This document shows positions 1-52,731 of a stretch of DNA of 52,731 nt, one piece after another. Source of the DNA: a virus; IMG/VR virus record IMGVR_UViG_3300050821_009259, positions 1 through 52,731 of that record; one strand, written 5' to 3'. Positions within the stretch are counted from its first letter, which is position 1, and each line of letters starts with the position of its first letter. Made by a program: the position numbers and the translations under genes. The notes beneath the pieces are model-generated. The model worked only from the letters and a program-made list of their open reading frames with translations, was not told the DNA's origin and searched no databases.

Positions 1-97
1 CGCATCACCTTTGGTTGAACGAGCGAAACGCTGGTACGATTTTTACAACCACTATGAGTGAAACCACGATACTTTGGATATTTGGGGCGTTTATCAC
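1..97. repeat. Left copy of 97-bp exact terminal direct repeat
   Basis: Bases 1-97 are identical to 52635-52731. The repeat covers the end of the last + strand gene and the start of the first. This is what a circular assembly cut at an arbitrary point gives. A true short physical terminal repeat of a linear phage is the alternative. The repeat falls inside coding sequence and shows no obvious packaging-site structure, which favours an assembly overlap. Confidence 0.95.
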
Positions 98-443
98 CGT
101 GCTGACGTTGGTGCTGGCGGGCCTTGGAGGCTTGGGCTTCAGTCTGGCCCAACGAGTGACGCGACTTGAGGCCGTGCTGTCACTCTACAGCGACAAGGCG
201 GCGGCAATTCTTCACTCTCCGCACACCCCGGAAATGGACGCCCTGTTGGAAAAATTCCGGGAGGAATACATTGCCCGGCAACAGGAACTTTCGCTCAAGG
301 ATTGGGAACGACTCGCGGCCCTGACCGATGAGATTTGGCGGGACACGAGCATACCGAAGGGCGAACGCAATCTGGCCGCGTGGCTCAATGCGATCTGCGA
401 TCACAAGACATTCAAGTCCCCGAAAGAATACAAACTTGACTGA
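54..443 (+). CDS. Small membrane-anchored protein, possible lysis accessory (holin/spanin-like), function unknown
   Basis: The 129-residue protein starts at the ATG that overlaps the stop of the preceding fibre-like gene (ATGAGTGA at the right end of the window), so translation is probably coupled. An in-frame upstream ATG at 15 lies inside that preceding gene and is less likely. Residues 5-30 form one hydrophobic membrane segment (WIFGAFITVLTLVLAGLGGL). A charged, mostly helical soluble part follows (RVTRLEAVLSLYSDK, then FREEYIARQQELSLKDW). One N-terminal membrane segment plus a helical tail is compatible with an inner-membrane spanin or another phage membrane protein. I recognise no specific family. 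The next feature downstream is a terminator, so this gene ends the transcription unit that begins near 48 kb. Confidence 0.75.
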   Translation: MSETTILWIFGAFITVLTLVLAGLGGLGFSLAQRVTRLEAVLSLYSDKAAAILHSPHTPEMDALLEKFREEYIARQQELSLKDWERLAALTDEIWRDTSIPKGERNLAAWLNAICDHKTFKSPKEYKLD

Positions 444-497
444 CCAACGTGCCTGAAGGATATTGGCTCGGTAAAAGCGTCACTCGTTCATAATGGG

Positions 498-527
498 ACT
501 CCCGGTCGGTATGCCGGGAGTTTTTTT
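498..527 (+). terminator. Rho-independent terminator
   Basis: An 8-bp stem (ACTCCCGG at 498-505 with CCGGGAGT at 514-521) has an 8-base loop and is followed directly by a run of seven T. It closes the operon of exported fibre-like genes. The surrounding 444-676 stretch holds no gene; apart from this hairpin there is only a TTGACA-type box near its right end. Confidence 0.88.
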
Positions 528-641
528 GGCCAAAACATATTGCGTGTCTGAGATGTTTGAGAGGCGTTATCCGTGGGCTTGACGGAATGCACCCGCCGAG
601 AGGCCGCACGCAGTCGGCAAGCTGCTGGCCAATTTTCGTTG

Positions 642-670
642 TTGACAGCATCGTTGCAATGTGGAGTAGT
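642..670 (+). promoter_or_regulatory. Possible promoter (TTGACA -35 box)
   Basis: TTGACA lies at 642-647, downstream of the terminator and just upstream of the next gene. The -10 region, 17 bases further on (AGTAGT), is poor. The same GTTGACA heptamer precedes several other transcription units here, which is the main reason to list it. Confidence 0.3.
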
Positions 671-676
671 TGACGC

Positions 677-886
677 ATGATGCAAGCCGTCAACGCGGTA
701 GCCAGCAAGGCGATCTCAAACCCTCACCGTAATTCAGCCGTGGCCGTGCTGTTCATCGCCGGGTGCATCGGAATCATCTGGCCGCAGATCAAGCCCAAAA
801 CCGATGCGATCTCGCATCTGGCCATCGTTTACGGCCTGCTGGCTCCCGGCAATCCGACGCCCCAACCTGACAATAAAACACCATGA
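677..886 (+). CDS. Small membrane protein
   Basis: A 69-residue protein, first gene after the terminator. A second ATG at 680 is equally possible as start. Residues 20-38 (SAVAVLFIAGCIGIIWPQI) form a clear membrane segment, and a weaker hydrophobic stretch (ISHLAIVYGLLAPG) follows near the C-terminus. Two short hydrophobic segments in a small protein next to a peptidase gene are compatible with a holin, but there is no family match. Its stop overlaps the start of the next gene (ATGA). Confidence 0.7.
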   Translation: MMQAVNAVASKAISNPHRNSAVAVLFIAGCIGIIWPQIKPKTDAISHLAIVYGLLAPGNPTPQPDNKTP

Positions 887-1440
887 AAAAAACACTATGC
901 TGCCTCCTGACTATTATCGCCCTTGGCGTTTTTAACCTTCAGGCGCAGACCAACGCGCCTGTAGCCCCGCCAATAAACGTATTCCCGATCTCGCTCGACG
1001 GACTGACGAATCTCCCATCGGCGTCCGGTTTCGACACCGCTAATTTTGGTCTGGACGCGGGAGTGCTGGTTAAATCGGCGGGTCTTGAGAACTCCCTGAA
1101 ACTGGATGCCTACTGGCACACCAATTGGATGGGCAGCGTGGAAATTCTGAATGCTCCATCGGCATCCGTGGTTGACGCCTTGGCTCTGCATTTCGGCTAT
1201 CGCAAGGCGTGGCATTCCTCTGAACTTTACGGCCAAGTTGGCGCGCGTCGAACGTGGAGCACCACGGACGCCAAGCCAGCGTTTCAGGGCATCGGACTCG
1301 TGGGCGCATCATGGGTGCCAGTTACGGGCGGCACATGGTGGTTGAGCGGTGAGGCGAGGTTGCTCACTTCCCCGACCGGGCCGACGTTCAACACCAAGCC
1401 ACAGAACGAGTTTGTGCTTTTTGTCGCTCGTCGATTTTGA
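883..1440 (+). CDS. Exported beta-rich protein resembling an outer-membrane beta-barrel
   Basis: A 185-residue protein. Residues 1-21 are a typical Sec signal peptide (MKKTLCCLLTIIALGVFNLQ, then AQT). The mature part has alternating polar and hydrophobic strands, many Gly, Trp and Tyr, and ends in FVLFVARRF. A final strand with C-terminal Phe is the classical BAM recognition signature of Gram-negative outer-membrane barrels. The start overlaps the preceding stop as ATGA. It is therefore probably sent to the host envelope rather than built into the virion. Possible roles are superinfection exclusion, envelope modification or lysis; none is shown by the sequence. A periplasmic beta protein is the alternative. 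Confidence 0.65.
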   Translation: MKKTLCCLLTIIALGVFNLQAQTNAPVAPPINVFPISLDGLTNLPSASGFDTANFGLDAGVLVKSAGLENSLKLDAYWHTNWMGSVEILNAPSASVVDALALHFGYRKAWHSSELYGQVGARRTWSTTDAKPAFQGIGLVGASWVPVTGGTWWLSGEARLLTSPTGPTFNTKPQNEFVLFVARRF

Positions 1441-1589
1441 TTTGTGGGGAATGACCCTGCATTGAGTCCGTGTCGTTGTGTAACAAAGTATGAGCGTGAG
1501 CCGTTGTGCGCGGGCGGTTTGTTTCCATTACCGCCGACTTAACATCCGACGCTGGCCGGGTGGAACTACGGCAGCCAGCAAATAGTTTT

Positions 1590-2117
1590 ATGAACACTCC
1601 CGACGATCTCCAAATGTTGGATGCTCTGCTCTACGGTCACTTCCCGGAAGAACTCCTGAAAGACCCGGAAGTCTCGGTCAGCTTGGCAATACAGGGATTG
1701 ACGCTTGGGCCGGTGAGTCACGTTGAGGGCTTCGCTGGACTCAGCCGGTTCGACAGCACGTTGAGCACTTGGGCTTCTCGTGACGGAAAAGGCGTGGCGA
1801 AATATCCATTCAACCCAAACGGACTCGTCGCCGTGGCTCGTCCGGTGTGGACTCCCAATGTTGAAAACGCTGAGCATTATTTTAGCACGGTGAACGGCGA
1901 AGGATACGATTGGGCTGGCGACTTGGGATTCATCGACAAAAACATTCCCGCGAGCTTCCGAAAGGATTTTTGCTCGTCGTTCTACGCAAAACTTTGCATG
2001 GCGTCCGGCGAGTACCCGTTCAATGAGTTCATTCCGCCAAGGAAAATTACTCCTTACGATTATCTCAAAAGCAAGATGTTCAAAATCGTATGGTGGGATG
2101 CCCGAACAGTTCAGTGA
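1590..2117 (+). CDS. Permuted papain-fold (NlpC/P60-like) peptidase or amidase, candidate cell-wall lysis enzyme
   Basis: A 175-residue protein from ATG 1590; the frame is open from 1506, but the residues before MNTPDD look non-coding. The core resembles permuted NlpC/P60-type cysteine hydrolases: an early conserved His in GPVSHVEGF (about H44), a YDWAGDLGF block (about 106-114), the catalytic-type Cys in DFCSSFYAKL (about C128) and a late ITPYDYL block near the C-terminus. Members of this fold in phages cleave peptidoglycan peptides or related amide bonds. There is no signal peptide, so access to the wall would depend on a holin; small membrane proteins lie just upstream. A virion- or host-directed amidase is the alternative. 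Confidence 0.6.
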   Translation: MNTPDDLQMLDALLYGHFPEELLKDPEVSVSLAIQGLTLGPVSHVEGFAGLSRFDSTLSTWASRDGKGVAKYPFNPNGLVAVARPVWTPNVENAEHYFSTVNGEGYDWAGDLGFIDKNIPASFRKDFCSSFYAKLCMASGEYPFNEFIPPRKITPYDYLKSKMFKIVWWDARTVQ

Positions 2118-2352
2118 AGGAGATTTGGCGGGATATGACGATCATCCCATGAATGAAGTTGTTTATACGATGTCCTTAAAGTGTGACGAGTGCGGACTTC
2201 CTTTGCAGGGAGAGCTTAAATTAGAGCAACCTTTGTCACCAGAAATTTTGGGTGCTTTGGGGTTATTATTAACAGATCGAAAGTGCGAGTGCGGATGCCA
2301 AAAGTATAAAGTTTTACAAATTGTAAATCCGACACAATCTTATGCCGCGTAA
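2098..2352 (+). CDS. Small zinc-ribbon-like protein
   Basis: About 84 residues from ATG 2098 (MPEQFSE), overlapping the end of the peptidase gene by 20 bases; ATG 2149 is an alternative. It has two cysteine clusters, KCDECG and KCECGC, about 40 residues apart, the spacing of a small zinc ribbon. Function unknown. Its end overlaps the next gene. Confidence 0.65.
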   Translation: MPEQFSEGDLAGYDDHPMNEVVYTMSLKCDECGLPLQGELKLEQPLSPEILGALGLLLTDRKCECGCQKYKVLQIVNPTQSYAA

Positions 2353-2746
2353 TTCAATTCACTATTCCGCCTTTGACATGAACACAATTACCATCGAAGA
2401 AATATCGGCGGCGTGCCACGACGCGACCGTTCCTGTAATTAACAAGAATCCAAATCGACAATTGGAGCGTTGGGAAAAATCCTCTGATAGAGATCGTGAT
2501 TTGTCACGGTTATGGACGGTGTTTTTACTTGAAAATCCAAACGCTTGTGTCAAGGACTTGATTGTATTCGCAGATCAACCGCGAGACAATGGAAGTGCGG
2601 TCCGTGTTGGTCGACCGATAATCCCGGCATCAGAAGACGAGGCGGAATTTGACCTGTACCTTTCCGCGTTCAGGGCATTGGAAGTTTTGATAAAAAGCAG
2701 GGGTTGGACCGTTACGCCTTATAGTCCAACTCGCTCTCCCGCCTGA
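2342..2746 (+). CDS. Hypothetical protein, convergent with terL
   Basis: A 134-residue frame; ATG 2378 (MNTITIEE) is an alternative start giving 122 residues. It is acidic and helical (EISAACHDATVPVINK and DEAEFDLYLSAFRALEVL) with no recognised motif. The last 35 bases overlap the 3' end of terL on the other strand, so the two transcripts converge. No clear terminator is visible at the junction. Confidence 0.6.
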   Translation: MPRNSIHYSAFDMNTITIEEISAACHDATVPVINKNPNRQLERWEKSSDRDRDLSRLWTVFLLENPNACVKDLIVFADQPRDNGSAVRVGRPIIPASEDEAEFDLYLSAFRALEVLIKSRGWTVTPYSPTRSPA

Positions 2747-5489
2747 ACCGTCCCTGCCTCTCGCGCAGGTCGCTCCATTCGGTGTTGTCGAAACTGTCGT
2801 GCTCCTGATTGGCGAGCTTTGAGACTTGGAAGCCACGGCGGCGAGCGCCTTCAACGCAGATGGATAGCCAGTCGAACAAGTCAGGTGAGCGGCCTGTCCG
2901 CTCCTTCATTTTCAGCTTTGTTTCGACTTCGATTTTGTCGCCCTTCACCATGTCCCATTCGCGCATGCAACCCTCGTCCATGACATCCTCTGGCAGGTTG
3001 CGTATCTGACCGGCTTCGATGGCGTAGCGCACGCTGAACCATAGTTCCGTGACGAACTTGCTATAGTGCTCGTTGCATAGCTTTAGACGGCGCTGGCGTG
3101 ATTTGTCGTCGTAAATGAATAGGTCGAGTGACACCGGTCGGTCGGTTGGATTGCCGCCGAACTCCACAGGGTTCGTCATGGCCGACCAGATGCGTGCCAG
3201 CGCGGTGCCGAGCGAGCCTCTGCCTGTGGCATCGTGGTACATGTTCTCTGGCGGTATCCCCATTGTGGTGCATTCGCCGAACACAAATGCCGCAATCTGA
3301 TCTTCCGCAGATTCCTTGGATGCCTTCACAGGGATGATTTTGGGCGCGTGAACGTTCAGCACAATCTTGCCATCAATGTCCTCACCGAACTCGACCGCGC
3401 CGCCAACGCAGCGATCTCCGCCGTAGGCCGCGTCCACGCCGTAAATCTTGGTCAGCGAAGTGCCTTTCCATTTCACGTCCTCAGTGGCTCCGAACTGAAT
3501 GCACATGTCCCTAGTAATGACTCGACGGGCGAGTGAACTGACCTTCATTGACCCGACGCACTGGCTGTTGTACTCGAAAGAATCCTTGCCGAAAAATGCT
3601 TCCGTGCGCTCGATGTTTTTGCGCTTTATGAGGTAGGGATAAAGCTCCTTTTCCTGATCGAAATTCGGCGAGTCTGTGCCAATCAGGTTAACGCACATGC
3701 CGTCGAGCATCTTCGTTTTCCATGTAGTTGTCTTGGTCGGCTCCATGTGACCGGCCCATCCGTCAACCGGCTCGGATGCCTTTCCAAGAGGGTCGATTGG
3801 GTCGTTGGGGTTGCCAAGAACCACGGCCCGAAAATCGCCGTTCGTTTCCAGATTTGAGAACGCGGAAAGGAACGAGATGGACATATACTGCGCCTCGTCA
3901 GCGATCAACCTGATGCGCTTCTGCTTGATGCCGCAGTTGTGAACGAGACAGCCGTTTACGCTGTAGCTCGGATGTCCTGCAACTTGGATATTGTGGACTG
4001 TATAGCCTCCTTGACCCTCGTTGTATCGCGCATCACTTCCACGTTCGAGAACCTCAATACGGTCCACCCTTTTGCGTTCAAAAACTTGGTTCTTTTGGCG
4101 TCCTTCTGCTGTTGAACTTTTTCCCGATGGCTGTACCCATCGACTTCCACATTCAGTTTTATGTCCAGCCACGCGAAGTCCAGATAGTAAAGGTGGGCGT
4201 CTCCCCAACGTGAACTTTTGCCGGTCGGAATGCAGTGATTGTAAGCCGCTCTCGGAAACAGAGCCGAAATTACTTTTTCCTGCCTCGTCATTGAGTGGCC
4301 GACGCCAAACCCGCCTTGCGTACGATTTTTCAGCATTTCGGGAAGCAGCCTCTTGATATTGTCGCTGCGACGTTTCAACTCCTTCGGATTGGCTCGAAGT
4401 GTCGCGCTGATTTTCTTTCCGGTCGCAACGTAATCTTGGCCCGCTCTCACCTTGTCCAAATAACCGGGCTGTTTCCATATCCACTTCGCAGAACAATGTC
4501 TGGAACAAAAAGTTACGCGCTGCTCTGACGGAATAAATTTCGTTTTGCACTGAACACAAGGCTTTTCCCAAGTGCTGTGCTGGCACTTCTTGGAACAGTA
4601 TTTCCTTGTCCCGTGACAGCCTTTCATATCCTTCTTGCAGACAATACATTGCTTCATCCGTGGAGATTAGCTCGTGTTGTGTAGATATGTCAATCGCATT
4701 TACCCAACCCAATTGAGTCAGGAACGGGTGTTCCGGGGTGCATTCGATTGATTGCCCGTTCGTCAGGTGAATGCGGAGCAAGGTGTCGGTCGGTCTTTTA
4801 AATGTCGCCTCTACTGGCATGGCGCCAGCAGCAGACCACACCACGTCGCCCGGTCGAATCTGCTCGATGGATATAGGGCCGGTTGGTGTGTCAACCAGTG
4901 TTCCAGAACGGAAGCAGAACTTGCCAAGGCCGACGAACTTGCCATTTTGGATACACGGGATTCCCTTGATGCCCTTCCTCCAATCCCTCACACGGCGTTC
5001 ATCCATATCCTTGTCGTCAATTTTGTCGGTGGCTATGAACAGCTTTGAATCAAGCAAGTGGCCGGGGATCACGTCAGGATATGCGTCTTTCGCCATCTGC
5101 CATAGTGATGTAATCTCGCCCCACGCCCTCAATCGAAGCCCTTCAATATGCGTCGACGAAACGCCCAAAAATAGTTCATCTGGAAAGCACATGTATTCCA
5201 CCAAGTAAATCCACGAAGCCTCATTTGTTTTGCCTGAGCTTGCGCAGCCGAGCAGCGTCGTGAACTTGTTCGCCAGAATCGTATCTCTGCACAACCGGTG
5301 CCAGCGATGGTCGTCCAAGTGCGGCCAGAGAATGTTCCGCACACGCTCGTAGTGGAACGGCAAGCCCTCTCCGCATTGCTTTCCGGTCTTCTCAGACATC
5401 CACCTGCCGCCCGCGCGGATGCACTCCATCTCGACAACCAGATCAGAAGTCCCGTCCTCGAATTTTGCCCCGTAGCGTTCGATTGGCAT
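2712..5489 (-). CDS. terL: Terminase large subunit (ATPase-nuclease) interrupted by an intein
   Basis: A 925-residue precursor from ATG 5489 (MPIERYG); ATG 5522 adds 11 residues. The ATPase has Walker A GCASSGKT (about residues 81-88) and Walker B LIADEA (about 528-533), with a 327-residue intein between them, immediately before Walker B. After splicing the protein would be about 598 residues, normal for TerL. The nuclease domain shows the RNase H-like acidic pattern: YGVDAAYGGDR, then HDATGRG, then RSPDLFDW near the C-terminus. It translocates DNA into the capsid through the portal and cuts it. It is the only - strand gene in this late region and stands alone between + strand genes. No small terminase subunit was recognised. 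Confidence 0.93.
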   Translation of the reverse strand: MPIERYGAKFEDGTSDLVVEMECIRAGGRWMSEKTGKQCGEGLPFHYERVRNILWPHLDDHRWHRLCRDTILANKFTTLLGCASSGKTNEASWIYLVEYMCFPDELFLGVSSTHIEGLRLRAWGEITSLWQMAKDAYPDVIPGHLLDSKLFIATDKIDDKDMDERRVRDWRKGIKGIPCIQNGKFVGLGKFCFRSGTLVDTPTGPISIEQIRPGDVVWSAAGAMPVEATFKRPTDTLLRIHLTNGQSIECTPEHPFLTQLGWVNAIDISTQHELISTDEAMYCLQEGYERLSRDKEILFQEVPAQHLGKALCSVQNEIYSVRAARNFLFQTLFCEVDMETARLFGQGESGPRLRCDRKENQRDTSSQSEGVETSQRQYQEAASRNAEKSYARRVWRRPLNDEAGKSNFGSVSESGLQSLHSDRQKFTLGRRPPLLSGLRVAGHKTECGSRWVQPSGKSSTAEGRQKNQVFERKRVDRIEVLERGSDARYNEGQGGYTVHNIQVAGHPSYSVNGCLVHNCGIKQKRIRLIADEAQYMSISFLSAFSNLETNGDFRAVVLGNPNDPIDPLGKASEPVDGWAGHMEPTKTTTWKTKMLDGMCVNLIGTDSPNFDQEKELYPYLIKRKNIERTEAFFGKDSFEYNSQCVGSMKVSSLARRVITRDMCIQFGATEDVKWKGTSLTKIYGVDAAYGGDRCVGGAVEFGEDIDGKIVLNVHAPKIIPVKASKESAEDQIAAFVFGECTTMGIPPENMYHDATGRGSLGTALARIWSAMTNPVEFGGNPTDRPVSLDLFIYDDKSRQRRLKLCNEHYSKFVTELWFSVRYAIEAGQIRNLPEDVMDEGCMREWDMVKGDKIEVETKLKMKERTGRSPDLFDWLSICVEGARRRGFQVSKLANQEHDSFDNTEWSDLRERQGRFRRESELDYKA
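3936..4916 (-). other. Intein within TerL
   Basis: The intein spans precursor residues about 192-518. Block A is CFRSGTLVDTPTGPISIE followed by RPGDVV, and block B is CTPEHPFLTQLGW, with the His expected to assist the N-S shift. The C-terminal blocks are HPSYSVNGCLVHN followed by an extein Cys. Cys1, the penultimate His, the terminal Asn and the +1 Cys are all present, so splicing should be active. The 230 or so residues between the splicing blocks have no homing-endonuclease motifs in this frame. That DNA instead encodes an endonuclease in another frame (3956-4657). Confidence 0.93.
3956..4657 (-). CDS. Vsr/DUF559-like homing endonuclease with zinc fingers, overprinted inside the TerL intein
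   Basis: A 233-residue protein on the same strand as terL but in a different frame, lying wholly inside the intein. The N-terminus holds two treble-clef-like cysteine pairs (CIVCKKDM with KYCSKKC; CVQCKTKF with TFCSRHC). A basic helical linker follows, then a PD-(D/E)XK/Vsr-type core: YYLDFAWLDIKLNVEVDGYSH, split here as the acidic residue in YLDF and the EVDGYSH motif, then KDAKRTKFLNAKGW and VLRFSN. Vsr-like homing endonucleases are known from inteins and introns. It presumably promotes spread of the intein by cutting intein-less terL. I see no ribosome-binding site before ATG 4657, so the real start is uncertain. Confidence 0.85.
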   Translation of the reverse strand: MKQCIVCKKDMKGCHGTRKYCSKKCQHSTWEKPCVQCKTKFIPSEQRVTFCSRHCSAKWIWKQPGYLDKVRAGQDYVATGKKISATLRANPKELKRRSDNIKRLLPEMLKNRTQGGFGVGHSMTRQEKVISALFPRAAYNHCIPTGKSSRWGDAHLYYLDFAWLDIKLNVEVDGYSHREKVQQQKDAKRTKFLNAKGWTVLRFSNVEVMRDTTRVKEAIQSTISKLQDIRATA

Positions 5490-5530
5490 TCGGCTGGACT
5501 TTACCGTTAAAGCCACGCACATTCAAGAGC

Positions 5531-7405
5531 ATGCCGAGCACGACTCGATTGACGGACGGCACACTGGACTTCACTGGCGGCTGTGATTCCAGCGCGGCAA
5601 CGACCGTGCAGTCAGCCGCGAATCCCAACGGGCTGGCGCGAAATCAAACCGCGTGGATGAACAACTGCACCTGTCGTGACTTTGGCATCACCCCGCGCGA
5701 CGGTTTCTCCCAACTGATTCCACTACTCGCCAGCAGTTCCTCGTACTGGCAAGGGGGATACCTTTACACGCCGTTGGGCGGCAACCCGTATCTGGTATGC
5801 AGCATCAGCGGGCACATATATTCCGTGCTGCTTGAGGCTCCGTTTACCATCACCGATCTGTCGGCCAAGTTCGGCCTGTTCAATCCGTCTGACCCCACGG
5901 TCGCGCCGCGCGCGTTCTTCGCGCAGGCTGAATCATTCCTCATTATTCAGGCCGGGGACTACCAGACAGCGACGGTTGCAGGCACGACGCCGACACTACC
6001 GCTGTTTTGGGATGGCGCCACATTGCGTCGGTCGAATGGGTTGAATGGCAACGTGATTCCACCGCAAACGCCAATGAATCCATTGCAGGAAATCCCAGCG
6101 GCGACCTGCATGTTCTACTACCAAGGCATTCTGTGGTACGCGCAGTTCAGGACGTACTCGGGTGGTGATATAGTAGGCGCTCCATCTGGCACAGAAGCGT
6201 ACGACTTTACCGACGCCGTGTTGAAGGTCACAGAAAACCCGCTGGCCATCGGCGGCGACGGCTTCACGGTGCCAGCCAATTCGGGAAACATTACCGCGCT
6301 CAATTCTCCGGGCAATCTGAACTCCACACTGGGGCAGGGGTTTCTGTACATCTTCACCCGCAGCCAGATTTTCACGCTTCAAGTACCGGCCAATCGGGCG
6401 GCGTGGATTGCGACCGGAAACGCGGCGACCGGCGCAACTCAAGGCCCGATTCAAAACGTGGTGCAACTTCGATGGGGAGCCACGTCGGACATTGGGGTCG
6501 TGGGCGTCAATTCGGACTTGTTCTACCCGTCATTGGAGCCGGGTGTACGATCGCTGATGGTGTCTGAGCGTTATTTCCAGCAGTGGGCCAACGTTTCGGT
6601 GAGCAAGAACGAGCAGCGCATAATTGAATCCACCGACCGATCATTGCTGCCATTTTGCTCGGGCGTCAATTACGCCAACCGCATGTTGATGCTCACAGCC
6701 CCAGTGCAGATGACTCAAGGCGTGGTCTGGCAGGGCATCATGCCGCTGGACTTCGACATCATCAGCAGCTTCCGTCAGTGGGCGCAGCCGTTGCCGCCCG
6801 CGTGGGAAGGCGCGTGGCAGGGACTTAATGTATTACAGATATTCGAGGCCGACTACGGCGGTCTTGAGCGGTGCTTCATGGCCATAGTCAGCAGCGTGGA
6901 CGGCAGCATTCAGATTTGGGAGATGATCGACGGCCAGATTACCGATGGCACACTGGCTAACCCGGACAACCGCATCGCGTGGTATTTCGAGACCCCAGCC
7001 TTCACATGGGGCAAGGAATTCGATCTCAAGTCCCTCGACGGCCTCGAAATCTGGTTCGATTCCGTTTATGGCACCGTCGATATGACCGTGAGCTTCCGGC
7101 CCGACTCAGACACCTGTTGGTATGTTTGGCAGAAAGGCAGCTTTTGCAGCGCCCGAAACGCGATTGAGGATGTGAATAACCCGGCAACAACCGGCTACCC
7201 GGCAGAGCTTGGAACGGGCCAGAAGTTTCCGATCATGCTTGGCCGTCCGCCAGCCGATCAGTGCCAGACTCAAAATGCGAGGCCGGTCAATCAAGCGCAT
7301 CAGTTCCAGTTGAAGATCGAACTCAAAGGCTATTGCAGGGTGAGGGGGCTGTACGTGTATGCTGTGCCGATTGAGAAGACGTTATATCAAAACCTGAGTT
7401 GCTGA
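5531..7405 (+). CDS. Tail nozzle-like protein (T7 gp12 / tail tubular protein B type)
   Basis: A 624-residue protein from ATG 5531; the open frame extends further upstream but would overlap terL. The start is typical of podovirus nozzle or stabilisation proteins: NPNGLARNQTAWMNNCTCRD followed by TPRDGFSQL, the pattern in which a polyprotein-like list of loci is read into a propeller. The rest is beta-rich with many aromatic residues and WxTG or WDG motifs, as expected of a beta-propeller. It would form the distal tail tube through which DNA leaves. The gene following it overlaps by TGATG. The assignment rests on the N-terminal pattern and gene context rather than a full-length match. Confidence 0.55.
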   Translation: MPSTTRLTDGTLDFTGGCDSSAATTVQSAANPNGLARNQTAWMNNCTCRDFGITPRDGFSQLIPLLASSSSYWQGGYLYTPLGGNPYLVCSISGHIYSVLLEAPFTITDLSAKFGLFNPSDPTVAPRAFFAQAESFLIIQAGDYQTATVAGTTPTLPLFWDGATLRRSNGLNGNVIPPQTPMNPLQEIPAATCMFYYQGILWYAQFRTYSGGDIVGAPSGTEAYDFTDAVLKVTENPLAIGGDGFTVPANSGNITALNSPGNLNSTLGQGFLYIFTRSQIFTLQVPANRAAWIATGNAATGATQGPIQNVVQLRWGATSDIGVVGVNSDLFYPSLEPGVRSLMVSERYFQQWANVSVSKNEQRIIESTDRSLLPFCSGVNYANRMLMLTAPVQMTQGVVWQGIMPLDFDIISSFRQWAQPLPPAWEGAWQGLNVLQIFEADYGGLERCFMAIVSSVDGSIQIWEMIDGQITDGTLANPDNRIAWYFETPAFTWGKEFDLKSLDGLEIWFDSVYGTVDMTVSFRPDSDTCWYVWQKGSFCSARNAIEDVNNPATTGYPAELGTGQKFPIMLGRPPADQCQTQNARPVNQAHQFQLKIELKGYCRVRGLYVYAVPIEKTLYQNLSC

Positions 7406-7572
7406 TGAAACAGTCGCCTCCACTAAAATTGGGCTGCATAATCGACGGAAAATACCAGACCAGAGAAGCCCGATTGCTGATTTTATTTGACCCGAAAGAA
7501 CTTGGGGCATGGGTTGCAACCGATCCTGTGGTACTGAAAACGTGGCAGTCGCCAGATTTTACAACTCAATGA
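7405..7572 (+). CDS. Small hypothetical protein between nozzle and Ig-like genes
   Basis: A 55-residue protein (MKQSPPLKLGCIIDGKYQTR at the start). Its ATG overlaps the nozzle stop (TGATG) and its stop overlaps the next ATG (ATGA), which is good evidence that it is translated. It contains a short KLGCIIDGKYQTREARLLILFD stretch, given here only in outline, that looks like a small beta fold. Function unknown. Confidence 0.7.
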   Translation: MKQSPPLKLGCIIDGKYQTREARLLILFDPKELGAWVATDPVVLKTWQSPDFTTQ

Positions 7573-9311
7573 ACATCCCGTGCTCAACCGATTCGCCGTG
7601 TCCCGCCGATAACGGATTGGTGCCGAATTTGAGTTCGGAAGCCCCGGATGTATTCCAGTTCACCGGCCAGTATTACTTCTTCGCGCAGCCGCCGCTGGGC
7701 GTGGAGTGGGAATTGTTGTTCTTTACTGGGTACGGACAGGGAACAACGCCTGATGCCGCAGCGACGGCTGCGATCCCCGACGGTCAGGAGGGCGTTTACG
7801 GCACATGGACTCAGCCCGGCAGTGGCGACCCCACGCAGGCTGTTCCGCCCGGCACGCAGGAAGTTCCGCCGGGCAATCCCGGCGTGGTGACAACGAATCC
7901 GGGCGACCCCGGGTTTCCATCGAGCCGCGATGGCCGAACCGAGTTTGTCCTGCACGGCAACACGCCGCAAAGTTGCGCCATCAACTGCCCGGACGGCAAT
8001 CCGTTCGTGTACACCATCGCGGCGAACATCTTTCACTCTGGCAATCAACTGGCCGCGAACGAGGCCGCACAGACCTATGCGTGTTCGCTGGCCAAGAACC
8101 ACATCGTATGCCTGAGCGACGTGCCGCCGACGGTTTGTATAGGGGTGTTCACCAGCGCGACGATTGTCGCGACTGGCAGATACGCGACATCGCCCGGCAG
8201 CATTTGGTCGGTGGTTGGCACGCTGCCGCCCGGTATGACATTCCAAGGCAACACACCCGCGTTGGGTCAGGCCACAATTTCAGGCGTTCCAACGACTGCC
8301 GGGAGCTACACGTTCGCAGTTGAGTTTATAGACCCCGTGGGCGACACGATGGTCAAGACCTACACTGTCGCGGTGTCAGCGTTTACCGGACTTCCGTTGC
8401 CTACCGCGACAATGGGGTCGCCTTACAGTGCTCAAATTCTGGCGCCACAACTGTCCGGAGCCGCGATATTCATTTCCAGCGGCGAACTGCCGAATGGGCT
8501 TTCGATGGACGCCACGGGTTTGATTACCGGCACGCCCACCACGGTTCAAACCTCGTCATTCAGCGTGTCGGCCATCAGCGTTACGTCGCCGCCAGTGGAG
8601 TGCGAAACCGCGACGAGCATCACTGTTGGCGGGGCAGCGTATTGCTGCAATTGCGGGGCGAATGTGAAGATTCAGGGCTATACGACCGGATTGTTCGCCT
8701 ACAATCAGGCGTCCGCGATTTTGTTCACGAATGTTCAACTGGGGTCGTGGACGTTTGTCGCCGGTCAGTGGACGGCAAACATGAGCATCACGCCGGGCAA
8801 CATCGCGTGCGTGCTGGCCATCAGCGGCGTCTGGTACTACGGCACCGTGATTGGCAATGTTATCACCATTACGCCTTTGGGGAACTTCATAGACCCCGGA
8901 GTGTATCCGTGTTTCCAGAACTACGGCGCGCTTCCAAACGACGTATTCGTAGATCTATGCCTGTGCCCGTTGGGGGCGATCTCCACGTTTGGAACCGAAT
9001 GGGATGGCACTTTCCAATTGACGGATGTGTTCGCGGAAGGCAATTGCTGCTCGTGGGATGTCAGTATTCAGAACAATCATTGCGCGCAGATGAATGGCTT
9101 GGGCGACCCGTTCATTCAGTTGTCCGTCAGTGGCGTGGCCCCGAACTACACATGGACGCTCACGATTCAGCCGGTCATCACTTTTGCTGGCATTGGTGTC
9201 TATTGGGAAGGCACTGGCACCGGGCCGTCGCCATTCACGACCTACACGCAGGTCAACGCCGGGGGCTTCCAATGCACCGGGCCTGCAACCTTGACTCTTG
9301 AGCCAAACTGA
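7569..9311 (+). CDS. Virion protein with putative Ig-like (He_PIG) domains
   Basis: A 580-residue protein from ATG 7569, which overlaps the preceding stop as ATGA. The N-terminal 200 residues are rich in Pro, Gly and Cys. The middle contains two He_PIG-type Ig-like repeats, recognisable by GTLPPGMTFQG, ISGVPTTAGSYTFAV and ELPNGLSMDATGLITGTPTT. The C-terminal third is Cys-rich (AYCCNCGANV, NCCSWDV, NHCAQMNG). Such domains are common in phage head decoration and tail surface proteins and often bind carbohydrate weakly. It sits between the nozzle and the adaptor, so a tail or tail-surface role is likely. Confidence 0.6.
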   Translation: MNIPCSTDSPCPADNGLVPNLSSEAPDVFQFTGQYYFFAQPPLGVEWELLFFTGYGQGTTPDAAATAAIPDGQEGVYGTWTQPGSGDPTQAVPPGTQEVPPGNPGVVTTNPGDPGFPSSRDGRTEFVLHGNTPQSCAINCPDGNPFVYTIAANIFHSGNQLAANEAAQTYACSLAKNHIVCLSDVPPTVCIGVFTSATIVATGRYATSPGSIWSVVGTLPPGMTFQGNTPALGQATISGVPTTAGSYTFAVEFIDPVGDTMVKTYTVAVSAFTGLPLPTATMGSPYSAQILAPQLSGAAIFISSGELPNGLSMDATGLITGTPTTVQTSSFSVSAISVTSPPVECETATSITVGGAAYCCNCGANVKIQGYTTGLFAYNQASAILFTNVQLGSWTFVAGQWTANMSITPGNIACVLAISGVWYYGTVIGNVITITPLGNFIDPGVYPCFQNYGALPNDVFVDLCLCPLGAISTFGTEWDGTFQLTDVFAEGNCCSWDVSIQNNHCAQMNGLGDPFIQLSVSGVAPNYTWTLTIQPVITFAGIGVYWEGTGTGPSPFTTYTQVNAGGFQCTGPATLTLEPN

Positions 9312-9325
9312 TCTACAAGGCGGTT

Positions 9326-9529
9326 ATGGCATCCAACAGGAAATCTGTTTTCGAGAGTGAAAAGATCACTGTCGGCAACGTTCCTCGCGTGGTTGACCGC
9401 CATGAGATTCTGACCGACAAAATAATGGATGCCATTCGCGAGCACGACATCACCGACGAGGAAGCCGTGTTGGCATTGCGTCAGGCCGAATTGAATCTGC
9501 TGAAAGAAAAGATATGCGCAGCACACTGA
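9326..9529 (+). CDS. Small helical hypothetical protein
   Basis: A 67-residue protein with a charged helical C-terminal half (ITDEEAVLALRQAELNLLKE). It overlaps the next gene by 16 bases. Its position within the tail module suggests a minor virion or assembly role. No family recognised. Confidence 0.65.
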   Translation: MASNRKSVFESEKITVGNVPRVVDRHEILTDKIMDAIREHDITDEEAVLALRQAELNLLKEKICAAH

Positions 9530-10590
9530 GCCAAGTCAGGCAGAGTGATTTGCCGGAAGCCATCGGGCTGTGCAAGACCGACGTGCCGCATGTTGCCGCC
9601 AAGGTGAATCGCGCCCAACAGATGCTGGTCAACGCCGGGGGTGAAACCGGGTGGGCTGACGGCTGGCGCGAAACACTGATTCTTGGCGCTTCTTGTGAGC
9701 ATCCCTACGTGACACTGCCCCGTGAATTTGCCCGCATCATCAACGTCGATGTATGTGGTCATCCTGTGCGATTGCAGAACGAGTTTTTCGAGTACCTGCC
9801 CGGAGGGCCGGGGAAGTTCAATCGCAGCCAGTTTGAGGGCTTCTCACGGCGTCGCAACTGGGAAGGCCGATTGCAGGGTTTCGAGCGCGGAACCGTGTGC
9901 GTCAACATTGACCTCAACCCGGTGAATCAGTTCCTGTTCGTGGCCGTGACCGATCAACGCGATGTTGGCTCGCGCATCCTCATTGGCCCCGCTTGGGACA
10001 ACAACGGCAATCCGATTTATTCACAAGACGGCCTGAATCCTGTGAACGGATTCTACATGACCTTCGCCGCCGCTGGCGCAACATCGGTCAGCATGGTATC
10101 CAAGTTTACCGCTGTCCAAAAAGACCCGACGTTTGGGGACATTCTATTGTACCAGCAGGACGCCACGACCGGCGATCAGGTGCTGCTCGCTCGCTACGGC
10201 CCGGACGAACTCGTGCCATCGTACCGGCGTTACTACTTTCATCGCCTTCCAAACGGTTGCTGCCACGGTCCACTGCCGGGCAACCACTGCACGAATCCGC
10301 AACCGCCGCAGGCCGTGACGATCTCCGCATTGTGCAAACTGGAATTCATTCCCGCGCTGGTGGACACCGACTTCCTGATTATCGGCAACATCCCGGCGCT
10401 CATCGAGGAATGCAAGGCCATCCGGTTCAGCGATCAGGACGCAGCGCAGAGCGCCGGCTTCGAGGCCAAGTGCCACAACAAGGCGATTAAATTGCTGAAC
10501 GATGAACTGCGCCACTACTACGGCGAAGTCAGTCTCGCGTGGTCGTTTGAGCCGTTTGGGCGCGCACGCCCTGTGAGATCAAGACTCTGA
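9514..10590 (+). CDS. Tail adaptor-like protein (T7 gp11 type), tentative
   Basis: A 358-residue protein. The N-terminus resembles podovirus head-tail adaptor or tail tubular protein A: a helical start with AAKVNRAQQMLVNAGGETGW, a YVTLPREFARIINVDVCGHP block, and NEFFEYLPGGPG. It then becomes beta-rich (a 120-residue insertion around LIGPAWDNNGNPIYSQDG) and ends in helices (CHNKAIKLLNDELRHYYGE). Its location two genes from the nozzle supports a place in the tail assembly. A different minor tail protein remains possible. Confidence 0.5.
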   Translation: MRSTLSQVRQSDLPEAIGLCKTDVPHVAAKVNRAQQMLVNAGGETGWADGWRETLILGASCEHPYVTLPREFARIINVDVCGHPVRLQNEFFEYLPGGPGKFNRSQFEGFSRRRNWEGRLQGFERGTVCVNIDLNPVNQFLFVAVTDQRDVGSRILIGPAWDNNGNPIYSQDGLNPVNGFYMTFAAAGATSVSMVSKFTAVQKDPTFGDILLYQQDATTGDQVLLARYGPDELVPSYRRYYFHRLPNGCCHGPLPGNHCTNPQPPQAVTISALCKLEFIPALVDTDFLIIGNIPALIEECKAIRFSDQDAAQSAGFEAKCHNKAIKLLNDELRHYYGEVSLAWSFEPFGRARPVRSRL

Positions 10591-10593
10591 TTT

Positions 10594-11847
10594 ATGGCAA
10601 CGATGAATGACATTGTCACGCCTGCGCTTCAACCGGGGCTGTATTATGCGCCCGGCAGTCCTGCGCTTGGAGGCCCGGTAGTCGCGCCAACCACGCCGAC
10701 GCAACAGACTTCGCCCGGCACGACCACAACGCAAGGCTCAACGCAGCCGGTGTCCACGCTGCCAAACTATGCGGCACCCACTGCAACCCCTTCACCATCC
10801 GCCACAGGAACCGATCTCTTTGGAATCACGCCAAATCCGGCGCAGACCATCACCGGGCCGGTGGTGCCGTCCATTACACAGACGGCCCCGCAAGCACTCG
10901 GTCAGAACATTCAAGACCTGCCGCAGATTGAGCAAATCGCGCAGGGCATCAATCAGGGCAATCTCGGTTTCGTTCAGCAGGAGTTCAACCAGCTTCCCGG
11001 TTACTCCTTCGATTTGCAACAAGAGGGCCAGAATATCGGTCAGGAGGAATCCGGCCAGTTGCCTCAGAGCGTGGTGAACCAGTTGGAAACCGCTGCTGCC
11101 GAGCGCGGGATCGCAACCGGAAGCCCCGGCAGTCCCAATTCCAATGCGGCCCTGATGCAGGCGCTTGGACTCAACAGCCTGCAACTGGAACAGACCGGGG
11201 AACAGAACCTGAACGCCGCAACCGCTGCGCTGCCACAAGTGACACCATTTGATGCCAGCAGCCAGTTGATCTCGCCATCGCTGGCGCAGACCGCCGCGCA
11301 GGAGTCCGCGCAGTCCGAATTCCAGCAGCAGCAGTTGACCGCCGAACAACAACAAGCTGCCGCCGCGCTTGCCGCCGCTCAGGCCGGGACGCAGGCCGGA
11401 AACATCCCAGCGCCGGGCAACAGCTTCAACGCTCCCGCACTGCCGCAATACGAGGGTGGTTCAGGGATTATCAATCCGCTGACCGGCGAGGGCAATATTG
11501 ACCCGCTGACTGGACAGCCGGTAAATCCCGCGACATACGGCATCACTGAGACACCGAATCCCGGAGCGGTTGGCACGACTCAGAATTTCGGCATGACTCA
11601 GGCTCCGAATTACTCGCCGGTGACGTTTCAGCCCACGTATCAGCCAACAGGAACAACCCCCACGCCAGATCAGGGCCAGAATCCCAACGCGGTTTACAAC
11701 GAGCAAGGCCAGCAGATCGACCCCGAAACCGGCGAAGTTATTTTCGACCCCAACGAGGAACAAATCCCACAGGAGAATCCTGATGAGGAAGGAGAGCCGG
11801 TGTACCAATACGACGACGGCGGGGATGACGGGGAGGACAACGGCTAA
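10594..11847 (+). CDS. Pro/Gln-rich virion protein, probably internal/ejection protein
   Basis: A 417-residue protein. Low-complexity Pro/Thr/Gln N-terminus (residues 1-90), then a helical block with LPGYSFDLQQEG, SGQLPQSVVNQLETAAAERG and ATGSPGSPNSNAALMQALGL, a pattern I associate with internal or ejection proteins of podovirus-like phages. A Gln/Ala-rich coil follows, and the C-terminus is disordered, acidic and Pro-rich (DPNEEQIPQENPDEEGEP). It directly precedes two other probable internal proteins, with which it overlaps by one base (TAATG). The enzymatic role, if any, is not visible. Confidence 0.5.
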   Translation: MATMNDIVTPALQPGLYYAPGSPALGGPVVAPTTPTQQTSPGTTTTQGSTQPVSTLPNYAAPTATPSPSATGTDLFGITPNPAQTITGPVVPSITQTAPQALGQNIQDLPQIEQIAQGINQGNLGFVQQEFNQLPGYSFDLQQEGQNIGQEESGQLPQSVVNQLETAAAERGIATGSPGSPNSNAALMQALGLNSLQLEQTGEQNLNAATAALPQVTPFDASSQLISPSLAQTAAQESAQSEFQQQQLTAEQQQAAAALAAAQAGTQAGNIPAPGNSFNAPALPQYEGGSGIINPLTGEGNIDPLTGQPVNPATYGITETPNPGAVGTTQNFGMTQAPNYSPVTFQPTYQPTGTTPTPDQGQNPNAVYNEQGQQIDPETGEVIFDPNEEQIPQENPDEEGEPVYQYDDGGDDGEDNG

Positions 11848-12701
11848 TGGCTCTCAACCCATCAGCAGCAGCCGACGCCTATCTGCGAGCTTTCGCGATC
11901 TCACGCGAGGCACAGCATCAGAAGGCGCAGTTGGCGCTTGAGGCCCGGCAGCAGAACGCCGAGTTGCAGATGCGCAAGCAGCAGGTTCAGGCGTCACAAG
12001 TTCAAGCCGGGCTGGCAGCCGCCGAAAGAAAGCGCGTGGTACAGCAGAATGCCATTTTGGCACAACAACGTGCGGAGCAGCAGAAAGCCTATGAGGACAC
12101 CCGGTTGCAACTTGAGGCGTCACGGCTGGAAGACGCGGAACGCATTCAGGCCGCGAAGATTCAGCAGGCTGCGCAACAGGCGGACTTGAAGCAGTCATTC
12201 GCCAAGGACATCGCATCAGGCGTGCCTATGAAAGACGCGGTCGCTCGGCACGCGGCATTGTTTACGCCCGGCCAAGTTCTGAATGTTCCACGTGAAACAT
12301 CTTTGGAGGAACGCCGGAAAGCCGCTGGCGAGGCCGCGAACCAGCGAACCGATCTTGAGCGCCAGCGCCTCACTGATTATGAAGCTGAAAACCAAGCCAG
12401 GAACCAGCGCGCCCAAGCCGCCGCCGATGCCAAGGCTGCTGCGGCTGCAAATAAGGGCGTGCCTATCAACCAGTTGCAAACCGCGATGGACATGGCTTCT
12501 CCCGATCAGAAACCGGCCCTACAGGCTGCTATTCAGGAGCAGATAAAGCGGATGACCGGGCAGGCGTCGGGCGGGGCTGAAAATGCAACGCCGAAATTCA
12601 AAGAAGGCGACACCATCCAAGACAAGCAGGGCAAAATTTACAAGGTCACAAATGGGCGCCCTGTGCTGGTCAAAGGCGCGGCAGGAGACAATGACCAGTA
12701 A
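11847..12701 (+). CDS. Coiled-coil internal virion protein
   Basis: A 284-residue protein, almost entirely Ala/Gln/Glu/Arg helical coil (residues 10-220), with a small C-terminal beta segment (FKEGDTIQDKQGKIYKVTNG) resembling an SH3-like tail. Coiled-coil proteins at this place between the nozzle genes and a very large protein are typical of podovirus internal or ejection proteins. A parS-type 16-mer is embedded in its coding sequence at 12284-12299 (codons for NVPRET). Confidence 0.5.
   Translation: MALNPSAAADAYLRAFAISREAQHQKAQLALEARQQNAELQMRKQQVQASQVQAGLAAAERKRVVQQNAILAQQRAEQQKAYEDTRLQLEASRLEDAERIQAAKIQQAAQQADLKQSFAKDIASGVPMKDAVARHAALFTPGQVLNVPRETSLEERRKAAGEAANQRTDLERQRLTDYEAENQARNQRAQAAADAKAAAAANKGVPINQLQTAMDMASPDQKPALQAAIQEQIKRMTGQASGGAENATPKFKEGDTIQDKQGKIYKVTNGRPVLVKGAAGDNDQ
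12284..12299. promoter_or_regulatory. parS-type centromere site
   Basis: TGTTCCACGTGAAACA matches the conserved chromosomal ParB-binding consensus TGTTNCACGTGAAACA at all defined bases. It lies inside a coding sequence. No parA or parB gene is recognisable in the window, so any ligand would be host ParB. By chance, a match to 15 fixed bases is expected about once in ten thousand windows of this size, counting both strands. Confidence 0.65.
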
Positions 12702-12933
12702 CCAGACATGGGTTGAGTATTCCGCGCAAAAGGCTCGCAGTGACGCCGAATGGCTTGAAGTAGCCCGCAAAGTCAATCGCGGAGAATACAACAAGGCGGA
12801 CTATTCAACCTTGAAAAGCATCACGATTGGCCTATACGGTATGGCTGACAAAGAAGCCATTGCCGCCGTCGCTGCCCTGAGCCTACTTGCCAAATATGCC
12901 AGCCGATACACAGCCGCCGGATGCGCCGATTGA
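12691..12933 (+). CDS. Small hypothetical protein upstream of the giant internal protein
   Basis: An 80-residue protein from ATG 12691 with AGGAG seven bases upstream inside the previous gene; it overlaps that gene by 11 bases. Helical (TWVEYSAQKARSDAEWLEVA) with an Ala-rich C-terminal part (IAAVAALSLLAKYASR). It overlaps the next gene by 38 bases. Unknown function, probably a small structural protein. Confidence 0.6.
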   Translation: MTSNQTWVEYSAQKARSDAEWLEVARKVNRGEYNKADYSTLKSITIGLYGMADKEAIAAVAALSLLAKYASRYTAAGCAD

Positions 12934-15900
12934 CTGGTCGCAGTTTACACCGGTTGACACCGACACCAATGCGCCGGTCGATTGGAGCCAGTTTACGCCG
13001 GTTGACATCAAACCGCCGCCGAGTGAGACGGTGTTCAAGGCGCTCAATTCCCTGATTGCTGGTGTGGCTGGCAGCGGCGCGAATATCGCCAAGGCGGCAA
13101 CCCGGCTGGAAGACCCCGGCGCATTGCCGCAGAACTTTAGAACGTTCAAGATGGCTGAGGACTTGGCTTCCCGAAACATGGAGCCGACCCCGATGGGCAG
13201 CGACTTGCAGTTTATCAATGCTGCGGGTCAGTCGGTTGGCGGGCCTACCGGGCCTAGCAAATTCGAGTTGGCGCAGCAAAGCCTTCAAGCGGCGGAAGAA
13301 GCTCGCCGGAAACGTTTGCAAGCTCCCGGAAAGGCAGTCACAGGCGCATTACAGGGGGTGACAACATCGGCGCAGCAACTCGCCGCTGAAACACCCGGCA
13401 ATGAGCATGTTGCGAAAGCCGCTGAGGCCATTGGCGGGATGCTGCCACTTTTTGCCGCTGCGATGCTGCCCGGCGGGGAAGCCGCGGTACCAGCCATCGC
13501 TGGCGCACAACAGGCTGGCTCTACCGGAGACGAGGCGCTAAAGTTTTACAAGTCACAGGGTTACACCGACGATCAGGCACAGAAGATGGCTGATTCCGCC
13601 GCCGCGCAGGCCGGTCTGACATCAGCGGCACTTTTTGCCGCCCTTCCGGGGCCGGGGAAGGCTGTTGCCGAAAAGATGCTTGGCCAGAAGCTCGCGGGCG
13701 CAAGTCCGCTGGTGAAATCTGCAATCAATACGCTCGCAGAGGGCGCTCAAGGCAGCGTTTTCATGGGAGCCGACACGCTTTTGCGGGATGCCGCAGCAAA
13801 ACACAGCTTCCGGCCAGACCTGACATGGGAACAGGCGTTCAACGAGGCTGCCAAGGCCGCGCTGGCTGGCGGATTGACCGCCGGTGCCGTCCGGGCGGCG
13901 GTTGAAATCCCGACCGTTGTCCGCGAAGGCGCAAAGCTGCTTCCCAAGACCGCCCAAGAGGTCGTAAAATCGCAGGCAGAGGCTCCCGCTGCCCCGCCAC
14001 AGGGCGTTTCCGAGCCGGGCGGCACTCAGATACCCCCTGTAGAGCCAGAAACGCCTGCACGCGCTTTAGAGAAGCCGATAACCATAACCCCCCAACCAGA
14101 AAGTGAGGTATCCAATGCCACCAGCGTACAGTCAAAAACAGGCGAATTTCATGCGGATGTGCGCGAACTCGCCCGGAAAGGCCAAGAAGAAGTGCCCATC
14201 CAAGAAAGTGGCCAAAGAATTCTCGATATTCCCGAAAAACCGACCAGTGAAGTTCCATTAAACCAATCGGTCAGTCAAGAAGCTGTCAGTCCGCACATCA
14301 AAACCTTGTCCGAATTGCCGCCCGGTCGGGGTAAGGAGGCAATAATTGCCGGTGCATCTCTTGACCCCGCACGCCCGCAAGACTTGGAAGCCTTGAGCAA
14401 TCTCCGAGCCAAGGCTGAAGCAGCGTCAAAGACCGCTCAGGAAGCATACAGGGCCAATCCGGCTGACAAAGCTCTGTTCGCAGCCGCTATGGCAGCCCGG
14501 CAGCGGGCAGTCGATCTCCGAGAGGCACACGAGGCGGCAACCGGTATGGGTGGTTCGGCTGACAAAGCGAAGACCTTCGTGAAGGACTACCAGCCGCCGT
14601 TTCCGGGCGGGAAGGCGCGAGAAGGGGCGATACAAAGTGAGACGAAAGCTGCACAGCCAGCTACAGAACCGGCACAAGCTGCAACAGTTCAGCCATCTGG
14701 CGCAACAAAGCAGCCTCAATTCGTTGGAATGGGCGGCGCAACGCCGGGTGAGATGTCGCCAAGTCCACAGACGCCTACAGGCATCAAAAACGCCACAGTG
14801 GATGCCGAACGCGCAACACGCGGTCTTCCGGCGGCAATTCAGCCGCTTCGCAAAACATTTGGTGCAGTCTGGGATCAAGCAATGGCCCTCATTGATCGTG
14901 ACCCCGGCGTGCAGGACAGGCTCATTGCCGAACTTAAAGAGAAGCCTCGCGCTTTACAGGATTTCGAGGACGCCTTGTTGCTCCACCGGCAAGTTGACCT
15001 TCAAAATGAGTTTGGGAAAGCTGCCCGCGATTTGGCGCAGGCGTACGACGATGGCCGGACGGATGACGTTGCTGAAATTCGCGCCCGGATGGCCGGATGG
15101 AGTGACGCGCTGCTGGACGTTTACGACGTTGGTAAGAAGGCCGGAACTGAAACCGGTCGTGGACTGGCCGCGCGGCGGATGATGGCCAACGAAGATTTCT
15201 CGCTGGCTTCCATGACGCTCCAAAAGCGGGCGGCAAAAGGCGGGGAGCCGTTGACTGAGGTTGAAACCGACCAAATTCAGAAGCTCAACGCCAAGATCGA
15301 GGCCACACAGAAAGCGTACGATGATTACGTGGCACAGGTTGAGGCCAGGATTTCGGAACTGGAGGCGTCTCGCGCAGTCGATCAAATCAAGGCTGACGCC
15401 AAGGAGAATCCTGAAACACCGCCACACGTCAAGGCGTTGGCGGACAGAATTGTCACCGCGCTGGAAAAGCAGGCTGATGCCGCGAGGGTGAGACTCAAGG
15501 GCAAGTTGTTCAGCCTGAGTCCAGATGTCGCCGCAGACCTGTCGATTATTGGAGCGTCCAAAATCGCGCGTGGAGCATTGGACTTTGCGAGGTGGTCGGG
15601 TGAAATGGTGCAAGAGTTTGGTGATGCCATAAAACCCCACTTGCAAGACCTGTTCAAAATGTCCAGTGAATCGTTGGACAAACAGATTGAGAGGTCGGCT
15701 GGCAAAAACATGGCGCCGCGAGTGAAGAAGTCCGTTGCCAAGACAGACATTGAGGACGCGAAGAAGACCGCTACTGAAAACATTTCCGAAAAGGTTTCAT
15801 CAGGCAAAAAGAACGAGATCACGCCCTATGTTCAAAAGCTGGCCCGGTTGTTTGTTGAGCAGGGAATCAAACAGCGTGACCCTCTCGTTGACGCCGTTCA

Positions 15901-18598
15901 CGCGGAACTTGTGAAGATCGACCCGGAGATCACCCGGCGCGAGGCGATGGATGCCATCAGCGGCTACGGCGATTTCAAACAGTTGAGCCAAGATCAAATC
16001 AGTGTAGAATTGCGCGGCATCAAGGGAGAATTGCAGCAGGTTGCCAAGCTCGAAGATTTGCAGGCCAAGAAGCCGTTGCAGAAAACAGGAGTCGAACGCC
16101 GGACGCCGACTAACGAGGAACGGCGGCTCATCAAACAGGTCAACGAGGCCAAAAAGAAATACGGCGTGATGGTCACCGACCCGGCATCACAGCTTCGCTC
16201 CGCGTTGGACGCATCCAAAACACGGCTGCGGAACCAGATCAATGACTTGCAGCATCAGATTGATACACGGGAGAAAATCGTCAAACAGCGGACATCGCCG
16301 CCGACCGACCCGGAAGTTGAGTCCCTGAAAGCGCAGCGAGACGCGCTCAAAACTCAATTTGATGACATTTTCGGAAAAAAAGAGATCACTGACGAACAGC
16401 GTTTGAAAGCCGCGATTGCGGCGGCGGAGCGTAGTGAGGCCGAATGGGAGAAGCGACTGGCCGATGCCCGGCAGGGAGTTTTCGACGCCGGAACAACAGG
16501 CCGCACACCGCCAAGCAGCGCGGAGCTTGACGCCATTCGCGCTCGTCGTGAGGCTTTGAAGGATGAGGTTGATTCCTTGCGAGACGCCGACGAGGGTATT
16601 CAACAGAAGAAGCGTCAGGATCAGCTTGAGACACAAAAGGCCGCGCTTCAAAAACAGATTGCCGAGCAGGAGCGCCGGTTGAAGGAAGGCGACCTGAAAC
16701 CAACACAACCGGAACAGAATCGACCCGCCGAGCCTGCCATTGAAACTCTCAAGCAACAGCGTGATGCGCTGGCCCGTCAGATCGTTGAAGCCAGGAAGAA
16801 GCCAGCGGAGCAAAAGGCGGCTGAGCAAATGGTGCGCCAGTTGGACGCGCTCAATAAACGAATCCGCGAGCGGGAAGAAAAACTCGCGTCTGGCAATCTG
16901 TCGCCGGAAAACCCGCGACAGAGCAGGCCGATGTCACCGCAATTGGAAATGGCGAGACAACGGCTTGAGGCGGTGAATAAGCAGATCGAAGAAGCACGCA
17001 AAGCCGCACGTCCCCGCATGACGCCGGAACAACGAAGCCTGAATGCGCTCAAGACCCGGCTGAGGAATCGCACGGAAGAACTGCGGACAAAGTTGAAGTC
17101 TGGCGATTTCTCAACCAAACCCAAGACGCCAATCAAACTGGACGAGGAAGGTTTAAAGCTCAAGGCCGAGAATGAAAAAGCCAAGCAGGCATTCGAGGCC
17201 GGGCTTCGCGCAGACCAACTTGCCCGCCGCTCGCGATTCGACAAGATTCGGGACTCGCTCACCAAATGGCGGCGCGGGTTTCTGCTATCATCTCCAACCA
17301 CACTGGCCAAACTGACTGCTGCGGCGGCGCTTCGCATGGTGACAACCCCTTTGGAAGAAGCGGTTGGCGGCGGGTTGTCGAAGCTGCCCGGCGTTTCGGA
17401 AGTCGCTGCAAGGGCGCCGCGAGAGGGCGGATTCAGCGCCAAGGCTGAGTCTGAGGCTATCACCAAGGCGTTCACACAAGGGCTGGAAGACGCGGCGAAT
17501 GTGCTGAAAACCGGCAAGGGCACGCTGGAAACTCTGTTTGGAGATCGCCGTGAGGTTTCAACCGGCGAGATGGACTCCGGCACCCGGTCAATCGTGGACT
17601 TTTTTGGCCAGCTTCACGGGGCACTCAAGGCGCCAGTCAAACGCGCGGAGTTTGCCCGGTCGTTCCAGAAACGCGCGGAGTTCGCCATGAAGCAAGGCGT
17701 TGACGTGACCGACCCGCTGGTTCAAATGCGGCTGTCGCTGGAAGCCTACAAAGACGCTGACCGTGCAATCTTCACGCAAAACAATCCCGTGGCGGAAAAG
17801 GTGCGGAGATTCATCAATTCGTTTGAGGAAAAGAACAAGGCGACAGGCAAAGTTCCGGTCATGGGCAAAGTTGCGGCCACGACCGGACGCCTGCTGTTGC
17901 CGATTACGCGGGTGCCCACAAATATCGTTGGCGAGATTTTCCAATACATCACCGGCACAGGGACTGGCTCTGCTGGCGTCGTTAGAGCGCTGCGCAACGG
18001 CGTCGAGAACCTGAAACCCGAAGAAGCGGACCTGATTATGCGGCAACTCAAAAAAGGCTCGCTTGGCGCGGCGGGGTTGATTACCGGCTACCTGCTCGCC
18101 GATCAGATTGGCGGCTACCATCAGACCGGTCAAAAGCCAAAGCACGGCGACTTGAAACCGGGGTCGATCAAAATCGCAGGTGAGGAAATACCCGCGCACT
18201 TGTTGCATTCGCCGTTCATGGAAACCCTGCAAGTTGGGGCCACTGTTCGGAAAGTGGCCGACTCAAAGCTCCGCAAGAAAGACCAGACCACGCAGGGCAT
18301 TCCCGCCGGTCTGGTTGCTGGGGGTCTTGGACTCACGGAAGAAGTTCCGTTCGTGCGTGAAATGTTGGAAGTCACGAAGGCGTACAATCCCAACGAGCGC
18401 GGCGCGTTCTTTGGTGAACTCGGAAAGTCCATGATCGAACCACAGGCTTTGCAGTGGATCGCGGAGAAGACCGACAAGAACGAATACGGACAGCGCGTCA
18501 ACCGCAAGCCAACGAATGTTGTCGAACATCTCGAAATGGGGATTCCAGGATTGCGCGAGAAAGTGCCGGTCAACTGGAAACAGCCGGTGATTCAGTAA
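12896..18598 (+). CDS. Giant internal virion / DNA-ejection-type protein (about 1,900 residues)
   Basis: From ATG 12896; a TTG three codons earlier is an alternative. The N-terminus has a tandem repeat of a DWSQFTPVD motif. Residues about 150-330 contain hydrophobic, Ala/Gly-rich segments (AIGGMLPLFAAAMLPGGEAA) that could insert into a membrane. The middle (about 650-1000) is a folded helical region (RKTFGAVWDQAMALIDRDPG onward) and residues 1050-1430 are long coiled coil. A hydrophobic stretch (SLGAAGLITGYLLADQIGGY) is near the C-terminus. Size, composition and position match the largest ejection protein of podoviruses, or polyvalent phage proteins injected with the DNA. I cannot see a lytic transglycosylase motif. 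The frame continues after the stop for 20 codons. Confidence 0.6.
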   Translation: MPADTQPPDAPIDWSQFTPVDTDTNAPVDWSQFTPVDIKPPPSETVFKALNSLIAGVAGSGANIAKAATRLEDPGALPQNFRTFKMAEDLASRNMEPTPMGSDLQFINAAGQSVGGPTGPSKFELAQQSLQAAEEARRKRLQAPGKAVTGALQGVTTSAQQLAAETPGNEHVAKAAEAIGGMLPLFAAAMLPGGEAAVPAIAGAQQAGSTGDEALKFYKSQGYTDDQAQKMADSAAAQAGLTSAALFAALPGPGKAVAEKMLGQKLAGASPLVKSAINTLAEGAQGSVFMGADTLLRDAAAKHSFRPDLTWEQAFNEAAKAALAGGLTAGAVRAAVEIPTVVREGAKLLPKTAQEVVKSQAEAPAAPPQGVSEPGGTQIPPVEPETPARALEKPITITPQPESEVSNATSVQSKTGEFHADVRELARKGQEEVPIQESGQRILDIPEKPTSEVPLNQSVSQEAVSPHIKTLSELPPGRGKEAIIAGASLDPARPQDLEALSNLRAKAEAASKTAQEAYRANPADKALFAAAMAARQRAVDLREAHEAATGMGGSADKAKTFVKDYQPPFPGGKAREGAIQSETKAAQPATEPAQAATVQPSGATKQPQFVGMGGATPGEMSPSPQTPTGIKNATVDAERATRGLPAAIQPLRKTFGAVWDQAMALIDRDPGVQDRLIAELKEKPRALQDFEDALLLHRQVDLQNEFGKAARDLAQAYDDGRTDDVAEIRARMAGWSDALLDVYDVGKKAGTETGRGLAARRMMANEDFSLASMTLQKRAAKGGEPLTEVETDQIQKLNAKIEATQKAYDDYVAQVEARISELEASRAVDQIKADAKENPETPPHVKALADRIVTALEKQADAARVRLKGKLFSLSPDVAADLSIIGASKIARGALDFARWSGEMVQEFGDAIKPHLQDLFKMSSESLDKQIERSAGKNMAPRVKKSVAKTDIEDAKKTATENISEKVSSGKKNEITPYVQKLARLFVEQGIKQRDPLVDAVHAELVKIDPEITRREAMDAISGYGDFKQLSQDQISVELRGIKGELQQVAKLEDLQAKKPLQKTGVERRTPTNEERRLIKQVNEAKKKYGVMVTDPASQLRSALDASKTRLRNQINDLQHQIDTREKIVKQRTSPPTDPEVESLKAQRDALKTQFDDIFGKKEITDEQRLKAAIAAAERSEAEWEKRLADARQGVFDAGTTGRTPPSSAELDAIRARREALKDEVDSLRDADEGIQQKKRQDQLETQKAALQKQIAEQERRLKEGDLKPTQPEQNRPAEPAIETLKQQRDALARQIVEARKKPAEQKAAEQMVRQLDALNKRIREREEKLASGNLSPENPRQSRPMSPQLEMARQRLEAVNKQIEEARKAARPRMTPEQRSLNALKTRLRNRTEELRTKLKSGDFSTKPKTPIKLDEEGLKLKAENEKAKQAFEAGLRADQLARRSRFDKIRDSLTKWRRGFLLSSPTTLAKLTAAAALRMVTTPLEEAVGGGLSKLPGVSEVAARAPREGGFSAKAESEAITKAFTQGLEDAANVLKTGKGTLETLFGDRREVSTGEMDSGTRSIVDFFGQLHGALKAPVKRAEFARSFQKRAEFAMKQGVDVTDPLVQMRLSLEAYKDADRAIFTQNNPVAEKVRRFINSFEEKNKATGKVPVMGKVAATTGRLLLPITRVPTNIVGEIFQYITGTGTGSAGVVRALRNGVENLKPEEADLIMRQLKKGSLGAAGLITGYLLADQIGGYHQTGQKPKHGDLKPGSIKIAGEEIPAHLLHSPFMETLQVGATVRKVADSKLRKKDQTTQGIPAGLVAGGLGLTEEVPFVREMLEVTKAYNPNERGAFFGELGKSMIEPQALQWIAEKTDKNEYGQRVNRKPTNVVEHLEMGIPGLREKVPVNWKQPVIQ

Positions 18599-18661
18599 CG
18601 CTACCAGCAAGCCCGTCAGGCGCAGCAGGAGGATTTACAGTTGTTTGAGAGTCTCAAATGA
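18599..18661 (+). other. In-frame coding-like extension beyond the TAA of the giant protein
   Basis: Directly after TAA (18596-18598) the same frame reads RYQQARQAQQ and ends LFESLK before TGA at 18659-18661. The composition is that of the coiled-coil tails in this phage. This could be a recent nonsense mutation, a leaky stop or a coincidence. The segment also contains the palindrome TTTGAGA-G-TCTCAAA at 18644-18658, which spans the stop of the convergent - strand gene. Confidence 0.4.
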
Positions 18662-18878
18662 CCTGCTCCGGTTCGTTCGGCCATTCAATCACGCCGCCCG
18701 GAAAGAATCGCATGTCGGGTGGTTCGTCGTAGTGCATTGACCATTTTGTTCCAAATTCCATGAACATGACTTCTCGCGGGTCAAATGCTGTGATTTTTAC
18801 GACTGTGTCTTTGTCGAAGACTTGTCCATTTTTGACATGCTCATGGTCTTGTCCGAATGTAAAATATCCAGTTTTCAT
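18654..18878 (-). CDS. Small hypothetical protein, last gene of the early operon
   Basis: 74 residues from ATG 18878 (MKTGYFTFGQDHEHVKNG), four bases after the stop of the gene before it; the frame is open to 18938, but that part overlaps the neighbour. Beta-rich sequence with FDPREVMFMEFG and WSMHYDEPPDMRFFPGG. No family recognised. Confidence 0.65.
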   Translation of the reverse strand: MKTGYFTFGQDHEHVKNGQVFDKDTVVKITAFDPREVMFMEFGTKWSMHYDEPPDMRFFPGGVIEWPNEPEQVI

Positions 18879-18882
18879 AAAT

Positions 18883-19146
18883 TCACTCTTTCGGCACTTC
18901 GCCAGTGCCTTCACATTTCGGGCATTCCATTGGGACAAATTCCAGCCGACATTCCGAGCACAGCCATCGCCCGTCTGGAATTTTTACCCGGCATCCAATT
19001 CCACACGCAGAGCAGCGCATGGGGCTCACAATGCAAGAGCCATCGCATTTTGGACATTCAACCATCGTCGGCCCATCAAGGTCGCGCTGTGACACGCCGG
19101 GAGGCAGATACGGGTCTTGGGACGGCAGCTTGTAGGGGTCGCTCAT
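18883..19146 (-). CDS. Zinc-binding protein with DnaJ-like CxxCxG motifs
   Basis: 87 residues from ATG 19146, which overlaps the upstream stop as ATGA. Four cysteine pairs: CPKCDGSC, RCSACGIGC, LCSECR and CPKCEGTGEV. The first and last are DnaJ zinc-finger repeats in sequence. Probably binds two zinc ions. One of several small zinc proteins in this operon; role unknown. Confidence 0.7.
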   Translation of the reverse strand: MSDPYKLPSQDPYLPPGVSQRDLDGPTMVECPKCDGSCIVSPMRCSACGIGCRVKIPDGRWLCSECRLEFVPMECPKCEGTGEVPKE

Positions 19147-19397
19147 ATTGGTGTCCTTTTGTTCCATCGTTCCGCTATTGAGTTGAACAGTTGTTCGATC
19201 GTGTACTCTTTGAAATCCTCTTTCGGTTCGGCGATCTCAAGCTGGCAGTTCGGACAGTAAACCGCGACTTGAGAACCGTGCCTGCCAGCTACGGTCACTT
19301 GTCGATAAATCCGATTCCAGTCACTGTCCGGCGCTGTGCCGCAACATGGACACGGAAGCAATTCGGTGAGCTTATCCACGTTGCACCGCCTTTTCAC
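19143..19397 (-). CDS. Lar-like restriction-alleviation family protein
   Basis: 84 residues; a GTG at 19379 would give 78. The pattern LLPCPCCGTAP, then VYCPNCQLEIAEP and a terminal AERWNKR, is that of the Lar family: one zinc ribbon with a conserved C-terminal WN-R motif. Lar of Rac prophage alleviates type I restriction, but most family members are uncharacterised, so the function here is inference. Part of the early operon, overlapping both neighbours. Confidence 0.6.
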   Translation of the reverse strand: MKRRCNVDKLTELLPCPCCGTAPDSDWNRIYRQVTVAGRHGSQVAVYCPNCQLEIAEPKEDFKEYTIEQLFNSIAERWNKRTPI

Positions 19398-19575
19398 GCT
19401 CGCAGAGCTTCACGAGTTCCTTGTAAGCCTCGTGGATGGTTGGCGAGCCGACTCCCACGTCTGCCGTCATGCTGGCGCACGAAGTGTTGGGGCAATAAAT
19501 CCAGATGCCGCATGTCTCCTGACTGTACTTGAGCGGCGTCCGGCATATCGGGCATTTGTATAGTGATTTGCTCAT
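19372..19575 (-). CDS. Small zinc-ribbon protein
   Basis: 67 residues with KCPICRTPL and IYCPNTSCAS, a two-knuckle zinc ribbon, then a basic helix (AYKELVKLCEREKAV). It resembles the neighbouring Lar-like protein without the WN-R end. ATGA overlap with the gene upstream. Confidence 0.65.
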   Translation of the reverse strand: MSKSLYKCPICRTPLKYSQETCGIWIYCPNTSCASMTADVGVGSPTIHEAYKELVKLCEREKAVQRG

Positions 19576-19817
19576 GCGTGTGGAAGTTGCGGGGTTAATC
19601 TGGCGATCTGCGCCTCAAGTTGCGCGATGCGAAGGGTTTGGTCCAGCCACTCTTGTTCCTGTTCGCGCATCCGCTCGCACGCCTTGTCCTTCTGATCGAA
19701 CAGACCTTTCCATCGGTCAATTTCCGATTGCGCCTTTGCCGCCTGCTCCATTGAGTCGATCAGCAGGTCGGCGATTATGGTTTCCAGAGTTTGACAGCGT
19801 TCACATTTTGTGTTCAT
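19572..19817 (-). CDS. Small coiled-coil protein
   Basis: 81 residues. It begins with a possible metal-binding pair (CERC) and continues as charged coiled coil (AAKAQSEIDRWKGLFDQKDK and RIAQLEAQIARL). The ATG overlaps the stop of the RusA-like frame as ATGA, which also supports that frame's end. Function unknown. Confidence 0.65.
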   Translation of the reverse strand: MNTKCERCQTLETIIADLLIDSMEQAAKAQSEIDRWKGLFDQKDKACERMREQEQEWLDQTLRIAQLEAQIARLTPQLPHA

Positions 19818-20203
19818 AATTTTTCGATGGTTATATCCGCCCCTTCCTCACCTTTGGGAACCTCCACGCAGTGAATGTGAATCTCCGGTATCCACTGGCG
19901 AGAGTCGTCTAACGGCACGGATGAGGCAATCCAAGATCGTAGAGCTTCCGCCGTCCAAGTCGCGCGGACGGTTGTCAGAGTACCGCATCGTAATTGTGAC
20001 TCGAAACTTTGGATGCACTTTTCCATCCACGCCAGATGTTTTCGGCTTGTTATCGGTCGCGGCTTTCCCGTGCGCCGGTCGATTGTCGCTCGCTTTTGCG
20101 TCTTGAACGATGGGCAATGAGACAGTTCGCGCACTTGCAGCCGGACGACCGTAGGAGCCGTCTGGCTGGCGGATGAAGCCCTTTGCTCGAAGGTCGGATT
20201 CAT
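19814..20203 (-). CDS. RusA-like endonuclease frame (Holliday-junction resolvase type), overlapping a second frame
   Basis: 129 residues. It has ATGA junctions at both ends: its ATG overlaps the stop at 20200-20202 and its stop overlaps the ATG at 19817. The sequence carries RusA-family features at its ends: HCPSFKTQKRATIDRRTGK and SRKHLAWMEKC in the first half, and VPLDDSRQWIPEI followed by VPKGEEGADITIE at the C-terminus. The central acidic RDLD block expected of RusA is missing from this frame and appears in the other frame of the same DNA (19848-20207). Either the two frames form one protein through frameshifting, or both are separate genes, or an indel has broken a single gene. Confidence 0.5.
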   Translation of the reverse strand: MNPTFEQRASSASQTAPTVVRLQVRELSHCPSFKTQKRATIDRRTGKPRPITSRKHLAWMEKCIQSFESQLRCGTLTTVRATWTAEALRSWIASSVPLDDSRQWIPEIHIHCVEVPKGEEGADITIEKL

Positions 20204-20207
20204 TCAC
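19848..20207 (-). CDS. Second overlapping frame with the RusA-like acidic core
   Basis: 119 residues starting four bases before the previous ATG. The start (SDLRAKGFIRQPDGSYGRP) looks like a genuine phage protein N-terminus. Residues about 68-103 (HPKFRVTITMRYSDNRP, then RDLDGGSSTILDCLIRA) resemble the RusA core, but the usual DN-xx-K is DG-xx-S, so catalysis is doubtful. After LIRAV the sequence degenerates, while the +1 frame continues with LDDSRQW as in RusA proteins. It could be a full separate protein or the N-terminal part of a frameshift product. Confidence 0.45.
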   Translation of the reverse strand: MNESDLRAKGFIRQPDGSYGRPAASARTVSLPIVQDAKASDNRPAHGKAATDNKPKTSGVDGKVHPKFRVTITMRYSDNRPRDLDGGSSTILDCLIRAVRRLSPVDTGDSHSLRGGSQR

Positions 20208-20388
20208 AATCCCTCCAGTGTGTCGGTTCGTAATAAACGTACATGCTTCCGTCGTCGAAAAACCAAAGGTGATTAAGGCGTTTTAGACGACCCTCATTGC
20301 GGCATCCGTTTTGGTCGTCAATCTTTGTTTCTACCACCTTATTTTCTGGCGGAATACACTCTTTTGTGGGTATCCAAATTCGTTCCAT
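20200..20388 (-). CDS. DUF551-like small protein
   Basis: 62 residues. The pattern WIPTKECIPPENKVVETKI, a central HLWFFDDG and a terminal THWRDC resembles DUF551 phage proteins, which have an N-terminal W-P-PP motif and a C-terminal hW. Function unknown for the family. Immediately follows a small membrane protein gene in the operon. Confidence 0.55.
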   Translation of the reverse strand: MERIWIPTKECIPPENKVVETKIDDQNGCRNEGRLKRLNHLWFFDDGSMYVYYEPTHWRDCE

Positions 20389-20390
20389 AA

Positions 20391-20570
20391 TCAGTTTTCG
20401 GAAAAGAATTTATCCTGAGGAATCTCGCGCTTCACCAGCGCAAACGGCTTGCACTCGCCAAGCGTGGCAATCAGCTTGCGGCAGTACCGAATGTGCGCCA
20501 TGTGGGCATAGACGGTCGCAATCGTCGCGCCAGTGAACGCGCCGCCGATGAATAGAAGTGTTGGGGTCAT
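20391..20570 (-). CDS. Small membrane protein
   Basis: 59 residues with an N-terminal hydrophobic segment (PTLLFIGGAFTGATIATVYA) and a basic, Cys-containing tail. The ATG overlaps the upstream stop (ATGA at 20567-20570) and the stop is two bases from the next ATG, so translation is well supported by spacing. Role unknown. Confidence 0.7.
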   Translation of the reverse strand: MTPTLLFIGGAFTGATIATVYAHMAHIRYCRKLIATLGECKPFALVKREIPQDKFFSEN

Positions 20571-20806
20571 AGTATCACTTCATCGGTTGTTTTGATCTCG
20601 GTTTCGGTAGTTCTGATTATCAATCTAAACGTATAGCCGCGCCGCTTGGCTGTCTCCATTCGACTCTTTTCATAAGCAACGAATTGCTCAAGTGTTAATA
20701 TTGGCATGATAAGCGTGTCGTTGTCCATCCACTTCATGCCGGTATAGGGGAGCCATTTTTCGTCAGAATTTTTCTTTCGTTCAATTACGCTTTCTAAAGT
20801 CTTCAT
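20567..20806 (-). CDS. Small hypothetical protein
   Basis: 79 residues from ATG 20806 (MKTLESVIERKKNSDEKWLP), four bases after the exonuclease stop; the frame upstream of this ATG lies in the exonuclease gene. It is mixed alpha/beta and ends EIKTTDEVIL. No motif recognised. Confidence 0.65.
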   Translation of the reverse strand: MKTLESVIERKKNSDEKWLPYTGMKWMDNDTLIMPILTLEQFVAYEKSRMETAKRRGYTFRLIIRTTETEIKTTDEVIL

Positions 20807-20810
20807 AATT

Positions 20811-21761
20811 TTATTGCTGTACCATCCAACTTTCCGGCTCTGTGGCCGACCAGCCGTTTCGTTCCCATTTCGCGCAGGCCAGTTTTTCATAGTCCGGCCA
20901 CACGCCGGTTTTGAGGCACTGACAGTAAAGCGACAGCGCGTCACGATATTGCATTCTGCCGATCTCCAGGAACTCAGAAGACAGCCATCTTCTCCCAAGC
21001 TGATACGGCGGGATGTTCTCAGAAAGTACGTGCATCCAACCCGTTCGGCCCTCGTGCGTCGCGGCCTCGTAGCAGTCTAAATAAGCTGCCGCTTGCACGG
21101 CGTATCCGTGCGCAAACACTTCCTTTGGCCATACTCGCGGGTGAGCCGACCGGCAAGTCTTCAAATCCGCAAGCGTGTTGTGAAACCCATCCGTGGGGTT
21201 CGTGGGAACAATGTCCACGAGAATCTTGAACGGCACGACGATGCCTTTCGCCTTATCCAGCCAGTCCGCCGTCACCATGACCGAACGCTTGGCCCCGTCG
21301 AGCAGTGAGGCAATCTGCTTGTCGGCCAGGAGCAGATCTGCCGCGTGTTTGGCCGCTTGGTAGTCGTCCTGCTTGAGGCATACGATCCCGGCGGATTCAC
21401 GCTCTGACATCCAATCGTCGCAGTACGTGGCACCGCGATTCCACGTCTTATCGACTGGCTGCTTCTTGCGGTCTTGTCCGGGATACGTGGCCGGGCAAAT
21501 GGCATATCGTTTCTCGAACTGATGCGGCTGCAACACAAGGCAGTCGATCAGGTTGCCCCAATCTGTCGCGTCCGTCTCCTTGTCCTCGACGCCAGCCAGC
21601 CAGCGGGCCGGGCAGTGCGCGAACTCGGTTAGCTCGCTGCGGGACATGACAAACTTCGGGTCGCCACGTTTCGGAACATTTCCCCTGTCGTCAATCGGCT
21701 GAAACAAATGATATTTCAACGGGTCAACATCGCTGCCGATTACTTTGCCGGATTGCCACAT
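20811..21761 (-). CDS. RecE-like PD-(D/E)XK exonuclease
   Basis: 316 residues. Motifs of the RecE/exodeoxyribonuclease VIII family occur in order: SRSELTEFAHCPARWLAG, the helix GNLIDCLVLQPHQFEKRY, the metal-binding VDIVP and TLADLKTCRS (D then D-x-K, about residues 180-205), and HGYAVQAAAYLDCY (the Q-x-x-x-Y motif). The enzyme would digest duplex ends 5' to 3' to leave single strands for annealing. It works naturally with the Sak4/RecA-like ATPase encoded just upstream and the SSB at 31.9 kb. Confidence 0.82.
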   Translation of the reverse strand: MWQSGKVIGSDVDPLKYHLFQPIDDRGNVPKRGDPKFVMSRSELTEFAHCPARWLAGVEDKETDATDWGNLIDCLVLQPHQFEKRYAICPATYPGQDRKKQPVDKTWNRGATYCDDWMSERESAGIVCLKQDDYQAAKHAADLLLADKQIASLLDGAKRSVMVTADWLDKAKGIVVPFKILVDIVPTNPTDGFHNTLADLKTCRSAHPRVWPKEVFAHGYAVQAAAYLDCYEAATHEGRTGWMHVLSENIPPYQLGRRWLSSEFLEIGRMQYRDALSLYCQCLKTGVWPDYEKLACAKWERNGWSATEPESWMVQQ

Positions 21762-21763
21762 AG

Positions 21764-21946
21764 TCAGTCCTTGATTTCGGTAATTGAGTCCACGGTGGAC
21801 TGGGTGAGCGTGTGCATCTCCGGTGTGAATGCGTGATACTCAGCCTGTAGAGCGGCCTTTTCGGCCTTGAATTTTGTTGTGGCTTCGATTTCCACCGTGG
21901 CAAATATCGTGCATTGCATCGACACTGCGTATTTTCTAGTGTTCAT
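21764..21946 (-). CDS. Small hypothetical protein
   Basis: 60 residues, three bases before the exonuclease start. A beta-strand-like start (KYAVSMQCTIFATVEIEA) followed by a charged helix. The pattern of a phage protein whose strand pair precedes a helix is too general for a family call. Confidence 0.6.
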   Translation of the reverse strand: MNTRKYAVSMQCTIFATVEIEATTKFKAEKAALQAEYHAFTPEMHTLTQSTVDSITEIKD

Positions 21947-21982
21947 TCTCTTTCCTTTCTCTGCGTTGGTTTGGTGGGTTGG

Positions 21983-22204
21983 TTATTTTAATGGGTTAAA
22001 AATGTCGAGAACGACTTCATTAACCGTGGTGATTCTGTGGATAAGTCTCGTTTTGGCCTTTGGGGCAATTTGTTTAAATTGCGCGAGCCTCCGTTCGGCA
22101 TCTCTTTTTCCCTGGCAATTGTAACCTTCAAAATCTTCAAATGTATCCAACACCTCATTGTGGCTTTGGATCACAAATGTTTCGGTTTCACTGGTAGATT
22201 TCAT
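21983..22204 (-). CDS. Small hypothetical protein
   Basis: 73 residues, beta then helix: TETFVIQSHNEVLDTFEDFE, then KRDAERRLAQFKQIAPKA. Its layout matches small phage proteins of unknown function with a strand-helix-strand fold. No motif to assign a role. Confidence 0.6.
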   Translation of the reverse strand: MKSTSETETFVIQSHNEVLDTFEDFEGYNCQGKRDAERRLAQFKQIAPKAKTRLIHRITTVNEVVLDIFNPLK

Positions 22205-22241
22205 ATTATCTTCCCGTTATTGCTGACTCGGATTGAGGATT

Positions 22242-22424
22242 TCATAATTCGTCTCCGTCGCAGTCTTCGATTATCGCGTCCGGGTGAAGGTTGTCACATA
22301 AACCGCCAGCAAGAAGCCCGTCGCACGGCCTGCTTTCGAGTGGAGTGCATTTGCATTGAAGCGCAAGTTCCTGAACAAGCTGCTGATAGCCGGGATCGTT
22401 GTGCATTTCATCGAGTGAGTTCAT
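22242..22424 (-). CDS. Small cysteine-containing protein
   Basis: 60 residues. Contains KCKCTPLESRPCDGLLAGGLC, described here as CxC then a PCDGLLAGG-LCD motif; this motif recurs in small phage proteins I have seen but has no known function. Four Cys could bind one zinc. The C-terminus is acidic. Confidence 0.6.
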   Translation of the reverse strand: MNSLDEMHNDPGYQQLVQELALQCKCTPLESRPCDGLLAGGLCDNLHPDAIIEDCDGDEL

Positions 22425-22432
22425 AATGTTAA

Positions 22433-22768
22433 TCAGTCTCGCATCTGCTCTGGTGGTTGGTTGTATGGATAAATTCTCTTCTCTCGCTTAATCCAAGTAG
22501 GCCAGTCACACATACGACGACCGGCATCAAATGTTTTCTCAATCGGATACCACCAAGTATTGCCGTTCTCTAGTCGCACTGAAAGATATTCGGTCGGATG
22601 ATCGTCGTGATTCACAATTCCGAATCCTTTGTATTTCTCACATTCCACGTAAACGACCGAGCGGAGCGGCCTATGTTCTTCACGCCACGCCTTCAACTTC
22701 TTGCTGGCCAATTTGTAGGCCGCAACAAGCTCTTTGATCTCGTCATCCATTCCATCGACTGCTGTCAT
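22433..22768 (-). CDS. Hypothetical protein with an SH3-like beta core
   Basis: 111 residues from ATG 22768, preceded by AGAAAGG. The frame is open back to 22981, but that part crosses a strong hairpin and lies in the structured non-coding region, so the short form is preferred. It starts with a helix (DDEIKELVAAYKLASKKLKA), then a beta core (YKGFGIVNHDDHPTEYLSV, ENGNTWWYPIEK). Small phage proteins of this pattern are of unknown function. Confidence 0.6.
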   Translation of the reverse strand: MTAVDGMDDEIKELVAAYKLASKKLKAWREEHRPLRSVVYVECEKYKGFGIVNHDDHPTEYLSVRLENGNTWWYPIEKTFDAGRRMCDWPTWIKREKRIYPYNQPPEQMRD

Positions 22769-22815
22769 AGTGCCTTTCTGCTCGCTTGGAATAAGTTCCA
22801 GAGCCGAGCCTGAGC

Positions 22816-22850
22816 AAAAGGGTGCCCTTGATCTCTCAAAGTACCCTTTT
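22816..22850 (-). terminator. Strong hairpin at the 3' side of the structured region
   Basis: AAAAGGGT (22816-22823) pairs perfectly with ACCCTTTT (22843-22850), with a further four-pair inner stem around TTGA/TCAA. On the - strand it is followed by only four T before GC, so it may act as a processing or stability hairpin as much as a terminator. It separates the structured region from the gene at 22768. Confidence 0.5.
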
Positions 22851-23092
22851 TCGCTTGGCGCATACGTTCCGTCGCGTCGCCGTCGCTTAAAGTTTTCTGG
22901 CATCGTCCAGCGGTCGCTAACCGAGACTTGGCTCTTTCGCGGCTTGCCATCGTACCAAGGCCGTGATGTCCAGCCCCGCATTGAGTCAGTAGGTGCCCTC
23001 GCTGACTCCGCTCATTCGGATACAGGCCCGCCGTACGCGGATGTCCTGTTCTTACGCGGTTCGATTCTATGGGAGTCCTGTATTCTCTGAAC

Positions 23093-23261
23093 TGGTGCCC
23101 CGTGACGGGATTTAAACCCGCAAGCCTCATCGCCATTCGGATTGGCGTTCGGCAGGCTGGAAGCCGGTTGTCCGACACAACCGCAATCATTTCTGACTGC
23201 ATCCCACTAAAGGGATGATCTTTGACACTAGCCCGCGTCTTTGCATTGCGCCACAAGGGGC
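23093..23261 (-). ncRNA. tRNA-like element, about 169 nt, with T-arm and encoded ACCA
   Basis: Read on the - strand the element begins GCCCCTTG and ends CACGGGGC-ACCA, giving an acceptor-like stem with one mismatch. A perfect-looking T-arm (GCGGG, loop TTTAAAT, CCCGT, at 23105-23121) precedes it. After the 5' arm comes a D-arm-like GCG...CGC, very like tRNA-Leu (GTGGCGCAATG, then AGACGC). Between these parts lie three or four extra hairpins, so it is about twice the length of a tRNA. The T-loop has T at position 56 instead of C. It could be a degenerate tRNA with an insertion, or a tRNA-like domain of a bigger RNA. Confidence 0.45.
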
Positions 23262-23437
23262 ATCTATTCAGAGAACAATGGAAATGAATCCCGCTTGGGG
23301 TAGTAAAGCTCTTGGAAGGAAGCCCGGCTGGACAGCCGACCCAAGCGGAAAGTGACTCGCTCGACAACTTGCGCTTCCAAATCTGGTTACTACACCAGCA
23401 TCGAACAGCGCCAATATGGCAGACGGTGGACATGTTG

Positions 23438-24523
23438 TCAACTCCCAACATCAGGACGTGGCATTTTCTTCCGGGCCATGACCAGCGCGGCGGAAAGCTC
23501 TTTTTCGGACAAGTCGGCCAGCGGGACCGCCGGGTCAATGCAGGCTTCGTCAACGAGCCATTGGCGCATGACGGCCATATCGCCTTGGTGGATGGGCTTG
23601 AGCAGGTCGTGAAGCTCCTTCTTGAGCGCGGCCTTCAAGTCTTTCGCTCCCGTAATTGGCTTTGTCGTCGGTTTAGCCGTCTCGCGGGCCTCGCCGCCAC
23701 ACAGCGCCAAGAGCTTCTCCGCGTGCTCGAATTTGAACTGCTCGCCGTTCTTGGGCATCGCAGCCGCAATGTCAGGGTGAGTCGTCTTCGTTCCTTGAGC
23801 CAGTGGCAGCGTGAAGTAACAGTACCCGCCTTCGCCCTTTTCGTTTTGCTGGACGCGGCCAACCGCCAACGCGGTGCGTGTAAGTCCAGACTCCTGAATT
23901 GGTGACTCAAAATCGTCCGGCTTGAACGTCTTCGCGTTGTACTTTTGTTTGGCCTGAAACAGCATGATGACATTGCATTTCGAGGACGTGATTTTGCTCA
24001 CCAGCTTTCCGTGAGTCCAGGGCTTGACGTGCGCGGCGGCGGATGACGCGACTTTTGCCTCTGATGTGTTGGGATTGGCTTTGAGCATCTTCTCAACCTC
24101 GTCGGACTTTAGGTCCAGGTACCCGCCGTCGCTGTCCCAAGCCTGAGTCATGCAGTCGGGCACAATGGTTTTGCATCCGGCCTGCTCCAGTACATCCACA
24201 GCCGCCACGACGCGCAATGGATTGAATGGCGGGTCAAGGTGCAGCACCTTAAACCGCGCAACCCAATCGGCCTTTGTTCCGCCATATCGCTGTGCGGCCA
24301 TCGTGGCCACAATATCAATGGCCCATCCACTACGGTGTCCCTCGCCGTCGATCCAGCCGATCAGACCTTTTGGCGTGATTCCGACCGCCGCAATTCCGGC
24401 AGTCACAGACTTACCACCGCCAACACCCCCAAAAAATGCCAGCCGGATTGCCTGCGTCGAAATGACCGGCGCTTCGAGGGTCATGTCCTTTTTGAATGCG
24501 TCAACTTGTTGTTTCCAGTCCAT
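23438..24523 (-). CDS. RecA/Sak4-like AAA ATPase for recombination
   Basis: 361 residues. Walker A is FFGGVGGGKS (about residues 31-39); candidates for Walker B are the hydrophobic strands ending CKTIVPDCMTQAWD and CNVIMLFQAKQKY. The ATPase core is about 230 residues; the C-terminal 100 residues are a separate helical region (AKDLKAALKKELHDLLKPIH). Size and layout fit phage Sak4-type single-strand annealing/RecA-fold ATPases, which cooperate with SSB. With the RecE-like nuclease and RusA-like frames in the same operon, a recombination role is likely. A DNA-packaging or transport ATPase is less likely. Confidence 0.68.
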   Translation of the reverse strand: MDWKQQVDAFKKDMTLEAPVISTQAIRLAFFGGVGGGKSVTAGIAAVGITPKGLIGWIDGEGHRSGWAIDIVATMAAQRYGGTKADWVARFKVLHLDPPFNPLRVVAAVDVLEQAGCKTIVPDCMTQAWDSDGGYLDLKSDEVEKMLKANPNTSEAKVASSAAAHVKPWTHGKLVSKITSSKCNVIMLFQAKQKYNAKTFKPDDFESPIQESGLTRTALAVGRVQQNEKGEGGYCYFTLPLAQGTKTTHPDIAAAMPKNGEQFKFEHAEKLLALCGGEARETAKPTTKPITGAKDLKAALKKELHDLLKPIHQGDMAVMRQWLVDEACIDPAVPLADLSEKELSAALVMARKKMPRPDVGS

Positions 24524-24529
24524 AAGCGG

Positions 24530-25105
24530 CTATTTTGAATATTTTGAAGCGTCCTCTTGAATCGATTTCAACGCGGTTTCGTTGTCCGCGTAAAAATCCG
24601 GCACAGGAACGCCGGGCCGCGAAGCCATGTAAATAAGCTGCCCCGCCGTGTCCGGCGATGTCTTGCGCTCAAGTTCTTTTCCGGATTCACCGGCTAGCGT
24701 AATGGCCCACCCCGCCCGGCAATGAGTGGTCGCGCACGAATGCCAATTACCCATTTCGAGTTTGCAGCCGTCGGCGGAAATTGCGGCCAGAATTTTTGCG
24801 TCGATATTCTCGACGACGGGCGCATCTGGAATGTTTTTGGCACCGCGCAGGTTGGCACCGCACAGGTCGGCATCGCACAGGTCGGCACCGCACAGGTCGG
24901 CATCGCACAGGTCGGCACCGCGCAGGTTGGCACCGCGCAAGTCGGCATCGCACAGGTCGGCACCGCGCAAGTCGGCATCGCACAGGTCGGCATCGCACAG
25001 GTCGGCACCGCGCAGGTTGGCATCGCACAGGTCGGCACCGCGCAGGTTGGCAACGTCCAACGACTTAATTACTTTTCCGCTATATCGGTTTTTAATTTCG
25101 ATCAT
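24530..25105 (-). CDS. Pentapeptide-repeat protein with a conserved C-terminal domain
   Basis: 191 residues. Residues 16-90 are about 14 consecutive pentapeptides of the form A(D/N)LxG or A(D/N)LCD ([17 protein letters not shown] and so on), which fold into a right-handed quadrilateral beta-helix. The C-terminal half ([19 protein letters not shown], then [13 protein letters not shown]) is a domain I have seen joined to pentapeptide repeats in phages and plasmids, with no known function. Some pentapeptide proteins mimic DNA and protect or inhibit gyrase. Here the alternating Cys and Arg at the fourth position is unusual. It is placed between the ATPase and a small zinc protein. Confidence 0.88.
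24838..25050. repeat. Tandem 15-base repeats encoding pentapeptides
   Basis: About 14 copies of a 15-base unit, mostly CATCGCACAGGTCGG or CACCGCGCAGGTTGG on the + strand. The two unit types differ at only a few bases and are shuffled, so the array looks recently expanded or homogenised, and its length could vary between phage relatives. Confidence 0.9.
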
Positions 25106-25113
25106 AATTTTTT

Positions 25114-25323
25114 CTATGGTTTTTGTTCAAAGTTCCTGCCTTCCGGACCGCACGACTGGCCTGTAAGTCTAGCGGTCGAGCAAAAGTCGTGATTTTCGCT
25201 TCCGTTGACGAGATTTAGTTCTTTCGGCGACCGCGAACACCTGCCGTTCTTCAAATCGGTCGGATCGTACGTCGGCGGAATAATAAACCGGCAGTCTTTG
25301 CAGAGTTTTGGGGTGGAGGTCAT
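25114..25323 (-). CDS. Small zinc-binding protein with C-terminal CGPEG motif
   Basis: 69 residues: CKDCRFI, then [20 protein letters not shown] and [10 protein letters not shown]. This is the layout of a common small phage protein with Cys pairs, an aromatic-Cys-R segment and a final CGxxGxxFE. Metal binding is likely; the function is unknown. ATGA overlap with the regulator gene upstream. Confidence 0.65.
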
Positions 25324-25745
25324 ACAGTCTGGTAAAATTTTGCAAGCTGGCTCTGGATTTCATCGGCGGACAATTCTGTCCACCCCGGGACCCAGTCGTA
25401 AGCGGCGCACAGTGGATCGAGTCGAGATTCGATCTCATGCTTTGACCAAGCGCCGCCAAGTCGTCTCTGCTCCTGCGTCCATTCGAGGACGTTAAGGTTT
25501 GTCATATCCACGCCGACCATCAGTTTTTTTCGTTTCTTAATCTTCACTTCGACCTTGCCTTTCTCGGTTTCAAGTTTGCAGATCGACCGCCATTGCGCTT
25601 GAGTGTCCGTTGTCCAGTTGCGCCGACCACGTTCAAGCTCGCAAACGTGTTGCGCCGTGACGCCCAAGAGCCGCGCCATTTGCGACTTATTCAGCCCGGC
25701 GGATTTGCGCAGGGCGGTTAGCTCGGCGGTCAGATTTGTGCTCAT
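25320..25745 (-). CDS. XRE-family (Cro/CI) helix-turn-helix regulator
   Basis: 141 residues. Residues 3-43 are a typical XRE helix-turn-helix (ELTALRKSAGLNKSQMARLL, then GVTAQHVCELERGRRN). The remainder has a basic segment (KVEVKIKKRKKLM) and a C-terminal helical part without a recognised fold. It would bind operator DNA, and the inverted repeat in front of this operon at 27181-27217 is the obvious candidate. No integrase or full repressor module is present, so it probably times early transcription rather than maintaining lysogeny. Confidence 0.8.
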   Translation of the reverse strand: MSTNLTAELTALRKSAGLNKSQMARLLGVTAQHVCELERGRRNWTTDTQAQWRSICKLETEKGKVEVKIKKRKKLMVGVDMTNLNVLEWTQEQRRLGGAWSKHEIESRLDPLCAAYDWVPGWTELSADEIQSQLAKFYQTV

Positions 25746-26098
25746 ATCGCGACTGGTTGACCCACGTACTCAATAAGTGAGTATTCGCCACCGTCGCCGA
25801 TAACATATCCCCGCGACGACGACCGGATTCTGTCCGCGAGCTCGGGACATTCGGACTCGTCAACCAAAGATTCGCCCGCCGAACAAATTCGATCAAAAAA
25901 AGTCGGGTCGTCGATCACGTCCATGTCGTCGTTGCTGACGCGAACGCGTAACCGCTCGAACCCATTCCACGGCGTCGTAACATCGACCGACCGCCAGCCT
26001 TGCTCCCCGTCGGTCGTGTATTCGCCGTGAACCGAGCTCACAGCGATGTTTTCAGAATCTGGCGTGAATTTTACTTTCATATTTTTGTTTTTGTTCAT
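25742..26098 (-). CDS. Acidic hypothetical protein
   Basis: 118 residues; ATG 26080 (MKVKFTPDSE) is an alternative start. Strongly acidic and beta-rich (ERLRVRVSNDDMDVIDD, then GGEYSLIEYVGQPVAI). Acidic early phage proteins are often DNA mimics or inhibitors of host enzymes, but no family is recognised. It overlaps the regulator gene as ATGA. Confidence 0.65.
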   Translation of the reverse strand: MNKNKNMKVKFTPDSENIAVSSVHGEYTTDGEQGWRSVDVTTPWNGFERLRVRVSNDDMDVIDDPTFFDRICSAGESLVDESECPELADRIRSSSRGYVIGDGGEYSLIEYVGQPVAI

Positions 26099-26156
26099 TC
26101 AAATTTACCCAACGGCATGACGGTTTGCTCACAGCCCGCCGCCCGGCTCCCCGCGC

Positions 26157-26372
26157 TTATGGCTGGACGGCCTTGGCGCGGTAAAGTTTTTGTGTGGTCA
26201 ATCGTTTTTCGCAACTGCTGCCATCAATCCTGACTTCGTCGCCGGTAATGGCTTTAATAAGCCAGGCCATGCAGCATTGCTGGCACTCCAACACAATATC
26301 GACGCCATCGGGAGAATGACGCACGGGCACATGGCCGAGTGATCGGCAATTTGACAAGCTGGCGCTTTTCAT
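26157..26372 (-). CDS. Small protein with a CxxC pair
   Basis: 71 residues from ATG 26372, overlapping the preceding stop as ATGA. Contains LECQQCCMAW; the rest is basic. Possibly a half zinc knuckle. Function unknown. Confidence 0.6.
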   Translation of the reverse strand: MKSASLSNCRSLGHVPVRHSPDGVDIVLECQQCCMAWLIKAITGDEVRIDGSSCEKRLTTQKLYRAKAVQP

Positions 26373-26788
26373 GCCGCGACTTTCTCCGGGTTTTGCGCTT
26401 TCACGTAGTCGCAATAATCCAGCGCCGCGAGAGTCGAGAGGTCAAAGTCCTTCCATGCGGCGCGGACCTTGTCGCCAAATTCGTCCGCGACGCCCGCCGC
26501 AATGAAGCAGGATTTTTGCATGTGCAAATACTGCTGGCCGCTCGGGTACACCGGCTTTAGCAGGTATTCCGCTACGCACTTGACGGCAAAAAGCCGGGCG
26601 CAATCGGTCACGCCCGGCGCGTTGGGATGGTAAGCATTGAAATGGCCCATTTTGCGGTGGGCTTTTTCCTCGTCACAGCACAAGTCCAGGAGAGCTTGCG
26701 CATGGTTCACGGTTTCCGCGTCGAATGCCCAGTTGAGTCGGTCGAATGCGGCTTTTATGTGCCGCAGCCATTGTGCTTTATTAATCAT
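26369..26788 (-). CDS. Hypothetical early protein
   Basis: 139 residues, helical, with WLRHIKAAFDRLNWAFDAE at the start and CARLFAVKCVAEYLLKP in the middle. Fold and role unknown. ATGA junctions at both ends show it is part of the operon. Confidence 0.65.
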   Translation of the reverse strand: MINKAQWLRHIKAAFDRLNWAFDAETVNHAQALLDLCCDEEKAHRKMGHFNAYHPNAPGVTDCARLFAVKCVAEYLLKPVYPSGQQYLHMQKSCFIAAGVADEFGDKVRAAWKDFDLSTLAALDYCDYVKAQNPEKVAA

Positions 26789-26913
26789 TGCAGCCAGTAG
26801 CCTTCTATGGCGTCCAGCTTGACCGCGTAGCCCTTTGACCGAGCGTACTGGCGCAAGTCTTCAAGTTGCGAGTGCCGTTCGTCTCTCGCAATTTTGGATT
26901 GTGTGACTGTCAT
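26785..26913 (-). CDS. Very small hypothetical protein
   Basis: 42 residues (MTVTQSKIARDERHSQLEDL, then RQYARSKGYA). Its stop overlaps the next ATG (ATGA) and its start is six bases after the first gene of the operon, so it is probably translated. Basic helix; unknown role. Confidence 0.6.
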   Translation of the reverse strand: MTVTQSKIARDERHSQLEDLRQYARSKGYAVKLDAIEGYWLQ

Positions 26914-26919
26914 GTGGTG

Positions 26920-27150
26920 TTAAAGGTTGACCATGTGGCATTCCGCGTTGAGCGTGACTTTGCGACCGTAACCGCGCACAAGTGTCCGGGCCGCAAGCCA
27001 GCATTGGCGGACATTGCCAACGTAATGGACGACTTTGGAGTCGTCCGGGTGGTAGTCACCTACCACAAAGCAAGTGCTAAGAGCGGACGAACGCTCAATA
27101 TCGACCGAGCCATGGTGAGGGACAGCAAAGGAAGCAATAATTGACTTCAT
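26920..27150 (-). CDS. First gene of the - strand early operon, hypothetical
   Basis: 76 residues (MKSIIASFAVPHHGSVDIER). Mixed beta sequence with ALSTCFVVGDYHPDDSKVVHY. It lies about 33 bases downstream of the expected transcription start of the operator-flanked promoter at 27190-27217. No ribosome-binding site is obvious and no family is recognised. Confidence 0.55.
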   Translation of the reverse strand: MKSIIASFAVPHHGSVDIERSSALSTCFVVGDYHPDDSKVVHYVGNVRQCWLAARTLVRGYGRKVTLNAECHMVNL

Positions 27151-27180
27151 GCCACAACATAAAGCACAGCATGTGCCAAG

Positions 27181-27217
27181 TTTAACGTGAATATATTCTC
27201 CAATGTTTCACGTTAAA
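27181..27217 (-). promoter_or_regulatory. Early promoter with inverted-repeat operator
   Basis: TTTAACGTGAA (27181-27191) and TTCACGTTAAA (27207-27217) are a perfect 11-bp inverted repeat. On the - strand a -35 box TTTAAC (27217-27212) and a -10 box TATATT (27195-27190), 16 bases apart, overlap the two arms, and a 10-bp palindrome GAATATATTC (27189-27198) is nested within. A dimer bound here would block the - strand early operon. Confidence 0.65.
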
Positions 27218-27242
27218 GGGAATATTTGACCTACCGGAAAAG

Positions 27243-27355
27243 TGTAAATCTGTAAATCCAGCCGACGATTTGACGGCCAGAAATTGGACAGTGTCTCGTG
27301 GACATGTCGCGAAAGTGGACAGTTTGTCGGAATGTTCGTTTCCCGGTATTTTGCC
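27243..27355. repeat. Clustered short direct repeats (iteron-like)
   Basis: Three families occur in 110 bases: TGTAAATC twice in tandem (27243-27258); TGGACA at 27285, 27299 and 27316, each followed within a few bases by GTC; and CCGGTATTTT twice in near-tandem around 27333-27353. Such clusters are typical of initiator- or regulator-binding regions. The 27151-27444 stretch holds no gene. Confidence 0.55.
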
Positions 27356-27409
27356 GGTATTTTCCGGTCGTCATGCGATCTACGCAAAACATGCTGTCTT
27401 GTGCGGGAA

Positions 27410-27436
27410 TTGACAAGGGTTTTACCGTGTGATAAC
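27410..27436 (+). promoter_or_regulatory. Possible + strand promoter
   Basis: TTGACA at 27410-27415 with GATAAC at 27431-27436 (15-base spacing), just before ATG 27445. GGAAGG before the ATG may be the ribosome-binding site, although the leader would be very short. It would drive transcription away from the - strand operon. Confidence 0.4.
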
Positions 27437-27444
27437 CGGAAGGC

Positions 27445-27822
27445 ATGGAAACAACAATTGACGCGCCACGAACGGACGGCAGAACGACCGCAGGCCGATT
27501 TACTCCCGGCATTGCCAAACAGTTTTCCGATTTGGCTGTAGCGGCCCATAAACGAAACGCTCGCAACCGGGCGGAAAGACTGGCAGAGCCACCGAAAGAC
27601 TTCTTGGAGGCGCGCTTAACGCACGTACGGGCGCACATAGTGCGTCTCGACAAGAAACTGTCAACCGCCCGCGATCCTTTGGCATGTGAACGACTTGCGC
27701 GGGCCTTGACTGCATTGAGTGAGCAGGAACGCGAGCTTGCTGGCCGCCCTAAAGCTGGCCAACTGCGCCCGACGGCGCCAGTCAAAGAGCGAGTCAAGCC
27801 AGGGTCAGCAATGATCGAATGA
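27445..27822 (+). CDS. Basic hypothetical protein, first gene rightwards from the control region
   Basis: 125 residues, Arg/Ala-rich. Residues 8-25 (RTDGRTTAGRFTPGIAKQFS) are flexible and basic, followed by a helical region (AAHKRNARNRAERLAEPP, then LARALTALSEQERELAGRP). Sequence type suggests nucleic-acid binding or a small terminase-like helical protein; neither is demonstrated. It stands alone between two regulatory regions. Confidence 0.6.
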   Translation: METTIDAPRTDGRTTAGRFTPGIAKQFSDLAVAAHKRNARNRAERLAEPPKDFLEARLTHVRAHIVRLDKKLSTARDPLACERLARALTALSEQERELAGRPKAGQLRPTAPVKERVKPGSAMIE

Positions 27823-28385
27823 CGCGACACCACTACAGGTTGTGTTTGCGCCCGTGTATAATCTCGCTGTCTCTGTAAGTGGTTGCAACCACAACGAATC
27901 GTATTGAAGGTATCTGATAATGTGCGAAGTTAATAAGGAATCTCTTTTTCCTCAGACCGTCCCGGCGGGGTGGGGGAGGGTACCCCGCCCATGACCCCCA
28001 CCGTTCGTACACGCTCCCGTCTGTGTCACACTGGAAAATTCTGGAATATTCGAGCGGTCGATCACCTGTTCACAGAATCATTGGAGTTCATGGATTCGTG
28101 AACATGCGGTATTGACGTAAGACCCTCAGTCGTTGTTGCTGCCAGAGACTTGGGAAGATTGTCATGCGCTTCGCCGCGAAGAACGCGCGGCTCGATGCTA
28201 ATCCGTTATCGTTACAGGTGGTCAAGCAGGAAATCACTTTGTATTCTGCAACCTGCTGTTGGTGAACCGAATAAAGTTCCATCTACTACGTCAACCGTAC
28301 TTAGACAACAGGTTGACGGCACGATTTGACCCCTTCGTTACCCTAGTAAACATTGGCTTTCTTGTGCTGCGTGCTACACTCGGGC
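27823..28385. other. Non-coding control region with palindromes, possible replication origin
   Basis: About 560 bases without a plausible gene. It holds a perfect palindrome GTGGTTGCAACCAC (27879-27892), a GC-rich hairpin GGCGGGGT/ACCCCGCC (27964-27971 with 27982-27989) around a G-rich loop, a tandem 10-base repeat CTGGAAAATT-CTGGAATATT (about 28031-28050), a 6+5-bp inverted repeat GTTCAC-GAATC/GATTC-GTGAAC (28068-28103), and a CTTCG/CGAAG hairpin (28169-28181). An origin or regulatory zone between divergent early units is the natural reading. Confidence 0.5.
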
Positions 28386-28622
28386 ATGAATTCGACCGCT
28401 GAAAAGCCTGATGCCAGATCACTGGGCCACATTTTCTACGAAACCTACTGGCTTAAATACGAGGACTCGCCGCCGCGTTACGCCGTGTGGGAAACCGTCG
28501 AGATGTGGCAGCGCGAGGAATACGAACGCGCCGCGCGGGCTGTCGTCGATGCCGTCGACGCCCGCCGAAAGGCCGGTGTCGATCCGTTCCCAAAGGACAG
28601 GGTGAAATGGCGGCAGCGATGA
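28386..28622 (+). CDS. Hypothetical early protein
   Basis: 78 residues from ATG 28386 (MNSTAEKPDARSLGHIFYET). It has a WETVEMWQREEYERAARAVV helix common in small phage proteins with an N-terminal aromatic patch. The frame upstream of this ATG is less likely. A weak TTGGCT/TACACT promoter lies upstream. Confidence 0.6.
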   Translation: MNSTAEKPDARSLGHIFYETYWLKYEDSPPRYAVWETVEMWQREEYERAARAVVDAVDARRKAGVDPFPKDRVKWRQR

Positions 28623-28659
28623 TCGAATCCCCTCCCGGACAATAATTTCACTTTTCCTG

Positions 28660-28681
28660 TTGACACAAAACCGCTTTTGTG
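28660..28681 (+). promoter_or_regulatory. -35-like box overlapping a hairpin operator
   Basis: TTGACA at 28660-28665 overlaps the perfect inverted repeat CACAAAA-CCGC-TTTTGTG (28664-28681), 14 bases before the next ATG. A regulator bound there would occlude the promoter. The -10 element is not clear. Confidence 0.45.
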
Positions 28682-28694
28682 AGATTCCTTGCGC

Positions 28695-28874
28695 ATGACG
28701 AACTCACACGCCGCCGCTTTGGGCCGGATGTCAAAGGGCGTTCCCAAGACGCTGTCAAAGGCTGAGATCGGTCGCCGCACCGCCCGGCTGGCCAAGGCCC
28801 GGCAGTCCCGGTGGAAGAAGCGGCAGTCTGATGGGTGGGCTAAAATTCAGGACACAGGAAAGGAATCGAAATGA
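28695..28874 (+). CDS. Small basic protein
   Basis: 59 residues from ATG 28695 (MTNSHAAALGRMSKGVPKTL). Very basic helix (RRTARLAKARQSRWKKRQ), probably nucleic-acid binding. The stop overlaps the next ATG as ATGA. Confidence 0.6.
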   Translation: MTNSHAAALGRMSKGVPKTLSKAEIGRRTARLAKARQSRWKKRQSDGWAKIQDTGKESK

Positions 28875-29095
28875 ATCCAAAATGCATGTATCCCGATTGC
28901 GAGTCTGAATCCAAATCACGAGGACTTTGCCATAACCATTACATGTCGGCTTCAAGCATGGTCAGAGCCAAGAAAATAACGTGGGGGACGTTGGAAGCAA
29001 ATCGGAAATGTCTCCCAAGAAAACGGAGAGATCAAACGGTAAAAAACTTTTGGTTTCTGTCACCCGCGCCGGACACAGGAAAGGACTGCGCATGA
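28871..29095 (+). CDS. Small zinc-finger-like protein
   Basis: 74 residues. CMYPDCESESKSRGLCHNHY is a C-x4-C then C-x2-H cluster of the kind found at the ends of phage HNH and zinc-knuckle proteins. The C-terminal part is basic. ATGA junctions on both sides. Confidence 0.6.
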   Translation: MNPKCMYPDCESESKSRGLCHNHYMSASSMVRAKKITWGTLEANRKCLPRKRRDQTVKNFWFLSPAPDTGKDCA

Positions 29096-29274
29096 CAACT
29101 TGGGTATCATCCCTGTATGGCCGGATAGCCCATGAGGTTCCTTGGCCAATCAAAGCCGGAGAAGGCACAGCTAAAGCCATGTGCGGCCATGTGGTAAAAC
29201 GACCATACGGTGAACAATTTACAGACCGGCGTTGTAAAAAATGCAAGCTCCTGTCGGAATCACAAAACAAATGA
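29092..29274 (+). CDS. Small CGH/CKKC protein, paralogue of the gene at 31673
   Basis: 60 residues from ATG 29092. It has WVSSLYGRIAHEV at the start, then AMCGHVV and DRRCKKC. The same ordered pattern (WVRSPYGHIGH, LCGKII, DRRCKHC) occurs in the protein at 31673-31882, so the two are duplicates. Likely a single zinc site. Role unknown. Confidence 0.65.
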   Translation: MTTWVSSLYGRIAHEVPWPIKAGEGTAKAMCGHVVKRPYGEQFTDRRCKKCKLLSESQNK

Positions 29275-29597
29275 ACTCCCACACTCCCGGCCCGTGGATG
29301 GTCGTCCACAAACTGATGTCGCCCACGATCAAGGAAGTCTGGACCGAGGCGGGATACTTTGAGGACAAGGCCATTCAGATCGCTCATGTCAAAAACATTC
29401 CGGGCGATGAGCACAACTGCTCGAATGTCAATCTAGTGGCGGCGGCCCCAGAGCTTTTGGAGGCGTGCAACGCCGCTTTAATCGAATTAAAAAAGGTTTA
29501 CGTGTCGAACGATCCGGTAATAATTCAACTCGTTGACGCCATCGCCAAAGCCACAGAGAAAGGCATGAATCCCCGAAAGCCAAAGGAGGCGGCGTGA
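29271..29597 (+). CDS. HTPGPW-type phage protein
   Basis: 108 residues. The hallmark HTPGPW near the start and VNLVAAAPELLEACNAAL in the centre define a widespread family in phages and prophages, of unknown function. The start overlaps the preceding stop as ATGA. Confidence 0.75.
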   Translation: MNSHTPGPWMVVHKLMSPTIKEVWTEAGYFEDKAIQIAHVKNIPGDEHNCSNVNLVAAAPELLEACNAALIELKKVYVSNDPVIIQLVDAIAKATEKGMNPRKPKEAA

Positions 29598-29788
29598 AAT
29601 TAACGGTTCTTCAACGTAAAACGCTGATCGACATTGCGGCGGGGCCGTTGCCGTATGGCAAAACCAGCAATTCTGCCAGAGTAAAGCTGTTCCGACTTGG
29701 GCTGGCTGAATATGACAAGGAATCGGACGGATGCAAAATTACCTCCGCCGGACTTGAGTATCTTCAAATAAAACTGCCATGTTCCTGA
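29594..29788 (+). CDS. Small winged-helix-like protein with GTG start
   Basis: 64 residues. GTG 29594 has a strong AAAGGAGG ribosome-binding site and overlaps the previous stop. LQRKTLIDIAAGPL, VKLFRLGLAEY and ITSAGLEYL read like a winged-helix DNA-binding domain with its wing strand. May regulate nearby early genes. Confidence 0.6.
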   Translation: MKLTVLQRKTLIDIAAGPLPYGKTSNSARVKLFRLGLAEYDKESDGCKITSAGLEYLQIKLPCS

Positions 29789-29819
29789 AAAACTACACCA
29801 GCGCAACGAAAGCAGAACA

Positions 29820-30251
29820 ATGAAACGAATATGCTGGATTCTGTTTGCGGTGATATTTTGCCAGCTTGGCTGCCTGATGTTTTCGATCGCGGACATTCGG
29901 CGCGATGTTGGATCGCTTAGGAGGCGCCTTGACGCCCTGTCCCAAGGCCAGCCCATCGTCATGCAATACGGCGAGGACGAGATCAGGACGAACACCGCGC
30001 ATTTGCTCGGCAGCAACTCTGTGCGACAGATTTTGCGGGATGAATATCGGTTAACGCCGATGTTGTGGACGAACGTTGCGACAAACTCCATCGGAGTGGC
30101 GACCGTACAAGACCCGTTCTACAATCCTGACCCCGCATGGCGGCAACGTTTCCATGATCGCGCCACCGACGGGAGCCGTGCAAGAATGGAGCCGATTGTC
30201 CGCGTTGGCGCAAGCCCTTCGGACAATTCCAAATTTTTAACTAACCGATGA
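29820..30251 (+). CDS. Membrane-anchored hypothetical protein
   Basis: 143 residues. Residues 4-22 (ICWILFAVIFCQLGCLMF) form an uncleaved signal-anchor or signal peptide, followed by a coiled stretch (IRRDVGSLRRRLDALSQG) and a soluble domain. An envelope protein of unknown role. Confidence 0.65.
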   Translation: MKRICWILFAVIFCQLGCLMFSIADIRRDVGSLRRRLDALSQGQPIVMQYGEDEIRTNTAHLLGSNSVRQILRDEYRLTPMLWTNVATNSIGVATVQDPFYNPDPAWRQRFHDRATDGSRARMEPIVRVGASPSDNSKFLTNR

Positions 30252-30481
30252 TTATGACCACACCACACCACCAATCCGGCGACATGCCCGCGTTTCCAAC
30301 TTACGACGAAGAAAATTCATGCACCGTTACCGGCCTCACCAAGCGCGAATACTTCGCGGCGGCGGCGCTGAGCAAGATCAGCGATCTGGATTTTGAGAAC
30401 TGGAGCGAGGAAGGATTGGCTCGCAGGGCTTTCAAAATCGCAGACGCCATGCTCAAGGAATCGCAAAAGGACTCCCAATGA
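30248..30481 (+). CDS. Small phage protein with LTKREYFAAAAL motif
   Basis: 77 residues. GLTKREYFAAAALSKI and a C-terminal ARRAFKIADAML match a common family of small phage proteins (AFP then GLTKREYFAA). Function not known. Overlaps its neighbour as ATGA. Confidence 0.7.
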   Translation: MIMTTPHHQSGDMPAFPTYDEENSCTVTGLTKREYFAAAALSKISDLDFENWSEEGLARRAFKIADAMLKESQKDSQ

Positions 30482-30516
30482 CCCTATCCCGAAACGACGG
30501 GCGCTGCTCTGGCTGA
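30478..30516 (+). pseudogene. Possible 5' remnant of a gene interrupted by the HNH element
   Basis: ATG 30478 overlaps the previous stop as ATGA and reads MTLSRNDGRCSG before a stop; RNDGRC is a recurrent start of small phage zinc proteins. The junction implies a former gene whose downstream part is now the HNH element. It is too short to be sure. Confidence 0.3.
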
Positions 30517-30532
30517 GCGGGAAAGAATCGCT

Positions 30533-31162
30533 ATGAATAAAATTTTCTCCAAGAAAGGTGGATGGATAAAGTTTAGTCCTGAAATCCGCCGTCAAGCGTT
30601 TATGGAAAAAGTTCAAAAGACCAAAACGTGCTGGAATTGGACTGCTGCTACTTACGGAAATGGATACGGCGCTTTTTGGATCGGTGACAAAATTATTCCG
30701 GCTCATTGGTTTTTATTGCCATCGTATCCACCAAAAGGGTTCGAGGCGTGTCACCGGTGCGACAACAAATTGTGCGTTCGTCCAGATCACATTTTCATTG
30801 GCACCAGATTCGACAATATGCGTGATGCCCAATCGAAGGGCAGGCTAAACACTATCACAGGAAACCGAGCCGCTGTTGCCTCATTAAAACGCAATGGCAA
30901 CCCAAAAAACAGGGGCAGCAAGAACGGGTGCGCGAAACTGACGGAGCGTGCCGTTTGTCTGATACGAGAATATCCAAAACGGCGCGGATGGTCAGTCACG
31001 CTCGCCAAACGCTTTGGGGTTTCCGTCACCACGATAACCGACGCTCGGTCTGGCGCCAAATGGAAATATGTTGCAACCCCGTCGCGCTCGCGATTAAACT
31101 CGGCTGGAAACCCAAGGCCGCGAAGGCGAAGAAAGGAACTAAGTGAAAAGGAAAATGCTTAA
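30533..31162 (+). CDS. HNH homing endonuclease
   Basis: 209 residues. The HNH_3-type domain is complete: CWNWTAATYGNGYGAFWIG, AHWFLLPSYPPKGFEACHRC and DNKLCVRPDHIFIGT (H, N and H in place), then NMRDAQSKGR. A helix-turn-helix-like DNA-binding part follows (AKLTERAVCLIREYPKRRGW, then VTLAKRFGVSVTTITDARSG). Beyond SGAKWKYV the reading frame runs out of phase over a segment that, in another frame, reads NPVALAIKLGWKPKAAKAKK and stops at 31146, overlapping the next GTG. This suggests insertion into a gene. Confidence 0.88.
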   Translation: MNKIFSKKGGWIKFSPEIRRQAFMEKVQKTKTCWNWTAATYGNGYGAFWIGDKIIPAHWFLLPSYPPKGFEACHRCDNKLCVRPDHIFIGTRFDNMRDAQSKGRLNTITGNRAAVASLKRNGNPKNRGSKNGCAKLTERAVCLIREYPKRRGWSVTLAKRFGVSVTTITDARSGAKWKYVATPSRSRLNSAGNPRPRRRRKELSEKENA

Positions 31163-31361
31163 ATATCAAACGGTGACGATCACCCGCGACCAGTGCGCAT
31201 TGTTGGCGATTGGAAAATGGATTCAGGACAATGCGAAATCATCGCCAATTGTTTCGATTGAAGGAGATTTTTGGGTGGCGCATAGCTGGCACCAAGGTGG
31301 AATCGCATGGTCTGCGAAAACCCCCATCGCCCTCGCGCGAAAACTGAAACTGAAATTCTGA
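31143..31361 (+). CDS. Small hypothetical protein (GTG start)
   Basis: 72 residues, GTG 31143 overlapping the stop of a different frame at 31146. Beta-rich with FWVAHSWHQGGIAWSAKT near the C-terminus. Function unknown. Confidence 0.55.
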   Translation: MKRKMLKYQTVTITRDQCALLAIGKWIQDNAKSSPIVSIEGDFWVAHSWHQGGIAWSAKTPIALARKLKLKF

Positions 31362-31363
31362 TT

Positions 31364-31669
31364 ATGAGCACGCGATGGATGGAAACCATGAACGAACCAA
31401 CTCAAGAGCAAATTCAGGAAGCGATCACTTTGCTATTTCTTCACGATTGGGCGTGGACTCGTGAGGATGTTGCAAAGCAGCATATCGCCGCCGTGGCCCG
31501 GTTGAGGTCTGAGATTGATGTCTGGAAACAATCGGCAGAAGCACATAGGAACCAGCACCAACATTTCTCAAAAAAATGCGAGCGGCTTAATGATGATATT
31601 CTCAGGCGCGACAGGGAGATCGCTGCGCTGAAAGAAAGGTTGATGGAATCACGTCAAGACGATGAATAA
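31364..31669 (+). CDS. Coiled-coil hypothetical protein
   Basis: 101 residues from ATG 31364 (MSTRWMETMNEPTQEQIQEA). It starts with a helical pair and continues as a coiled coil (ERLNDDILRRDREIAALKER). The start is two bases after the previous stop. Unknown role. Confidence 0.6.
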   Translation: MSTRWMETMNEPTQEQIQEAITLLFLHDWAWTREDVAKQHIAAVARLRSEIDVWKQSAEAHRNQHQHFSKKCERLNDDILRRDREIAALKERLMESRQDDE

Positions 31670-31672
31670 GCT

Positions 31673-31882
31673 ATGAGCATTTGGGTTCGCTCTCCGTACG
31701 GCCATATCGGCCATTCAATCGGCGGATTTGCTGAATCACCCGTAAAGGTTCTGTGCGGCAAGATTATCCGAGAACCGAGTCGAATTGACCCTCGATTCGA
31801 CCGCCGATGCAAACACTGTCTGCTCATCTTGGGCCACAAGGAACATTCCCACAAGGTGTTTCCGAGCCATCCAAAGAAGTGA
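31673..31882 (+). CDS. Small CGK/CKHC protein, paralogue of the gene at 29092
   Basis: 69 residues. WVRSPYGHIGH, VLCGKII and FDRRCKHC are in the same order as in the protein at 29092-29274. One presumptive zinc site. It is the last + strand gene before the converging SSB operon. Confidence 0.65.
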   Translation: MSIWVRSPYGHIGHSIGGFAESPVKVLCGKIIREPSRIDPRFDRRCKHCLLILGHKEHSHKVFPSHPKK

Positions 31883-31913
31883 GGGCATTGCCCATGTGCG
31901 GGAGAATTTCATA

Positions 31914-32363
31914 TCAGAAGGGCGGGTCGGAAAATTCTTCTTCCGTCTCACTCTGGCTCTTGTCACCAGACCGCCCCGCATTCGCTCCAGGATTCGATTT
32001 AAGCGGTTTTTCCTCTTTCGGGGTGTCTTGAGTGCCGCCGATGAACTGAAAGCCCTCTAAAACCACGCCAAGGCGACTACGCTTCTGGCCGGTCGCCTTA
32101 TCGTCCCACGAATCAAGTTTTAACCTTCCCTCCACGAACAGCGGCGAACCCTTCTTCACGTATTGGGCGAGTGTCTCGGCCTGTTTGCCGAAGCAGTCGA
32201 TGTCGATAAACGTGACTTCCTCCTTTTTCTCGCCGGTTTCAGACTTCCACTGGCGATTGACCGCGAGGCAGAACTTGCCGACCGCCGTGCCTTTGGTGGA
32301 AAAACGAAGCTCAACGTCCCGCGTCAGGTTGCCCATCAGAATCACTTTTGAGTATCCGTTCAT
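31914..32363 (-). CDS. ssb: Single-stranded DNA-binding protein
   Basis: 149 residues. A complete OB-fold: VILMGNLTRDVELRFSTKG, FCLAVNRQW, TFIDIDCFGKQAETL and FVEGRLKLDSWDDKATGQKR. A disordered linker leads to an acidic tail ending EEFSDPPF, the standard SSB interaction tip. It coats single strands in replication and recombination and would serve the RecE-like nuclease and Sak4-like ATPase. Last gene of a small - strand replication operon. Confidence 0.96.
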   Translation of the reverse strand: MNGYSKVILMGNLTRDVELRFSTKGTAVGKFCLAVNRQWKSETGEKKEEVTFIDIDCFGKQAETLAQYVKKGSPLFVEGRLKLDSWDDKATGQKRSRLGVVLEGFQFIGGTQDTPKEEKPLKSNPGANAGRSGDKSQSETEEEFSDPPF

Positions 32364-32833
32364 ATCGTCTCGCTTTCAGGTGGTTGGCTTGGTTGCTGGT
32401 TTTGTGCGCGGTGAATGTCACGAGACTTGAATCCCGCCGCCGCGCCTTCTCCGTATTCCCTAAGAAAAATCAGACACTTTCGAGGCTGCTCCATAATCGC
32501 GTCCACGAGCGGCTGGTAAGGCACTGGCCGGGTCGCCTTGTAGTAAACCGAGATTTCCATCGCGAACTTGGCGCACCTGTCCTTGATAATCGCAATGGCT
32601 TTGTCCTTCGGCTCCCTGGTCATCAGCACGGCGGACTGTTTTTTAACGACTTCCTTGATCTTGCTGGTTTTGTTCCAAAAATTCCAGCAGCGGTAACAGG
32701 TCGCCATCTCAAGTAGGAATTCGTTGTGACCGCCCATCGTTTCCCATGCGTCACTGATAACGCAGTTGACGACGCCGGTCTTGCACATTTTGCAGGTTCT
32801 TTGAACGGTTCTGGTGGGGTATGTGGTGGTCAT
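32360..32833 (-). CDS. Hypothetical protein with N-terminal zinc pairs
   Basis: 157 residues with CKMCKTG and CYRCWNFW, then a helical basic body (KSQ-like VVKKQSAVLMTREPKDKAIA). It sits between ssb and the initiator-like gene with ATGA overlaps, so a replication role is likely but unproven. Confidence 0.6.
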   Translation of the reverse strand: MTTTYPTRTVQRTCKMCKTGVVNCVISDAWETMGGHNEFLLEMATCYRCWNFWNKTSKIKEVVKKQSAVLMTREPKDKAIAIIKDRCAKFAMEISVYYKATRPVPYQPLVDAIMEQPRKCLIFLREYGEGAAAGFKSRDIHRAQNQQPSQPPESETI

Positions 32834-33702
32834 AAAACTGATCGTTTGGACGTGTTTTTGAAAAGCGGGGTTCCGTCAGGGTTGCCAGCGAGGTGGGGGA
32901 ATTGCGCCTGCATGGCCTCAAGCTCGATCTTGGCGAGCGCGGCGTCTCTGTCCATCTCGCGCTGAAGCTCACGAACCAGACCGCCAGCGGGTTTCTGGTA
33001 GCCGTTGGGTTGCATTGTCGGCTTCTGGCTGGGCATAAAGCCCTGCTTCTTCCAAGACCGTATTTTGGCCTGCCAGTTTTTGATCGGCTTGTTATTCGTT
33101 GTCCAGCCGTTCGCCTCGTGGGAGTGCCAGAACGTCTCTCCGTCGCTTCGAGGCAATCCCTCTGATTCGCAGAAGTCCTCGACTTCCTTTACCGTCAAGG
33201 CGCGGGCCAATGAAGTTTTAAGAGAGGCGGCGCCAGCCGCAGGAGCGACATCGACGCACTCTTTCTCTTTGGCTTTAGGCTCTGGCGAAGACGAGGGCGT
33301 AAGGCGTAAGGCGTAAGGCGAAGACAGACAGCATTTGTCAGCAGATGTTGTCATTTGCTCGCAATTGTTGTCAGGGTCGGGGAAAAGCGACTTCTTAGAC
33401 CTTGCACGTTCTTGCCACTTAGTCACTTGAAGAAATTTCTTGCCTTTGACCTCGTAGAAGATCGCGAGCCCTGAGACTCGAAGTTGTTCACACGCTTCCA
33501 AAATGGCCTTCATGTCCACCGGCTTGCCTTCGTGGTCGCCAAGCGGGAACGCCATGCCCCGGAGCACCAGCGGTTCGGCCTCATAGCGGCCAAAATCGTC
33601 AACGAGAGTCAGGAGCCGGGTGTAAAAGCTCTGCGTGAACCACGAGACGGAGTTCCATCCGATGCTAGACCGGATGCCGGGCCTTAAAAATCGTTGGGGC
33701 AT
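32830..33702 (-). CDS. Phage replication protein (initiator/helicase-loader type)
   Basis: 290 residues. The N-terminal domain resembles phage replisome organiser proteins with a winged helix: SWFTQSFYTRLLTLVDDFGRY, LRGMAFPL, LRVSGLAIFYEVKGKKFLQV and TKWQERARSKKSLFP. A linker of about 80 residues follows, then a C-terminal block FWHSHEANGWTTNNKPIKNW, characteristic of DnaD- or loader-like C-terminal domains. It would help load the host helicase at the phage origin. An 80-base stem-loop lies directly upstream of its start. Confidence 0.75.
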   Translation of the reverse strand: MPQRFLRPGIRSSIGWNSVSWFTQSFYTRLLTLVDDFGRYEAEPLVLRGMAFPLGDHEGKPVDMKAILEACEQLRVSGLAIFYEVKGKKFLQVTKWQERARSKKSLFPDPDNNCEQMTTSADKCCLSSPYALRLTPSSSPEPKAKEKECVDVAPAAGAASLKTSLARALTVKEVEDFCESEGLPRSDGETFWHSHEANGWTTNNKPIKNWQAKIRSWKKQGFMPSQKPTMQPNGYQKPAGGLVRELQREMDRDAALAKIELEAMQAQFPHLAGNPDGTPLFKNTSKRSVL

Positions 33703-33720
33703 CTGTTCCCTTCAAAGCCC

Positions 33721-33800
33721 CCAAGAACCAACAGCGAGTGCGCGGGCCGAATCACTGTCGAGCGACAATGGAAAGTACCCTTCACGCTGTTGGTTCTTGG
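33721..33800. repeat. Perfect 16-bp inverted repeat with 48-base loop
   Basis: CCAAGAACCAACAGCG (33721-33736) is the exact reverse complement of 33785-33800. The loop carries a second palindrome TGTCG-AG-CGACA (33756-33767). The element fills most of the 174-base gap between the replication gene start (33702) and the next gene end (33877). It may be a replication origin, a leader structure or a protein-binding site. Confidence 0.85.
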
Positions 33801-33876
33801 AAGCATTTTATGAGAACAGATCACAATTCGGTTTGCGCGCCCCCATCCTCCGCGTTTCCCGTCGCGGAGTCAACAG

Positions 33877-34095
33877 CTAAATCTGCCCCAACCTTTTCAA
33901 CGCCCTGATCTGCTGGCCGATATGCAGCCGGTCGGCGATGATCGCGCTAGCGAGTGTCTGACTGCTCCTGCCACGCCCTCTGAAATTGGCCCGCACTCTC
34001 GCCAAACTGTGCCGGTAATAAACCGTCCTGCCGATCAGACACGCGGGTTGCCTGTCCATCATGCGGTCGAGGGATTTGCGGAGTTCGGATTTCAT
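33877..34095 (-). CDS. Small basic protein
   Basis: 72 residues, Arg-rich: VYYRHSLARVRANFRGRGRS, then RLHIGQQIRALKRLGQI. Possibly a helix-turn-helix-like or nucleic-acid-binding protein. Starts with an ATGA overlap. Confidence 0.6.
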   Translation of the reverse strand: MKSELRKSLDRMMDRQPACLIGRTVYYRHSLARVRANFRGRGRSSQTLASAIIADRLHIGQQIRALKRLGQI

Positions 34096-34331
34096 TTTTT
34101 GTTCGGGCCATCAGTGGAGACAGGAAACATTTTCGTCGGCGCGTTCGTGAAAATCTTTGTTTCCATAAATTCCCAACCGTCAGAATTGAGCGCAGCGCGA
34201 TGAAGTTGAACCTCGTGTTGAATCGCATCTTGTCGGGATGTCAGCTTGTAGATCATCACGCCATGCGCAAAAAACATCCCCACAGTGATAATGAAAAACA
34301 TGCCGATCAAGAACCTGTCAAGTTTGTCCAT
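34092..34331 (-). CDS. Small inner-membrane protein
   Basis: 79 residues. Residues 7-30 (FLIGMFFIITVGMFFAHGVM) are one membrane helix; the rest is a short hydrophilic region. First gene of the replication operon. Unknown function. Confidence 0.7.
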   Translation of the reverse strand: MDKLDRFLIGMFFIITVGMFFAHGVMIYKLTSRQDAIQHEVQLHRAALNSDGWEFMETKIFTNAPTKMFPVSTDGPNKK

Positions 34332-34419
34332 ACCGAATCATTTCACGCCAGATTGCTGCGGTCAACAATTTTTATCCGCAAGTGTTGACACCGCCGGAAT
34401 TTCATGTTTCCGTGTGCGC

Positions 34420-34653
34420 GTGTCAAAGACTGAGAGCCGCCAACTCAAATGGCGCAACAAAATGCTGGCAGAGGGCAGGTGCATGACGTGTGGCAACGAG
34501 GCGGATGGCCGGTATTGCAAGAAGCATCTGCGTATGAACCGCCGCCGTGACGCCCGGTATCGCGAGAGGATGCGCCCAATTCTGCTCTTGCAACGCGCGC
34601 GTAAAATTGCGAAAGAACTGGCGGAACAGATCGAACTGAAGAAAGCCGCGTGA
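34420..34653 (+). CDS. Small zinc-finger protein (GTG start)
   Basis: 77 residues from GTG 34420; an in-frame ATG at 34285 would add residues that look non-coding. RCMTCGNEADGRYCKKH is a C-x2-C then C-x2-H knuckle; the remainder is very basic helix (NRRRDARYRERM). It probably binds nucleic acid. A GTTGACA box lies 37 bases upstream. Confidence 0.6.
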   Translation: MSKTESRQLKWRNKMLAEGRCMTCGNEADGRYCKKHLRMNRRRDARYRERMRPILLLQRARKIAKELAEQIELKKAA

Positions 34654-34654
34654 T

Positions 34655-35344
34655 ATGGTGCGAATGCGTTCACGAACCAACTGGCCGATCAACGGCTGGC
34701 GGTTCACTGACTTCCCGATCAGCCCGCAGGCGATGGGCGACCCTTCGATGTCGTTCGACGTGCTGTGCCGTCAAGTGCAGTCCCGTCGGGTTGCCAATCC
34801 GAGATTCAATCTCTCTACGGACTTCGCCACGATTCAGAAAGAGGTCGATCAACAGAACGCGCTGCGAATGATAAAGATCAAGGGCGGCGAAACCTACGTC
34901 GTGGACGATGGAGGACCGGACCCAAACCCGGCAGCCCCGCCCGCGCGCCTAAATTTGCGCGCTGTTGCGGGGCGCAGTAGAGAGGCGAAGGACGGCGTAG
35001 CGGTTCTCGTGGACTGGCTAGGTCAGGGCGGCGTGCCGGTGATGCCCAATGTGGCTGAAGCCCGCGCCAAGGTGTGCAGTGATTGTCCGCTGAACCAGAA
35101 AGGCGACCTGCTGGACTTCTTCACTCAAGCTGCGGCTGGCCTGATGCGCTCCGCGTTGGGCCTGCGTGAAACCCTGTCGTTCAAAACCAGCTACGACAGC
35201 CAGTTGAATGTTTGCTCTGGATGCGGCTGCGTGTTGAAGCTCAAGGTTCATGTGCCGATTCAGCACATCGAGGCCAAGATGCCGGATGGGCAGAAGGAAA
35301 AACTCGACCCGCGTTGTTGGGTGTTGAAGGAGATGTCGGCGTGA
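34655..35344 (+). CDS. Protein with paired CxxC clusters, unknown function
   Basis: 229 residues. The N-terminus begins TNWPINGWRFTDFPISPQAM, the middle is flexible, and the C-terminal half has KVCSDCPLNQKGDLLDFF and VCSGCGCVLKLKVHVPIQHI, the pattern of a two-knuckle zinc domain found in phages beside carbohydrate genes. It heads the cluster with the glycosyltransferases. Confidence 0.6.
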   Translation: MVRMRSRTNWPINGWRFTDFPISPQAMGDPSMSFDVLCRQVQSRRVANPRFNLSTDFATIQKEVDQQNALRMIKIKGGETYVVDDGGPDPNPAAPPARLNLRAVAGRSREAKDGVAVLVDWLGQGGVPVMPNVAEARAKVCSDCPLNQKGDLLDFFTQAAAGLMRSALGLRETLSFKTSYDSQLNVCSGCGCVLKLKVHVPIQHIEAKMPDGQKEKLDPRCWVLKEMSA

Positions 35345-35430
35345 ATTTACATCCAGGAATAGTGCCAAGAGAGAGCCTTGGACGGCGAGTTTTGGAACAC
35401 CGTACTCGTTCATTAAACACCGGGATGTAG
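35341..35430 (+). CDS. Possible 29-residue protein
   Basis: GTG 35341 overlaps the stop of the preceding gene, and its stop overlaps the GTG of the next by one base (TAGTG), so an operon-style junction exists on both sides. Basic sequence (GIVPRESLGRRVLEHRTRS). Too short to evaluate otherwise. Confidence 0.4.
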   Translation: MNLHPGIVPRESLGRRVLEHRTRSLNTGM

Positions 35431-36359
35431 TGAAAGACTCCTGCTACATGATCGAATCCAAGCAATCCCCGGTGTTCATCCTGTTGGGAAAGTTCGGCGA
35501 TCTCATCCTGATGAGTCCGGCGTTCCGTCAGATTTACGAGCGCACGGGCGTCAAGCCGGTGGTTGTGGCCTCGACGGAGTTCTCGACGATTCTGGAAGGC
35601 ATGTCGTGGGTGATTTCGCATCCGATGAACTACAACTGGCTGTACGAAACCGAGAAGGCCAGGGCGTTGTGCAAGGAGATTTACGGCGGCGCCATCGTTC
35701 CACAGTGGTGGCACTGCACGCCCGGCCCGGAGCTTATAGAGGAGCAGTATCGTGGTTCGACCACGCTGCAATGCCATCGACTTGAGTTTGGGGTGAACAT
35801 CGAGAAGTGGGGAAACTACATGATAAGCATGTGGGGCCGCGCTGGATTCACGAAAGAGGAAATGATGCGCTATCAGGTGGAGTTCGACCGCCGAGATGCA
35901 CAACGCGAGGCGCAGCTTGTCAGGATGCTGAGACGCAACCTCAACAAGCCGATGCTGGTCGTGCAATTCGGGGCGCAAGTCTCGCCGCTCGCCGCCGTGC
36001 CGGAAGTCTGGCAGGTGCTCTTGCGCTACAAGCACGCTTTCAACATCGTGGACATCTCGAATGTCCGGGCGCATCGGCTCTACGATCTGATGGGGCTGTT
36101 TGAGGCGGCGGTGGGCTGCGTGACCTGCGACACGTCGAGCCTGCACATGATGGGCGGCGCTGGCACGCCCTATATCGCGTTCACGGCGAACGGATGGGGC
36201 GCGAGCATACCCAAAGGCAACTGCGTGCTGGAAATCAAATACGACACCGCTGTAAAGCATCTGCACGAGATGATTCCCGTGCTGGACGAGTGGGCGCAGA
36301 CGCCGGTGAAGATGCCAGCGTTTTCAGGTGGTGGTGGAATGATGGCTGTGGCGAGATGA
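35430..36359 (+). CDS. GT9-like glycosyltransferase (heptosyltransferase type)
   Basis: 309 residues from GTG 35430; ATG 35448 is an alternative. The N-terminal Rossmann domain starts ILLGKFGDLILMSPAFRQIY, as in GT9 (GDxLLxxPxxxxL). The C-terminal domain has MLVVQFGA, FNIVDISNVR and VTCDTSSLHMMGGAGTPYIAF, the D-T-S-xxH-x6-G donor-binding motif. The enzyme would transfer a sugar to a lipopolysaccharide, protein or DNA acceptor. Together with the glycosyltransferase at 36.8 kb it suggests that the phage alters a glycan, either of the host or on itself. Confidence 0.75.
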   Translation: MKDSCYMIESKQSPVFILLGKFGDLILMSPAFRQIYERTGVKPVVVASTEFSTILEGMSWVISHPMNYNWLYETEKARALCKEIYGGAIVPQWWHCTPGPELIEEQYRGSTTLQCHRLEFGVNIEKWGNYMISMWGRAGFTKEEMMRYQVEFDRRDAQREAQLVRMLRRNLNKPMLVVQFGAQVSPLAAVPEVWQVLLRYKHAFNIVDISNVRAHRLYDLMGLFEAAVGCVTCDTSSLHMMGGAGTPYIAFTANGWGASIPKGNCVLEIKYDTAVKHLHEMIPVLDEWAQTPVKMPAFSGGGGMMAVAR

Positions 36360-36523
36360 AAACCGTGTGGCTGGTTTACAATCCGAATATTTATGGGTCG
36401 TCAAGGTTGATAAGCTCCGAAACTATCATCGAGGCGAAGATGTGCTATCAAAAGTATGTGCGAGAAAAATACGGCGACATCCTTCGATTCATAGACATCA
36501 GTTGTTCTAAGTTTTTGGCATGA
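36356..36523 (+). CDS. Small hypothetical protein
   Basis: 55 residues from ATG 36356, ATGA overlap with the glycosyltransferase stop. MKTVWLVYNPNIYGSSRLIS is beta-like, then a helix. Unknown. Confidence 0.6.
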   Translation: MKTVWLVYNPNIYGSSRLISSETIIEAKMCYQKYVREKYGDILRFIDISCSKFLA

Positions 36524-36744
36524 GCCTGTTACCCTTCCTACCAGTTGAGCCAATGAACAACATTGAAGAAGAAATTAAACGCAAACGTCCTCAGAACGAA
36601 CTCAGCACCGCGTACGGTTGTTGCTTGAAATCTTTCCGCCGAGCAAGTGATATTCAAGACGATAAATTGAAGGCAGATTTGCTAAGGGCGATGTTTGCCC
36701 TGTCCGCTTTGGAAAACTTATTGAAAGAGATGGGGATATTGTGA
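36520..36744 (+). CDS. Small helical protein
   Basis: 74 residues; ATGA overlaps with the gene before it. Helical, charged (IEEEIKRKRPQNELSTAYGC, then LLRAMFALSALENLLKEM). Unknown role. Confidence 0.6.
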   Translation: MSLLPFLPVEPMNNIEEEIKRKRPQNELSTAYGCCLKSFRRASDIQDDKLKADLLRAMFALSALENLLKEMGIL

Positions 36745-36839
36745 CGTTGGTTACTGCGACTCCAGTGGTGAGTTTGATGAACACGAGTGGGGCGGTTGTG
36801 GATGCGCTCTCGCTGATACCGAAGAAGCATGAGCCTTGA
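36741..36839 (+). CDS. Possible 32-residue protein
   Basis: GTG 36741 overlaps the preceding stop and the end overlaps ATG 36829, so operon junctions are present. Sequence TLVTATPVVSLMNTSGAVVD is hydrophobic. Evidence is only positional. Confidence 0.35.
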   Translation: MTLVTATPVVSLMNTSGAVVDALSLIPKKHEP

Positions 36840-37500
36840 AGTCTTCATGCTCGACGGTCAGGACTACAGCCGGGCGTGGTTGACACTGGTTGGCGTGCTG
36901 TCGATTCTGCCGGACAACTTCTTCACCCGCGCACACCTGGTCACAGACAAGCCTGCGAGTCCACGGTTGAGCGACAAGATCATCACGCATCAGGCTGACA
37001 TCGCGTACGGGAGTCGGGAGCGTTACTCGAAGTTCTGTGTGTTCGATCTCCCAAAGCTGGTCACGGAAGACCATTTTATGATTATCCACACGGACGGATT
37101 CCCGGTCAATCCCCACAAGTGGAGCGACCAGTTTTTGCACTACGATTACATCGGCGCTCCGTGGCCGTCGAACATGTGTCCAAAACCTGTTGGCAACGGC
37201 GGCTTCTGCATTCGCAGCAAACGGTTCGCTCTGTGGTGCGCGGAACAAGGTGAGCTAACGCACGAGAACGAGGACGTGCATATCTGCCAGCACTTGCACG
37301 ACAAGGCGGTTGCTGCGGGATTCCGATTCGCGCCGATTGAGATCGCGGCTGGATTCAGCCTTGAGATCGCCGTGCCGGAATTTCCCCGGACTATCGACGA
37401 CGTTTTCGGATTCCACGGCTGGCAGTATCACGGCCAGTGTTTGATTCGTAATCCGATGGATGATGTGGAAGGCCGGAGTGGACTTTCTTCCCCAGCCTGA
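36829..37500 (+). CDS. DUF5672-like glycosyltransferase
   Basis: 223 residues. YGSRERYSKFCVFDL, then IIHTDGFPVNPHKWSDQF, YDYIGAPW and VGNGGFCIRSKR, followed by HENEDVHICQHLHD, are the ordered motifs of DUF5672 proteins, a family related to glycosyltransferases that often modify lipopolysaccharide. The D-x-F motif HTDGF is probably the metal and nucleotide-sugar site. Likely cooperates with the GT9-like enzyme upstream. Confidence 0.75.
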   Translation: MSLEVFMLDGQDYSRAWLTLVGVLSILPDNFFTRAHLVTDKPASPRLSDKIITHQADIAYGSRERYSKFCVFDLPKLVTEDHFMIIHTDGFPVNPHKWSDQFLHYDYIGAPWPSNMCPKPVGNGGFCIRSKRFALWCAEQGELTHENEDVHICQHLHDKAVAAGFRFAPIEIAAGFSLEIAVPEFPRTIDDVFGFHGWQYHGQCLIRNPMDDVEGRSGLSSPA

Positions 37501-37678
37501 TTTGCAGGACTTTGCGCTCGAAGGTTTTTCTTACGACGGTCATCGGGAACAATGGGTCTTTCTCGGACTCCTTCCAAAACCACTTAAAAGCGCCATCCTC
37601 TGTCGCCGACGAAAACAACACCTGATCTCCAAGATTGGATGGACTCACGACTTCGTAGTGGATTCTGGTTGTGGACAT
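37391..37678 (-). CDS. Hypothetical protein opposite the glycosyltransferase end
   Basis: 95 residues. Overlaps the 3' end of the + strand glycosyltransferase by 110 bases. Beta-rich start (TTRIHYEVVSPSNLGDQVLF) and a helix-rich basic end. Real because it follows a - strand gene with a plausible promoter, but the overlapped C-terminus may be spurious. Confidence 0.45.
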   Translation of the reverse strand: MSTTRIHYEVVSPSNLGDQVLFSSATEDGAFKWFWKESEKDPLFPMTVVRKTFERKVLQIRLGKKVHSGLPHHPSDYESNTGRDTASRGIRKRRR

Positions 37679-37869
37679 ATTGGTTTGATGTCTTTGGTGA
37701 AGAACAGATACGCATTGCCAATTCGGCCCGGCGTTGGCTTTTCAGGCTGCACAAGTCGTGCCCAAACATAGGACTGTCCGGTGCATGGTGAAACCATTGG
37801 CTCAGAGACCGATTGCCACGTCGATAATCCGAACCGCCAGTGTTGCGCCTGAAAGACCATTGCGAGCAT
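37645..37869 (-). CDS. Small hypothetical protein
   Basis: 74 residues from ATG 37869 (MLAMVFQAQHWRFGLSTWQS). Ends with QPEKPTPGRIGNAYLFFTKD. It is transcribed from a TTGACA box on the - strand, divergent from the capsid operon. Unknown function. Confidence 0.55.
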   Translation of the reverse strand: MLAMVFQAQHWRFGLSTWQSVSEPMVSPCTGQSYVWARLVQPEKPTPGRIGNAYLFFTKDIKPICPQPESTTKS

Positions 37870-37889
37870 TCTCCCACTGTCAGCATCTT

Positions 37890-37909
37890 TGTCAATAAAA
37901 GAGTTGACA
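37890..37909. promoter_or_regulatory. Back-to-back TTGACA boxes, divergent promoters
   Basis: TGTCAA at 37890-37895 (TTGACA on the - strand) and TTGACA at 37904-37909 (+ strand) are eight bases apart, in front of the divergent genes at 37869 and 37940. The -10 regions are not obvious. The + strand box is the likely start of the head operon. Confidence 0.45.
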
Positions 37910-37939
37910 TCTGGCGTGGAGGGTGAAAGAGTCGCCAAT

Positions 37940-38305
37940 ATGATTCGCATTGACACCATCAAAGAATTCGACGCGCTGGAACACGGGCCTGCGAAAGACT
38001 TGCGATACCTGCGGTTAATCCGAGATGGACACGCCGATAGTTTGAGGCGGTCGATTCAGGCGCGGCATGGAACAGCGAATGAATGCAGCGCAGGCGACCT
38101 TGACGAGATGGTGAACGGAGAAAAACACAAGGACGCCGCGAAGGAAATTCTCGCCGCGTTTTTCTCTGAGGACTGCGCAACCACCAAACAAGCTCGCGAG
38201 ACAATGGCCATACGGGCGAAGGCTGTTATCTTCATAGAAGTCTGCGACCGGATTCGCGACTTGGAGAGGGATGAACTTGCGAAGTTAAAGGCGGGTGCGA
38301 CGTGA
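37940..38305 (+). CDS. Hypothetical protein at the start of the head operon
   Basis: 121 residues from ATG 37940. Helical (TIKEFDALEHGPAKDLRYLR, then MAIRAKAVIFIEVCDRIRDL). In the position where a small terminase might be expected, but no clear match is seen; treat that only as a possibility. Confidence 0.6.
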   Translation: MIRIDTIKEFDALEHGPAKDLRYLRLIRDGHADSLRRSIQARHGTANECSAGDLDEMVNGEKHKDAAKEILAAFFSEDCATTKQARETMAIRAKAVIFIEVCDRIRDLERDELAKLKAGAT

Positions 38306-38541
38306 GCGCGGAAGAAGCGTTGGCCATACTGTCAGCGATGCAATCGCAGTGCCCGAAAGATATTCGGGCATTCATCTGCATTGCGGCTCCGAGTCACAGC
38401 GAGCCGGAGCGAGTGATGTATCATGTTCAAGAAAACTTTGACGCCGAAACATTAAAGGACTTCGTTACTACGGTGGTGCGGGAGTCGCTTAACGACCTTG
38501 AGCTTAAATCACCCTTGATTTCGGATGTGCATGAGGCGTAA
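38302..38541 (+). CDS. Small hypothetical protein (GTG start)
   Basis: 79 residues, GTGA overlap. Helix-beta sequence ILSAMQSQCPKDIRAFICIA and LKDFVTTVVRESLNDLELK. Unknown. Confidence 0.6.
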   Translation: MSAEEALAILSAMQSQCPKDIRAFICIAAPSHSEPERVMYHVQENFDAETLKDFVTTVVRESLNDLELKSPLISDVHEA

Positions 38542-38550
38542 CTTGCCATC

Positions 38551-40854
38551 GTGCAATTCTCAACAGCGGCAGGCGTCGAGCAGGTGGTCTGGCAAATGCG
38601 ACTTGCCGACTGGCCGCGCGCGCAGAATCGCGCGAAGCTGAATGACCTCTACAACGGGTTTCCGCCGTTCAGCGATGACGAGCTTGGCGAGGGCCGGTTT
38701 GCCACGAACGTCAACTTCCTGTCGGGCACAACGATGCTGCACAACGCCCGGTTGCAGTTCAACACCGCCTTCAATTCCACTCCGCAGTTGTTCACCGTCA
38801 CAATAGATCGCGGCCCCGCATGGAAGCGCAGGGTGTGGAGCGAGATTGTGACCAAGGAGATGAACAAGCGGATAAAAAACAGCCGCGAGTTCCTGGGTTG
38901 CCGGAAGTCGGTCTTCGCCTTGGATGTGTTGCACGGCATCGGGCCGTCGTATTGGGAAAACCGTCAGGCGTGGTGTCCAAAGTCCCTTGGCGTTGAAGAC
39001 GTGCTCGTGCCGTCAGACACGCTGACCGATACCAGCAACCTGCCGTTCTTCGCCATCTACCGCCGCTACACCCCGTTTGAACTTCACAAACTCACGCACG
39101 GCCCCAAGGTGGATGCCGCGTGGAACATGGACTTGGTTGAACGCGCAATCGCGTGGGCGGACAAAGAGGCTCAAAATCTGATGTCAACGACGTGGCCGGA
39201 AGTCTGGTCGCCGGAAAAGATGAGTGAGCGCATCAAACAGGATAGCGGACTGTACGCCTCTGACTGTGTGCCGACGATTGACACCTTCGACGTTTACTTT
39301 TGGGATGACTCAGACGATCAGGCGGGTTGGAAGCGGCGCATTGTGCTCGACGCATGGGGTACTCCCGGCTACGGCGGCATTGGATTTCAGGCCAAACCAA
39401 ACATCAAGGCTCCGGGAAAATACGATGCCCCCGACCGCACGTTCATGGGCAGCCGCAACGAGTTTCTGTACGATTCCGGCGACCGGGTGTTCGCCGACAA
39501 GATCGACCAGATCATTCACTTTCAATTCGCCGACTGCTCATGCGTGGCGCCCTTTCGGTATCACAGCGTTCGCAGCATGGGATGGCTCAACTACTCGGTG
39601 TGCAAGCTGGAAAACATGCTGCGATGCAAACTGAGTGACGCCACGTTTGAGGCCATGCTGCAATACTTCCGGGTGGACAGCCCGGCAGACCAGCAACGGG
39701 CTGAGAAAGTTGAACTCAGGGACAGGGGCGTGATACCGCCAGGCGTGCATTTCATCCAGCCAAACGAACGCTGGCAGGTTCCGCAGGGACTCGTGGAGTT
39801 CGCGCTGCAACTGAATCGGCAGACGCTCGCGGAGAACTCGGTGTCGTATTCGTCGAACGTGGAAGCCAACGACGAGAGCGACGAGACGGCGACGAAGACC
39901 AATGCGCGTGTGGATGCCGGGTCGGCCCTGATCGGCTCCGTGATGACCGACGCCTACAATCAGGCTGAGTTTCAATACCGAGAGATCGGAAGGCGGTTCT
40001 GCAACAAGTCGTCGAGCAATGCCGACGTGCGGGCGTTTCGTCTCGCGTGTTTGAAGCAGGGAGTGCCGGAAGAAATTCTTGACGCCGAGTGTCATCAGAT
40101 CACCGCGAACCGCGTCATCGGCATGGGCAACAAAACCCGGCAACAAACGATGGCAAGCAGACTCATGGCGCTGCGGCCTTCACTGCCCCCACCGGCGCAG
40201 AAGATTGTTGACCGGCTCTACATTCTCGCCAACAGCGACGACCCGAATTTGCCGGATTTGATGGTGCCCGAAATGCAGGAAGTCAGCGACACCACGCACG
40301 ACGCGCAATTGACGGCGGGAGCGTTGCTGCAAGGTCTGCCGGTCGCCGCGAAGCCCGGAATAAATTACGTCGAGATGATTACCGGACTCTTGCAGGCCAT
40401 GCAAACCGTCGTCACGCGGATTCAGAAGACCGACAACGTGGGCACACAGAACGAGATCATCGGGCTGTCGAATCTGGGGAACAACATCGCGGCATATATC
40501 AAGTTGCTGGCCGCTGACAAGCACGAGAAGCAGCACGCCAAGATTTTCAGCGACGGGCTTGGGAAACTCATGAACGAGGTCAAAGGATTCGCGCAGCGGT
40601 TCACTGAAAAACAGAAACAGTCCGGCGCACAGCTTGACCCTGAAACGCAGGCGAAGATTCAGGCCATCGTGCTCACCGCGCAGACCAAGGCCAAGGTCGC
40701 CAGCGAGGCTCACGCGCAGCGCACGGCTCAACGTCAGTTGGCTTTCGAGCAAAAAACGAAACAAGACGCGGTTCAACACCGGGTCGATATTGCAAAAACC
40801 GATTTGGAAGCCGCCGCGAATGTGAAACGCAACGGAAGGTTGAAGGCGTTTTGA
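38551..40854 (+). CDS. Portal protein
   Basis: 767 residues from GTG 38551. Typical portal of a podovirus-like phage: an N-terminal helical wing (QVVWQMRLADWPRAQNRAKL), a central beta region (DVYFWDDSDDQAGWKRRIV), the long helix around LRDRGVIPPGVHFIQ-like KVELRDRGVIPPGVH with NARVDAGSALIGSVMTDAYN, and a long Gln/Lys/Ala coiled-coil C-terminus (TAQTKAKVASEAHAQRTAQR) as found in barrel extensions. Position before scaffold and major capsid supports the call. It forms the dodecameric ring through which DNA enters and to which the tail attaches. Confidence 0.75.
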   Translation: MQFSTAAGVEQVVWQMRLADWPRAQNRAKLNDLYNGFPPFSDDELGEGRFATNVNFLSGTTMLHNARLQFNTAFNSTPQLFTVTIDRGPAWKRRVWSEIVTKEMNKRIKNSREFLGCRKSVFALDVLHGIGPSYWENRQAWCPKSLGVEDVLVPSDTLTDTSNLPFFAIYRRYTPFELHKLTHGPKVDAAWNMDLVERAIAWADKEAQNLMSTTWPEVWSPEKMSERIKQDSGLYASDCVPTIDTFDVYFWDDSDDQAGWKRRIVLDAWGTPGYGGIGFQAKPNIKAPGKYDAPDRTFMGSRNEFLYDSGDRVFADKIDQIIHFQFADCSCVAPFRYHSVRSMGWLNYSVCKLENMLRCKLSDATFEAMLQYFRVDSPADQQRAEKVELRDRGVIPPGVHFIQPNERWQVPQGLVEFALQLNRQTLAENSVSYSSNVEANDESDETATKTNARVDAGSALIGSVMTDAYNQAEFQYREIGRRFCNKSSSNADVRAFRLACLKQGVPEEILDAECHQITANRVIGMGNKTRQQTMASRLMALRPSLPPPAQKIVDRLYILANSDDPNLPDLMVPEMQEVSDTTHDAQLTAGALLQGLPVAAKPGINYVEMITGLLQAMQTVVTRIQKTDNVGTQNEIIGLSNLGNNIAAYIKLLAADKHEKQHAKIFSDGLGKLMNEVKGFAQRFTEKQKQSGAQLDPETQAKIQAIVLTAQTKAKVASEAHAQRTAQRQLAFEQKTKQDAVQHRVDIAKTDLEAAANVKRNGRLKAF

Positions 40855-40874
40855 CATGCCCGAAGAATACCCCG

Positions 40875-41024
40875 ATGAAGACGGAAATTTCGGACAAGAA
40901 GAAACCGAAGACTGAGTTAATCTGCGACCAGCAGAAGTTGCGCGAAGAACTCAAACGCTCACGCGAGCAGCACACGACTAAAATCCATGACCGACCTGTC
41001 CCAAAAAACGGCGCTGGTGTTTGA
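40875..41024 (+). CDS. Possible small basic protein after the portal
   Basis: 49 residues (MKTEISDKKKPKTELICDQQ). Highly charged. It overlaps the ATP-grasp gene by 38 bases in another frame. A competing 19-residue frame starts at 40856 and ends at 40915 (MPEEYPDEDGNFGQ). Either may be translated; evidence is weak. Confidence 0.35.
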   Translation: MKTEISDKKKPKTELICDQQKLREELKRSREQHTTKIHDRPVPKNGAGV

Positions 41025-42276
41025 CCACGGGAATTATCTTGAGACGGCCATCGCGCTGTCCAAGGGATTCGGCAAGGTGCTATACCATGTGCCGTGGGAG
41101 TTTGGAACCAGCCACTTGAACGACGCGATGGTCGGCGAAGGGTTTGACGAGATCGAAGTTTGTCCAGACCCGTTTGACCCCGATGTGCTGTCCAAGATCG
41201 ACATCTGCGTGTTTCCCGACGTGCAACACGGCGGCCTGCAACTGCTGCTGGAAAGCCTTGGCAAACGAGTGTGGGGGTCGCGCAAGGCCGACCGATTGGA
41301 ACTCGACCGCGAGTTTCTCAAGGAGCATCAGGCCAAGATTGGCATGGATGTCCCGCCGCACGATGTCGTTGTTGGAATGAAGGAGCTTGAGCGTTACCTG
41401 ATCGACCACGACGGCGAGGAACTTTACATCAAGGTCAGCAAATATCGCGGGAGTTGGGAAACCAAGAAGTTTACGAAGCTCTCGCTGATTCGCGGCTGGC
41501 TGGACATCAAGCGCATCGAGTTCAACGCGGCTCAAAATGACGTGCCGTTCGTGATTGAGAAGAAGATCAACGCCAAGGTCGAAGTCGGCGGTGACATGAT
41601 CTGCATCGATGGCAGGATTCCCAGCATCGTCATGCACGGCCCGGAGATCAAAAACAAAGCGTATATCGGCGTCGTTACTCCTTACGACAAACTGCCGGAC
41701 GAGATCAAAGAGGCGAACGAATTTGTGATGCCGTTCATGCGCAAAGAGCGTTTCCGAAACTTCTGGACGATGGAGATGCGCGACACCTACCTGACTGACC
41801 CGACGTGCCGGATGCCGTCGCCAGCCGGGGAAGCGCAGATGGCGAACTACAAAAACCTGTGTGAGATCATTTGGGAGGGCGCTGCCGGTGAATTGGTTGA
41901 GCCTGAGACACGGTTTAAATACGTGGTACAGGTCATGGTCGAGCACGATGACAATCCGCGTGGCGGTCGAGTGGTCGAAATCCCGGACTCAATTCGTGAC
42001 TGCGTGTTCATCTCAAACGCCTGCAAGATGGACGGCCTGTATCATCTCGTGCCGCAACCGGAGCCGTGCGATGAGTCATTCGGTTGGGTGCTTGGCATGG
42101 GCGACACGATTCAAGAGGCGGTCGATCACTGCAAGGAAGTGGCTGAGAAGCTGAAAGACCAGCCAGTGACAGTGCATCTGGAAGCCCTCGTTGACGCCGT
42201 GCAGGCCGTGCAGGAGGAAGAAGACGCGGGCATTGATTTTGCCAAGCAGGTGCCCGAGCCTGCGGACGTTTTGTAA
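40987..42276 (+). CDS. ATP-grasp-like enzyme in the head operon
   Basis: 429 residues. N-terminal pre-ATP-grasp-like fold: TALVFDHGNYLETAIALSKG and IDICVFPDVQHGGLQLLLES. The central part has the ATP-grasp pattern: LYIKVSKYRGSWETKKF (Lys and loop), FVIEKKINAKVEVGGDMICI (the E-E hinge) and MRDTYLTDPTCRMPSPAGEAQ, where the carboxylates that bind magnesium would lie. It resembles phosphoribosylglycinamide-synthetase-like phage enzymes of unknown substrate. ATP-grasp enzymes ligate a carboxylate to an amine. Within a capsid operon it could modify a virion protein or a nucleotide precursor. Confidence 0.5.
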   Translation: MTDLSQKTALVFDHGNYLETAIALSKGFGKVLYHVPWEFGTSHLNDAMVGEGFDEIEVCPDPFDPDVLSKIDICVFPDVQHGGLQLLLESLGKRVWGSRKADRLELDREFLKEHQAKIGMDVPPHDVVVGMKELERYLIDHDGEELYIKVSKYRGSWETKKFTKLSLIRGWLDIKRIEFNAAQNDVPFVIEKKINAKVEVGGDMICIDGRIPSIVMHGPEIKNKAYIGVVTPYDKLPDEIKEANEFVMPFMRKERFRNFWTMEMRDTYLTDPTCRMPSPAGEAQMANYKNLCEIIWEGAAGELVEPETRFKYVVQVMVEHDDNPRGGRVVEIPDSIRDCVFISNACKMDGLYHLVPQPEPCDESFGWVLGMGDTIQEAVDHCKEVAEKLKDQPVTVHLEALVDAVQAVQEEEDAGIDFAKQVPEPADVL

Positions 42277-42294
42277 AATAAACACTTGACGGCG

Positions 42295-42699
42295 ATGCTG
42301 ACGCCAGATTACCGTCCGCGCATGACTGTAGAATCTGAGTCGCCGTCAGAGAATGTAATTCATCTCCCGAACGGTCAAACACATCTTCCACCAAGCGCCG
42401 GAATGCTTGAGCAAAAGCGCATGGTAGATCAAATCAAAGCTGAAGCCGCCGCGCAACAGGCAGAAGCAGCGGCCCCGCCGCCGGAACTTCCAGAGGCGTT
42501 GAAAAACGATGACGTGTGGAAAGCGATGGTGAACATGTTCATGGTCGAGGCGATGGGCATGGAACACGTTGCGAGGACTGAGCCTAATGTGCTGAAATGC
42601 CATTCGCTGATGGACCAGTCGAGGTGCCTGCGGATGGTGTCAACCTTCCTGATTCAAAGCCGCCCGGATTTGTTTCCGCAGAAACAGAAGTCAGCATGA
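42295..42699 (+). CDS. Hypothetical head-operon protein
   Basis: 134 residues from ATG 42295; ATG 42322 (MTVESESPS) or TTG 42286 are alternatives. It has disordered Pro/Gln/Ala-rich segments then an alpha-helical end (WKAMVNMFMVEAMGMEHVAR). Ends with an ATGA overlap. Confidence 0.6.
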   Translation: MLTPDYRPRMTVESESPSENVIHLPNGQTHLPPSAGMLEQKRMVDQIKAEAAAQQAEAAAPPPELPEALKNDDVWKAMVNMFMVEAMGMEHVARTEPNVLKCHSLMDQSRCLRMVSTFLIQSRPDLFPQKQKSA

Positions 42700-42890
42700 A
42701 AGAGTGTCAAGCACAACCGCCATCGAAGTCTCAACTGCGTCCGAATCTGGAATGCCGCAAGGCGATACTCGCTCGCGAACTCAAACAAATTGACGCCGTG
42801 CTGGATTTTATTCCAAAGGATTTAACGGTCGATCAGGAGGACGCATTGAACGACCTTATTTTTCACATGATTCCGACCGCTGGACGATGA
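42696..42890 (+). CDS. Small hypothetical protein
   Basis: 64 residues from ATG 42696 (MKECQAQPPSKSQLRPNLEC), overlapping the previous stop as ATGA. Helical (CRKAILARELKQIDAVLDFI). Unknown function. Confidence 0.6.
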   Translation: MKECQAQPPSKSQLRPNLECRKAILARELKQIDAVLDFIPKDLTVDQEDALNDLIFHMIPTAGR

Positions 42891-43117
42891 CTGACTGCCC
42901 CACATACCCGCAATTGCCGCGCTACGCCACGGAGATACCGGAGAGCATTCACGCGCTGCATCGGTCGCCCAAGGGTGTCGCGAGGCCGGAAGATTTGATT
43001 AAGGGCGTCGATGCTGGAAAACATGCGAGACAGATAATGAAAGTCGCCCGGAAGCCGCACTACAACCAGTCGCTCAAAAGGCATCCCAAAACCGCAAAGA
43101 GGAAGAAGAAGGAATGA
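42887..43117 (+). CDS. Small basic protein
   Basis: 76 residues. Pro-rich N-terminus (MTDCPTYPQLPRYATEIPES) and a Lys/Arg-rich tail (RHPKTAKRKKKE). ATGA junctions at both ends. Possibly binds nucleic acid. Confidence 0.6.
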   Translation: MTDCPTYPQLPRYATEIPESIHALHRSPKGVARPEDLIKGVDAGKHARQIMKVARKPHYNQSLKRHPKTAKRKKKE

Positions 43118-43707
43118 ACTGGTCGCCGAACTGGATAAAAATCAAGCGACGACTGACAGGCATGGTTGTTGTGATCTGTGTCGGCAAACACGCCCGATTG
43201 CGTTTGGAGCGTGAGGAATTTGGAGCCGTCATTCGTCAGCAGATGCTCTTGCTTCCAAAGGGCGGTTCGTTACGCGATCACATCAACAGACATCCAGAGC
43301 ATCAGTACACGTCAAAACAGTGGGGATATTACGAGTTTGAGGAATTTTACAAACAGAGTGAGCCGGTAATCGCTGCGGCGGTCGGCAGGCTGTCAACGTA
43401 TTTGAGCAAATACGAGCGAGAATGCCTGCAACAAAAGTTGGCCAGCTATAGGGACACCAAAGCTCACGGCACATGGATGGATAAATCGTTTCAGGACTTG
43501 GCTAATATTTGCGCGAGTGGCCGTGTTTACAACCCTCCCAAAACCCGATGGCAATTGGCCCGAATTGAGCTTGAATCATTCCTTGAATTCTCTCTTCCGC
43601 CGTCTCCTTGCTACGAGATTGGACTTAAAAAGGAAACACTCGACAGGTGGAAAAGCAAATTGAGTTTCAAATTTCCAAAACTGTGGCATCATAGGAAAAA
43701 GATATGA
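43114..43707 (+). CDS. Hypothetical protein
   Basis: 197 residues. Positively charged and helical (RLRLEREEFGAVIRQQMLLL, then VGRLSTYLSKYERECLQQKL). No motif recognised. It is directly upstream of groES with an ATGA overlap. Confidence 0.6.
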   Translation: MNWSPNWIKIKRRLTGMVVVICVGKHARLRLEREEFGAVIRQQMLLLPKGGSLRDHINRHPEHQYTSKQWGYYEFEEFYKQSEPVIAAAVGRLSTYLSKYERECLQQKLASYRDTKAHGTWMDKSFQDLANICASGRVYNPPKTRWQLARIELESFLEFSLPPSPCYEIGLKKETLDRWKSKLSFKFPKLWHHRKKI

Positions 43708-43994
43708 GTCTCCGCGCCATCGGCAACAAAGTCATCATCGAGCCAATTCCACTGCCGACGAAAGTTGGCAGCGGCATCATTGTCGCCGCGCCGCAGTATC
43801 AGCAGAAGCCCACACAGGGCCGCGTGGTCAGCGTCGGGCCGGGCAAGGTGAATCACCTTGGCGTGAGGATACCAACTGAGATTTCTGTTGGCGACGTGGT
43901 GAACTACGGCTGGATTGGTGCGCCGGAAGTTGAGTGGGACGGCAAGCGATACACCATCATCGGCGCGGATGAGGTTGTGGGGGTGCTGTCGTGA
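43704..43994 (+). CDS. groES: GroES-like co-chaperonin
   Basis: 96 residues. The GroES fold is evident: IGNKVIIEPIPLPTKVGSGI (first strand and beginning of the mobile loop), a GRVVSVGPG block, VGDVVNYGWIGAPEVEWDGK, and the terminal YTIIGADEVVGVL. In phages such proteins (T4 gp31 and relatives) pair with the host GroEL to fold large capsid proteins. Its place between scaffold and portal genes suits this role. The mobile loop is SGIIVAAPQYQQK. Confidence 0.92.
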   Translation: MSLRAIGNKVIIEPIPLPTKVGSGIIVAAPQYQQKPTQGRVVSVGPGKVNHLGVRIPTEISVGDVVNYGWIGAPEVEWDGKRYTIIGADEVVGVLS

Positions 43995-44134
43995 ACGGCA
44001 CGCCATCAGCATCAACCGGAAAATCCTCTGGCTGCAAGTTCGGTCAGCCGTTGGTTGACCAACAGCCCGTCTTCGACCGCAAGCTGAAGATTCGTCGGCC
44101 ATCGAAGCGCAAGAAAGGGCCGAAGTATTTGTGA
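43991..44134 (+). CDS. Small basic protein (GTG start)
   Basis: 47 residues with GTGA overlaps at both ends. Ends in a very basic tail (KLKIRRPSKRKKGPKYL). Possibly nucleic-acid binding. Confidence 0.55.
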   Translation: MNGTPSASTGKSSGCKFGQPLVDQQPVFDRKLKIRRPSKRKKGPKYL

Positions 44135-44208
44135 GCACTGGATTGGTTATCGCGCTATTGGGGCTTTGCCTTTATGCGTGGCTGTTAGTGCGAACATTTG
44201 AAAAATGA
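44131..44208 (+). CDS. Very small membrane protein
   Basis: 25 residues (GTG start): LVIALLGLCLYAWLLV is a single membrane helix. GTGA and ATGA junctions on both sides make translation likely. Role unknown. Confidence 0.55.
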   Translation: MSTGLVIALLGLCLYAWLLVRTFEK

Positions 44209-44459
44209 TCTCCCCCGGCAAAACATTCCGTGAGTCCGACCTTGCGAAAGGCTGGCAATCGATTGTGGACTCCAATCAATTCGAGGCCGCTGCAACCGCC
44301 GCGATGGCTGAGATGCAATTGGCTTCTAATCCGACCAATCCGGCGGCTGTCGGCGTCCAGCTTGAAGGCGCGAAGAAGTTCCTTGAGCTTCTGATGGGCC
44401 TCACGACGCCGTCGCCAGCGAGAAAACCGAAACCTGAAGGTCTGAACTACAAAGCCTGA
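44205..44459 (+). CDS. Small hypothetical head protein
   Basis: 84 residues. Helical Ala-rich segment (FEAAATAAMAEMQLASNPTN) and VQLEGAKKFLELLMGL. Just before the scaffold. Unknown. Confidence 0.6.
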   Translation: MISPGKTFRESDLAKGWQSIVDSNQFEAAATAAMAEMQLASNPTNPAAVGVQLEGAKKFLELLMGLTTPSPARKPKPEGLNYKA

Positions 44460-44460
44460 T

Positions 44461-45717
44461 ATGCCAGAAGCCGCCACAGCACCCGCGCCTGCCACACCGG
44501 CTGCGCCAGCAACACCCGCCGCACCGATGGCCCGCGCGCCGGGCACTATCAGCCCTAGCATGACCAAGGCGTTTGACCGGCTCGGTCACATGTCCAAAGA
44601 CCAGCCTGCCGAGAAGGCGAAAGAGGCGGTGAAGCCTGGATTGAAGGTTGATGTCGAGCCAAAGCCGGAAGCCAAGGCTGCTGAAAAGAAAGTCGAGGGC
44701 AAAGCGGGTGAGAAAGTGCCGGGCGAGATCGACGCTGAGAAGACGCCACCGCGCCAGTTGCGTGAGGCATACGAGCAATCGAAAGCCCGGCTCAAGGCTC
44801 TGGAAGCCGAAGCCAATGCCGCGAAGCAACGTCTGGCCGAGTTTGAGAAGAAAGATCAGGACTGGACTGGAAAGCTCACTGCCGCCGAGAAGCGCGCGCA
44901 GGAGCTTGACGAGAAGCTGCGGTACACGGATTACCAGCAGAGCGATGAGTATAAGTCCAAGTACGTGCAGCCATTCGCGGACGCCTACGAGACAGGGCAG
45001 AAACACGCCGAACGATACATGGTCACGGACGCCGAAGGCAACAAACGCCGGGGTACGGCAGAGGATTTCGACAAGTTCATGGGCATTGTTGACCCCAACG
45101 AGGCCGCGCAGTTTGCGACCGAAACATGGGGCAATGCGGCGGGCATGATGTTCCAAGACCGCTATCAGCTTGAGCAATTGGCTGTCTCCCGCCAGAAGGC
45201 TCTTGAGGACTACAAGAAAAACGGCAGCGAACGCCAGAAGCAGGCTCAGGAACAGGCAAGCAACCGCACCAAGGCCGTGCTGAAAGAGATTGCGACCGCT
45301 TGGGACAAGGAAATGAAGGCGTATCAGGAGCATCCCCGGCTGTTCAAAGAGCGGGACGGCGACGAGGAAGGAAATGCGTTGCTCAAGGCTGGCATTGAGG
45401 CCAGCGACCGGGCGTTCAAGAACCTGTATCCGACTGACCATCGGATGTCGCCTGAGAAGCGGGCTGAAGTCATTCGAGATCATGTCGCCGTGTTCCAGAA
45501 GGCGGCGGCATTCGACCGCACGGTCAGAGATTTGAAGTCCGTCCGGCAGCAGTTGAAGGCCGCTCGCACTGAACTCAAGCAATATCAGGCCAGCGAACCA
45601 CAGGGCGGGAAAGGCGCGGCTGGCGGGCCTGCCAAACCGCCGCCCGGCCAGAAGGCAATGGACAGGCTGATGACGGCGGTTGCTGAAAAGGCAAGAACGT
45701 CTGGAATCCGGGGATAA
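44461..45717 (+). CDS. Scaffolding-like protein
   Basis: 418 residues. Pro/Ala/Lys-rich disordered N-terminus (PATPAAPATPAAPMARAP and KEAVKPGLKVDVEPKPEAKA) followed by long coiled coil (YEQSKARLKALEAEANAAKQ, then RYQLEQLAVSRQKALEDYKK) and a final helix. Size, charge and location upstream of the major capsid gene are those of a scaffold. No protease is visible, so removal may be by exit as in P22. Confidence 0.7.
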   Translation: MPEAATAPAPATPAAPATPAAPMARAPGTISPSMTKAFDRLGHMSKDQPAEKAKEAVKPGLKVDVEPKPEAKAAEKKVEGKAGEKVPGEIDAEKTPPRQLREAYEQSKARLKALEAEANAAKQRLAEFEKKDQDWTGKLTAAEKRAQELDEKLRYTDYQQSDEYKSKYVQPFADAYETGQKHAERYMVTDAEGNKRRGTAEDFDKFMGIVDPNEAAQFATETWGNAAGMMFQDRYQLEQLAVSRQKALEDYKKNGSERQKQAQEQASNRTKAVLKEIATAWDKEMKAYQEHPRLFKERDGDEEGNALLKAGIEASDRAFKNLYPTDHRMSPEKRAEVIRDHVAVFQKAAAFDRTVRDLKSVRQQLKAARTELKQYQASEPQGGKGAAGGPAKPPPGQKAMDRLMTAVAEKARTSGIRG

Positions 45718-45720
45718 TCC

Positions 45721-45918
45721 ATGCCCGCTAAACCCTCATTCAAATCCGAACTAATGGCTCTGGTAAAGCGCCACAATCTTGAGAGTAAGACAAAGATACC
45801 GGACTTTATTCTGGCGGATTTTCTGGTTGAGACGTTGCAACGGCATGATCGGGATTTTGAGTCTGCGGTCAGGCAGCAGGAACTATGGCGCAGTCGAACA
45901 AATAAGCGAGCTTGGTGA
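45721..45918 (+). CDS. Small hypothetical protein
   Basis: 65 residues with an N-terminal helix (SFKSELMALVKRHNLESKTK) and a helix of LADFLVETLQRHDRD. A common shape of small phage proteins in head operons. Unknown role. Confidence 0.6.
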   Translation: MPAKPSFKSELMALVKRHNLESKTKIPDFILADFLVETLQRHDRDFESAVRQQELWRSRTNKRAW

Positions 45919-45925
45919 ATAATCT

Positions 45926-46387
45926 ATGAAACACTACATTTACGTCGAAAAAGATGGCGAACCGTTCGGCACACCTGTCGGCATGATCGACCTGCCGGAA
46001 TGGCTGACCGAAGGCTCGCGGGTGCTGGCCACGCATCAGGCGAGTAACAACCCTGAATTCGAGGTCTTGCGCCGCCGATGGGTGCAGGGCATGACTCCTT
46101 GGCATCGGCTTGGGCATGACAAGGTGCCAAACGCTGTCGTCGAGGAAGATTTGAAAGAGGGCGCTGGACTGGCCATCGCGTGCAAGCTAATCAAAGGCGA
46201 TCTTCCAAAGAAGCCTGAGAAGGTCGTGCCGGACGCCGAGAAAAAGTCTTGGGTCACTCCGACCGGGCAGGAGATCAAGACAGCCGAACTCACTCAGGTT
46301 GCTCCTGCGACCGATGATTTCCGCGCTGAAGCGGCAAAACGAAAAGCTGCGGCGACACCCGCCAAGAAAGAGCCTGTGGCGGCATAG
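45926..46387 (+). CDS. Hypothetical head-operon protein
   Basis: 153 residues. A small beta domain at the start (HYIYVEKDGEPFGTPVGMID), then a basic, Ala/Lys-rich tail. It ends the operon before a terminator-like hairpin. Possible minor capsid or head-completion protein. Confidence 0.6.
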   Translation: MKHYIYVEKDGEPFGTPVGMIDLPEWLTEGSRVLATHQASNNPEFEVLRRRWVQGMTPWHRLGHDKVPNAVVEEDLKEGAGLAIACKLIKGDLPKKPEKVVPDAEKKSWVTPTGQEIKTAELTQVAPATDDFRAEAAKRKAAATPAKKEPVAA

Positions 46388-46422
46388 CACTTTTAGGCCA
46401 AACATTACGAGGCCATAAAATA

Positions 46423-46457
46423 GACGCCGGGAGTGGCCAAAAGGCTGTCCCGGCGTC
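46423..46457 (+). terminator. Terminator or attenuator hairpin before the capsid gene
   Basis: A perfect 10-bp stem GACGCCGGGA (46423-46432) with TCCCGGCGTC (46448-46457); the 15-base loop contains a further GCC/GGC pair. The T-run after it is weak (CGCGTTTTG). The 295-base gap before the capsid gene (46388-46682) holds this, a parS-like site and a promoter box. Confidence 0.65.
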
Positions 46458-46464
46458 CGCGTTT

Positions 46465-46480
46465 TGTTCCACGTAGAACA
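46465..46480. promoter_or_regulatory. parS-like site (two mismatches)
   Basis: TGTTCCACGTAGAACA agrees with the ParB-site consensus TGTTNCACGTGAAACA at all but two defined bases and is itself near-palindromic. It lies 18 bases before a TTGACA box. See the perfect site at 12284. Confidence 0.4.
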
Positions 46481-46497
46481 ATTTCCTAAAATACGCC

Positions 46498-46526
46498 TTG
46501 ACAGATTCGGTAACGTTAACGTAATT
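46498..46526 (+). promoter_or_regulatory. Probable capsid-gene promoter
   Basis: TTGACA (46498-46503), 17 bases, GTAATT (46521-46526). A palindrome CGTTAACG (46513-46520) sits in the spacer and could be an operator. With a terminator before and another after, the major capsid gene appears to be its own transcription unit. Confidence 0.5.
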
Positions 46527-46682
46527 CTGTATCAGCGTAGGCTGAAGTCGCTTCAGCAATTCGGTGTTTCGCCGCACTCACCAGCGGCAATGGCGTAAAA
46601 GAGGATTCGCCAACCCCAGCAGTCGAGTTGTCATCGGACAGCCGCGACCAATGGCCGTGAAACACTTGAATGAAGCGATTAT

Positions 46683-48083
46683 ATGGCAGCTTGCCCACAA
46701 TCAAACGACCTGCTCTCAGGTTGTCAGTTCACACAATTTCTCGTCGATCAGGAACCGGTTTACGATCAACTGATTCTTGAGGATATTCGGCCAGAGGATG
46801 GCTGGATACTGCATGTTGACGTTGGCACCTTCGAGGCATACTCAGGCGTCCAGCACACTCTCGACCGGTTCAATCACGTCTGGCCGAACGTCACGAAGAC
46901 ATGGACGGCCACGGCGGCAGGCAACTGCATCGGCACGCCCTGCGATAAAACCGAGCATTACATCACATGGGGCGCAACCCGGCTGGTGTATTTCCTCGAA
47001 GAACAGTCTTGGGCGACACCGCTGCTTTGCTACGACCAGGAAATGCACGTCACCCACGCGCAGGAGCATCTTCGGCAGATCATCACCGACATCCTGAAGC
47101 CCGCGACATCCGCGATTTGGAGCAACTACCTGCGCAAGCGCGTGGCGCAATACGCTCAGCAGCAGTACGTGGCGTCCAGCACCTTCGGGTCGGCGACGAA
47201 CACTTTCAGCTTTACGTGGGTGGTGGTGGGGGACGAGGAAATCTATATCGACTGCAATGTGCCGAACACCAGCGTGTTCAAACTGACGCCGCAGATGTTG
47301 CAGCGCCGGGTGCAGCCGCTCATGCAGTGGGGCTATTTCGGCAAGCAGCCGTTCAAGGACATGCCGCCAATGATCGAGTTGGTGACAGACCTCGAAACCC
47401 TGTGGGATTTGGACCACCTTGGCGGTCAGGCGGGCATCGGCGGTGTGCCGTCTGTGACCGGCAACTGGCGGTTTGAGCAGTGGGACATGAACGTGACCGA
47501 GTATTGGCGCTATGGTTTCAGCGGAAAAATCGGCAACTTCATCGCCCGCGTTGACCCATTCCAGTTGCGGTTCAACTACGTCGGGGCTTCTCCCGCCGGG
47601 CCGAACCTGTTCCGCTATCAGGTCGTGCTGCCCTACACCAACGTGGTTTCCAGCGGAGCGGGCGGCGCTCCGGGCCTCAAGGATGTGGTGAACACGTCGT
47701 ATGCCTTCGCTCAGTACTGCTTCACCTACGTCTGGCACAAAAAGGCGTTGCAGGTGCTCGTGGCCGACGCCACGCCGGTCAATCCTGAAATGCCTTACTC
47801 CGCGCGTGACTTCGCCGGACGCTGGCAGTTCGTGATGGACAACCTTGGCGCCGACGTGAACGGCCAGCCGATTGAAAACAAGCGGCGCAACAAGGGCCAG
47901 TTCATCGCGGACTTCAAGCAGGCGACTCGCCCGATGTACGTGGAATTGAGCGAGCTTTACTTCCACCGCCGCGAACCCGCGTGCGTTATCAACGTGGTGC
48001 CCTGCAATCCTGATCCGGGCTACCCGGCGCAGAACTACGAGAGCGATCCTGTCAATTGCTCCGGTGTTCCGATTGTTGACTAG
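46683..48083 (+). CDS. Major capsid protein
   Basis: 466 residues, beta-rich with many aromatic residues. Motifs that fit an HK97-type coat include VYDQLILEDIRPEDGWILHV near the N-terminus, a long helix (YLRKRVAQYAQQQYVASST) and LRFNYVGASP in the central domain. I see no clear delta-domain or protease site. The call rests on location after the scaffold, its own promoter with terminators on both sides, and typical length. Unusual cysteine content at the ends (NCSGVPIVD, CVINVVPCNPD). Confidence 0.7.
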   Translation: MAACPQSNDLLSGCQFTQFLVDQEPVYDQLILEDIRPEDGWILHVDVGTFEAYSGVQHTLDRFNHVWPNVTKTWTATAAGNCIGTPCDKTEHYITWGATRLVYFLEEQSWATPLLCYDQEMHVTHAQEHLRQIITDILKPATSAIWSNYLRKRVAQYAQQQYVASSTFGSATNTFSFTWVVVGDEEIYIDCNVPNTSVFKLTPQMLQRRVQPLMQWGYFGKQPFKDMPPMIELVTDLETLWDLDHLGGQAGIGGVPSVTGNWRFEQWDMNVTEYWRYGFSGKIGNFIARVDPFQLRFNYVGASPAGPNLFRYQVVLPYTNVVSSGAGGAPGLKDVVNTSYAFAQYCFTYVWHKKALQVLVADATPVNPEMPYSARDFAGRWQFVMDNLGADVNGQPIENKRRNKGQFIADFKQATRPMYVELSELYFHRREPACVINVVPCNPDPGYPAQNYESDPVNCSGVPIVD

Positions 48084-48097
48084 CAGTTGCTCATTGT

Positions 48098-48132
48098 GGG
48101 TGGTGCCGTTGACAGCGGCATCACCCGTTTTT
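48098..48132 (+). terminator. Strong rho-independent terminator after the capsid gene
   Basis: An 11-bp stem (GGGTGGTGCCG at 48098-48108 with CGGCATCACCC at 48116-48126, one G-T pair), seven-base loop TTGACAG, then five T. Its loop contains a TTGACA, the same box seen in front of other units. Confidence 0.85.
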
Positions 48133-48146
48133 GAACCGCAAAGCCT

Positions 48147-48467
48147 ATGATGAATTACGATGACGGCGGGGACGATGAGTCCTCACCAAGCCAAGCCGAG
48201 TCCGAGCCGATGAAAAAAGTCCAGGACGAGGATGATGGCGCAACCACGCTGGTGCCGAAGTCCATGTTCGGCGGAAAGAAGTACGGCGTCGGCGACAAGT
48301 GCCCGATGAAGATCGTGCATGAGTACGAGGACGAGTACGAAATCGGCCACGACATGGAAGGCGGCGAAGACGAGCCGAAGGGCACGCAGATGGAACGCTC
48401 AATGGGCAAGCTGGCGGCGACCGCCGCGCGGGCTTCATCGGGCGGGCCGGGCGGCGCTGGTGAGTAA
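48147..48467 (+). CDS. Acidic hypothetical protein
   Basis: 106 residues; ATG 48150 is the second start option. Acidic N-terminus (NYDDGGDDESSPSQAESEPM) and a core with TTLVPKSMFGGKKYGVGDKC and MKIVHEYEDEYEI, which resembles small phage head-region proteins. Possibly a capsid decoration or assembly protein. Confidence 0.6.
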   Translation: MMNYDDGGDDESSPSQAESEPMKKVQDEDDGATTLVPKSMFGGKKYGVGDKCPMKIVHEYEDEYEIGHDMEGGEDEPKGTQMERSMGKLAATAARASSGGPGGAGE

Positions 48468-48471
48468 ATGA

Positions 48472-48879
48472 ATGGCACAGACGCCACAACAATTGGTCAC
48501 GGCGGCTGCGTGCTATGACTGCCAGATAGCGGATGGCATCGAGAACGCGGTCATCATCTATTTGCTGAATCAGATTGCCGCCACTGGTATGACACCGCAA
48601 CAACTTGTCACCGCAGCCTCGTGTTACGACTGCCAGATACCCGCCGGGTACGTCGGCCCGATAATGATCTACCTGCTTGGGCAGATTTTGGCCAACGGCG
48701 GCGGGGGCGGCGGTGGAGCGGTTCAGGTGCTCAATGGCGCGACACTGATTCCCGGCAGCACGCCAACCAACACGGCTCAGCCAGCGGTTTATTATTCGAC
48801 GACCAGTCATCCATCATTCTACACATGGGACACAAATCTCCAATCATGGACGCAGGTCATCGTCGGTATTTCGCCATAG
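48472..48879 (+). CDS. Virion protein with internal duplication (CYDCQI repeats)
   Basis: 135 residues. Residues 4-40 and 41-77 are a tandem duplication: TPQQLVTAAACYDCQI and TPQQLVTAASCYDCQI, each followed by IIYLL or MIYLL. A Gly-rich hinge (NGGGGGGGAVQ) leads to a C-terminal beta domain (YYSTTSHPSFYTWDTNLQSW) resembling short tail-fibre proteins. Probably a small tail or head-surface protein. Confidence 0.6.
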   Translation: MAQTPQQLVTAAACYDCQIADGIENAVIIYLLNQIAATGMTPQQLVTAASCYDCQIPAGYVGPIMIYLLGQILANGGGGGGGAVQVLNGATLIPGSTPTNTAQPAVYYSTTSHPSFYTWDTNLQSWTQVIVGISP

Positions 48880-50099
48880 CCGCCGCCCTGCTGTTTGCAC
48901 TCAACGCACTCGGTCAGGGCATCGTTTACGGGCCGTTCACGACCAATCAGGTGCCGACCGGCGCTGTTGGGACGCTGACTGGCGGCACATTTAATGGCAC
49001 TTTCAACGGGGCGTTTAACGGCAACGGCGCGGGCCTTACGAACATCAGCGGCGCGACCGGGCTGACCAATACCTTCGACGCCAATTTCACGATTCTCCAG
49101 GGAACGAATGTTCATCTCGCCAGCGGGCCGATCATTACCAACACTGATCTGGCAGGCACGACCACAGCGAGTTCAATAGTCGCCTCAAACTCGGTCATCG
49201 CTACCAATGGTTTTGCCGCCGCTGGCGGCGCGTTCTCTGGCAATGGCTCCGGGCTGACTAATATTCCGCCTTCAGGAATCACGAACCTTGCGCCAGCGGC
49301 TAACTTCGCGGCATCCACAAACGCCAGCATCACAGGCGGACTGATCGGAGTGAATCAGACCAACGGGTTTCTGTGGCACTTTGGGGGCGCGGGACAGTTT
49401 CCATTTGTAATACAAGGTAGTGGAACCAATGACTTAAATCAGAGCTTTTGGGGGTGGGACTCAAACGCAAACTTCACGTTTTACAACGGCTCTCAGGGGC
49501 TGGTGGCGCAGATCACCAATGGAGGCGCGCTGTTCGGAAGCAATGTCGTCGCGAACGAGTTCTTTGGCAGCGGCGCGGGCCTGACCGGGCTTCCAACGTC
49601 ATCTCAGGGAGTGAACCGGGTTTATACGTCCACGAACACATGGGGCATCACGAACTCGACTTCAACGATCAACTTGTTTGGCACCAACAACGGCATCGGC
49701 ACGCTCACCTTGACGCCCGCGCAGATGACGGCGGGAACCGACATCCGAATCGAAATGCGTGGGCCGTACAATGAATCGCTTGGCAACACGCTGAATTACG
49801 CCATTCTTTTGGGGACAACAACGATCTACACGAACACATGGACGACCGGGACAGTCACGGCATCCCCATTTTTTGATTCATATCTGGACATCACATTTCG
49901 AGGCTCGGGAACATCCGGCGCTTGCATCGTGCAGGGCGTGAACCAAATAGTTGCTGTGTCGGCGCTCACCATCCAAGGCGTTCAGACCTCAATCAACACA
50001 ACGTCGTCCAAAAACCTGGCCATTCTGCTGTCATGGAATACCGCCCAAGCCAACGACCAATTCACGGTGGACATCGCCAAGGTCACAATTTCACAATGA
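48846..50099 (+). CDS. Exported fibre-like protein 1 with GNGAGLTN repeats
   Basis: 417 residues from ATG 48846; ATG 48825 is an alternative. Residues 1-23 (HRRYFAIAAALLFALNALG) look like a Sec signal peptide. The mature part has GTLTGGTFNGTFNG, NGNGAGLTN and later SGNGSGLTN, repeats found in surface proteins and tail fibres of PVC and Bacteroidetes-like bacteria and phages. The C-terminus is a beta-sandwich-like domain (YLDITFRGSGTSGACIV). Homologous at the N-terminus to the next protein. Secreted phage fibres are unusual; see findings. Confidence 0.6.
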   Translation: MDAGHRRYFAIAAALLFALNALGQGIVYGPFTTNQVPTGAVGTLTGGTFNGTFNGAFNGNGAGLTNISGATGLTNTFDANFTILQGTNVHLASGPIITNTDLAGTTTASSIVASNSVIATNGFAAAGGAFSGNGSGLTNIPPSGITNLAPAANFAASTNASITGGLIGVNQTNGFLWHFGGAGQFPFVIQGSGTNDLNQSFWGWDSNANFTFYNGSQGLVAQITNGGALFGSNVVANEFFGSGAGLTGLPTSSQGVNRVYTSTNTWGITNSTSTINLFGTNNGIGTLTLTPAQMTAGTDIRIEMRGPYNESLGNTLNYAILLGTTTIYTNTWTTGTVTASPFFDSYLDITFRGSGTSGACIVQGVNQIVAVSALTIQGVQTSINTTSSKNLAILLSWNTAQANDQFTVDIAKVTISQ

Positions 50100-51583
50100 A
50101 AACCATACTCGCAGTTTTACTGTCGGCCTTCGTGGCCGTTGGCTGTGCCGCGCAGGGAATCGTTTACAGCCCGTTCACCACCAACTTTCCGGTCACTTTC
50201 AGCGGAACGCTTACGGGGGGAACGTTTGTCGGAACGTTTGACGGCAATGGCGCGGGGCTGACGAATGTGGGAGCAGGGTCATTCATTGCCACACAAAATG
50301 GCACCGGCACAAACACGTCGCTACTGACGCCTAACACCACGAATCTTACCGAGAATGTCCTGCTTACGGTGACAGGTCAGGAAATTATAACGAACTCAAC
50401 GTCGGGAAAATCATCTCTCATCGTCAACTCCGGGAGTAACAATACAGCAATTGTGCAGTACAACTTGAATGGTGTTACCGTCGCCGGGGTAAACTCGAAC
50501 GGGACGCTGGTGGCGAACATGGGAACTCCGGCCAACACAACGATTCACGCTGCGGGGATTTTGACCAACGGCGTGAACTTTTTCACCAGCAACGAAGTCG
50601 CTTTTGTGAACAACGGAAAGACAATCGCTGAAGCCACAAATGGCACTTTCGATGTTTATGCAGGGCTGACATCCGCCATCATCACCAACGCAACCCGATT
50701 AAACGCTGTCAGTGTGTATTCTCAGTCCGCGCCGGCTGCGGTGAGAATTCGGCTTCTAACCACTGATACCATTTTAAACGATTCGTCCGGAACCGGCTCG
50801 GAACTTAATTTGGGGAACGGTGGTAATGGTCAGGCGGTTTTGTTTGGACAAAATGCTGGCATTTACGGAACAGACCAATCGTCTGGCGTTATTTCCTCAA
50901 ACGCTTTGGTGACAGTGACCACCAACTTCGCAATAAATGCAACTTCGACGTTTCAAGGATTGGCGACATTTAATGCTCCAATTCTCTCAACCGGCATCAC
51001 CAATAACGGCCAGTTTACGAATAGCGGAGCTTCGTCATTCGGTGCTGCGTCCACGTTTTATGGTGTTGAAACGAACATCGGTTCGATGTACGCGCAGATG
51101 GGAACCAGCGGACAGAAATGCATGGTCATCGGTGGAGTCTATACCAACTGGATCGGTCCAATCGCCAACGTCGGCCCGGCTGAGACGGCTTTAATAACGA
51201 ACAACACGTCACTATTTCCCGCCGGATTGTTCCAAAACAACGGCGACACCGTTCATATTCATTATCGCGAAACTCCAATCGGCAGCGGCGGAACAACGAA
51301 CCAAATGTATTTGGGAGGGTCCGGCAGCCCTGTGTTCACTCCGGCGGTTAACGCGACCGGAAACGGAACTCCGATGGATGTGGATTGGTATGTCATGCAG
51401 ACCAATGCCAATACGCTCTACATTTCCTATTCGGAAAACGGAAGCGCATTTGTCACCCGATCCGCCAATTATGCTTTCGGAAACGGCACCAACATTCAAT
51501 GCGGCATCACGGTGAAAAATCCAAGCGGCACGTCCGCGACCAACGATTTCGGATTTTTCCAATATCAACCCGCGTTTCACTGA
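50096..51583 (+). CDS. Exported fibre-like protein 2 with lipobox-like signal
   Basis: 495 residues from ATG 50096, overlapping the previous stop as ATGA. The N-terminus MKTILAVLLSAFVAVGCAAQ is a signal peptide with a lipobox-like VAVGC, so it may be a lipoprotein. QGIVYSPFTTN, GTLTGGTFVGTFDGNG and AGLTN show it is a paralogue of the previous protein. Long, Asn/Thr/Gly-rich beta-structure follows, ending in a beta-sandwich-like domain (YISYSENGSAFVTRSANYAF). Confidence 0.6.
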   Translation: MKTILAVLLSAFVAVGCAAQGIVYSPFTTNFPVTFSGTLTGGTFVGTFDGNGAGLTNVGAGSFIATQNGTGTNTSLLTPNTTNLTENVLLTVTGQEIITNSTSGKSSLIVNSGSNNTAIVQYNLNGVTVAGVNSNGTLVANMGTPANTTIHAAGILTNGVNFFTSNEVAFVNNGKTIAEATNGTFDVYAGLTSAIITNATRLNAVSVYSQSAPAAVRIRLLTTDTILNDSSGTGSELNLGNGGNGQAVLFGQNAGIYGTDQSSGVISSNALVTVTTNFAINATSTFQGLATFNAPILSTGITNNGQFTNSGASSFGAASTFYGVETNIGSMYAQMGTSGQKCMVIGGVYTNWIGPIANVGPAETALITNNTSLFPAGLFQNNGDTVHIHYRETPIGSGGTTNQMYLGGSGSPVFTPAVNATGNGTPMDVDWYVMQTNANTLYISYSENGSAFVTRSANYAFGNGTNIQCGITVKNPSGTSATNDFGFFQYQPAFH

Positions 51584-52695
51584 TGAAACTCGCTTCCTTG
51601 ATCGCCCTTCTTTTCTCGCTGGCCCCGCGCCTCTGCGCCCAATCCCAGTTGGCCGCCATCACCAATGACGCTCAGAAAGTCGATTTTTTTGCGATGCCGC
51701 GGCAGGGCGTGGTCGGGAATAACTGGCAGACGACGAACTCGCCGAACTCACTCTGGTTTTCCAGCGATGGACAACTCGCGTTTACGGGCGGCAGCAATAA
51801 CATGTATTTTACCAATATGTCAGGCTTCGCCTCTGCGGGCGTGCCGCTGCCGCCGCCCTTCCCGGCGGTGTATTGCCAAGGTCAGCATTTTTATAACCGA
51901 ATAGATGCGAGTCAACTCACGGTGTTGTGTTACGACGTGGCGATTTTTCCCGGGCGAGGAACGCCGGGCATCATCCGTCCGCCGCACGCGCTTACGAATT
52001 TTTCAACGGTAATTGAATTCGCCGTGGTTGGCGCGAATGTCGGGACAAATTTTTTCAATGGGAATGACCACGACATGTGGAGCATAGAGTATGACCAGAC
52101 CGGTTTGACCGGCTGTCTCACGCAACTCAAATATTACACCAATACGTTGGGCATGGTTTTTCGGCAGGAATCCACGCAAGGAACTGGAACTAATGAAGTG
52201 ACGACCAGATCGCAGGACGTTTCCATCACGCCAAGCAATGCGCCCGCGTGGTTTTTCGCCAGCAACCACGTCGATATGGGCGTGCAGGAGATGTGGTTAC
52301 AGTTGTATAATTCCAATTCCGTGGCGGTTGGGGCGCAGCATTCCACGGCGACGACGACCAATCAGGGCAATACGAGTGTCGTGAAGTTTGATTATTTGCT
52401 GGCGTCGGAGCAGACATTCCCGGACGCGAGTTTTATCATATGCGCCGGGATTTGGATTCATGACGACACTGTGCCGGTGACGTGGGCGGCGGCGAATCCT
52501 GTTGGCGACGACGGCCTCGTCGGATTTCGAGAACCTTCGGAAAGCAATCCGTGGTGGAAGGTGGAATTTATTGGCCGTGACTTGGGGCCGGAACGCGAGC
52601 CTGTGTCGATCATCGCCGGGGCTGTGGCTACTCGCGCATCACCTTTGGTTGAACGAGCGAAACGCTGGTACGATTTTTACAACCACTATGAGTGA
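51583..52695 (+). CDS. Exported beta-rich protein 3
   Basis: 370 residues from ATG 51583, which overlaps the previous stop (TGATG). Signal peptide MKLASLIALLFSLAPRLCAQ. The remainder is beta-rich with many Asn, Thr and Gly (FTGGSNNMYFTNMSG) and conserved-looking WSIEYDQTGLTGCLTQLKYY; no enzyme motif is recognised. It runs to the repeat boundary and overlaps the membrane-protein gene that begins the other end. Confidence 0.6.
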   Translation: MKLASLIALLFSLAPRLCAQSQLAAITNDAQKVDFFAMPRQGVVGNNWQTTNSPNSLWFSSDGQLAFTGGSNNMYFTNMSGFASAGVPLPPPFPAVYCQGQHFYNRIDASQLTVLCYDVAIFPGRGTPGIIRPPHALTNFSTVIEFAVVGANVGTNFFNGNDHDMWSIEYDQTGLTGCLTQLKYYTNTLGMVFRQESTQGTGTNEVTTRSQDVSITPSNAPAWFFASNHVDMGVQEMWLQLYNSNSVAVGAQHSTATTTNQGNTSVVKFDYLLASEQTFPDASFIICAGIWIHDDTVPVTWAAANPVGDDGLVGFREPSESNPWWKVEFIGRDLGPEREPVSIIAGAVATRASPLVERAKRWYDFYNHYE

Positions 52696-52731
52696 AACCA
52701 CGATACTTTGGATATTTGGGGCGTTTATCAC
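52635..52731. repeat. Right copy of 97-bp exact terminal direct repeat
   Basis: Identical to 1-97; see that entry. Removing one copy gives a unique length of 52,634 bases. Confidence 0.95.
52688..52731 (+). CDS. Partial copy of the left-end membrane-protein gene
   Basis: The first 44 bases of the gene at 54-443, present again because of the terminal repeat. Its ATG overlaps the preceding stop (ATGAGTGA), showing the order of genes across the closure. Confidence 0.9.
   Translation, partial: MSETTILWIFGAFI

What the first reader, a model, noticed from the sequence alone, without database searches (positions are those of the whole stretch)
3936..4916. TerL intein whose homing endonuclease is overprinted in another reading frame
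The intein frame has complete splicing blocks (Cys1, block B TPEHPF, VHN-C) and sits just before Walker B. Its middle, about 230 codons, has no endonuclease in the intein frame. The same DNA in a different frame of the same strand encodes a convincing zinc-finger plus Vsr-like endonuclease (EVDGYSH motif). Inteins normally carry the endonuclease in frame, and known Vsr-like enzymes in fractured inteins are free-standing. Here both frames appear to be maintained: splicing needs the long frame, homing needs the other. With equal bases, a random run of about 234 codons without a stop is roughly 1e-5 likely, but this is a soft argument because other same-strand shadow frames in this window reach 233 codons.
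Basis: partly seen in the sequence, partly recalled or inferred. Interest (0 to 1): 0.9.

Follow-up and report, generated by a model that had tools for sequence, protein, structure and literature searches.

The report
Intein hiding its endonuclease in another frame
A self-splicing insert in a virus's DNA-packaging gene carries its DNA-cutting enzyme in a second, overlapping reading frame, and this double use of the same DNA turns out to be the normal design of a large, widespread family of such inserts.

Summary
The terL gene (5522..2712, minus strand) holds a complete 327-aa intein (4916..3936). A 233-aa zinc-finger plus DUF559/EDxHD (Vsr-like) endonuclease lies nested in it at 4657..3956, in the +1 frame. 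It is not a one-off. Profile searches of viral contigs, bacterial genomes and phage records gave about 157 distinct loci with the same nesting and the same frame offset, one conventional in-frame relative, and a few free-standing ones. Across 62 non-redundant loci the intein frame has 0 stops where synonymous shuffling expects 491. The endonuclease frame is under strong purifying selection (dNN/dSN 0.17) and the intein frame under weaker selection (0.59). The endonuclease's last ~45 codons also encode the C-terminal Hint strands, so that stretch is truly dual-coded. Most likely mechanism: the long frame makes a self-splicing TerL precursor, and internal initiation makes the nuclease, which homes the element into intein-less alleles. 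Splicing, cutting and internal initiation are inferred, not shown. Prior art exists: an out-of-frame HNH in the brucellaphage terminase 'intein' (PMC4422536), the non-splicing ShiLan element (PMC11855218), and an intein preprint that I could not read. I rate it a new, large, quantified variant of a known but little-noticed kind.

The parts
2712..5522 (-). terL gene with in-frame intein (936 aa precursor)
   Evidence: ORF; C-extein matches phrog_2 terminase large subunit E=8.7e-6; Walker A GCASSGKT, Walker B RLIADE read directly
4917..5522 (-). N-extein (Walker A half of TerL)
2712..3935 (-). C-extein (Walker B and nuclease half of TerL, incl. stop)
3936..4916 (-). intein, 327 aa, Cys1 ... His-Asn | Cys+1
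   Evidence: AlphaFold Hint fold; Foldseek to gp41-1, Mtu RecA and other inteins
4632..4916 (-). N-terminal half of the Hint domain (residues 1-95; last 9 residues overlap the nuclease start)
   Evidence: pLDDT 96-98 for residues 1-90
4074..4469 (-). intein-frame linker (residues ~150-281), predicted disordered; shadow of the nuclease
   Evidence: pLDDT mostly <50; intein-frame conservation near the null here
3957..4073 (-). C-terminal Hint strands (residues 282-320: VDRIEVL strand, TVHNIQV block F), dual-coded with the nuclease C-terminus
   Evidence: strands 282-291, 305-312, 317-320 at high pLDDT; intein-frame conservation above null, z=5.9 and 7.9
3956..4657 (-). nested endonuclease ORF, 233 aa, +1 frame relative to terL/intein
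   Evidence: model pLDDT 88; Foldseek to 3r3p I-Bth0305I and 3hrl
4493..4648 (-). two Cys4 zinc-binding knuckles of the nuclease (aa 4-27 and 34-55)
   Evidence: C34, C37, C51 invariant and C55 nearly so in 38 relatives
4043..4180 (-). catalytic core of the nuclease (D160, E171-V-D173-G-x-S-H177, D186, W198, R202, N205)
   Evidence: invariant in 38 relatives (S176 nearly so); same fold as the EDxHD enzyme I-Bth0305I
4655..4657 (-). proposed internal start codon ATG (3 codons before the first CxxC); Shine-Dalgarno weak in this locus
3956..3958 (-). nuclease stop TAA inside block G (GTA-AAC in the intein frame)

Best explanation
This is a mobile intein in a phage terL gene whose homing endonuclease is a separate protein overprinted in the +1 frame. 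Reading the long frame gives a TerL precursor. Its Hint domain (N-part 1-95 plus C-part 282-327, with a long disordered loop between) splices itself out, restoring TerL next to Walker B. Reading from the internal ATG at 4657 on the same mRNA gives a zinc-finger DUF559/EDxHD nuclease, which cuts intein-less terL alleles so that repair copies the element in. The nuclease's C-terminal codons are at the same time the last Hint strands, so the element cannot lose one function there without harming the other. Shown by computation: anatomy, conservation of both frames, fixed phase, patchy occurrence. Inferred: splicing, internal initiation, cleavage and homing.
For: Complete intein motifs and modelled Hint fold with a disordered middle. 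DUF559 match, invariant catalytic residues and modelled fold like I-Bth0305I. Same +1 nesting in 82 of 85 first loci, in about 30 bacterial-genome loci and in nearly all of 103 further distinct loci; about 157 distinct in all. 0 vs 491 expected stops in the intein frame, while the third frame is normal (810 vs 747) and three free-standing relatives have 7, 7 and 11 stops. HEN dNN/dSN 0.17, intein dNN/dNS 0.59. Intein-frame conservation beyond the nuclease code at the Hint strands. Start codon just before the first zinc finger, with Shine-Dalgarno enriched family-wide, 42% vs 21%, p=3e-4. Mobile-type distribution: TerL relatives L179, L013, L011, L015 are empty at this site, and L011, L015, L168 carry the element at other TerL sites.
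Against: No experiment shows splicing, nuclease production or cutting. The window's own Shine-Dalgarno is weak. The window has no close relative with the element at the same site, so selection in this exact locus could not be measured. The pairs are dominated by one cluster. The Mantel correlation between non-overlapping Hint-N and nuclease distances is moderate (0.42; 0.21 after removing host-gene distance), so some exchange of nuclease cores is possible.
Confidence: 0.85

Rival explanations
1. The nuclease is reached by a programmed +1 ribosomal frameshift and is made as a fusion to the N-terminal Hint half rather than as a free protein.
For: The fixed +1 phase across the family would suit a frameshift; some loci lack an obvious ATG or Shine-Dalgarno.
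Against: In the window the nuclease frame is closed by a stop only 3 codons before the ATG, leaving almost no shift window; most loci have an ATG 2-5 codons before the first zinc-finger Cys and Shine-Dalgarno is enriched.
Confidence: 0.08
2. The long frame is open by chance or by base composition, and only the nuclease is real.
For: Same-strand shadow frames up to 325 codons occur elsewhere in the window.
Against: P=1.6e-4 to 1e-6 for the window alone; 0 of 491 expected stops over 62 loci; complete intein motifs and Hint fold on both sides.
Confidence: 0.01
3. The overprint is a relic: the intein frame still splices but the nuclease no longer homes, or is kept for another job.
For: Homing endonucleases commonly decay after fixation (general knowledge); close relative L168 has EINGLIH in place of EVDGxSH.
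Against: In the window all catalytic and zinc residues are intact; family-wide HEN dNN/dSN is 0.17.
Confidence: 0.1
4. The insert is an RNA intron with an intronic nuclease gene.
For: Nested nuclease genes are common in group I introns (general knowledge).
Against: No Rfam match in 3700..5200 even at E<=0.1; reading frame continuous and intein motifs complete.
Confidence: 0.01

Closest known systems
Brucellaphage TerL 'intein-encoded HNH endonuclease located out of frame' (Virol J 2015, PMC4422536)
   Same: Out-of-frame endonuclease inside the phage large terminase gene, called intein-encoded by its authors
   Different: HNH family, noted in passing for one closely related phage group, no test of both frames reported in the passages read; the record was not in the collections, so its splicing blocks and phase could not be checked here
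ShiLan domain in a mycobacteriophage methylase (Genes 2025, PMC11855218)
   Same: Homing endonuclease hidden in another frame of an in-frame insert; patchy, mobile-looking distribution
   Different: HNH nuclease, third frame, and no splicing domain: the authors expect the insert to stay in the protein
Fractured genes with split inteins and Vsr-like/EDxHD endonucleases (Dassa et al. 2009; not held, from its citation in PMC12350094 and own knowledge)
   Same: Same nuclease superfamily tied to phage inteins; the window's nearest solved Hint is gp41-1, which comes from that set (own knowledge)
   Different: There the host gene is broken and the nuclease stands between the halves; here the frame is continuous. 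The gp41-1-type loci fetched here carry a GIY-YIG-like ORF (my reading of its motif), not DUF559
I-Bth0305I (PDB 3r3p), EDxHD homing endonuclease of a phage intron
   Same: Catalytic-domain fold and motif
   Different: Encoded in a group I intron (own knowledge), without an overlapping intein
Conventional in-frame DUF559 intein in a UvrD-type helicase, Ca. Methanosuratincola (L099)
   Same: Same Hint plus DUF559 parts, inserted right after Walker B DE
   Different: Nuclease in the intein frame; Hint C-part follows it instead of overlapping

Membership tests
Inteins (class 1 Hint) | N-terminal Cys/Ser, block B T-x-x-H, C-terminal His-Asn, +1 Cys/Ser/Thr | tested here: met
   C1, TPEH, VHN|C read directly; pattern conserved in relatives
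Inteins (class 1 Hint) | Hint fold formed by the two ends | tested here: met
   Residues 1-95 and 280-327 modelled with high confidence; matches to solved inteins E~1e-6
Inteins (class 1 Hint) | Protein splicing activity | not testable with these tools
   needs expression
EDxHD/DUF559 (Vsr-like) homing endonucleases | PD-(D/E)XK-like core with conserved E, D, H, D | tested here: met
   E171, D173, H177, D186 invariant in 38 sequences; Foldseek to 3r3p prob 1.00; DUF559 E=1.3e-17
EDxHD/DUF559 (Vsr-like) homing endonucleases | Cuts the empty insertion site | not testable with these tools
   needs purified protein; only the patchy distribution of the insert was seen
Fractured genes / split inteins | Host gene split in two ORFs around a free-standing nuclease | tested here: not met
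   936-aa frame continuous
ShiLan-type elements | No splicing domain; HNH nuclease | tested here: not met
   Hint domain present; DUF559, not HNH
Group I/II introns | Structured catalytic RNA | tested here: not met
   no Rfam match at E<=0.1

The most novel reading that the evidence does not exclude
Overprinted EDxHD inteins are one ancient, widespread class of mobile inteins. Their nuclease was captured once in the +1 frame over the Hint C-terminus and has since been carried, as an obligatory overlapping gene pair, into Walker-B sites of many P-loop ATPases in phages and bacteria. They are a natural bridge between free-standing nucleases beside a target gene and fractured genes with split inteins: one nonsense mutation in the long frame would split the intein and leave the nuclease intact.
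Probability: 0.5. Interest if true: 0.85.

Novelty: new variant of a known kind. Interest (0 to 1): 0.76.

Why it matters
Inteins are usually drawn as a splicing domain with its nuclease in the same chain. A family in which the nuclease is a separate protein sharing codons with the splicing domain shows that mobility and splicing can be uncoupled at the protein level yet locked together in DNA. It offers a large natural set of same-strand overlapping genes with both frames under selection. It explains long featureless 'linkers' in many phage helicase and terminase annotations. It also gives a testable route to split inteins. Practically, the nested nucleases are missed by gene callers (the phage CP-T1, MR14 and phi673 records annotate only the helicase), and the family is a source of new inteins with very tolerant loops.

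Tried and rejected
A single-protein scan of viral contigs with the nested nuclease found nothing; the profile was needed. PHROGs gave little for the nested nuclease or the whole precursor; TerL was recognised only from the C-extein. I tried to link the element to fractured genes by fetching gp41-1-type loci: they carry an ORF that reads as a GIY-YIG nuclease, with no overlap, so no direct link was shown. I looked for relatives with the long frame broken inside a host gene and found none; only L267 has a degenerate Hint tail around a free-standing nuclease. Frameshift fusion was considered and disfavoured. RNA intron excluded. The brucellaphage records could not be found in the collections, and the Gosselin preprint, Dassa 2009 and Gorbalenya 1998 are not held.

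Full report
Observation. On the minus strand, a 936-codon frame at 5522..2712 encodes a terminase large subunit interrupted by an intein at 4916..3936. The C-extein matches the PHROG terminase family (phrog_2, E=8.7e-6). The intein has Cys1, TPEHPF and VHN|C. The same strand, +1 frame, has ATG 4657 to TAA 3956, 233 codons, with two Cys4 knuckles and a DUF559 domain (E=1.3e-17). The nested stop lies inside block G. Given the nuclease sequence, the intein frame would be stop-free with probability 1.6e-4 (window codon usage) or 1.2e-6 (its own usage).

Not unique. tblastn in phage records found helicase genes of Vibrio phages (CP-T1 and others), Pseudomonas phage MR14 and Corynebacterium phage phi673. 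In all five loci read, the nuclease is again in the +1 frame of an intein and is not annotated. A profile scan of viral contigs kept 80 loci; 77 of them plus the five phage loci are nested in the same phase, and the other three (L013, L060, L079) are free-standing. A scan of bacterial genomes gave about 30 more nested loci (including the isolate Ktedonobacter racemifer), many ordinary free-standing cellular DUF559 enzymes, and one conventional in-frame intein (L099). Two further profile scans gave 103 distinct loci, all nested except L247 (free-standing), L267 (free-standing, with a decayed Hint tail), and L198 (cut by a contig end, frame open). De-duplicated, this is about 157 nested loci: 145 by automatic pattern, plus 12 with an open frame of which 11 show, or belong to a cluster that shows, a C-block that the pattern missed.

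Both frames are kept. Shuffling synonymous codons of the nuclease in 62 non-redundant nested loci predicts 491 stops in the intein frame; there are none. The third frame has 810 against 747 expected, and the three free-standing controls have 7, 7 and 11. Overlap-aware counts over 74 pairs give dNN/dSN 0.17 for the nuclease and dNN/dNS 0.59 for the intein frame. The few independent pairs or clusters agree on the direction, although one cluster supplies most pairs. Permuting synonymous nuclease codons among 84 sequences shows intein-frame conservation above the null overall (z 8.5; third frame 2.2). It is concentrated at nuclease residues 188-202 (z 5.9) and 219-232 (z 7.9), which are the VDxIEVL strand and block F of the Hint domain. 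So the middle of the long frame is mainly kept open, while the last ~45 codons are dual-coded.

Structures. The nested protein is modelled at pLDDT 88 with zinc knuckles, a long helix and a PD-(D/E)XK-like core. Its best solved matches are 3hrl and I-Bth0305I 3r3p (prob 1.00), as by sequence. The intein is modelled as a Hint domain from residues 1-95 and 280-327 at pLDDT mostly 85-98, with residues ~150-275 disordered. The best matches are gp41-1, a bacterial intein-like domain and Mtu RecA inteins. Strands 282-291, 305-312 and 317-320 lie inside the overlap.

Expression. Most loci have an ATG two to five codons before the first zinc-finger Cys. A Shine-Dalgarno match of at least 4 nt occurs in 42% against 21% of control ATGs (p=3e-4). 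In several Vibrio phage loci the GAGG is part of the intein's own Asp-Glu-Val codons. The window's own Shine-Dalgarno is weak. A frame-closing stop three codons upstream of its ATG argues against a frameshift.

Mobility and host genes. TerL relatives L179 (58% identical), L013, L011 and L015 are empty at the window's site (for example KW|QGVKQK, KF|LGIKQK, KF|VGIKQK). L011 and L015 carry an element at Walker B instead, and L168 carries one at a third TerL site. The +1 residue is Cys only in the occupied gene, which suggests co-conversion at invasion (inference). Across the family nearly all hosts are P-loop ATPases (ResIII, DEAD, SNF2, AAA, terminase), with the insertion directly after the Walker B Asp-Glu or within two codons of it. 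L013 has a free-standing family member just upstream of an empty TerL, a plausible source state.

Independent recurrence. A Rhodobacteraceae phage terL intein (L173) contains an HNH nuclease in the +2 frame. The brucellaphage terminase was reported to hold an out-of-frame 'intein-encoded' HNH (PMC4422536). The ShiLan element has an out-of-frame HNH but no splicing domain (PMC11855218). Overprinting of nucleases has therefore probably arisen more than once; the DUF559, +1 version is by far the largest set seen here.

Known or new. The kind (out-of-frame homing endonuclease in an in-frame insert) has been noticed. A preprint on actinobacteriophage inteins with 'non-canonical architecture' (10.1101/2025.01.02.630785) is cited for overlapping frames and could not be read. 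In the papers held I found no description of the EDxHD/DUF559 +1 family, its dual-coded Hint strands or its breadth. Limits: no wet evidence; loci were found through nuclease motifs and capped at 80 per scan, so proportions are not unbiased frequencies.

Noticed in passing
L173:3200-3800: Rhodobacteraceae phage LS06-2018-MD07 terL intein (late site EDH|C...SN|S) has an HNH endonuclease nested in the +2 frame: an independent case of overprinting with another nuclease family.
   Followed up: partly
L267:2900-3700: Free-standing DUF559 nuclease whose +2 frame still shows a degenerate Hint C-terminus (FEVLEQGHTELD*CRYGAGTLYFFNFEIKRHTNYTINAASSG): a fossil of an intein whose splicing frame died while the nuclease frame stayed open.
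   Followed up: partly
L013:3971-5500: Free-standing family member directly upstream of an intein-less TerL homologue with the empty site GKF-LGIKQKR.
   Followed up: partly
L099:2822-5500: Only conventional in-frame DUF559 intein seen, in a UvrD-type helicase of Ca. Methanosuratincola, at the same Walker-B site.
   Followed up: partly
related loci (alignment A3): Nearly all insertions lie at the Walker B Asp-Glu of unrelated P-loop ATPases; four of the host ORFs also match a LAGLIDADG homing-endonuclease domain upstream in the same frame, suggesting a second intein.
   Followed up: no
window 8324-9301 (+): A 325-codon same-strand shadow frame inside ORF 7491-9311, longer than the one in the finding; neither reading has a PHROG match.
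   Followed up: no
L338-L387: gp41-1-type fractured genes carry an ORF reading as a GIY-YIG-like nuclease starting ~45 nt after the split IntN stop, not the EDxHD family.
   Followed up: partly

Follow-up and report, generated by a model that had tools for sequence, protein, structure and literature searches.

A structured, apparently noncoding region with a tRNA-like module in the recombination operon of an uncultured phage

Introduction

The viral record IMGVR_UViG_3300050821_009259, whose 52,731 nt are here called the window, ends in 97-bp terminal direct repeats (1-97 = 52635-52731) and is therefore probably a complete phage genome. The phage is uncultured, and its minus strand is the sense strand of an early recombination operon, which runs in the order pentapeptide-repeat protein, Sak4-like ATPase, structured region, 111-aa gene, small ORFs and exonuclease VIII (20811-21761). 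Adjacent minus-strand genes are mostly separated by 0-100 bases or overlap. The original prediction for this DNA had described a gene-free break of about 630 bases in an otherwise compact operon. This was borne out, the true gap being 669 bases (22769-23437, minus strand), the largest in the operon. What occupies this gap, and does it encode a protein or an RNA? Among large ornate phage RNAs few classes are known, and their functions are open.

Results

The gap in the operon lacks coding signal

The gap and its neighbours were laid out as follows.

23438-24523, minus strand: upstream gene, an ATPase like Sak4-type recombinases (phrog_1366, E 5.7e-20)
22769-23437, minus strand: structured region that separates the sak4-like gene from the small gene, apparently noncoding (six frames without coding signal; fold z -4.15 to -4.65)
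22765-23433, minus strand: 222-codon frame, open from end to end of the region and judged noncoding
22433-22768, minus strand: downstream gene, 111 aa, no function assigned (coding score positive from the ATG at 22768)
23413-23441, minus strand: promoter-like TTGACA-17-CATATT that carries a TG and overlaps the stop codon of sak4 (consensus match 10/12)

The product of 23438-24523 is one that we take to be Sak4, by our own reading of the phrog_1366 match. The start of the 111-aa gene was placed at the ATG at 22768, because its in-frame extension upstream to 22981 gave no sign of coding (0.013 per codon; -0.039 by amino acids).

The 222-codon frame was the obvious candidate for a gene. It starts with an ATG 5 bases past the sak4 stop, its own stop overlaps the ATG of the next gene (ATGA), and it is open throughout the region; staying open that long in a given frame occurred in about 0.05% of simulated sequences. 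However, the frame scored at the noncoding null both for codons (-0.156 per codon; null -0.118 ± 0.043) and for amino acids (-0.071; null -0.058 ± 0.031). The 62 in-frame windows of homology-supported genes had a mean codon score of +0.169 (minimum -0.076) and a mean amino-acid score of +0.097, and every one of them exceeded the frame in codon score. GC by codon position was flat in the frame (0.53/0.57/0.55, vs 0.58/0.45/0.66 in genes), and 3-base periodicity was absent (p 0.36). A conserved protein across the region, named beforehand by the original prediction as one of two possible refuters, was looked for, and the searches run found no protein family or homologue for the frame. Single-sequence structure prediction of the product was poor (mean pLDDT 41.8). 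On these scores the frame was judged noncoding, and its openness stays an unexplained coincidence. The frame may run open through the structured RNA by chance, or perhaps through low translation that prevents polarity.

Two promoter-like sites of the kind at the sak4 stop were found vs 0.7 expected, and the site was rated a weak candidate promoter because of this ratio. No clear terminator was seen in the region.

The region folds beyond chance

Results showed that the minus strand of the region folds far better than shuffled sequence. The 672-nt region reached a fold z of -4.65 (20 shuffles) and -4.15 (60 shuffles), lower than every one of 66 control tiles of equal length from the same genome (mean z -0.18, sd 1.26, lowest -2.99). 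With coding signal absent as well, the earlier description of an unassigned, highly structured and gene-free region held. Most of the folding signal resides in a 207-nt domain (23076-23282; z -6.54, 0/100 shuffles), and the flanks joined without this domain gave z -3.03 (5' flank alone -2.4, 3' flank alone -1.5). When the strands of a 221-nt stretch were compared, the plus strand (z -3.7) was weaker than the minus strand (-5.6). Among 476 tiles of 221 nt, a single other site was equally structured, namely a stretch upstream of the major capsid gene. A predicted core of about 510 nt had z -6.52, a value that is biased because the borders of the core were taken from the predicted fold itself. 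The elements outside the tRNA-like domain were as follows.

22902-23411, minus strand: predicted structured core of about 510 nt, comprising 5' rod, long-range helices, tRNA-like domain and third domain (predicted fold)
23371-23411, minus strand: 5' rod of three nested helices, GCGCU, UUCGA/UUGGA and CUGGU/ACCAG (pair probabilities 0.90-1.00)
23368-23358/22912-22902 and 23345-23341/22931-22927, minus strand: further long-range helices (predicted fold)
23326-23334, minus strand: 5' arm of a long-range 9-bp helix, UGUCCAGCC (p 0.94; inverted repeat I8)
22967-22975, minus strand: 3' arm of the same helix, GGCUGGACA (p 0.94; inverted repeat I8)
22976-23059, minus strand: third domain, CCGCGU/AUGCGG closing two hairpins, ACAGG..CCUGU and GAGUCAG..CUGACUC (p 0.92-0.99)
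22780-22855, minus strand: two 3' hairpins ahead of the next gene (p 0.71-0.98), within the 3' flank of z -1.5

In the predicted fold, the long-range helices enclose a hairpin (23324-23307), the stalked tRNA-like domain and the third domain (23059-22976). The 9-bp stem and the nested three-helix rod pointed out earlier are both present, with pairing probabilities of 0.9-1, although one perfect 9-bp repeat is by our own estimate at about chance level in 670 nt and is not evidence by itself.

A tRNA-like module sits on a 12-bp stalk

The tRNA-like segment that had been noticed inside the region is real and was located at 23093-23261, where its stems pair and a pattern scan identifies it.

23076-23282, minus strand: main structured domain, a 12-bp stalk (23277-23266/23092-23081) bearing the tRNA-like module (z -6.54; 29-nt inverted repeat I1)
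23093-23261, minus strand: tRNA-like module, a class-II (Leu/Ser-like) cloverleaf with CCA (constrained fold; pattern scan)
23261-23254/23104-23097, minus strand: acceptor GCCCCUUG/CACGGGGC, 8 bp (7/8 pairs, one U.C)
23251-23235, minus strand: D-arm, stem GCG/CGC (constrained fold)
23234-23230/23158-23154, minus strand: anticodon stem GGGCU/AGCCU (constrained fold)
23159-23229, minus strand: enlarged anticodon loop of 71 nt, with hairpins 23216-23201, 23200-23183 and 23182-23166 (probabilities 0.97, 0.98 and 0.70)
23153-23124, minus strand: long, two-part variable arm (constrained fold)
23121-23105, minus strand: T-arm, stem GCGGG/CCCGU, loop UUUAAAU (constrained fold)
23096-23093, minus strand: A73 and CCA (sequence)

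The module can thus form the complete set of cloverleaf stems of a tRNA and ends in CCA; its acceptor contains a single U.C. Unconstrained folding prediction prefers another structure: with all stems paired, the cloverleaf had -86.4 vs -91.9 kcal/mol for the free optimum, a cost of 5.5 kcal/mol. In a scan for the cloverleaf arrangement it was unique in the genome and matched by 2/60,000 shuffles, a figure that overstates its significance because the definition was set after seeing the sequence; by our own estimate the real value is perhaps one in a thousand. Further departures from tRNA are a U in place of C56 in the T-loop, the absence of U33 and a loop that begins A-G. The module is unable to decode normally, because its anticodon loop is 71 nt long and holds three hairpins.

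The 17-base T-arm/acceptor segment GGTTTAAATCCCGTCAC recurred once in IMG/VR, within the tRNA-like module of an otherwise unrelated YrlA-like RNA, and the D-arm UGGCGCAAUGCAAAGACGCG is close to UGGCGCAGUGGUAGACGCG, the D-arm of a true tRNA in the contig carrying that RNA. This YrlA-like element (L082 6342-6521, minus strand; 31.8 bits, E 1.6e-4, under the Rfam cut-off) lies on the viral contig IMGVR_UViG_2651869516_000063, which also carries six tRNA genes.

The region matches no RNA family tested

Rfam gave no match for the region at gathering score and chance hits only at E up to 10, and neither the tRNA-like domain nor its 3' half alone matched a family. ARAGORN at standard threshold found no tRNA, tmRNA or tag frame in the region; with introns allowed and thresholds lowered to 70-80%, it returned only spurious, mutually overlapping calls. 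No tRNA gene was found in the whole 52.7-kb window by tRNA search. The original prediction had suggested a member or relative of GOLLD or ROOL, or a new class. Membership found no support, since neither covariance model gave a match, whether at gathering score or with E relaxed to 10; the scan proposed for tmRNA, group I and II introns and tRNA was likewise negative at both settings. We rejected GOLLD and ROOL on these grounds, ROOL also for the absence of a tRNA island nearby in the 52.7-kb window. Further rejected candidates were a group I or group II intron (no Rfam match to a catalytic core), a YrlA or Y RNA (no Rfam match at E up to 10; arm order not permuted), a decoding tRNA (tRNA models unmatched; no 7-nt anticodon loop with U33) and a tmRNA (no Rfam or ARAGORN match with a tag frame).

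Likenesses to known systems were nevertheless seen. Like GOLLD, the region is large, highly structured and carried by a phage, but it measures about 510-670 nt vs >800 in many GOLLD members and lacks a tRNA island. The association with a tRNA element is a further resemblance to the ornate phage RNAs as a group. tRNAs are present in some GOLLD linkers (PMC12286853). In the window there is no tRNA gene neighbouring the region, and the tRNA-like module is internal to it. ROOL is a multi-domain phage-encoded RNA whose function is not established and which often lies near tRNAs (PMC12286853). The region is also multi-domain and phage-encoded, but has its tRNA-like module inside, whereas ROOL adjoins a tRNA island. 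The size of ROOL is similar to that of the structured region. With tmRNA the region shares a tRNA-like domain whose anticodon arm is exchanged for other structure; it differs in an insert of only 71 nt and a long, Leu/Ser-like variable arm. YrlA (bacterial Y RNA-like, RF02553) is likewise a noncoding RNA with a tRNA-like module, and the YrlA-like RNA of the viral contig has the identical 17-base T-arm segment, but the module of YrlA is permuted, whereas the order in the region is D-arm then T-arm as in tRNA. Class-II tRNAs (tRNA-Leu/Ser, tRNA-Sec) resemble the module in long variable arm, D-arm sequence, T-arm and CCA, and tRNA-Sec also in its 8-bp acceptor; the module differs in its 71-nt anticodon loop, U at 56, missing U33 and 12-bp stalk.

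The region occupies a variable site of the operon

Portal and major capsid scans gathered about 35 related phage records, with capsids up to 79% identical. The region was absent from these records by blastn and by a single-sequence RNA model (R1), had no match in blastn against phages and plasmids, and found no homologue in collection scans. Model R1 also scored 31 bits on the other strand of the window, as expected of a mirror-like fold. No near relative among isolate phages was found for the proteins tested, and protein routes via sak4, the 111-aa gene, the exonuclease and the protein of 40987-42276 yielded no relatives.

Record G012 was the one relative that shares the gene neighbourhood; in it, the module of 69-aa ORF, Sak4-like protein and exonuclease is kept at 28-36% identity, and a 60-aa ORF and an HNH nuclease replace the region. 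At this place (L074 7598-8339), the 60-aa ORF and the HNH endonuclease ORF, with a short GC-rich leader, lie between the sak4-like and exonuclease genes. Because the region is absent in relatives and other genes stand there in G012, the structured region is, as read from gene content, a variable site of the operon.

Two further candidates were set aside. A structured stretch in a near relative (G010, L070 4895-5231) turned out to be protein-coding sequence into which a palindromic repeat had been inserted, and a MITE (29-nt inverted ends, 76%) showed no target duplication by eye. In record G010, a palindromic repeat (protein VAANVSSRPT) resembling the REP type is inserted in frame in at least two genes (L070 4628-5077, 5993-7051).

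Other features of the phage group

The leader of the major capsid gene (window 46388-46682, plus strand) was strongly structured (z -5.6). In many relatives (loci L029-L060), the sequence at the capsid start codon or immediately ahead of it is paired with an upstream arm, and the arms co-vary, as in CATAAAATCG/CGATTTTATG (L030), ACCAAAAGGT/ACTTTTTGGT (L038), CTAAAAGT/ACTTTTAG (L050), ACTTTCAAAG/CTTTGAAAGT (L052) and AGTCGCTTCA/TGAAGCGATT (window). Nearly half of 30 leaders were individually at p <= 0.03, and an AAGUCU...GAGCA hairpin was common to several relatives. The capsid leader looks like a conserved start-codon-sequestering RNA with compensatory change. A 925-aa protein (window 2712-5489, minus strand) is conserved in the phage group. 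It has an intein/Hint domain near residues 190-315, and in most relatives the best alignment covers its C-terminal 400 residues. We infer that it is probably the large terminase with an intein.

Discussion

The best explanation of the gap, held at about even confidence, is that it may encode a structured noncoding RNA with a non-decoding, tRNA-mimicking module for processing, protection or decoy. By analogy, the region would be comparable to ornate phage RNAs carrying tRNAs, and by model match it belongs to no family tested. We counted against this explanation the lack of a homologue, the silence of tRNA finders and Rfam, the imperfect tRNA features, the rare coincidence of the open frame and the weak promoter.

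Several of these points also fit the main rival, a decaying, once-functional phage tRNA-Leu that took up about 65 nt in its anticodon loop, within nonfunctional filler from gene turnover after sak4. As a tRNA the module is imperfect (U at 56, no U33, U.C in the acceptor), and tRNA programs reject it; moreover, the site turns over, G012 having a 60-aa ORF and an HNH nuclease there, and no relative keeps the region. However, the flanks outside the tRNA-like domain also fold above chance (z -3.0), an unbroken 12-bp stalk flanks the tRNA ends, and the insert consists of three tidy hairpins, whereas a relic would be expected to lose its stems first. We regard decay as unlikely, while giving it more weight than any other rival.

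Quite unlikely is a cis-acting intercistronic mRNA element, whose fold would uncouple sak4 from the later genes or direct RNase cleavage with no separate RNA formed. The region does fill the space between two genes of the operon, reads in the sense orientation and has no clear terminator, but it is far bigger than usual intercistronic elements, which would have no need of a tRNA-like module. That the frame 22765-23433 encodes an unusual protein is very unlikely, given the coding scores set out above. An attP-like copy of a host tRNA 3' end for integration is improbable in the extreme: T-arm, acceptor and CCA resemble a tRNA 3' end, but the 5' half of the module is present too, the T-loop/acceptor 19-mer matched only two protein genes and no tRNA, host or other, in 84,980 genomes, and no integrase was seen among the proteins scanned.

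If the gap encodes a structured noncoding RNA, it would be transcribed with the early recombination operon and perhaps, in addition, from the promoter-like sequence that overlaps the sak4 stop, and the RNA would fold into a compact particle of about 510 nt that persists as RNA. The tRNA-like module, because it is unable to decode normally, would most likely be a mimic engaging host tRNA-binding proteins; candidate partners are RNase P, leucyl- or seryl-tRNA synthetase and a tRNA-cutting defence nuclease. It could stabilise the RNA and set its processing, or it could act as a decoy during infection with the remaining RNA as scaffold, and a choice between these roles would be a guess. More tentatively, and with doubt outweighing belief, the region might be the first member of a new ornate phage RNA class, characterised by about 510 nt and by a class-II tRNA mimic that does not decode and stands on a 12-bp stalk. 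Such an RNA would be expressed with recombination genes and would act either as a particle or by decoying host proteins that bind or cut tRNA.

If the region is only a relic, it would be a caution that a high folding score and a tRNA look alone do not make an RNA class. If it is an ornate RNA with a built-in tRNA-like module, it would tie the class to tRNA processing, charging and anticodon-nuclease defence.
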